32,045 bases of DNA from Candidatus Portnoyibacteriota bacterium (GTDB lineage Bacteria; Patescibacteriota; Minisyncoccia; Portnoybacterales; GWB1-42-6): contig JACQXN010000012.1 of assembly GCA_016208745.1 (NCBI GenBank), positions 6,681 to 38,725 of the forward strand, in the 5' to 3' direction. This document shows, piece after piece, positions 1 to 32,045 of this stretch. The notes under the pieces are model-generated. The model did no database searches. It was not told where the DNA came from and saw only the letters and a program-made list of their open reading frames with translations. Position 1 is the first letter of the stretch, and each line of letters opens with the position of its first letter. Made by a program: the position numbers and the translations under genes.

Positions 1-456
1 TTATTATCTACTTGTCTTATTGAGATTCTTGGAAATGTTATAAGGGGAGCATTTAAACCTACCGGAGATGCAAATATTGAAACATATTATAAGGGCATAA
101 TAAAAAAAGAAGTTGCTAATTTTTTTAAAGCGAAAAGTAAAGAAAATAAAAGGATTATACCAATTCAAGACCCCGATTTTAATGATGACCAAGAAGAAGT
201 AATAGCGCAAAAACCATTAGTTGCCAAAAGGGATATCTACGAAGATTCTATTCGGCAGGAGAAGCTTGAAAAATTAAGCAAAGCCATAAATAAACTTCCA
301 AGTAGACAAAGGAAAGCCCTTAATTTTTCTCTGAAAGAAATTAGACAAGAAGAAATAGCTAAAAAGATGGGCATAACCCAAGCCGGAGCCAATAAATTAT
401 TAACAAAAGCAAGGACGAATCTTTACAACCTTTTATTAGTGCCTAGGGGGTTATAA
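1..456 (+). CDS. Partial sigma-70-like factor (region 4-like C-terminus), 5' end outside window
   Basis: Frame 1 open from base 1 to TAA at 454-456; translation ...LEKLSKAINKLPSRQRKALNFSLKEIRQEEIAKKMGITQAGANKLLTKARTNLYNLLL... resembles a sigma region 4 HTH. Confidence 0.65.
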   Translation, partial: LLSTCLIEILGNVIRGAFKPTGDANIETYYKGIIKKEVANFFKAKSKENKRIIPIQDPDFNDDQEEVIAQKPLVAKRDIYEDSIRQEKLEKLSKAINKLPSRQRKALNFSLKEIRQEEIAKKMGITQAGANKLLTKARTNLYNLLLVPRGL

Positions 457-607
457 TTTTAGCCGATTAGGGGGATAAGTATGTAGAAGCTCAAAAGGAG
501 CTTTTTTTGTTTGAAGAACAAATCATATCTTATGCTATCCCCGTTTTATAAATCAAAATTTGATTCCATTTCAAAATTTAACTTCTTAACCCAGAACCAT
601 TTTAATA

Positions 608-877
608 ATGGTTTTTTTATTTATGGAAAATGATAAAAACTTCTTTGAAACCACAGACACTAATATCGCAGCGACCCTCGTTACTTTGGGCTGGCCGGTA
701 GAAATAACCGGTCATAGCCGGCAGGGTATCTTCATTTTTAAAAACAAAGAAGAGATGGAAAAATTGGTTGCCGATTATTGGGCGCATAAATTATCAGTTT
801 CTCCATTGAAGCTTTTAACAACTTGGAAGGAATTAAAGAACCGCGTGGCATCAATGCGAGGCGGTTATTTTGGATAA
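608..877 (+). CDS. Small conserved-type phage protein (DUF5659-like)
   Basis: 89 aa; '...VEITGHSRQGIFIFKNKEEMEKLVADYW...' pattern; inner ATG at 623 also possible. Confidence 0.55.
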   Translation: MVFLFMENDKNFFETTDTNIAATLVTLGWPVEITGHSRQGIFIFKNKEEMEKLVADYWAHKLSVSPLKLLTTWKELKNRVASMRGGYFG

Positions 878-880
878 AAT

Positions 881-1027
881 ATGGCTAAATCAGAGTTTTC
901 AAAATTTTCAAAAGAAAAAAAGGGCATTATTGTTGATGCTTTAGCTTTAATTTTTAAAAACAAATTTTATGCGAAAAAGATGTCCAGTTTGCGGCCAACT
1001 ACGAAGGCGGAGTGCTCAAAAAATTGA
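881..1027 (+). CDS. Small hypothetical ORF (48 aa) overlapping the next ORF
   Basis: ATG MAKSEFSKFSKEKKGIIVDALALIFKNKFYAKK... to TGA at 1025. Confidence 0.3.
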   Translation: MAKSEFSKFSKEKKGIIVDALALIFKNKFYAKKMSSLRPTTKAECSKN

Positions 1028-1190
1028 GGTGATTCCGTTAGCGGATTTAGCCAATGAATTGAACGATTGTTTAATAAATTTCTTTGAAAGTTGCTCAACC
1101 TGCGGCGATGGCCAGCTTCGGGAGATATATTATTGCCATCCAAAACAGGGGGTAACAGATATCAACCTTGATGCCAAAAATAATTTCTAG
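969..1190 (+). CDS. Small CxxC-containing protein
   Basis: 73 aa; CPVCGQ and CSTCGDG zinc-binding-like pairs. Confidence 0.5.
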   Translation: MRKRCPVCGQLRRRSAQKIEVIPLADLANELNDCLINFFESCSTCGDGQLREIYYCHPKQGVTDINLDAKNNF

Positions 1191-1241
1191 GTCAAGTTAA
1201 AGCGATAGGTTTTAGAAAATAATTTAGAATTTTTAAATTTT

Positions 1242-1988
1242 GTGAATAAATCATTTGAAACCGCCAAACAATACACCTCTAGCCATTGGTCAATAATTCC
1301 GATTGAAAGAGATGGCAAGCTGCCGGCTATTAAAGAAAAAGATTTTGTGGTTAGCCGGCGGAACAGATTAGCTACCGAAGCGGAAATGAAGAACTGGTTT
1401 TTAGATAACGACTATAATGTGGCGATTATTACGGGAGATTTTTCAGGGCTTCTAGTTGTTGATTGTGATAATGGTTTTAATATTAGGGATTTTAATTTTC
1501 CGAAAACCTTTTGTGTTGAAACGCCAAGAGGAGGAATGCATTTTTATTATCGTTGCCCTAAAGATATCGGTTGCCATGTGGGATTATTGCCCCATCTGGA
1601 TATCCGCGCCAATGGTGGATATGTTCTTTGCCCGCCTTCTGTGATTGATGGTAAAAGTTATCGGTGGGCAATAAATAGCCTTTACTGGGAACAAAGAATC
1701 GCTGAACCGCCAAAGTGGTTACTGAATTTATTAACTAAAAAGAAATCCGAATCCAAAGACTGGGAGAAGATAACTGCCGGAGCGCGAATTGGCGAGAGAA
1801 ACCAAACACTAGCTTCTTTGTCCGGCTTGTTATTTAGGTATATCCCAAAAGACAAATGGGAATCGGCTATTGTGCCTTTATTAGAAATTTGGAATCAGTA
1901 TGCTAACCAGCCCCCGCTGCCATCTGGCGAGTTTAAAACAACTATCCGGTCAATCGCAGCTAAAGAATTAACCCAAAAAAATGTATAA
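1242..1988 (+). CDS. Bifunctional DNA primase/polymerase (PrimPol/AEP-type) protein
   Basis: 248 aa, GTG start; 'WSIIPIERDGKLPAIKEKD', 'VVDCDNG', 'TPRGGMHFYYR', 'DIRANGGYVLCPPS' match the PrimPol pattern. Confidence 0.85.
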   Translation: MNKSFETAKQYTSSHWSIIPIERDGKLPAIKEKDFVVSRRNRLATEAEMKNWFLDNDYNVAIITGDFSGLLVVDCDNGFNIRDFNFPKTFCVETPRGGMHFYYRCPKDIGCHVGLLPHLDIRANGGYVLCPPSVIDGKSYRWAINSLYWEQRIAEPPKWLLNLLTKKKSESKDWEKITAGARIGERNQTLASLSGLLFRYIPKDKWESAIVPLLEIWNQYANQPPLPSGEFKTTIRSIAAKELTQKNV

Positions 1989-3069
1989 CGATAAAAGTTT
2001 TTTAGAAGGCATTATTGATTCCTGCTCAACCGCGGCTGCCCAAATCGGAGCTTTTGTCCAAAAGTTTTTTCCCGTAAGCCACGGCGAACTATATATTAAG
2101 GAATTTTCGCCAATAGCATGGTGTGTCAGCGGGTTAATTCCTGCTGAAGCCACAACAGCGATAGCTGGCGAACCTTGCGCATTTAAAACGTGGCTTTTAC
2201 TTGATTTCGCGTTAGCAATAGCTAAGGGAGAAAAATTTTTAAACATTTTTGAGACGAACCAAATGAATGTCCTTTTTATTGATGAGGATAATGGCGAGCG
2301 ATTGTTAAATCAAAGGTTAAAATTATTAAGTGCAGAAGGAAATTTGCCGATTTATTACTTATCGTATTCAGGTTTCCGCCTGAATAAAGAGGATGTTAAT
2401 GCTTTGTTGCCGTTTTGCGCGGAAAAGAATATTGGAATTGTGTTTATAGACGCTTTTCGGAATGTCCATGATGCCGACGAAAACTCCTCCACCCAAATGA
2501 AACCGGTTTTAGAATTATTTAAGCAGATAAATCAGGCAGGTATAGCCATTGTTTTTAATCACCACTCTTCTAAGCCGCCTCTTTTGGGGAAGGCAACAAC
2601 CCATTCTAAAATGCGTGGCACATCATCATTTAGAGCGGTTGTGGAGTGCGAAATCGACATAGACCTTATTTCACCGGATTCAAACACCATTATTATCACT
2701 CAGTCTAAAAATCGTTCCGCTGAACTTGTAACGCCATTTAAGGTTGAAGCAGTCTTTGGGGAGGATAAGTTTCATTTTGACTATTTAGGCGAAGCCGAAG
2801 AGAGAAAGGTAAAAAAATCTAAAATTAAGGATTTAATTAGGTTTGTCTTAACGGAAAACCCAATGAGCCAAGGGGATACCATAAATGCGGTTAGGAAAAA
2901 TAGCGAAGATGAAGTAGCAACAAGAACTTTTTATGAGGCAAAAAAAGAAATGTTGACTAAGGAGGAGTTGTTTGAAAAGAAAGCGGGTAAAAAGAAAATT
3001 TTATCTTTAAAAAGGCATAGTTTTGGGGAGCTCTTTGACACCAAAAACACATCTCAAAACAACGAATAG
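1981..3069 (+). CDS. RepA/AAA_25-type replicative helicase-like ATPase
   Basis: 362 aa; 'TTAIAGEPCAFKTWLLLDFALAIA' Walker-A-like, 'VLFIDEDNG', 'GIVFIDAFRNVH', 'IAIVFNHHSSKP'; overlaps the PrimPol stop by 8 nt. Confidence 0.75.
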   Translation: MYNDKSFLEGIIDSCSTAAAQIGAFVQKFFPVSHGELYIKEFSPIAWCVSGLIPAEATTAIAGEPCAFKTWLLLDFALAIAKGEKFLNIFETNQMNVLFIDEDNGERLLNQRLKLLSAEGNLPIYYLSYSGFRLNKEDVNALLPFCAEKNIGIVFIDAFRNVHDADENSSTQMKPVLELFKQINQAGIAIVFNHHSSKPPLLGKATTHSKMRGTSSFRAVVECEIDIDLISPDSNTIIITQSKNRSAELVTPFKVEAVFGEDKFHFDYLGEAEERKVKKSKIKDLIRFVLTENPMSQGDTINAVRKNSEDEVATRTFYEAKKEMLTKEELFEKKAGKKKILSLKRHSFGELFDTKNTSQNNE

Positions 3070-3290
3070 TGGCAATAGTGGCAAAAAGGGTGTTTGCCGA
3101 TAAGTTTTTGGCTTAACAAAGCCAAGAAATGCCAATTAAAATGCCAATAGTGGCAGAAACAACAGGAAAAAACCACCATTGCCGATATTTATTTGGCTCT
3201 ATAAAGCCAAATAATGAGGCATAGTGGCATAGTGGCAATACTATATATATATATGTAATGTTGCCGATGTTATTTGGTCTGCCGATATAA
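3065..3290. repeat. Iteron-like array with hairpins, candidate replication origin
   Basis: Five ATAGTGGCA copies (3066, 3075, 3147, 3221, 3229), four (T/C)TGCCGAT(A/G) copies (3094, 3179, 3261, 3279), hairpins at 3108-3125 and 3190-3213, TA tract at 3242-3253. Confidence 0.6.
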
Positions 3291-3430
3291 AAATCATTAA
3301 AAAAGCAGTCATGCGAGCTGTTAAAAATATGTTTGAGGAATACGATAAACTTAAAAAAAATAAAAGAAATACTCCTTGATGTAGTTGATGATTTAGTTAA
3401 GCATAATATTTTAAGCGCAAGATAAAAAAA

Positions 3431-3808
3431 GTGAAATACGAAAAATCAACAGACGCTACTTCTATGCCAGCCAAATATTTAAAAGCAAGGGTTTTAGGAA
3501 AATCAAAGACTGAAGCCTGCAGAGAAGCCGGCTATGCGGATAACCGCCATGTCCAGCAAATTGAGAGGACTAAAACCTTCACCTTGGCGCTAGAAGAAGT
3601 GAAAAACGTCTTTGATACTCAAATTGCTTTTAAAGACGTTATAACAGAGCATATCAAAAACATTATGCAGGATATTGATAAATCTTCAAAGAACGCAGCG
3701 ATAAAACTTTACTATCAAATCAACGGATTAATCGGTAAAGAAAAGGAGGAAATTATAGATTCCCAGCAAGTTTCAATTACCATGAGAGCGCCAAGAGAAA
3801 AGCTCTAA
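3431..3808 (+). CDS. Terminase small subunit-like protein
   Basis: 125 aa, GTG start; N-terminal 'AKYLKARVLGKSKTEACREAGYADNRHVQQIERT' TerS-like HTH; upstream of TerL. Confidence 0.65.
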   Translation: MKYEKSTDATSMPAKYLKARVLGKSKTEACREAGYADNRHVQQIERTKTFTLALEEVKNVFDTQIAFKDVITEHIKNIMQDIDKSSKNAAIKLYYQINGLIGKEKEEIIDSQQVSITMRAPREKL

Positions 3809-4019
3809 AAAACGCAAGAAAAAATAATTAAAAGGATTAAAGATAAGGATAGTAGATAAGTTGATAAGATAGAAGATTGATGAAGAGGATTAATAGTTTA
3901 GTTGTTATTTTTTTATTAATATTATTGGTTTATTTTTTATAAGATAGATTATTGGTTATTTGTGAGATAGATAAAGTTATGTTTGTGAGGTGGATTAATA
4001 TTATCTACGCACACCGCGT

Positions 4020-4270
4020 TAAATGGCCTAACTAATAAATAACCCAATATAAACTGGGTGAAGTAAATAATCCCCCCCTTAAAAAAGACTAAAACAATGG
4101 CTTAAATAAGGCAGATTCTAACGTTAAGAAGGAAATAGAAATACATCTGATTATTTACTGCCCCAAAGAGATATGGCCATTGTAGGTCAATATACGAGCT
4201 AGTAGCTCATTAAGCTATTTGTGCTAAAAAATAAATCTTGCTCTATTGAAACACCCTCTTATAGAGCTAA
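4020..4270. ncRNA. Candidate structured non-coding region between TerS and TerL (RNA or packaging site)
   Basis: Nested inverted repeats: ATGGCC 4023-4028 / GGCCAT 4174-4179, AGTAAATAATC 4062-4072 / GATTATTTACT 4149-4159, ACCCA/TGGGT, GAGCTA-G-TAGCTC, GCTCTAT 4240-4246 / ATAGAGC 4261-4267; no good ORF. Confidence 0.35.
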
Positions 4271-4417
4271 AACGAGTTTCCGAGTGCGAGTGGGGGGGGG
4301 AGGGAGTTGCCCCGCGAAAAGGATTTGTAAATATTGTTATTCACTCTATTCCCACATACCAAAATCTACATCTCAATATTCATGGCTCATTATTTCACAA
4401 ACTAAAAATTTAACTTT

Positions 4418-5884
4418 ATGTCTAAAGCAGAAACAATTAAAAAATACGAAAACGCTGGTAAGTCTTGGATTAACGGAGCAAAAATTGAAGAGATAGAACT
4501 CAATGGCAAGAAATTCATTTTTAACGAAAACCAAGCGAAGTTTATCAATGAACTTGATTCACGATACTGCCTCTACTCTGGAGGATTTGGTTCGGGTAAA
4601 TCTCTGGCTTTGTATATCAAGATGATTCTTTTCTGCCTATATTTTCCTAACAACAGAATTCTCCTTGGCAGAAAAACGTTTTCAGATATAGACAGGGCAG
4701 TCCTACCGGACTTATTTGAATTAATGCCGTCTAATTGGTATCACCACTCAATTAAAGCTGGCTTAATAGATTTCTTTAATGGCAGCCAAATAATTCTTTT
4801 TGCTCTTGATGCTCTTCAGGAAGGCTCAATGGCCGATATTAAGAAAGCCCAGCAGAAAGTTAAGAGCTTAAACCTTGGCGCATATTTTATTGACCAGTTA
4901 GAAGAGGTGGATGAAGAAGTCTTCGAGTCTCTAAATTCTCGTTTACGGAGAACTGATGCGCCCATCAGGCAGGGTAACATGACCTGTAACCCAGCTAATT
5001 TCTGGGCTTATGATTTTTTTAAAGTCCATCCTAAAGAAGATACGTTTTTAATAACCTCCTCTATGATAGAAAACAAAGCGAATCTCCCGCAGGATTATAT
5101 TGATGACCAGTTAAAAAAGGACGAAGGGTATATCCGGCGCTATGTCTATGGCGAATGGTCAATGGATGTAATGCTAAAATCTGTTGTCTTCTCCAAAGAC
5201 GCAATTAAACGATTTGAATTACTGGCTAGGCAACCCATAACTGAAGAAGAGGAGTGTAAAATTTACGAACTGCCGGATTCACAAAAAAGATACCAGATGG
5301 GGATTGACCCCAGCGAAGGCTCAACAGACCCGTCTAGTATCTGTGTGGTTTCCAACGAAGGCAAAGAGGTGGCCAGATTCAATAAATTTATCCCTATCCA
5401 TGGCCTAGTTGAAAAGGTTAAATTTCTGTATTACAAATATCACCATCCAAGAATTATTCCCGAAGTCAATGCGGCCGGTTACGCGCTGCTGGAAGGAATT
5501 AAGGATTTAAACGTAGCCCAGCGTGTAGTCTTTGAACAGCGTGAGCATTCTGATTCTGATAAGCTGGGTTGGAAAACATCTCATGCCTCAAAGACGGCTT
5601 TGATTAGTAATTTCCAGAATCTGTTAAAGCTTAATTTCCCCCAGATTTATCACAAAGAAACCATTGAAGAGTTTAAGACGTTTATTTGGAGTGATGAGTC
5701 AAGGCACAAGGGCGCGGGTGCAGAACGTGGCTGCCATGATGATAACGTGATGGCGACCCTGCTGGCCTTCTGGAACATGGAGGGTTACGCCAAGCCGAAA
5801 AAGACTGCTGCCCAGATAGAACTGGAAGCCGGTGCGAAATATTTCAGGAAATTTAAACGAATGCAGAATCAAGACTTTATTTAA
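4418..5884 (+). CDS. Terminase large subunit
   Basis: 488 aa; Walker A 'YSGGFGSGKSLALY', 'AYFIDQLEEVDEEVFESLNSRLRR', nuclease-like 'MGIDPSEG...DPSSICVV' and 'HDDNVMATLLAFWNM'. Confidence 0.92.
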   Translation: MSKAETIKKYENAGKSWINGAKIEEIELNGKKFIFNENQAKFINELDSRYCLYSGGFGSGKSLALYIKMILFCLYFPNNRILLGRKTFSDIDRAVLPDLFELMPSNWYHHSIKAGLIDFFNGSQIILFALDALQEGSMADIKKAQQKVKSLNLGAYFIDQLEEVDEEVFESLNSRLRRTDAPIRQGNMTCNPANFWAYDFFKVHPKEDTFLITSSMIENKANLPQDYIDDQLKKDEGYIRRYVYGEWSMDVMLKSVVFSKDAIKRFELLARQPITEEEECKIYELPDSQKRYQMGIDPSEGSTDPSSICVVSNEGKEVARFNKFIPIHGLVEKVKFLYYKYHHPRIIPEVNAAGYALLEGIKDLNVAQRVVFEQREHSDSDKLGWKTSHASKTALISNFQNLLKLNFPQIYHKETIEEFKTFIWSDESRHKGAGAERGCHDDNVMATLLAFWNMEGYAKPKKTAAQIELEAGAKYFRKFKRMQNQDFI

Positions 5885-5940
5885 AAAGTTTAAAAAGGTC
5901 GGAGATTTATAAATATAATTATTAATTTTTCACAAAAAAT

Positions 5941-6507
5941 ATGTCAAATGAAGAAGAATTATTTGCCGAAGCAGAGTTAGAAGATACTATTGAAATCCCA
6001 GAACCCGTGGAAACTATGGAGGAGGGAATAACCGAGGTGGAAGGAGAAGCTGAAGGGGAAGCCGAAGCTCCTAAATATTCCGACAAAGAAAAAGCCGCCT
6101 ATGCCAGAATGAAAGAAGCTATTTCAGCCATGAAAACTCTCCGGCAGGAAAATCGGGAATTGAAAGCCCAGCTGAATCCTACCGGTAGCGATGTTAGCCG
6201 AGATGTTTTAGAGATTGTTAGCGCGTTGGATGGTTACGGAAAAGAGGAGAAGGAAATTATTATAGACTACTCCAAAAAAACTGGCTTATCAGTCAGGGAA
6301 TCCTTAAATGACCAGATTCTCCAAATGGCCATAAATCAGAAAAGGCGGGAAGTTGAGCACGAGGGGAAAGTCCCTAAACCCTCTGTTTCTGGTGGAGGAG
6401 GATTTGGGAGTAAAAGTTATAAAGACGTTGAAAATATGAGTGCTGCTGAACATGCTGCGTTTGAGAAAGAGGAGTTGCAAAAAGATGGCGGCCGGTGGAG
6501 TATTTAA
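5941..6507 (+). CDS. Scaffold-like acidic/coiled phage protein
   Basis: 188 aa; acidic N-terminus, central coiled segment, C-terminal 'ENMSAAEHAAFEKEELQ'; directly downstream of TerL. Confidence 0.5.
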   Translation: MSNEEELFAEAELEDTIEIPEPVETMEEGITEVEGEAEGEAEAPKYSDKEKAAYARMKEAISAMKTLRQENRELKAQLNPTGSDVSRDVLEIVSALDGYGKEEKEIIIDYSKKTGLSVRESLNDQILQMAINQKRREVEHEGKVPKPSVSGGGGFGSKSYKDVENMSAAEHAAFEKEELQKDGGRWSI

Positions 6508-6538
6508 TTTTTAAACAAAAGAAAGGCAGGTGATAAAT

Positions 6539-6703
6539 ATGTCAAATGTAAAAGGTATTGATATAACTCCGGAGAAAGAGGAGTTAGCGAAAAAACTTGA
6601 AGCGAGCAGAAAGGATAATGAAAACAAAGACAAGAATCCTCATGTTGCTCCGAAAGTCCCAGCTGATGAAAACTGGAACGAATCCCCCAATAAGGGAATG
6701 TAA
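6539..6703 (+). CDS. Small hypothetical protein
   Basis: 54 aa MSNVKGIDITPEKEELAKKLEASRKDNENK...; preceded by AGGCAGGTG. Confidence 0.55.
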   Translation: MSNVKGIDITPEKEELAKKLEASRKDNENKDKNPHVAPKVPADENWNESPNKGM

Positions 6704-6752
6704 TTTTAATTTTTAAGCAGATAGGAAATAACAAGTATTTCCTAGTAATTAT

Positions 6753-7187
6753 ATGGCCGAATCTAAATTAAAACATGACGAGGAAGTGGCGGAACATCAG
6801 AAAGAGCAAGAGCCAACGAATCAAGATAAGCGTGATGCCCACTTGCTGAAGCTTGAGAAGCTGCGGAATCACTATGCCGATTTGCGGGAAACAGAGAAGT
6901 CGCTAAAAAAGAACGAGCTGTTTGCCGAAGAGGATTTTGCCTTCTTGAAAAACCCGCCTAAGAAAACAAAAGAAGAGCGGGAACTGATGACACCGGAAGA
7001 GTATGAACTCTGGTGTGTCGAGTGCGAGCTGTGCGAAGAGTGGGCAAACGAAGGAAAGGTCAAAAAAACAGAGGCCGCTGCGAGGGAAAAAATTAAGCAA
7101 GCTAAAGCTACTACTATCCCGATAGAAAAAGAAATTGAAGGGATGACACCAGCCGAGCATGAGGCCTTTGAAAAACTTAACGAGTAA
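6753..7187 (+). CDS. Highly charged hypothetical protein ending in 'EGMTPAEHEAFEKLNE'
   Basis: 144 aa; same C-terminal motif as the 5941-6507 product. Confidence 0.6.
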   Translation: MAESKLKHDEEVAEHQKEQEPTNQDKRDAHLLKLEKLRNHYADLRETEKSLKKNELFAEEDFAFLKNPPKKTKEERELMTPEEYELWCVECELCEEWANEGKVKKTEAAAREKIKQAKATTIPIEKEIEGMTPAEHEAFEKLNE

Positions 7188-7191
7188 TAAC

Positions 7192-7344
7192 ATGAAAAAA
7201 CAAAAACAAAAAACTAAAAAACAAATAAACTATTCCGCTTTATTAAAATCTCTAATTAAAAAAGGCGGTTTAGTTGTTAAGCGTTGGAATGGCAAAAAGT
7301 GGATTCCTACTAAATTCAAAGTCTTCTTTAAGAAAACAACATGA
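7192..7344 (+). CDS. Small basic hypothetical protein
   Basis: 50 aa MKKQKQKTKKQINYSALLKSLIKKGGLVVKRWNGKKWIPTKFKVFFKKTT; overlaps the next ATG by 4 nt. Confidence 0.5.
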   Translation: MKKQKQKTKKQINYSALLKSLIKKGGLVVKRWNGKKWIPTKFKVFFKKTT

Positions 7345-7946
7345 CTACAAAAGAATTCAAAAAATTAAAAAGACAAATAGATGTTACTATGGGGCAGTTT
7401 GAAAAAGAAGCGGTTGAAAACGGGGTTTCTCCAACCTCCAAAGAATTTAACGAAGCGGCTGAAAAGATAATTGAAAAGCTGGTAACTAACGCTGGATTTA
7501 GTTATGACGAATTTGCCAACATGGAGGCTAACGAACTTGATAGCGTGGACTTTAATATCAACGTTGGCGAGGGCTTAAAGAACGAACTGGAAAAAATCAA
7601 AAAAGAAATTAATGTTAAAGAAATTCCGGCTTTAAAATCCGAAGTTAAAAAAGCAACGGAGAAGATAGCGAAACTAGAAAACGATTTTGCGAACATTTGG
7701 GCAGAATTAGCCAAAAGTGGCAAATCATTAGCGGAGGTTAAGGGAAGCAACGACAAGCAGTCAATAGAAACTTCAGCTCAACTGGTAAAGTCTTTAGCCG
7801 CGCTCAAAGAGAAAGTTGTAAAACTGGAAACTACTCAACTGCAGCCAATGAAAGGAGTTGTGCAGATATACAAAGGCAATACTCCGCCTGAAGATAAAAC
7901 AATGTTATGGTGTGATACTTCTGAAGATAACGCGGGAAGATGGTAA
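7341..7946 (+). CDS. Coiled-coil protein with phage structural-type C-terminal peptide
   Basis: 201 aa; C-terminus 'VQIYKGNTPPEDKTMLWCDTSEDNAGRW'. Confidence 0.6.
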   Translation: MTTKEFKKLKRQIDVTMGQFEKEAVENGVSPTSKEFNEAAEKIIEKLVTNAGFSYDEFANMEANELDSVDFNINVGEGLKNELEKIKKEINVKEIPALKSEVKKATEKIAKLENDFANIWAELAKSGKSLAEVKGSNDKQSIETSAQLVKSLAALKEKVVKLETTQLQPMKGVVQIYKGNTPPEDKTMLWCDTSEDNAGRW

Positions 7947-7948
7947 CA

Positions 7949-7995
7949 AAAACCGCCTCAACTTTTAATTCTCTCGCATGGGTTGAGGCGGTTTT
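7949..7995 (+). terminator. Rho-independent-type terminator
   Basis: AAAACCGCCTCAAC ... GTTGAGGCGGTTTT, 14-bp perfect stem just after the stop. Confidence 0.85.
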
Positions 7996-8169
7996 AAGAA
8001 AGCATTAAAAATATTTATTATTTATTAAATCACAATAAATGTATCACCAGCATTACTACTTTTGTTGATAAAATCTATTTTAAGAAATTATGCCAGTTTT
8101 GCAGAGCAAAAGGAGATGTAGATTTCCGCACCTGCTTCTGTAAATGCGCGAAGAAACAAGAAAATAAAA

Positions 8170-8472
8170 ATGACCGAGTTAGAGAACATCCAGACAATGC
8201 AAAAGTGTCCGAGATTTAATACTTGCTCTATTGCGATTTGCCTATTGGATTATTTCCAAGAAGAAAGAGTTGGTTTGAAAAGCTTCCGCTCTGATGAGCC
8301 AAAATGCACTATGGCAAAAAGTATCAGATACCGGATTGGTAAAGATACCAAGTTGCCATACCAAGGACTAACTAAAAGGGAATGGATTGGAAAATATAAC
8401 TGGGACAAAAAAACACCCGCAGAGAAACAGGTGATTATAGAGAGGGGCAAGAAGTCATTAAGCCGCCTCTGA
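8170..8472 (+). CDS. Hypothetical protein with N-terminal Cys cluster
   Basis: 100 aa; 'MQKCPRFNTCSIAICLLDYF'. Confidence 0.6.
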   Translation: MTELENIQTMQKCPRFNTCSIAICLLDYFQEERVGLKSFRSDEPKCTMAKSIRYRIGKDTKLPYQGLTKREWIGKYNWDKKTPAEKQVIIERGKKSLSRL

Positions 8473-8519
8473 TAAGGGCTTTTGGGGCATTATTTCCCGA
8501 TTTGCCCCTTGTATCAGAG
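8467..8519. terminator. Two-tier hairpin between convergent genes
   Basis: CTCTGATA 8467-8474 / TATCAGAG 8512-8519 enclosing GGGGCA 8484-8489 / TGCCCC 8503-8508. Confidence 0.5.
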
Positions 8520-8563
8520 TTGTAACCCCGAAGTAGTAGTTTATATCGGGTAGCTCTTTAAAA

Positions 8564-9072
8564 TTATAGTTTCCCCATATTTATCCAAGGGGTAGAGCCG
8601 CCTTGCAATCTCCAAATATTACCGCTTTTATCAAGGAAGAAATCAACTTCCCATTGTAAAATTTCAGAAGTCGGGATAGAAACATTATGACTTGGCCAAG
8701 CTAAAAAGGTTTTAAAGTTAGGATTCCAAAGCCAAGTTGTCCCATCTGTTTTAAGAATAATAGGCTCATTCTGCTCTTGGCTTATAAATGCGATATTATC
8801 TGTTCCGATAACTCCTGATAGTCCTTTTTCGCCTTGAATGCCTTGCTCGCCAGTATCTTATCTCCCTTTAGGCCTTGAATATTCCAAGTCAACAATTTGT
8901 CATTCTTTTTGCAATCATCTCTCCTAAACCCTTCTCCAATTACATAAACCAACCCGCTTTTTTTAACACAGACGCTGATTGTATCGCCAGCGGCTCTGGT
9001 ATAAGTCCATAATCCTATTGTCAAACCTACCGCTACGATACTTATTATTAAAATTACTATTGTTTTTTTCAT
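8564..9072 (-). pseudogene. Frameshifted collagen-like exported/membrane protein
   Basis: N-terminal TM segment then 'NIQGLKGDK' in one frame; the adjacent frame continues 'GEQGIQGEKGLSGVIGTDNIAFISQEQNEPIILKTDGTTWLWNPNFKTFLAW...WINMGKL*' to the stop at 8564. Confidence 0.7.
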
Positions 9073-9113
9073 AATATTTTTTCTTTTAAAAAGTTAATAA
9101 TAAAATTTTTCAT

Positions 9114-9473
9114 TTATTTAATATCTTGCATATTCTCAATCGGTGATTCTTTGGTTTCTCCTTTTTCTGTATATTTTACAATACAAGTATTTCGCCACTC
9201 CTCATAATAAATACCCACTATATTATTCCACCTTTGTTTTAAATCTTTTAGTAATGTTTGACATTTTAAATTATTACTAAAGTCTGTGTCTGCCTTGTCT
9301 TTTTCCGTTTTTACTTGGTCTGCTTCCGCTTTTGCTCTGTCTACTGCTGCCTTTGCTTGTAGCTCTACCTGCCGTTGCTTTTCAATAGACTTCTGTTTAT
9401 TTACTTGGCTCACATACCAAAATCCTCCTAAAATAATACACCCCAGCATAAATATTAGCTGCTTTATTGGCAA
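9114..9473 (-). CDS. Small membrane-anchored coiled-coil protein
   Basis: 119 aa; N-terminal TM then Lys/Glu/Ala-rich coil. Confidence 0.55.
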   Translation of the reverse strand: MPIKQLIFMLGCIILGGFWYVSQVNKQKSIEKQRQVELQAKAAVDRAKAEADQVKTEKDKADTDFSNNLKCQTLLKDLKQRWNNIVGIYYEEWRNTCIVKYTEKGETKESPIENMQDIK

Positions 9474-9921
9474 GAATTAGACAGCGAAGCAAATCCCTAA
9501 TGTTAATTTTTCCTGATGATGTAGAATAATTATATTTATCTCTTAATTTCATTCCCTTAGGATGTGCAAATTCATTTCTATAAGAATTTACCTTTAATAA
9601 ATTATTCACTGGAAAATTATCATTATATTCTTTTACAATCTCAATTTTATTTCTAAAAGAAACATAGTTTGATAGTATTCTATAAAAATCTTGCGAAAAA
9701 TATACATCTGTGCCATCTTCACCTTTTTTAATAATCCCTTCCTTCCTGAATTGATAACCTATACGAATTTCCAGAAGTTCCTCAAGGTGAGCGTGAGTTG
9801 AGATTACTCTTGCTTGTAATTCTCTTAATTCCGGCGTTAGATAGGCAGGGTGAATATCCCCCAAATTATCCAGCTCATTCTTTAGTTCATCAATTTCTTC
9901 ATCAATGGCTTTCCTTCTCAT
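9397..9921 (-). CDS. HEPN-like protein
   Basis: 174 aa mostly helical; 'SYRNEFAHPKG' fits the HEPN Rx4-6H motif (R-NEFA-H). Confidence 0.5.
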   Translation of the reverse strand: MRRKAIDEEIDELKNELDNLGDIHPAYLTPELRELQARVISTHAHLEELLEIRIGYQFRKEGIIKKGEDGTDVYFSQDFYRILSNYVSFRNKIEIVKEYNDNFPVNNLLKVNSYRNEFAHPKGMKLRDKYNYSTSSGKINIRDLLRCLILANKAANIYAGVYYFRRILVCEPSK

Positions 9922-10100
9922 TTTGTTTGCCTTTTTAATAATTTATTCAATTCTTTTTCAGAAATTCTAGTATTCTTGCGGGAAATTTTAATAGTCTTAA
10001 TTTTGCCAGCCCGAACATAACGATAGAATGTTGGCTCGCTTATACGAAGTATCTGTATTACTTCCCGAATAGTTAAAAGGTTTCCGATTCTTTTTGACAT
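9918..10100 (-). CDS. Excisionase/MerR-type HTH DNA-binding protein
   Basis: 60 aa; 'LLTIREVIQILRISEPTFYRYVRAGKIKTIKISRKNTRISEKELNKLL'; 4-nt overlap with the HEPN-like gene. Confidence 0.8.
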   Translation of the reverse strand: MSKRIGNLLTIREVIQILRISEPTFYRYVRAGKIKTIKISRKNTRISEKELNKLLKRQTK

Positions 10101-10171
10101 CTATTGATAGTTTAAGGCACTTTTAAAAAATTAGCAAATTATAGAAATTGCAGACTTGTTGATGATAGCTA

Positions 10172-10199
10172 TTGACAGGTTGTGTGGATTTGTTAAAAT
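10172..10199 (+). promoter_or_regulatory. Sigma-70-type promoter
   Basis: TTGACA - 16 nt - TAAAAT. Confidence 0.65.
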
Positions 10200-10205
10200 A
10201 GAGGC

Positions 10206-10312
10206 GTTGAGGATAAATCAGTATAGCAGAAGCTTTTATTTTTTGATAAAATTGTAGAAGCCCGAGAGCTGGTTTATCCTCAACAGATAACTTTTGCTCC
10301 TCGGGCTTTTAT
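10206..10312 (+). ncRNA. Candidate small RNA with interleaved stems (H-type pseudoknot or attenuator)
   Basis: GTTGAGGATAAA 10206-10217 / TTTATCCTCAAC 10273-10284 interleaved with AAGCCCGAG 10258-10266 / CTCGGGCTT 10300-10308, then TTTATATTT. Confidence 0.6.
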
Positions 10313-10321
10313 ATTTCTAAA

Positions 10322-10432
10322 ATGAGTTACACGCTAGGCGGTGTTATTCTCCAAAACTTAATAGAAACTCTGCCAATAATGCTTTTAGTTACACCATTTA
10401 TTTATTGGCTAGTGTTTAAGAAATTAAAATAA
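10322..10432 (+). CDS. Small single-TM peptide (36 aa)
   Basis: MSYTLGGVILQNLIETLPIMLLVTPFIYWLVFKKLK, hydrophobic with basic tail; no clear Shine-Dalgarno. Confidence 0.4.
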   Translation: MSYTLGGVILQNLIETLPIMLLVTPFIYWLVFKKLK

Positions 10433-10500
10433 TTCAGGGAAGCAGTAAGCGGTAGCCAGTGGGGCGGCTTCACTGAACGCTGGCTATCGCTTATTCTGAA
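10433..10500. repeat. Inverted repeat upstream of the small serine recombinase
   Basis: TAAGCGGTAGCCAG 10446-10459 / CTGGCTATCGCTTA 10480-10493 (one G.U), outer TTCAG/CTGAA. Confidence 0.7.
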
Positions 10501-10520
10501 ATAATTAATAATTTAAAAAT

Positions 10521-11075
10521 ATGACAAACTTAAAAATCGGGCTTTATGCCCGCGTATCAACAGACGAACAAAATATTAATACCCAGATAGTAGCCATTAA
10601 GGATTTCTGCCAAAGGAATGACTACAAAATAGCTGAGCAGTATCTGGATGTAGGAATATCCGGCTCTACTGATTCAAGGCCGGCATTTAATAAATTAATC
10701 AATGACGTTAGAAGCGGCCGGATTAATTGTATTGTGGTTTATAAGTTAGATAGGATTGGCAGAAGTTTGCAGCATCTATTAAATCTTTTTGAAGAGTTTA
10801 GATATAGAAAGGTTGAGTTTGTTTCCTTAACCCAAAATATTAATACCAACACTCCGGAGGGAAAAATGTTTTTAAGGTTGCTGATGGTTTTAGCTGAATA
10901 CGAAAGGGAGCTGATTGTTTCAAGAATTCACAGCGGGCTTGATAGGGCGCGAAAGGAAGGCAAGACACTAGGCAGGCCAATTGGTGCAAAGGATAGCAAA
11001 CGCAGAAAGCTATCCGGCTACTGGAACAGATGGGCTGATAAGAAGCAGAAAATAAGAGAGTTAGTTAAGGCTTAA
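10521..11075 (+). CDS. Small serine recombinase (resolvase/invertase family)
   Basis: 184 aa; 'GLYARVSTDEQNINTQ', 'VYKLDRIGRSLQHLL', 'LAEYERELIVSRIHSGLDRARKEGKTLGRP'. Confidence 0.95.
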   Translation: MTNLKIGLYARVSTDEQNINTQIVAIKDFCQRNDYKIAEQYLDVGISGSTDSRPAFNKLINDVRSGRINCIVVYKLDRIGRSLQHLLNLFEEFRYRKVEFVSLTQNINTNTPEGKMFLRLLMVLAEYERELIVSRIHSGLDRARKEGKTLGRPIGAKDSKRRKLSGYWNRWADKKQKIRELVKA

Positions 11076-11079
11076 ATTT

Positions 11080-11400
11080 ATGAGAAAACACAAAACAAAC
11101 ATACCATCCGAGTTGGAAATTTTAAAAGATACATTGAATAGATTAAAGCGCTATACCAAAAAATATCCAGTTGCTTCACTTATGTTGCCCCACGTGGCAA
11201 GGTTAATTGAGCTAGAAGAAGAAAATCAAAGTGAAATCAGGAGGGAAATTATCCCAGAATTTTTAGTGCGAGAAAAAAGAGAAGCTGAAAAGAAAGAGTT
11301 AAATAAAAAATTAGGGAATATTAATAAAGCTGTATTCTCTGTGTCAAAAAAATATAGCAAAAAACAGATTGAAAAATTGGTTGCCGATTTTAGAAAATAA
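11080..11400 (+). CDS. Hypothetical protein between the two recombinases
   Basis: 106 aa; near-contiguous with both neighbours. Confidence 0.6.
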   Translation: MRKHKTNIPSELEILKDTLNRLKRYTKKYPVASLMLPHVARLIELEEENQSEIRREIIPEFLVREKREAEKKELNKKLGNINKAVFSVSKKYSKKQIEKLVADFRK

Positions 11401-11409
11401 AATAATAAA

Positions 11410-13011
11410 ATGCCAACAGCATTAGACAATAAAATAATTGCCAAGACGCTGCGCGCAGCCGTCTATGCCAGACTTTCAACCGAAGAGCAGAACCGGCAGG
11501 ATTTATCCATGCCTAAAGTGCAGATACCCAAAGCCATGGATTATATCAGGGAAGCCGGCTGGCGGTTTATTAAAACCTATACTGATGTTGCTGATTGCAA
11601 TAAGTTTGATAAGCGCGCCGGCCTGCAGGAAATGTTAAGTGAAGTTAAGGACTTTGATATTATTGTGGTTTATGAGTTTGCCAGATTATGGGGTGATTCA
11701 GATTATACCAAGGGGAGGATTTTTAACATACTGGATAAAAACCGGATTCAAGTAACCGCGGTATTACAGAAAACAGCCATAGTAACGCCGGAAGATTATG
11801 ACCCCAAGTGCATGAACGTAAAAAACCAACGATTAATTTCTGGTATAGGGGTAGCCTATGACCGAGGGAGAAGGCGGGAAAACTTTATGGCATCCAGACT
11901 AGCCACAATAAACAATGGCAAGTGCGTAACCTCTCTCATCTATGGCTATGATATTAAAAGAGAAATCCATCCAACTGATAACAAAAGGACAATCGGTTAT
12001 CGGATTATCAATGAATACGAAGCCTCGGTTTTAAAAAGAATTCTAAATGAAAGAACCAACGGGGGAAGTTTAAGAAAGATTACAGCCGGTTTAAATAAAG
12101 ATGGCATCAAAACTAAAAAGGGCAAGGAGTGGACTTGCACTAATTTATCGCGCTTAATCAAGAATCCTCTTTGCTGCGGATATTTTTATTGGAATAAAAC
12201 TCAAGATAGAAAGATGGATGATGAGAGAATCTGTTTGCGGATACCTAAAGAACGCTGGAAGCTGATAACAATTAGCAAAGAGAGGGAAAGATATTATAAG
12301 CCGATTGTAACCAAAGAAGTCTGGGAGAAAGCCCAGCAGGTAGGTAAGATTTACTCCAACTTAAAAGGCAGAGCCGGCCATAGTAGGAATATCCTTGCCG
12401 GATTGCTTTACTGCGCGCATTGTGGAGGCGGAATGAATGAAACGTCTTTTAGTTGGCGTGGAGGGAAGCTTAAGCCCCTACATCTAACCAGCTACTATGT
12501 ATGCAGGGAATGGTTACAGAAAAATAAGTGTGATAAGAAAGGCCATAATGCCCAGAGAACAAAAGAGCAGGTAATCAGCGAGGTTGAAAGATATCTTAAT
12601 TGTCCGGAGGCCTTTGAGATAGCTTTAGCTAGCCAGAAGAATGAAAAAATTGGTGAGAAGAAAAAGGAAATTAGAGGCTGGGAAACGAAGCTCCGCCAAA
12701 CAGAAACTCGGCTTTATAATTTAAACCTTGATTGGATAGATAGGAAAATAAAAGAGGGCTACTACCATGAGCTATTGCAGAATTTGGAAGACGAACAGAT
12801 TAAAACCAGAGGCCATTTAATTGAATTAAAAGACGGGTTGAAGGAATTAGAAGAGAAGCGCGAACAAGTCTATAAGGTGCAATCATTGGCCGAAGAGATT
12901 AAAGAGGGAATCAATCAATTAGATATTCCACAGCAGAAAATTCTAATGCAGATGTTGATAGAAAAAGTTATAATTATTGACGGAGTGCCTAAGGTTAGCT
13001 TTAAAATCTAA
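11410..13011 (+). CDS. Large serine recombinase (integrase)
   Basis: 533 aa; 'AAVYARLSTEEQNRQ', recombinase domain 'YGYDIKRE...', zinc ribbon 'CAHCGGGM...YYVCREWLQKNKC', C-terminal coiled coil. Confidence 0.95.
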   Translation: MPTALDNKIIAKTLRAAVYARLSTEEQNRQDLSMPKVQIPKAMDYIREAGWRFIKTYTDVADCNKFDKRAGLQEMLSEVKDFDIIVVYEFARLWGDSDYTKGRIFNILDKNRIQVTAVLQKTAIVTPEDYDPKCMNVKNQRLISGIGVAYDRGRRRENFMASRLATINNGKCVTSLIYGYDIKREIHPTDNKRTIGYRIINEYEASVLKRILNERTNGGSLRKITAGLNKDGIKTKKGKEWTCTNLSRLIKNPLCCGYFYWNKTQDRKMDDERICLRIPKERWKLITISKERERYYKPIVTKEVWEKAQQVGKIYSNLKGRAGHSRNILAGLLYCAHCGGGMNETSFSWRGGKLKPLHLTSYYVCREWLQKNKCDKKGHNAQRTKEQVISEVERYLNCPEAFEIALASQKNEKIGEKKKEIRGWETKLRQTETRLYNLNLDWIDRKIKEGYYHELLQNLEDEQIKTRGHLIELKDGLKELEEKREQVYKVQSLAEEIKEGINQLDIPQQKILMQMLIEKVIIIDGVPKVSFKI

Positions 13012-13851
13012 CGCTATAGAGTGTCCGTTTACAATATCACAATTATTGCCTCATTTTTTATGACGATTTTTGGCTGGTTTATGTTGCCGCGAAACGCCAG
13101 ATTCTGGTTGGCTGTTTTGGCAATTGTATTTTTTACTATTTTAACCGGCGCTTCAGCTTCTGTTGTTCGCGCCTCTATTATGGGAGTTATGGTTCTGGTG
13201 GCGCGACAAGGCGGCCGGCTTTACAGCGTCAAAAACGCTCTAGTTTTTGCGGGCGCAGTAATGATTTTTTTAAATCCTAAAATTTTGCGATTTGATATTA
13301 GTTTTCAGCTTTCGTTTCTGGCGACGGCCGGTTTGATTTGGCTGGCGCCAGTTTTTGACCCCGTAATACAACTTTGGCTGTCGCCAAAGGCGACAAACAA
13401 AACCAGAATGCCAAAGTTGATATACGGGGTTGAAAGATGGTCTATCACTCAGAAATTTATAGAAATCCTTGTGACCACTTTTTCGGCACAACTAGCAGTT
13501 TTGCCTTTAATTTTGGTATATTTTAGCCAATTGTCTCTCATTTCGCCTTTGGCCAATATGGCGATTTTATTATTAGTCCCTTTTGCAATGCTTCTTGGAT
13601 TTTTAATCGGCGGGCTTGGCATAATTTGGCTTTGGGGCGCTAAAGTTTTAGGCTGGGTTTTGTGGCTTATTCTAACTCTAAAAATTAAAATGATTGAATT
13701 TTTTGCCGGCTTGCCTCTAAGCTCTTTAGAAATGCAATGGGATTGGATTTTTGCCATAATTTATTATCTGATACTTACATTATTTCTGCGATGGTTTTAT
13801 CAAAGACAAAAATCCGGAATTTTGGTGGAAAAATACGCCACAGATAATTAG
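13012..13851 (+). pseudogene. comEC: comEC 3' fragment (competence domain), 5' part missing at the element junction
   Basis: 'VSVYNITIIASFFMTIF...LTGASASVVRASIMGVMVLVARQGGR...NPKILRFDISFQLSFLATAGLI' is ComEC core; usual N-terminal part absent, frame opens right after the integrase stop. Confidence 0.85.
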
Positions 13852-13863
13852 TTATCGCGAATC

Positions 13864-14016
13864 GTAAAACAATAATTTTCCCCCTTTGAAAAAGGGGGAT
13901 TCCCTCCCGAGGCGGGTCCGCCTTTGGCGGAAAGGGGGATTTATATTGAAGACTATTTTTAAAATCCACCCCACCCCTCCTTTTTCAAAGGAGGGCGCAT
14001 TATTTTACAATTTTAG
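13864..14016. repeat. MITE-like or compound inverted repeat
   Basis: TCGTAAAACAATAAT..CCCCCTTTGAAAAAGGGGG on the left, CCTCCTTTTTCAAAGGAGGG..ATTATTTTACAA on the right; inner GGCGGGTCCGCCTTTGGCGGA. Confidence 0.65.
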
Positions 14017-14025
14017 CCGACTCCA

Positions 14026-14898
14026 ATGATACAAAAGTTTAAACGAAAATTTATTCCCGCTTGGCTTGGTATATTGGCAGTCGTGGCTATTTTTGTGTGG
14101 CTGGCGGTTTTTGCCAAGGCGCAAAGTAATTTTCTGGAAGTAAACTTTTTTGATATTGGGCAAGGCAAAGCGATCTTTATTGAATCGCCTGATGGCAACC
14201 AAATTTTAATTGATGGCGGGCCGGATAATTCGGTTTTGGAAAAATTATCAGAAAAGATGCCCTTTTTTGATAGAAGCATTGATATTTTAATTTTAACGCA
14301 TTCGGACTCAGACCATTTAAACGGCCTAATAGAAGTTTTAAAAAGATATGAGATTGGCCGGATTGTGCAGACTGATGCGAAAGATCCTTCTGCCGCCTTC
14401 CAGATTTGGCAGAATTTAATTAAAGAAAAAAACATTCCTGTTTTGTTTGCTTTGGGCGGACAGAAGATAAAAATTGGCGAAGGATTTTTAATAGAAATAT
14501 TATATCCCAATCGATCTTTAGCGCAGGAAACTTTGAAAAACACTAATGCTGGTTCAATCGTAGCGCGTTTAATTTATGGCCAGAATTCGTTTTTATTCAC
14601 CGGCGACTCCGAAGAGGCGACCGAATCATATCTATTGGGAACTGGCGCCAAAATTGATTCGGATATTTTGGATGTTTCGCACCATGGCAGCAAAAATTCA
14701 AGTAGCCAGGAATTTATAGACGCAATTAGCCCCGAAATTGCCGTTATCCAGACCGGTGTCAAAAATCGCTATGGCCATCCGCATCAGGAAGCATTAGATA
14801 GATTAAAAGAAGCAAGGATTTTTCGGACCGACCTTTGCGGGGACATTTTAATTTTAAGCGACGGGGGAGAATATCAAATTGAGGCCAGTTGTCCTTAG
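14026..14898 (+). CDS. ComEC-like metallo-beta-lactamase-fold hydrolase
   Basis: 290 aa; N-terminal TM, 'VNFFDIGQGKAIFIESPDGNQILIDGG', 'LTHSDSDHLNGL', 'LFTGDSE', 'VSHHGSKNSSS', 'RYGHPHQE'. Confidence 0.9.
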   Translation: MIQKFKRKFIPAWLGILAVVAIFVWLAVFAKAQSNFLEVNFFDIGQGKAIFIESPDGNQILIDGGPDNSVLEKLSEKMPFFDRSIDILILTHSDSDHLNGLIEVLKRYEIGRIVQTDAKDPSAAFQIWQNLIKEKNIPVLFALGGQKIKIGEGFLIEILYPNRSLAQETLKNTNAGSIVARLIYGQNSFLFTGDSEEATESYLLGTGAKIDSDILDVSHHGSKNSSSQEFIDAISPEIAVIQTGVKNRYGHPHQEALDRLKEARIFRTDLCGDILILSDGGEYQIEASCP

Positions 14899-15021
14899 CC
14901 GAACCTATGCCAATTTTGACGCTATCGCGCGAAATTGGCACATTTACGCCAAGCTTGCGCAAAAAGCAGAAATATATTAAACTATATTTACGTTTAATTA
15001 TTTTTTAACCATTCCAATTTT

Positions 15022-15624
15022 ATGATTCAGCAAAGAGAAAGAAGCTTAGTCCTAATCAAGCCCGACGGTGTTCAGCGTTCGCTTGTTGGTGAGATTATTA
15101 AAAGATACGAAAAAACTGGTTTGAAGCTGGTCGCTTTAAAATTTGTCATTCCTGACGAAGAAACAGTAAAAAAGCATTATCTTTCTGATAAAGGATGGCT
15201 TGAGTCTGTTGGTAAAAAGGCAATTTCTGCCTATGAAAAAAAAGGAATAGAGCCGCCAATTAAAGACCCAATTGAATGCGGCCAAGCGGTTTTAAATGTT
15301 TTGCTAAAATATATAATTTCCGGTCCAGTGGTGGCTATGGTTTGGGAGGGCAGTGAAGCAGTTGGCGTTATCCGAAAAATTACCGGCGGAACAGAGCCTT
15401 TAACTTCAGATGTTGGAACAATCAGAGGCGATTTCACAATTGACTCTTATAAATTAGCTGATGTGGATGGCCGGGCAGTGAGAAATTTAATTCATGCCTC
15501 AGGCTCATCAGTGGAAGCAGAAAAAGAAATAAAAATTTGGTTTGAAGACGAGGAAGTTATTAAATATCGCTTAGTTCAGGAAAGCATTTTATACGATGTT
15601 AATTTAGACGGGATTAAAGAATAG
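15022..15624 (+). CDS. ndk: Nucleoside diphosphate kinase, extended form
   Basis: 'RSLVLIKPDGVQRSLVGEII', 'GTIRGDF', 'NLIHASGSSVEAEKEIKIWF'. Confidence 0.93.
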   Translation: MIQQRERSLVLIKPDGVQRSLVGEIIKRYEKTGLKLVALKFVIPDEETVKKHYLSDKGWLESVGKKAISAYEKKGIEPPIKDPIECGQAVLNVLLKYIISGPVVAMVWEGSEAVGVIRKITGGTEPLTSDVGTIRGDFTIDSYKLADVDGRAVRNLIHASGSSVEAEKEIKIWFEDEEVIKYRLVQESILYDVNLDGIKE

Positions 15625-15625
15625 C

Positions 15626-15697
15626 AAAAAGTAAAAATTAAAAAGTAAGAAGGAAAAACTAAAAGATACAAATTTTAAATTTTCATTTTTACTTTTT
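15626..15697. repeat. Intergenic imperfect hairpin (H1)
   Basis: AAAAAGTAAAAATTAAAA 15626-15643 / TTTTCATTTTTACTTTTT 15680-15697. Confidence 0.7.
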
Positions 15698-15719
15698 AAA
15701 TTGCAACGTGCCTTATTCA

Positions 15720-15863
15720 ATGAATTATAGCGGTCAGAGCAACAAATGGTTTTCAGTTTTAATCTTAGCCGGATTGCCTTTCTGGATTATTTATCGCTGG
15801 CTCAAAAACGATTTGCCGCATATTGAAAGGGAGCCGGGCAAACCAAAAAATATCTCTGGCTAA
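15720..15863 (+). CDS. Small single-TM protein
   Basis: 47 aa MNYSGQSNKWFSVLILAGLPFWIIYRWLKNDLPHIEREPGKPKNISG; GTG 15708 is an alternative start; terminator follows. Confidence 0.55.
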   Translation: MNYSGQSNKWFSVLILAGLPFWIIYRWLKNDLPHIEREPGKPKNISG

Positions 15864-15880
15864 GCAGAGATATTTTATTT
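15849..15880 (+). terminator. Rho-independent terminator
   Basis: AATATCTCTG-gctaag-CAGAGATATT then TTATTT. Confidence 0.85.
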
Positions 15881-16022
15881 GTGGATAAAGCGTTGAAAAG
15901 CAGTGTAAAAATTGTTTACTAATAATTATTAATTTTTATTGACGAATAGAGATTTTTTATTGACAATTAGACTAAGAGCGACAATAATATAATAGCTAAA
16001 TGACTAAAACATCCAATCCAAG

Positions 16023-16697
16023 ATGAAAATTCTTATTATTGAAGACCAGGAAAAATTAGCCAAGCTGATTAAAAAAGGCCTGGAGCAGGAAGGTTATTCA
16101 GCTGATTATCTAATGGACGGCGAATCAGGCCAGAGGCGGCTGGAGCTAAATCACAAAGATTATGATCTATTAATCCTTGATTTGATGTTGCCAAGAAAAA
16201 GCGGTTACGAAGTTTGTAAAAATATCAGAGATCTTAAAATATCCATTCCAGTTTTAGTGCTAACAGCTAAAGACGGCGTTGAGGATAAAGTTTCCTTGCT
16301 TGATGCCGGGGCGGATGATTATATTGTTAAGCCATTCTCTTTTAAGGAGCTTTTGGCCAGAGTCAGAGCGCTTTTGAGGCGGCCAGAATCAGTTTTGCCC
16401 AATAAATTACAAGTTGGAAATTTAATCCTTAATCGCACTACGCGCGAAGCATTCGTTGATAACAAGGAAATCAGGCTTACCTTAAAGGAGTTTGCCCTGC
16501 TTGAATTCTTAATGCGTCGTCCCAATCAGGTTGTAGACCGCGAACAAATAATAACCAATGTTTGGGATTTTGATGTTGACTTGTTTAACAATATAGTGGA
16601 TGTGTACATCAACAAGTTGCGCAATAAAATAGATGGCAAGAAAGCCAGAAAAACAATTGAAACAGTGCGCGGGGTTGGTTATAGAATAAGGGTCTGA
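16023..16697 (+). CDS. OmpR-family response regulator
   Basis: Receiver 'LLILDLMLPRKSGYEV', 'DDYIVKPFSFKELLARVRALLRR', C-terminal winged helix 'VDVYINKLRNKIDGKKARKTIETVRGVGYRIRV'. Confidence 0.95.
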   Translation: MKILIIEDQEKLAKLIKKGLEQEGYSADYLMDGESGQRRLELNHKDYDLLILDLMLPRKSGYEVCKNIRDLKISIPVLVLTAKDGVEDKVSLLDAGADDYIVKPFSFKELLARVRALLRRPESVLPNKLQVGNLILNRTTREAFVDNKEIRLTLKEFALLEFLMRRPNQVVDREQIITNVWDFDVDLFNNIVDVYINKLRNKIDGKKARKTIETVRGVGYRIRV

Positions 16698-16716
16698 TTT
16701 TGAAATTTGCCAGAAT

Positions 16717-16754
16717 AAAAATCCTGTTCTGCGTTTTGCAAAGCGGGATTTTTT
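16717..16754. terminator. Bidirectional terminator between convergent regulator and kinase genes
   Basis: AAAAATCCTG ... CGGGATTTTTT. Confidence 0.7.
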
Positions 16755-19095
16755 AATTTTCATTATTATTTGTTTCTTTTTTCTTCATTCCCGAAAGCGG
16801 GATAGCAATGTAAAAACTAGTTCCCTGATTTTCTTTTGACTCAAACCAAACCTTTCCGCTTGCCTGTTCAATAGCAGATTTAACTACATAGAGCCCAAGC
16901 CCTACGCCTTCAGTTTTTTCGCCGACATTTCCGGCGCGGTACATTTTTGCAAAAACTTTTGATTGTTGATTTAGCGGAATGCCAAGGCCGGTGTCGGAAA
17001 CCTTAATTACCGCATCTGATTTTTGCTTTTTTATCCCGATGCTAATTTGGCCTTTCGGAGGAGTGTATTTTATAGCATTTGATAGCAGGTTTTCAAGAAC
17101 GATACGCATTATTTTGGCGTCAATTTTAATTGTCGGAAGATTTTTTTCGTAATCTTTATTTAAGCGCAGTTTCTTGCTTTTAATTTGCGGCATTACTTCG
17201 TTAATAATATTATCTGTAATTTGAATAATACTTGAGGCTTTAGGCTCCATAGGAAAAGTGCCTAGTTCAATTCTTGAAACATTCAAAAAAGTTTCTATCA
17301 TTTCTGCCATGCTTTTGATATCTTTTGAAATATCTTTTAAATATTCTTTTCCCTCTTTGTTTATTTCTCCGGCTACGCCCCGCAAAAGCATTTCGGATGT
17401 CAGGCCAATTGTTGCCAAAGGCGTGCGCAATTGATGGGCAGCCATAGAAATGAATTCGGTTTTTGCCTGATCTATCTCTTTTTCTATCGTAATATCGCGA
17501 AAAACAGATATCGCGCCAATAATTTTATCATCCAATATAATTGGCGTGGCGGTTATTGCTAGAGGAATTTTGATTTTATTTTTTTGGATATAGAAAGAAG
17601 AGGGACTAGTTATGGCGCTGGCTGTAATTTTTTTGCCCGAGGACAAAGCAAGCAGAGTCGGCCTTTCCTCGGGGACAATAAGATTGCCCCTTCGATCAAG
17701 CAGGGGCACGGCCCTGACAAGTTGTTTATCCTTAAGCGTTTCCAGTTTTCGGCCAGTTAATTCTTCAAAAGCTTTATTGGCGTATAAAATCTTGCCTGAA
17801 AAATCAGTCGCCACAATCCCGTCCCCGATGCTTGAAAGCAGGGCTTCGTCTTTAGCTTTTTCCTGTTCCAGCCGCTTGGCGTAAGAGATTAATTTTTCTT
17901 CGGCTTTCTTCGGTTCAGTGATATCACGGATAATTGCCGTGAAAAAAATTCCCTCTTCTGTTTCCCATTTGGCCAGCGAAAGCTCAAGGGGAAATTCGGT
18001 CTTATCTTTTCTGACCCCTGTCATCTCTATGGTTTTTCCGATAATTTTCTTTCTTTTATTTGAGGCCTGATTTAGGCCTTTTTTGTGCCTGTTATGAAAT
18101 CGCTCAGGCATAATTAATGTCAGAGGTTTTCCTAGCGCTTCGCTTGGCGTATAACCGAAAATAGCTCTGGCTCCATTGTTCCAAAAAATAATATTTCCCC
18201 GAGTGTCGGCAGATATAATGGCGTCATTGGCAGTTTGGGCCACAGAACGGAATTTTTGTTCGCTTTTTTTAAGCGCCTCTTCACTTATCTTGAGATTGCG
18301 GAATAAAAAATTAAATGGTTTTTTAAGAGTGGCTTCGATAACGGCTTTATATATAAAATAAAAAGAAAGAATTCTGAAAAGATGGCCAAGCATATTGGTT
18401 GGGCCATAGACGCTTATATAGGAAGTGAAGGCTAGTTCAGAAACGATGGCTGTTAAGATGGAAAGGTTAACCATCTTAAAAACCGTCGGATAAATAAATT
18501 TTCGTTTTTTAAAAAGAAACACTATCGCTCCAGCTAAAATCAGGCAGATAAAATATTCGCTAATTTTTTTAAACGATGTTAATCCAGAGCCATCAATAAA
18601 TGCGGTCGGAAAAATTTTCCAAAGGAAGATGGAAAAACCGAGAAGAAGAGTCACCAAGCCATAGACCAGAAAGGCTAGATTAATCTTTATTTTACGCGTC
18701 AAGAAAAGCGGCGCGATTAAAAGAGTCGCGCTTTGCATAAATCGTCCGGCCAGCCACAACTGGGTTGATACGTTAGCGCCCATATCCGCGAAAGGAATAA
18801 TATTTATGCCTTTGTAAGCCAAAAGATGCGCCAAATCAATGGCTGACATAAAAAGATAGCCGATGCCGATAAAAAGCAAATAATGGTTTTCTTGAAGCCT
18901 CCGCGAATTCCAAGCCACCATAAAAATTCCGCTGATCACAGCTACGCCAAAGAGCTCGGCGATGCTATGGAAAAGGAGATAATTGCTGCGGCTGATTAGA
19001 TAAAGGCTGCCCAAAAAAAATACACCCAAAACCAAATCAGCTATGTCAAAATACCTGTTTTCACGAATTGAGCGTTTAATCATTGCGTTTTCCAT
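16753..19095 (-). CDS. MASE3-like sensor / PAS-PAS histidine kinase
   Basis: 780 aa; N-terminal multi-TM MASE3-like, two PAS domains, 'MAAHQLRTPLATIG' H-box, 'NLLSNAIKYTPP', 'DTGLGIP', 'GVGLGLYVVK'. Confidence 0.93.
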   Translation of the reverse strand: MENAMIKRSIRENRYFDIADLVLGVFFLGSLYLISRSNYLLFHSIAELFGVAVISGIFMVAWNSRRLQENHYLLFIGIGYLFMSAIDLAHLLAYKGINIIPFADMGANVSTQLWLAGRFMQSATLLIAPLFLTRKIKINLAFLVYGLVTLLLGFSIFLWKIFPTAFIDGSGLTSFKKISEYFICLILAGAIVFLFKKRKFIYPTVFKMVNLSILTAIVSELAFTSYISVYGPTNMLGHLFRILSFYFIYKAVIEATLKKPFNFLFRNLKISEEALKKSEQKFRSVAQTANDAIISADTRGNIIFWNNGARAIFGYTPSEALGKPLTLIMPERFHNRHKKGLNQASNKRKKIIGKTIEMTGVRKDKTEFPLELSLAKWETEEGIFFTAIIRDITEPKKAEEKLISYAKRLEQEKAKDEALLSSIGDGIVATDFSGKILYANKAFEELTGRKLETLKDKQLVRAVPLLDRRGNLIVPEERPTLLALSSGKKITASAITSPSSFYIQKNKIKIPLAITATPIILDDKIIGAISVFRDITIEKEIDQAKTEFISMAAHQLRTPLATIGLTSEMLLRGVAGEINKEGKEYLKDISKDIKSMAEMIETFLNVSRIELGTFPMEPKASSIIQITDNIINEVMPQIKSKKLRLNKDYEKNLPTIKIDAKIMRIVLENLLSNAIKYTPPKGQISIGIKKQKSDAVIKVSDTGLGIPLNQQSKVFAKMYRAGNVGEKTEGVGLGLYVVKSAIEQASGKVWFESKENQGTSFYIAIPLSGMKKKETNNNEN

Positions 19096-19270
19096 AGAAG
19101 TGTTCTAATATGGCCTAAAGACAGGTTTGGAGGCCGGAAAGTACATTAACATATAAAATAGTTATAGCTTACGCTTTAATAATAATGATTTTCTGTCTTA
19201 AAAGCCAGATGTGTGGGTTTTTGTAAAAAATACCGGGATTAACCAAAAAAAGAAGTTAGGGGTGAGAAAT

Positions 19271-20161
19271 ATGAATAGTGAGCAGATTTATGAAGATAGA
19301 CCGGTTGACAAATACCGGAAGGCAATGGAATCTTTATTCAGCTTCGTTTTTCTTGACGCAAATTTATGTATCAAAGAGGCGAGCCCGCGTTTTATTTCTG
19401 TGCTTGGCTATGCAGAAGAGGATTTAATCGGAAAAAATATTTTCCTTTTTATTTTGGAGCCGACAGACTTTTTGGAAAAACTAAGATTATTATCATCCTC
19501 GGCTATGCGGATAAAAAAATTCCGGCTCAGGACAAAAAGCGGCAAAGAGTTGGTTTTTGTAGCCGATATCATTGAAAATACCGATACAGAAATTGCCATT
19601 GGCTTTATTGATTTAGATACTATTCTGGCGGCAGGCAAGGGAGAAGAACTTGATGATAAGACGGAGCTTTATAATTACAAAACTTTTAATTATTTGGCTG
19701 TCAGCCGCTTAAGATCGGTTTTTGAATCCGGACATGATGCTGTTTTCTTTATCTTTGATTTGGACGATTTCAAACAGATAAACGATCGGTTTGGCCATGT
19801 AGAAGGTGACTCTGCGTTGAGAGAGATCAGGACAATACTTCACGCTACTTTTCTCCGCGGCGGGGATATCATTGGTCGGCGAAGCGAAGCTGGCGATGAG
19901 TTTCTGGTTTTGGCCACGGCTGAAGGTCATGATAGAAGAATCAGGATTAATTTGTTATTAAAACGTCTGGAGGCAAATATTTCAGAGAGTAATGAAAAAA
20001 GAAAAAAAGCCGGAGGTTACCATAAGTATGATTTATCATTAACCGCTGGTTTTGCCCGTTTCAATCAGAAAAAGAAGCGGTCCCTTAAGGAGTTAGAGAA
20101 AATCGCTGATCGGATGATGCTTTGCAGAAAAAAAATTAAAAATATAAAATCAAAAAAATAA
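19271..20161 (+). CDS. PAS-GGDEF protein, degenerate signature 'AGDEF'
   Basis: PAS-like 'VLGYAEEDLIGKN', 'FDLDDFKQINDRFGHVEGD', 'RSEAGDEFLVL'; ATG 19271 follows a Shine-Dalgarno-like stretch (listed ORF starts GTG 19211). Confidence 0.88.
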   Translation: MNSEQIYEDRPVDKYRKAMESLFSFVFLDANLCIKEASPRFISVLGYAEEDLIGKNIFLFILEPTDFLEKLRLLSSSAMRIKKFRLRTKSGKELVFVADIIENTDTEIAIGFIDLDTILAAGKGEELDDKTELYNYKTFNYLAVSRLRSVFESGHDAVFFIFDLDDFKQINDRFGHVEGDSALREIRTILHATFLRGGDIIGRRSEAGDEFLVLATAEGHDRRIRINLLLKRLEANISESNEKRKKAGGYHKYDLSLTAGFARFNQKKKRSLKELEKIADRMMLCRKKIKNIKSKK

Positions 20162-20188
20162 AGGGTCTTATAACAAGGCCCTTTTTTC
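20161..20188 (+). terminator. Rho-independent terminator of the GGDEF gene
   Basis: AAGGGTCTT-ataac-AAGGCCCTTTTTT. Confidence 0.75.
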
Positions 20189-20216
20189 TTGACAGAGATT
20201 TTGGCGGACTTATAAT
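20189..20216 (+). promoter_or_regulatory. Consensus sigma-70 promoter
   Basis: TTGACA - 16 nt - TATAAT. Confidence 0.85.
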
Positions 20217-20222
20217 TAGGAT

Positions 20223-20412
20223 AGGATTTATTGCTAGCGAGCTCCTTTATGATCTTGGATCAAATTATACTTCCTGGGAGCTCTAAATTGGTTGGCGTTG
20301 CTGATTCGTTCGGGACGCTAAATCTGCGGGCACCCACCTGGATTTAAGCCGGGATTCATAAGGAGCTCGCTGGCAGGAAATTATTATTGACCAAGTTCGC
20401 CTTGGTTTTTTT
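20223..20412 (+). ncRNA. ssrS: Candidate 6S RNA
   Basis: About 190-nt non-coding unit with consensus promoter and terminator (CCAAGttcgcCTTGG-T7); long closing stem AGCGAGCTCCTTTATGA / TCATAAGGAGCTCGCT around a large internal region, 6S-like architecture. Confidence 0.6.
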
Positions 20413-20576
20413 GTTTGTATCATTATTGATACGATCGAGCAGGAATGATACAATGCCAGCTGGCTTATTTGGTGTCTGATTTTGTTGACTTTTTGCGGGC
20501 GATATAGTAGAAATGAATAAGTATTTTGTAGGTTCTTTTTATCAATAATATTAAACTTCATTTCAAAGGAGGAAAT

Positions 20577-20765
20577 ATGGGGAGAAAAGTAAATAAGATC
20601 TGCGTTTTTTGTGGTACCGAATCAACAAAAAGACGAAGAAAGTCATGTCCAGAATGCGGAGGAGATATGAAGGACGCTTTTCTTCTTAAAGATAATGATA
20701 TTAAATCTCTAGAGCAAGGGAGGGCATGGGATGGAGAATCAACAACTCAATGTCATGATCCATAA
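20577..20765 (+). CDS. Small zinc-ribbon protein
   Basis: 62 aa; CVFC...CPEC; preceded by AAAGGAGG. Confidence 0.65.
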   Translation: MGRKVNKICVFCGTESTKRRRKSCPECGGDMKDAFLLKDNDIKSLEQGRAWDGESTTQCHDP

Positions 20766-21111
20766 AAATGGGGTGGGCAAAGAGGGAAATCCTCAATTTA
20801 ATTTGATTATGGTTTCTGGGGAAGGCACCAGTAAAAAAAGGCCGGATTTTAGAAAACTAGAGGCAAAGATATGGTATAAAATACCAAAAGGCGCCACTCA
20901 CTACGGGATAAAAAATGGGAGTCTCGGCTTTTTTGCTGCCGCTGATGAACGGATAAATTCTTTAGAGATGTATAGAAGCAAAAATAATAAATGGATTTTT
21001 TACAAAATTGAGCCAGGATGCACGGAATTGTCGTTGCCGCATTTCATTCGTGCTTACAACAGCGATGATGGCAAAGCAGGCCATTCTTATGGAAGCGTCA
21101 TCTTTCGATAA
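20731..21111 (+). CDS. Hypothetical protein
   Basis: 126 aa ORF overlapping the previous one by 35 nt, followed by a terminator. Confidence 0.65.
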   Translation: MENQQLNVMIHKNGVGKEGNPQFNLIMVSGEGTSKKRPDFRKLEAKIWYKIPKGATHYGIKNGSLGFFAAADERINSLEMYRSKNNKWIFYKIEPGCTELSLPHFIRAYNSDDGKAGHSYGSVIFR

Positions 21112-21140
21112 ATGGAGTTGAGTTGGACGCAAAAATATAC

Positions 21141-21168
21141 AAAGACGGCTAGCCCCGTCTTTTTTTCT
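21141..21168 (+). terminator. Rho-independent terminator
   Basis: AAAGACGG-ctagcc-CCGTCTTTTTTTC. Confidence 0.85.
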
Positions 21169-21184
21169 TTTGTGGATAAAGGCA

Positions 21185-21213
21185 TTGACAGCGTTTTGAG
21201 TCTTTGTTAATCT
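21185..21213 (+). promoter_or_regulatory. Sigma-70-type promoter
   Basis: TTGACA - 17 nt - TAATCT. Confidence 0.6.
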
Positions 21214-21219
21214 TATCGC

Positions 21220-21367
21220 AGTTATGAATAAGGCTAGTTTACAAGTTTCAATGTGGTTCCGTTTTTATTTTACTGGTTTGGAGACTGGCCTTTTGAAGAC
21301 GGGCTACTAAGTTAAAAAGCCCGCAAAAGTTTCAAGAAAAAGGCTGGTCTCCAAGACCAGTTTTTTG
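21220..21367 (+). ncRNA. Candidate sRNA or leader with a large hairpin
   Basis: ACTGGTTTGGAGACTGGCCTTTT 21272-21294 pairs with AAAAGGCTGGTCTCCAAGACCAGT near 21338-21361, inner CGGGCT/AGCCCG hairpin, then T6; alternative CTGGTCT-cca-AGACCAG terminator. Confidence 0.55.
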
Positions 21368-21370
21368 TTA

Positions 21371-21417
21371 CATCCGAATGGCGTAAAATTCCATACGAAT
21401 TACGCCTACGCGAATAA
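21371..21417. repeat. Dispersed hairpin repeat, copy 1
   Basis: CATCCGAATGGCGTAAAATTCCATACGAATTACGCCTACGCGAATAA. Confidence 0.8.
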
Positions 21418-21461
21418 AATTTTCTTTAACAATTAAATAATAAAAAAAGGAGGTGAGGTTT

Positions 21462-21686
21462 ATGTACGGAGTCTATAGGCGATTAGGCGATGGATTCAAG
21501 AGATCATCCAGGAGTTATTATCCGGGTCATTTGGGTCAGGTGGATGAATTATCTACTGTGTTTCAAGGCGGCGTCGAACAATTGAACGATTTTATTTGGG
21601 CTGACTCAGTCCATGGTCTCAAAGTAGCAAAGAAGGAAGGGGAGCCGTGGATAAGAAATTCAGATTGTTTGGCGGCGTCACATTAA
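21462..21686 (+). CDS. Small hypothetical protein
   Basis: 74 aa MYGVYRRLGDGFKRSSRSYYPGH...KVAKKEGEPWIRNSD; AAGGAGGTGAGG upstream. Confidence 0.65.
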   Translation: MYGVYRRLGDGFKRSSRSYYPGHLGQVDELSTVFQGGVEQLNDFIWADSVHGLKVAKKEGEPWIRNSDCLAASH

Positions 21687-21713
21687 TTTTTTAAAGAAAA
21701 GGGGGGCGAAAAA

Positions 21714-22031
21714 TTGAAAGAACTAGCTATAACAGGATCGGCGCGAGGTCGACCAACCGGATACCCGGGGCTGATTAAAACAGAAAGAAAAGACGAAATC
21801 TGTTTCGGTCTTTATTCCAGAAATAACGGTGTTTTCAGGCGCCTGGCGATAACTAAAAATCTTGCCGGATTTGCGATATTAACCCGAGGCGATGTCGTTA
21901 TTGAAGCGAAAAAAGAATTTCTTGACACTAAAATTTTTCTAGCGACATTTAAGAAGTTTGAGGCAAAGGGCGAGATAAAAGTGATTAAAGCCGAAGGCGA
22001 ATCGTGGAATTCTAAAACTCAAGATGATTAA
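21714..22031 (+). CDS. Small hypothetical protein
   Basis: 105 aa, TTG start after AGGGGGGCG; C-terminus IKVIKAEGESWNSK. Confidence 0.6.
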   Translation: MKELAITGSARGRPTGYPGLIKTERKDEICFGLYSRNNGVFRRLAITKNLAGFAILTRGDVVIEAKKEFLDTKIFLATFKKFEAKGEIKVIKAEGESWNSKTQDD

Positions 22032-22043
22032 GGGAGGAAAAAA

Positions 22044-22220
22044 ATGAATATTTATTGCCCCAACTGTAAAAAAAGTTTTCGGCTTGTGGAACGTCTGCAG
22101 AACAGAAAAAAGAAAATAACCTGTCCTCGTTGCGGTTATGATATGCCGGTCGAGAAAAAAAGCAATGGGAAATTTGACCTTTTTAATCCGAGTATTTCAA
22201 GGAGGGCAGCAGGACTATGA
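22044..22220 (+). CDS. Small zinc-ribbon protein
   Basis: 58 aa MNIYCPNCKKSFRLVERLQNRKKKITCPRCGYDM...; GGGAGG upstream; ATGA overlap with next ORF. Confidence 0.7.
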   Translation: MNIYCPNCKKSFRLVERLQNRKKKITCPRCGYDMPVEKKSNGKFDLFNPSISRRAAGL

Positions 22221-22450
22221 ATGGAGAAACAGCTGAATGTTTTTTTGGCATCAATGCCAAGGTAACGAATGGTTTAAATCGTCTCAGAGGCGTGGGCATT
22301 CCAAAGCGGATACCCGATGATTATAAGGAAAAAAGAGACCATTTTGCCAATCTCTCAAATATGCTCTGCGGCCCATCTGTTTTAAGAAAAAGAAAAGAAG
22401 CAGACAAAAGTTATTTTGTCAGTAAGGAGGTTTTAAATGGCAGAAAATAA
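22217..22450 (+). CDS. Small hypothetical protein
   Basis: 77 aa MNGETAECFFGINAKVTNGLNRLRGVG...; GGAGGGC upstream. Confidence 0.65.
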   Translation: MNGETAECFFGINAKVTNGLNRLRGVGIPKRIPDDYKEKRDHFANLSNMLCGPSVLRKRKEADKSYFVSKEVLNGRK

Positions 22451-22655
22451 TATCATGAAAAATGAATGCTGCGGTTGCCCGATGAATAACGGCGACAATT
22501 GCGGTATTTGTGTGCCTCGTCATCGGCGACCAGAAGTTGCAGAAGTTCCATCTGGCAGTTTGCATCAGAGTGTTCGGGACAGCTTACTGGCCCAGCGCAT
22601 CAATGTGGATTCGGTTCTTGAATGCATGGCCAAAATTAACGCCAGATGGTATTAG
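22437..22655 (+). CDS. Small Cys-rich protein
   Basis: 72 aa; NECCGCPMNNGDNCGICVPRH; TAAGGAGG upstream. Confidence 0.65.
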   Translation: MAENNIMKNECCGCPMNNGDNCGICVPRHRRPEVAEVPSGSLHQSVRDSLLAQRINVDSVLECMAKINARWY

Positions 22656-22676
22656 TTCTTTTCAAAAAATTAAAAT

Positions 22677-22708
22677 AAAAAAAGGGGAATCCAATTCTCC
22701 TTTTTTCT
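22677..22708 (+). terminator. Rho-independent terminator of the small-protein cassette
   Basis: AAAAGGGGAAT-cca-ATTCTCCTTTTTT. Confidence 0.8.
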
Positions 22709-22735
22709 TTTTAAAATTCACGATATCTTGATTGG

Positions 22736-22806
22736 TCGGACTGCCGGGAATTGAACCCGGGTTACACCCACCCCAAGGGTGCGTAATGCCGTTATACGAC
22801 AGTCCG
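22736..22806 (-). tRNA. tRNA-Pro(GGG)
   Basis: Reverse complement CGGACTG...CACCC-TTGGGGT-GGGTG...CCGGG-TTCAATT-CCCGG-CAGTCCG-A; anticodon GGG, no encoded CCA. Confidence 0.9.
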
Positions 22807-22815
22807 GAAATGAGG

Positions 22816-24036
22816 TCAGATTAAATGATTGTCTTTAAGCAGCTTCATAATATCCTCAACCGGCACTCCTCCGCTAAATTCGCGTTGGCCGGTCATCTGA
22901 TCCGTAAAAGTACATCGATGAATACCGAGTAACCTTGCTTTGCCGTCTGTTTCTAATTTGATTACTGCGCCCCCGCTCATGCCGGGCATAGTTTCGTCTT
23001 TAGTATATGTTTCTGTGGTGACAATCGGAGCGCTGCCTTCTTGTGCCGATTCGCTCTGGTTGCTGTTTTTGCCTGCTGCTTCTATTAAAAATTTATGCGT
23101 GTATAATTCTAAGTTGCGGAATCTCTCGTCCGGGCGATACGAGATATGATCAGGAATCGTCCCAAGTCTTTTTGTTATCGCTACTGCAAAGGGAAAGCCA
23201 AGGGGATGGCCTATAACAGCAAGTCTTTCATCGGGAACGGGCACTACTTTGTCATCGCCGGAGATCTCGTCCTTATCCAATTCCATTGCCTCGGTGCCGG
23301 CGAATAATTCTTCTATCCCTTCGGGGATTTTTAAGACCGCGACATCGTTTTTTTTGTCTTTGGCGAGCACCTTGAGGGTTAGCATTTGTGTGTTGGCAAA
23401 TGTGGTGTTTAAAGACTCTTGTTTCTCGCAGACATGGGCGTTAGTTAGGACAAATTTTTTGTTGCCTTCTTTTATTATGACGCCGCTTCCCAAACCATCT
23501 CTGCTCTCCAATATAACTACCGCTTTCATCGCTTGAGATATTTTTTCAAGATATTTTTTAGCTTCTTTTGGGCTTTCCTCTATAAATTTCTTCCCGAGAA
23601 TCACTTCGGGTTTATTGTAGAATGGCGATTCCGATTCAAGAGCCAGCCATCTGGTTGGATCAGCCATTTTGCCAGGTCTATAAATTTGTTCGGGTAGCTG
23701 GGGCGAAATTGCTACTCCGCCTTTTTCTTTAATCTGCTCAAAAATTTTTTTACAGATTTCGGGATGATATTTTGACGAATAATCCATATCTTCAATTGCG
23801 ATTGATTCTTGGCTTCTCTCTGGCGCGATAGCATCTTTGGGATTGGGCAACATTAAAAGGCCAGCTAGAGTAAAGGCGCCAGCTATTCTTTGAAGTTTTG
23901 CAAAGAATTGGCCTTTCGGGGTTGCTTCAAGTTCTTTAGCAAATTGCCATTCCATTGTATCTTTACTTTCCTTCTTTTCTGGCTCGGGTGCCTCTTCGGG
24001 GTTAAATTTTAATTCAAAATGATTTCTAAAACTCAT
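22816..24036 (-). CDS. Trypsin-like (HtrA-type) serine protease
   Basis: 406 aa; 'VLTNAHVC' (His), 'KNDVAVLKI' (Asp), 'PGMSGGAVI' (Ser). Confidence 0.85.
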   Translation of the reverse strand: MSFRNHFELKFNPEEAPEPEKKESKDTMEWQFAKELEATPKGQFFAKLQRIAGAFTLAGLLMLPNPKDAIAPERSQESIAIEDMDYSSKYHPEICKKIFEQIKEKGGVAISPQLPEQIYRPGKMADPTRWLALESESPFYNKPEVILGKKFIEESPKEAKKYLEKISQAMKAVVILESRDGLGSGVIIKEGNKKFVLTNAHVCEKQESLNTTFANTQMLTLKVLAKDKKNDVAVLKIPEGIEELFAGTEAMELDKDEISGDDKVVPVPDERLAVIGHPLGFPFAVAITKRLGTIPDHISYRPDERFRNLELYTHKFLIEAAGKNSNQSESAQEGSAPIVTTETYTKDETMPGMSGGAVIKLETDGKARLLGIHRCTFTDQMTGQREFSGGVPVEDIMKLLKDNHLI

Positions 24037-24040
24037 AATG

Positions 24041-24088
24041 CATGCGAATGGCGTAAAATTCTATACGAATTGCGCCCACGCGAATAGT
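24041..24088. repeat. Dispersed hairpin repeat, copy 2
   Basis: CATGCGAATGGCGTAAAATTCTATACGAATTGCGCCCACGCGAATAG. Confidence 0.85.
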
Positions 24089-24094
24089 ACAGAC

Positions 24095-24271
24095 TTATAT
24101 AGACTCAATAAATCTTTTAATTTGCTCTAAATTATTGGTTTGGATTTGCACGAAGAAAAACTGCACCAGCTGGGCCATTTTGGGAATATCAATTTGTCCG
24201 CCTTTTAATTTAGTAGCCAGTTTCAGCGATAGCTTTTCTGATAAATTTTCAATTTCTTCTGTTATTAACAT
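24095..24271 (-). CDS. Small hypothetical protein (58 aa)
   Basis: MLITEEIENLSEKLSLKLATKLKGGQIDIPKMAQLVQFFFVQIQTNNLEQIKRFIESI. Confidence 0.55.
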   Translation of the reverse strand: MLITEEIENLSEKLSLKLATKLKGGQIDIPKMAQLVQFFFVQIQTNNLEQIKRFIESI

Positions 24272-24285
24272 GATTTTAATCCAAA

Positions 24286-24311
24286 AAATGCCAAAATAAA
24301 TTTGGCATTTT
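24286..24311. terminator. Bidirectional terminator
   Basis: AAAATGCCAAA-ataaa... TTTGGCATTTT. Confidence 0.8.
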
Positions 24312-24338
24312 CTTTAGTGCAAGATTGAGAAACCCGGG

Positions 24339-24521
24339 TTATTTGTGGGCTTTTTTTATGCATTTTGTGCAAGCTTTAACCCGTTTGCCGCTGGGCAAAG
24401 TTAGCCATTGCAAATTAGGATATTGCCGGCTTTTATTTGTCGGGTTAAATTTGCCACGAAGTTTGACCAATGTTACACTGGTTCTAGATGTTTTGCCGCA
24501 AAGGGTGCAAGATTGAGCCAT
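24339..24521 (-). CDS. rpmB: 50S ribosomal protein bL28
   Basis: MAQSCTLCGKTSRTSVTLVKLRGKFNPTNKSRQYPNLQWLTLPSGKRVKACTKCIKKAHK. Confidence 0.9.
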   Translation of the reverse strand: MAQSCTLCGKTSRTSVTLVKLRGKFNPTNKSRQYPNLQWLTLPSGKRVKACTKCIKKAHK

Positions 24522-24592
24522 AGATTTATTTTTACTTTTCTGCTAACCCCAGTACCAGAGCAAGCTCGATACGGGGCAGGCAGAAAAGCATG

Positions 24593-24628
24593 TCCCGTAC
24601 CAATCGCCGCAGGCGATTTGGTGCGGGA
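24593..24628. repeat. Strong intergenic hairpin
   Basis: TCCCGTACCAATCGCC-gca-GGCGATTTGGTGCGGGA. Confidence 0.6.
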
Positions 24629-24815
24629 TAACCAAAAGATTACTTGCAGGGCATAAAATTTTGATAAAATCAGGCTCTCCGCCCAAGGCGGATAAAATCG
24701 CTATGCCCGCCCCGCCTTCGGAGTGCGATACACGCGATTTTTACGCTCATCTCGCCACGATTTTATCACGAATATAAAGAATCGATGTTTAACTCTGGAA
24801 GTTGATATACTGGGT

Positions 24816-25433
24816 ATGTCTGGATTTCAGCAGGGATTATTTTTATACATCATTATTATCTTGTCAGCCATTATTCATGAATATGCTCATGGCTGGATGG
24901 CTTATAGAGAAGGCGACCCAACAGCCAAATATGCCGGTCGTCTGACTTTAAATCCAATCGTTCATATGGAATTATTTGGTACGGTTTTGCTGCCGCTGGC
25001 TCTTTTATTAACAACCAATATGTTCTTTGGCTATGCCAAGCCAGTGCCGATTAATCCTAATAATTTTAAAGACCAACGAAGGGGATTGATTTTAACTAGC
25101 GCCGCCGGCCCGTTGTCCAACTTGCTGATTGCTGTAATTTTGGGAATGGTGATTAGGTTTTTCCCGGGTTTAACCATCAGCCCCCTTATCGCCTATATTG
25201 TCTTTATCAATATCTGGCTAGCCTTGTTTAATCTTTTGCCCGTGCCGCCGCTTGATGGATCAAAATTACTTTTTGGCTTAGCTTCCGGACGGGCGGGGAG
25301 GGCAGTGGATTTTTTACAAGGTACGGGTTCCTGGCTTGGAATTGTGGTCGCGCTTCTTTTAGCTTTTACTTTCTTGCCGGCCTTAAGCAATATTATATTT
25401 AAATTAATTATTGGTTCCGGTTTTTCTTTTTAA
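24816..25433 (+). CDS. M50-family (site-2 protease-like) membrane metalloprotease
   Basis: 'IIHEYAHGWMAY' HExxH, 'NLLPVPPLDGSKLL' NxxPxPxLDG; ATG 24816 preferred over 24723. Confidence 0.9.
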   Translation: MSGFQQGLFLYIIIILSAIIHEYAHGWMAYREGDPTAKYAGRLTLNPIVHMELFGTVLLPLALLLTTNMFFGYAKPVPINPNNFKDQRRGLILTSAAGPLSNLLIAVILGMVIRFFPGLTISPLIAYIVFINIWLALFNLLPVPPLDGSKLLFGLASGRAGRAVDFLQGTGSWLGIVVALLLAFTFLPALSNIIFKLIIGSGFSF

Positions 25434-25451
25434 GGATATAGCGTTAAGTTA

Positions 25452-25480
25452 TTGACAAGAGATTTTTTATCCATTAAGAT
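25452..25480 (+). promoter_or_regulatory. Promoter of the str operon
   Basis: TTGACA - 17 nt - TAAGAT. Confidence 0.65.
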
Positions 25481-25537
25481 ACAATCAACACTTGAATTTT
25501 AAATTAAATAGGGTTGGAATGGCGCGGTTTTTTTATT

Positions 25538-25577
25538 AAAAAATCCGAGTCCGCCCTGGGCGGGCGAAGGATTTTTT
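25538..25577 (+). promoter_or_regulatory. Attenuator-like hairpin in the rpsL leader
   Basis: AAAAAATCC 25538-25546 ... GTCCGCCC-tg-GGCGGGC ... GGATTTTTT 25569-25577. Confidence 0.6.
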
Positions 25578-25628
25578 GGTTACAAGATTATATAGAGAAT
25601 TCCATCTTAAAATTTTAAGCACATTAGC

Positions 25629-26039
25629 ATGCCGACTATTCATCAACTAATCAAACGTCCTAGAAAAATCGTAAAATATAAGCCCAAGGCTCCAGCGCTT
25701 TGGCGCGGTTTTAATGTTTTAAAAAACAGGCCGTCAAGGTTTCCTTCGCCATTTAAACGGGGAGTTTGCACAAAAGTTACAACTACTACTCCCAAAAAAC
25801 CAAATTCCGCTTTGCGCAAAGTGGCTAGGGTTCGTTTAACAAATGGAATGGAGGTAACCGCGTATATTCCCGGTGAAGGGCATAATTTACAAGAGCATTC
25901 AGTTGTAGTTATAAGAGGCGGCAGGGTTAAAGACTTACCCGGTGTCAGATATCATATTGTGCGTGGAGTGCTGGATACAGCTGGAGTCGATGGGAGAAAA
26001 CAGCAAAGGAGCAAATATGGAGCCAAAAGACCTAAATAA
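25629..26039 (+). CDS. rpsL: 30S ribosomal protein uS12
   Basis: '[12 protein letters not shown]', '[62 protein letters not shown]'. Confidence 0.98.
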
Positions 26040-26044
26040 CAATT

Positions 26045-26175
26045 AACCTAATTACTCTAATTTCTAATTGACCTAAATAATTCTCAATAAAAATCTAAAT
26101 TCTGAATGTTTAAATTTCAAAATTAGACATTTAAAAATTGGGATTTTATTAGAAATTAGTAATTAGAAATTGGGG
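26045..26175. repeat. Intergenic imperfect hairpin (H4)
   Basis: CTAATTACTCTAATTTCTAATTG on the left, ATTAGAAATTAGTAATTAGAAATTGGG on the right. Confidence 0.6.
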
Positions 26176-26224
26176 GTTGAACCAGATCTATTAGAAAGAA
26201 TAAAATTCTAAACCCGATAAAGTT

Positions 26225-26689
26225 ATGAGAAGAAAGAGAAACTTCCAGAGGGAAATACTGCCTGATCCAAAATATCAAAATATTTTGGTGGCAAAATTTA
26301 TCAATCATTTAATGACTGAGGGCAAAAAATCAACTGCCCAGAGGGTTCTTTACGATGCCTTTGATTTAATTGGCGAACAGAAAAAAGATCCCCTGGCAAT
26401 TTTTGATGAAGCAATTAAAAATGTTTCCCCGATTCTTGAGGTTAAATCACGCCGAATCGGCGGCGCTAACTATCAGGTGCCTCGCGAAGTCAGAGGCGAA
26501 AGAAAAATCGCTTTGGCAACAAGGTGGCTTTTAACTGCATCAAGGTCACGTAAAGGCATGCCGATGTCAAAACGATTGGCCGAAGAATTTTTAGCAGCCA
26601 GCCGAAATGAAGGCGCGGCGATTAAGAAGAAACAAGATACACATCGGATGGCCGAAGCTAATAAGGCTTTCGCGCATTTTTCCTGGTAA
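26225..26689 (+). CDS. rpsG: 30S ribosomal protein uS7
   Basis: 'LVAKFINHLMTEGKKSTAQRVLYDA', 'RRIGGANYQVPREVRGERKIALATRWL'. Confidence 0.98.
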   Translation: MRRKRNFQREILPDPKYQNILVAKFINHLMTEGKKSTAQRVLYDAFDLIGEQKKDPLAIFDEAIKNVSPILEVKSRRIGGANYQVPREVRGERKIALATRWLLTASRSRKGMPMSKRLAEEFLAASRNEGAAIKKKQDTHRMAEANKAFAHFSW

Positions 26690-26696
26690 TTTTGAA

Positions 26697-26780
26697 AATT
26701 GAAAATTAAAAATTAAGAAGGAAAAACGATAATTCAAAATTAGAAACCGGTTTTTAATTCTTCATTTTTACTTTTTCATT
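26697..26780. repeat. Intergenic imperfect hairpin (H2), similar to H1
   Basis: GAAAATTAAAAATTAAGAAGGAAAAAC left, TTTTTAATTCTTCATTTTTACTTTTTCATTTGAG right. Confidence 0.65.
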
Positions 26781-26786
26781 TGAGCT

Positions 26787-28892
26787 ATGCGAACCTTTCC
26801 TTTAGAAAAAACTAGAAATATCGGCATTATTGCCCATATTGACGCCGGCAAAACCACAGTTTCTGAGCGGGTTCTTTTTTATACTGGAAAAAAACACAAA
26901 ATCGGCGAAGTTCATGAGGGCGAGGCAGAAATGGACTGGATGGAGCAAGAGAGGGAGCGAGGCATAACAATTACTGCCGCGGCTACTACATGTTTTTGGC
27001 CCCAAGAGCCAAAAGATAAAACCTGTCAGATAAATATCATCGATACGCCCGGCCACATTGATTTTACGGTTGAGGTCCAGCGTTCTTTAAGAGTGCTTGA
27101 CGGAGCAGTGGTTGTTTTTGACGGCGTGGCTGGAGTTGAGCCGCAATCAGAGACTGTCTGGCATCAGGCAGATAAATACAAAGTGCCGCGGATGTGTTTT
27201 ATTAATAAGATGGACCGCATGGGCGCTAATTTTGAAAAGAGCCTAAGGTCAATTCACGAAAGGTTAACGCCTAATGCCGTTCCGGTTAATCTTCCTATCG
27301 GCGCTGAAGATAATTTTTCTGGTTTAATAGACCTTTTTAAAATGAAAGCTATTAGATTTGAAGGCGCCAACGGCGAACTTATGAAAAGCGAGGAAATCCC
27401 TGCTGAACTTAAAGAAAAGGCGGAAAAATATCGCCATGATTTAATTGAAAAGATTGTTGAGCAAGATGACGAATTAACTAGCCAATATTTAGAAGGAGCA
27501 GAAATTAGCGAAGATGAATTGAAAAGAGTTTTGCGACAAGCGACAATTAATTCAAAGCTGGTTCCGGTTTTAACTGGTTCTGCTTTGAAAAACAAAGGAG
27601 TGCAATTGATGCTGGACGCGGTAGTTGATTACTTGCCGTCGCCGGCTGACTTGCCGCCAGTTGAGGGATTTGATTTAAAAGATGAAACTAAAAAAATAGT
27701 TAGAAATCTAATTGATGATGAACCATTTGCTGCTTTGGCTTTTAAAGTGGCGACTGATCCTTTTGTCGGCCAGCTGACATTTTTCAGAATTTATTCAGGG
27801 GTTTTAAGGGCCGGCTCGTATGTTTTAAATTCAAGCTCTCTGGAAAAAGAAAGAATCGGACGGATTTTAAGAATGCATTCAAAGCACAGGGAGGAAGTGA
27901 AAGAAATGTATAGCGGTGAAATTGCCGCAACTGTTGGTTTAAAAGCCACGGGCACAGGCGATACTCTTTGTGACCCGGATAATCCGATAATTTTGGAAAA
28001 AATTGTTTTTCCTGAGCCAGTCATTTCTGTCGCCATTGAGCCAAAAACAAAGGCTGATCAGGAAAAAATGGGCACTGCTCTGCGCCGCTTGGCCGAAGAA
28101 GACCCGACCTTTAGAATTCGCGGCGACGCAGAAACCGGCCAAACAATTATTGCTGGCATGGGCGAATTGCATCTGGAGATTATCGTTGACAGAATGCTTC
28201 GCGAATTTAAGGTTGAAGCCAATGTCGGCCGTCCGCAAGTCGCTTATAAGGAAACGATTAAAGGTACAGCCGAAGCAGAAGGCAAATATGTCAGACAAAC
28301 CGGCGGTCATGGTCAATATGGTCATGTTTGGTTAAGAGTAGAGCCGCGCGAGCGAGGAGCGGGATTTGAATTTATTGACGAGATTAAAGGAGGCATTATT
28401 CCGCAAGAATTCATTCCAGCCGTTAAAAAAGGCATTCAAGAGGCAATAGATAAAGGCGTTTTGGCTGGCTATCCGGTGGTTGATTTGAGCGTCAGCCTTT
28501 ATGACGGCTCTTATCATGATGTTGATTCTTCCGAGGTTGCCTTTAAGATCGCTGGTTCAATGGCTTTACAGGAAGCAACTAAACGAGCTAAACTAGTTTT
28601 GCTTGAACCGATTATGAAACTTCAGGTGATAACTCCAGAGCAATTTATGGGAGATGTGATTGGCGATATTAGCGCCAAAAGAGGCCAGATTGATGATATA
28701 GAGGAAAGAGGCGAAGGCGCTTTCCGCACCAAAGTCATAAATGCTAAAGTTCCTTTGGCTGAAATGTTTAGTTATGCCACCAATCTAAGATCAATGACGC
28801 AGGGCAGGGCAACATCTACAATGGAATTTGATCATTACGCCGAAGTGCCAAATAATATTGCGCAACAGATTGTGGAGGGAAAGCGGAGATAG
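26787..28892 (+). CDS. fusA: Elongation factor G
   Basis: '[25 protein letters not shown]', '[17 protein letters not shown]', '[13 protein letters not shown]'; full length. Confidence 0.98.
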
Positions 28893-28936
28893 CAGAATAA
28901 ATTAAAGATTCAAAGTTAAAAGTTAAAAATTAATGA

Positions 28937-28966
28937 GTGAAAAATTTTTGAACAAAAATTTTTCAC
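28937..28966. terminator. Hairpin inside the fusA-downstream repeat (H3)
   Basis: GTGAAAAATTTTT-gaac-AAAAATTTTTCAC, 13-bp perfect stem. Confidence 0.7.
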
Positions 28967-29021
28967 GAATTCCTAAATTTTACCTTTTTCATTTTCAACT
29001 TTTAATTTGAGCGAAGCGATC

Positions 29022-29327
29022 ATGTGGGAAACCATAAAAAGAGTATTGCAAAAACAAAAAGGAACTTGTATTATTATAGAAGAAGGAAAGCCGGCATACG
29101 TGGTGGTGAGTTTTTCTGAATACCAAAAATTCTTAGATAGTGGGCCAGAACCCAGAGAGCCTTTTGAGGTTAAGGTCGGGGCTAATATTTCTGAAGAGCA
29201 GCTATTGGAAAAAATAAATCAGGAAATAACAGACTGGAAAGTCGCCCAAGTCGAAGAGCAGGCAGCGCAAAGACTAGCTGAAGAGGCCTTGGATGAAGAG
29301 GTTAAAATTGAAGACTTGCCAATATAG
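29022..29327 (+). CDS. Phd/YefM antitoxin-like small protein
   Basis: 'MWETIKRVLQKQKGTCIIIEEGKPAYVVVSFSEYQKFLD' resembles a Phd/YefM N-terminus; ATG 29022 preferred over TTG 29007, which lies in the repeat arm. Confidence 0.55.
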   Translation: MWETIKRVLQKQKGTCIIIEEGKPAYVVVSFSEYQKFLDSGPEPREPFEVKVGANISEEQLLEKINQEITDWKVAQVEEQAAQRLAEEALDEEVKIEDLPI

Positions 29328-29436
29328 CTATAGATAAAGGATCGGCGCTAATAAATATGGGAGGGCATTTTTATTGACAAAAGGTGAATTTAGCTATAGA
29401 ATCATAATTGCTTTTAATATATAATAAATTTAATTT

Positions 29437-29530
29437 ACAGAATACAGATTAGTGCAGATATACAGATAAAGAATTGCTTTTAAGCGGCAATTGTCCATCT
29501 GTATATCTGTAGATAATCCGTAATCTGTAG
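29437..29530. repeat. Intergenic imperfect hairpin upstream of tuf (H5)
   Basis: ACAGATTAGTGCAGATATACAGATAAAGAATTGC / GCAATTGTCCATCTGTATATCTGTAGATAATCCGTAATCTGTAG. Confidence 0.75.
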
Positions 29531-29537
29531 AGAAATC

Positions 29538-30731
29538 ATGGCAGAGAAATTTGAGCGCACAAAACCCCATTTAAATGTGGGAACCATTGGTCACGTTGAC
29601 CATGGCAAAACAACTTTAACAGCTGCAATGCTGCATGTTTTAAGTTTGGCCGGCCTTAAGGCAACAGAGCGGAGCGTTGATCAAATTGACTCAGCTCCAG
29701 AAGAAAAGGCTCGTGGGATAACGATTGCCACTTGTCATGTTGAATACGAAACAGCCAGTCGTCATTATGCTCACATTGATTGCCCGGGGCACGCCGATTA
29801 TATTAAAAACATGATTACTGGTGCCGCTCAAATGGATGGCGCGATTTTAGTAGTGGCCGCCACTGATGGCGCGATGCCTCAAACAAGAGAGCATATTTTG
29901 CTTGCCAGACAGGTTGGCGTGCCGGCAATTGTCGTGTTTTTAAACAAAGTTGACCAAGTTGACGATCCTGAACTCGTTGATTTAGTTGAGCAGGAAATCA
30001 GAGAACTTTTAACCAAATACGAATTTCCTGGCGATAAAACTCCTATTATTCGCGGCTCGGCGCTTAAAGCTCTTAGCGCAAAATCAGCTGATGAAGAAGC
30101 GGCCAAACCGATTATGGAATTGGCTAAGGCATTGGATGAATTTATTCCAGAGCCGGCCAGAAATACAGATCAGCCTTTGTTGATGCCAATTGAAGACATC
30201 TTTTCTATTGAGGGTCGCGGCACAGTTGTCACAGGGAGAATTGAGAGAGGTATCGTGAAAGTTAATGATGAGATAGAAGTCGTTGGGCTAAAACCAACTC
30301 AAAAAACTGTGGTCACCGGCATTGAAATGTTTAATAAATCATTAGACGAAGGAAGAGCTGGTGATAACGCAGGCATTTTACTGCGCGGTTTGAAAAAAGA
30401 GGATGTTGAAAGAGGTCAGGTTATTGCTAAACCCGGCTCTATCACTCCGCATACTGAATTTGATGGTGAAATATATATTCTAACCAAAGAAGAAGGCGGC
30501 AGACATACGCCATTCTTTAAGGGTTATAAGCCCCAGTTTTATGTCAGAACAACCGATGTAACCGGCGAAGTTGAATTGCCCGAAGGCACAGAAATGGTTA
30601 TGCCCGGCGACACAGTGAATTTAAAGGTCAAATTAATCGGGCCCGTGGCCATGGAAGAAAAAATGCGCTTCGCTATCAGAGAAGGCGGGCATACTGTTGG
30701 CGCTGGCGTTGTTACCAAAGTCATTAAATAA
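29538..30731 (+). CDS. tuf: Elongation factor Tu
   Basis: '[22 protein letters not shown]', 'EEKARGITI', '[26 protein letters not shown]'. Confidence 0.98.
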
Positions 30732-30757
30732 CATAATTTTTTAGGTTCTTTTCAACA

Positions 30758-31105
30758 ATGCCGTCAACAACCAAAAAGAAAGAAAAAGCAGAAGAAGAAA
30801 TTAAGCAGAAGATCCGTATTAAAATCCGGGCCTATGATCACAAAGTTATTGATCAGTCTGTCCGGCAGATTGTGGATACGGTTTTGCGATACGGAGCCAG
30901 CATTTCAGGTCCGGTGCCCTTGCCGACCGAGATTCATAAATATACGGTTAATCGTTCTACCTTTGTCCATAAGGACGCCAGAGAGCAATATGAAATGCGG
31001 ATGCATAAACGTCTGATTGATATCTTAAACCCCAACCCCAAAGTGATTGATGCCTTGATGAATTTGAATTTGCCGGCCGGGGTTGATATTGAAATCAAAA
31101 TGTAG
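30758..31105 (+). CDS. rpsJ: 30S ribosomal protein uS10
   Basis: '[25 protein letters not shown]...[39 protein letters not shown]'. Confidence 0.97.
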
Positions 31106-31150
31106 CATGCGAATGGCGTAAATTCACACGAATACGCCCATGCGAATAGA
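31106..31150. repeat. Dispersed hairpin repeat, copy 3
   Basis: CATGCGAATGGCGTAAATTCACACGAATACGCCCATGCGAATAG. Confidence 0.85.
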
Positions 31151-31163
31151 AAATATGTTTCTT

Positions 31164-31210
31164 TTGGCGGTCTTATTTTTTGCAGGTTGCGCAAAAAATA
31201 AGACCGCCAA
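31164..31210. terminator. 20-bp perfect hairpin between rpsJ and rplC
   Basis: TTGGCGGTCTTATTTTTTGC 31164-31183 / GCAAAAAATAAGACCGCCAA 31191-31210, loop AGGTTGC. Confidence 0.75.
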
Positions 31211-31276
31211 GGTTACAACAATCAATCCCAATTTATTATTCTTTTTAACCTATAACACTTGTGTCGGATAGTTCAG

Positions 31277-31306
31277 AAAAACTCGGGCTAGACCTGAGTT
31301 TTTATT
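31277..31306 (+). promoter_or_regulatory. Attenuator/terminator-like hairpin directly upstream of rplC
   Basis: AAAAACTCGGG-ctaga-CCTGAGTTTTT (11 bp, one G.U) then ATTT; ends about 16 nt before the rplC ATG. Confidence 0.7.
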
Positions 31307-31321
31307 TGGAAAATTTAAGTT

Positions 31322-31933
31322 ATGAAGTTTATCTTGGCCAAAAAAATAGGAATGTCGCAGATTTTTGACGAGCAGGGGAATGTTGTGCCCGTGACGCTTG
31401 TTGAGGCTGGGCCATGCGTGGTCACGCAAGTTAAAACAAAAGACAGCAAGGATGGATATGATGCGGTTCAGATTGCTTTTGGAAGTAAAAAAAGAACGAA
31501 TAAACCGCAAGCCGGACATCAAAAAAAAGCCAATATTGATAAAGCAAAATGGCTGAGAGAATTTAGAGTGGAGAATCTAGAAGTTAAATTAGGTGATCAA
31601 GTAAAAGCCGATGTTTTTAAAGAAGGGGATTTTGTGAAGGTGAGCGGATTAACAATCGGCCGCGGGTTTTCCGGAGTTGTTAAGCGCCATAATTTCGGCG
31701 GCGGGCCAAAATCGCACGGCCAGAAACACGGCTTGCGCGCGCCCGGTTCAATCGGCGCCACCTTTCCCGAAAGAGTTCCCAAAGGCCGCAAAATGGCTGG
31801 CCGCTACGGCGGAGAGAGAGTGACGGTTAGAGGCTTAAAAATAGCGAAAGTAGATTTGGAAAATAATATAATTGCAATTAGGGGAGCCGTGCCTGGAAAA
31901 CGAGGGACGTTGTTGGAAATACAGAGCGTGTAG
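31322..31933 (+). CDS. rplC: 50S ribosomal protein uL3
   Basis: 'KFILAKKIGMSQIFDEQGNVVPVTLVEAGPCVVTQ', 'VKRHNFGGGPKSHGQKHGLRAPGSIGA'. Confidence 0.97.
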   Translation: MKFILAKKIGMSQIFDEQGNVVPVTLVEAGPCVVTQVKTKDSKDGYDAVQIAFGSKKRTNKPQAGHQKKANIDKAKWLREFRVENLEVKLGDQVKADVFKEGDFVKVSGLTIGRGFSGVVKRHNFGGGPKSHGQKHGLRAPGSIGATFPERVPKGRKMAGRYGGERVTVRGLKIAKVDLENNIIAIRGAVPGKRGTLLEIQSV

Positions 31934-32022
31934 AATACTGCGAAATACGAAAGGGTACGAATATGCGAAATTCCAAAAAAACATTTTTCGTACTTTCGTA
32001 TGATTTCGTATTTCGTAGTTAA
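31934..32022. repeat. Intergenic imperfect hairpin made of CGAAATACGAA words (H6)
   Basis: ACTGCGAAATACGAAAGGGTACGAA left, TTTCGTACTTTCGTATGATTTCGTATTTCGTAGT right. Confidence 0.75.
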
Positions 32023-32045
32023 AATAAAAAACGCCATCGCGGTTT

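Follow-up and report, generated by a model that had tools for sequence, protein, structure and literature searches.

Upstream of a small serine recombinase gene in an integrated element of a Candidatus Portnoyibacteriota bacterium, a promoter-like site is followed by two interleaved inverted repeats and a U-rich stretch. Does this locus encode a regulatory RNA, and how might such an RNA act on the genes of the element? To our knowledge, almost nothing is known about the choice between dormancy and activity that Patescibacteria and Omnitrophota mobile elements make.

The locus and its element

The window analyzed, a stretch of 32,045 nt, comes from contig C21 of the 859-kb genome G000. Its first 13 kb (1-13029) are part of an integrated element of ~13.6 kb in total, which splits the DNA-uptake channel gene comEC into a left half on contig locus L015 (5330-6106) and a right half starting at window position 13021. 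Both ends of the element carry the 9-bp core TTACAATAT (at ~6082 on the L015 side), and joining the flanks in silico yields ...ALSGYNITIIASFF... and restores the comEC frame. Genes for a prim-pol, an AAA ATPase, a large terminase, an HTH_17 protein and small and large serine recombinases were identified. Since terminase-like and replication genes are present and the element proteins scanned gave no match to portal or capsid families, the element may represent a phage satellite or else a divergent prophage. Searches of Patescibacteria with the recombinase (289 and 384 genomes) and with the large serine recombinase (279 genomes) revealed no close relative of the element. A 32-nt direct repeat (745-776 and 11358-11389, 91% identical) is located in coding sequence with shared EKLVADY/F-like residues, one copy near the start of the element and one near the end of a 106-aa ORF.

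The RNA site is flanked on one side by the divergent HTH_17 gene (9918-10100, minus strand) and on the other by the small serine recombinase gene, which starts 210 nt past the end of the predicted RNA. The features are as follows:

10172..10199, plus strand: sigma-70-type promoter, TTGACA-16-TAAAAT with extended -10 (TG), 11/12 match, predicted start ~10206
10206..10312, plus strand: predicted RNA of ~107 nt, a terminator-ended leader or small RNA (sequence, folding and motif scan)
10206..10221, plus strand: arm A, 5' strand of the A:A' stem (sequence pairing)
10255..10266, plus strand: arm B, 5' strand of the putative terminator stem (sequence pairing)
10269..10284, plus strand: arm A', partner of A; its 3' part doubles as 5' strand and loop of hairpin h
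10274..10290, plus strand: hairpin h, TTATC-CTCAACA-GATAA, which would cap the terminator and compete with A for A' (sequence; h covaries in six Omnitrophota RNAs)
10300..10311, plus strand: arm B', 3' strand of the putative terminator stem (sequence pairing)
10307..10317, plus strand: U-rich putative terminator tail CTTTTATATTT, overlapping B' (sequence)
10322..10432, plus strand: 36-aa hydrophobic ORF (MSYTLGG...) between RNA and recombinase, outside the conserved module
10521..11075, plus strand: 184-aa small serine recombinase of the Resolvase family (PF00239), the probable regulated gene, with relatives that have the RNA directly upstream

The promoter-like site consists of a -35 element (10172-10177), a 16-nt spacer and a -10 element (10194-10199) preceded by TG, and it ranks first among 24 promoter-like sites within 9000-13200 (4.2 kb). 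The A:A' stem comprises 16 bp including one G.U, 12 of them perfect, and the B:B' stem 12 pairs. The 5' part of arm A complements the h loop, and its inner part is a copy of the 3' strand of h (GATAA). An earlier sequence-only reading had placed the promoter, the arms, the tail and the ATG at 10322 correctly; the 12-nt and 9-nt arms it described are present, but it had drawn both stems too short.

A scanner for interleaved A-B-A'-B' stems followed by a T-rich tail found one match only across both strands of the window, with a score of 26. Sixty window-length dinucleotide shuffles (1.9 Mb) contained one match with a score of 18, and in 2.09 Mb taken from real genomes (G000, a second genome of its phylum and one from Omnitrophota, both strands) there were ten, the best again scoring 18, showing that the window motif is not due to chance. 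The A fold has a minimum free energy of -35.3 kcal/mol (z = -4.2), and none of 200 shuffles folded equally well. Together with the near-consensus promoter, the rarity of the motif points to a promoter-driven structured RNA, as had been proposed. At the gathering threshold of Rfam 15 a tRNA is the sole match in the window, so that the RNA is assigned to no family, and permissive scans of the window region, L032 and L041 gave matches far below threshold or none. DNA searches recovered the window itself and one 23-bp chance match among 39 relatives, and chance-level matches in a phage collection. Unlike a ToxI-like type III toxin-antitoxin RNA, with its repeated pseudoknot units and adjacent ToxN-family endoribonuclease, the window RNA contains a single unit and its neighbors include no ToxN-like family.

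Two further observations concern the surroundings of the RNA. A gene for a 174-aa protein (9397-9921, minus strand) forms an overlapping operon with the HTH_17 gene, divergent from the RNA; the protein has neither a Pfam nor a PADLOC match, and its RNEFAH motif resembles the HEPN Rx4-6H ribonuclease motif. A second inverted repeat (10446-10493) with 14-bp arms, one mismatch (G.U as RNA) and a 20-nt spacer lies between the 36-aa ORF and the recombinase gene; no U tract follows, and it is possibly a recombinase site or a second RNA hairpin.

Probably related RNAs in Omnitrophota elements

Among seven genome-contig relatives, locus L017 (JADFXX010000012.1) from the Omnitrophota, a distant phylum, encodes a recombinase 58% identical to that of the window and carries an independent A-B-A'-B' motif, whose terminator tail ends 17 nt before the recombinase ATG. 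A recombinase search of 386 Omnitrophota genomes yielded L041, with a recombinase 86% identical to that of L017. A first covariance model, built from these two with stem A alone paired, detected L057, in which 24 nt separate the RNA from a downstream recombinase match of only 40% identity. A second model added L090 as well as L089 and L091, both from genome G771, resulting in a total of six RNAs. In all RNAs found with the covariance models the B stem pairs as expected, although it was not used in the first one. Matches of model R1 in other genomes (E 0.01 to 0.4) were rejected, as they had no interleaved B stem and terminator tail comparable to those of the family.

The Omnitrophota RNAs lie 3-30 nt upstream of a start codon or its Shine-Dalgarno sequence. 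The next gene encodes a small serine recombinase in L017, L041, L057, L090 and L091 (truncated in L091); in L089 the RNA is followed by a lipoprotein-like ORF and then a tyrosine recombinase. A TTGCAA-17-(T/C)ATAA(T/C)-like promoter, or CATATT, is found at a fixed distance in the same place as the window promoter. The distance between A and B is 29-30 nt throughout the six, and the tail reads (G/A)TTTTATTT in four of them, being degenerate in L057 and L090. Genes for XRE or LexA-type repressors and genes of primase/helicase type are present in the elements as well.

A tree places the L057 recombinase in a clade remote from that of L017 and L041. In G771, a 217-bp block of promoter and RNA, 96% identical, is present at L089 1384-1600 and, as reverse complement, at L091 1384-1600; it ends exactly at the U tract and is flanked by different genes up- and downstream at the two loci. 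These data show that the RNA travels with its promoter and not with one gene.

Covariation was first visible in tool-made alignments. With two sequences, four of 20 pairs are changed on both sides and none is broken; with three, eight of 20 show changes on both sides and 98.3% of cells are paired (slid controls: 0-2 pairs). For all six RNAs the stem segments were registered by hand, leaving out the variable linkers. Here both partners change in 13 of the 20 pairs (A 7/10, B 6/10) and 119 of 120 cells are paired, while none of 500 shuffles was as good and slid controls reached 2-3 pairs; the tool-made three-member alignment agrees with this result. Hairpin h covaries too (changes on both sides in two of four pairs, all cells paired). 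Both interleaved stems are consequently under selection, as the sequence-only reading had supposed, and the compensatory changes among relatives, whose absence it had named beforehand as grounds for giving up the proposal, are seen in the Omnitrophota RNAs. Departures from Watson-Crick pairing in the six consist of six G.U and one U-U, with no A.C. Since the wobbles are G.U and never A.C, the signal is that of an RNA on the recombinase sense strand and not that of a DNA palindrome.

Does the window RNA belong to this family? It has the same layout, with the order A-B-A'-B', h within A', a terminator tail, a promoter just upstream and a small serine recombinase gene downstream. No homologue close enough to align with it was found: model R2, used at E up to 10, did not list it among its matches, the locus of the nearest recombinase relative (L016, 63-65%) lacks an RNA of this kind, and the window spacers (42, 7 and 16 nt) differ from those of the six RNAs (29-30, 2-7 and 4-8 nt). 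Because of the R2 result and the longer spacers, membership is argued from topology, h, promoter, neighboring gene and motif rarity and not from alignment. Weighing these features, we lean slightly towards homology of the window RNA with the six Omnitrophota RNAs.

The 36-aa peptide, which had been suggested to be gated by the RNA along with the recombinase, was rejected as part of the module: it has no family match and no relative among the fetched loci, inspection revealed no Shine-Dalgarno-like sequence, and the Omnitrophota loci contain no such ORF between the RNA and the next gene. The position of the RNA ahead of the recombinase gene, by comparison, fits that suggestion.

Two loci encountered in these searches are recorded here. 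An Omnitrophota element inserted at miaB (L070, 2644-18238) encodes a large serine recombinase, a LexA-like repressor, a SIR2-type protein and, beside a Vsr-like neighbor, a DNA cytosine methyltransferase. Contigs of Nanoarchaeota MAGs (L018 and L019) carry a recombinase ~60% identical to that of the window element beside a conserved 93-aa ORF, possibly due to cross-domain transfer or a binning error.

Competing folds and a candidate attenuator

All six RNAs contain h between B and B', with its 5' strand and loop inside A'. It reads ACUC-CCCCCA-GAGU, AUCC-CCCACA-GGAU, AUCC-UUCAUA-GGAU, AUCC-CCGACA-GGAU (twice) and AUCU-CUGGCA-GGAU; the window has UUAUC-CUCAACA-GAUAA, and L090 can form the same UUAUC/GAUAA stem. 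As A:A' and h both require A', they are mutually exclusive, which makes the leader bistable. Two mutually exclusive covarying helices, as expected of a bistable attenuator, are thus found in the six RNAs, and A:A' and h are both present in the window RNA. The intrinsic terminator likewise expected, a GC-rich stem followed by a U run, is found in the window, L017, L041, L089 and L091.

Folding predictions agree with two competing states. RNA truncated at B' is predicted to adopt A:A' in 7/7 RNAs, and the terminator fold lies within ~10 kcal/mol of the A fold, in either direction, the two being nearly equal in L017 and L089. The following energies of terminator fold and A fold (kcal/mol) are nearest-neighbor estimates without pseudoknots:

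Window: -31.8 and -35.3
L017: -36.7 and -36.5
L041: -31.0 and -27.7
L089: -33.0 and -32.2
L090: -27.3 and -29.8

Of the two possibilities offered originally, a pseudoknot or competing folds with one a terminator, the second is supported by the predicted folds.

With moderate confidence, we interpret the RNA as the leader of the recombinase/early operon of the integrated element, working as a bistable transcription attenuator. The folding of truncated transcripts suggests that A:A' would form first during RNA synthesis. Once B' is made, A' could refold on itself as h and B could join B', so that B:B', capped by h and followed by U's, would act as an intrinsic terminator. The choice between read-through to the recombinase genes and release of the ~107-nt RNA would depend on the state of A, free or bound by a protein, a ribosome or another RNA; A:A' would oppose the terminator, and premature termination would limit expression of the recombinase/early operon. 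Such an RNA is probably a hitherto unrecorded switch that helps to decide when the element becomes active. Being compact, running from promoter to terminator and covarying strongly, it lends itself to synthesis and in vitro testing without culture of the host.

A different role, which we consider unlikely, is that of a free-standing small RNA acting in trans and equipped with a promoter and a terminator of its own, by analogy with the immunity of phage P4 conferred by CI RNA: the C-rich A'/h loop, which resembles an anti-Shine-Dalgarno sequence, would pair either with further mRNAs or with the leader while it is being made. The unit from promoter to terminator is complete, the G771 block stops at its U tract ahead of two different genes, and the recombinases next to the RNA come from two widely separated clades, that of L057 and that of L017/L041. 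Moreover, A' of L017 is complementary to the Shine-Dalgarno sequence of the recombinase (duplex -21.5 kcal/mol, 0/200 shuffles), giving a seqA-seqB-seqC layout as for P4 (PMC4825925). However, this complementarity is at chance level in the window, L041 and L057, A is always present in cis and masks A', and a place just 5' of recombinase start codons is common to five of the six RNAs. General sequestration of Shine-Dalgarno sequences by A' was rejected, being significant in L017 only, and trans action is therefore a minority hypothesis.

Rather improbable, in our estimate, is a scheme in which A'/h of a finished RNA would capture arm A of a nascent one and thereby impose the terminator, silencing recombinase and replication genes in an RNA-only lysogeny switch. 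If true, the RNAs would constitute a new family, found in both Omnitrophota and Patescibacteria elements, in which the terminated leader itself is the immunity factor and silencing reinforces itself.

We likewise regard as improbable a static H-type pseudoknot, in which A:A' and B:B' would exist together and be bound by a protein such as the recombinase as a control site for translation or termination. A and B have no bases in common, both covary and the linkers are in principle long enough, but h, which is incompatible with full A:A', is also conserved and covarying, and in L089/L091 the linkers from B to A' and from A' to B' total 6 nt around a 10-11 bp stem. As h, overlooked in the sequence-only reading, shares A' with A, the static pseudoknot is the weaker reading.

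That the repeats are a DNA site bound by the serine recombinase or an HTH protein, for instance an invertible half-terminator, is very unlikely: they adjoin a recombinase gene and inversion of the A-A' segment would destroy the terminator, but the arms differ by G.U-type changes only (6 G.U, 0 A.C), the ground on which an invertible DNA switch was rejected, the interleaved B stem has a U tail, h is present, and the 29-30 nt spacing is without the dyad sites expected for such enzymes. Equally unlikely is an ordinary terminator beside a coincidental inverted repeat, unrelated to the Omnitrophota RNAs; the window has no sequence-profile match to the family, but the score of its motif exceeds the best in 4 Mb of controls, and order, recombinase neighbor and h are the same, with the stem TTATC/GATAA common to L090 and the window.

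Comparison with known regulatory RNAs

The CI RNA of phage P4 is an immunity leader with the layout seqA-seqB-seqC, compared here together with IsrK of Gifsy-1 (PMC4825925). The comparison is attractive since A' complements an upstream segment and, in L017, the Shine-Dalgarno sequence of the recombinase. Both are short leaders from a promoter of early or replication genes of an element, with premature termination as the (here proposed) means of control, and both contain an internal segment complementary to an upstream segment (all RNAs here) and to a downstream one (L017 only). In contrast to CI RNA, the RNAs described here match no Rfam family, the upstream arm to which A' is complementary belongs to the same short RNA, five of seven end in a hairpin resembling an intrinsic terminator, and action in trans is a candidate role.

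The repR leader of pIP501/pAMbeta1 adopts alternative folds, one of them a terminator. Its attenuation is brought about by the antisense RNAIII (PMC4981023). In both cases alternative folds including a terminator would limit expression of a key gene of a mobile element; here, however, no antisense promoter is evident across the leader, and the target would be a recombinase and not a replication initiator. The c4 antisense RNA (RF01695) and c4-a1b1 are phage RNAs with segments complementary to neighboring leader segments (PMC2864571). Complementary leader segments are shared with the RNAs described here, which have no match to the c4 family in Rfam even at permissive E-values. The STAXI motif consists of tandem small pseudoknots with UUCG loops near genes for DNA-manipulating proteins, including integrases (PMC2864571). 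It resembles the present RNA as a pseudoknot-type element near such genes, but the latter is present in single copy and has a different topology.

In textbook attenuators, one strand of the terminator stem is also part of the early stem. Early fold and terminator are mutually exclusive there as well as here, whereas in the RNA described here the early stem takes the capping hairpin of the terminator and encloses B. The switch element of this RNA, which lies outside Rfam, would be the hairpin that caps the terminator, opposed by a copy of one hairpin strand located further upstream.
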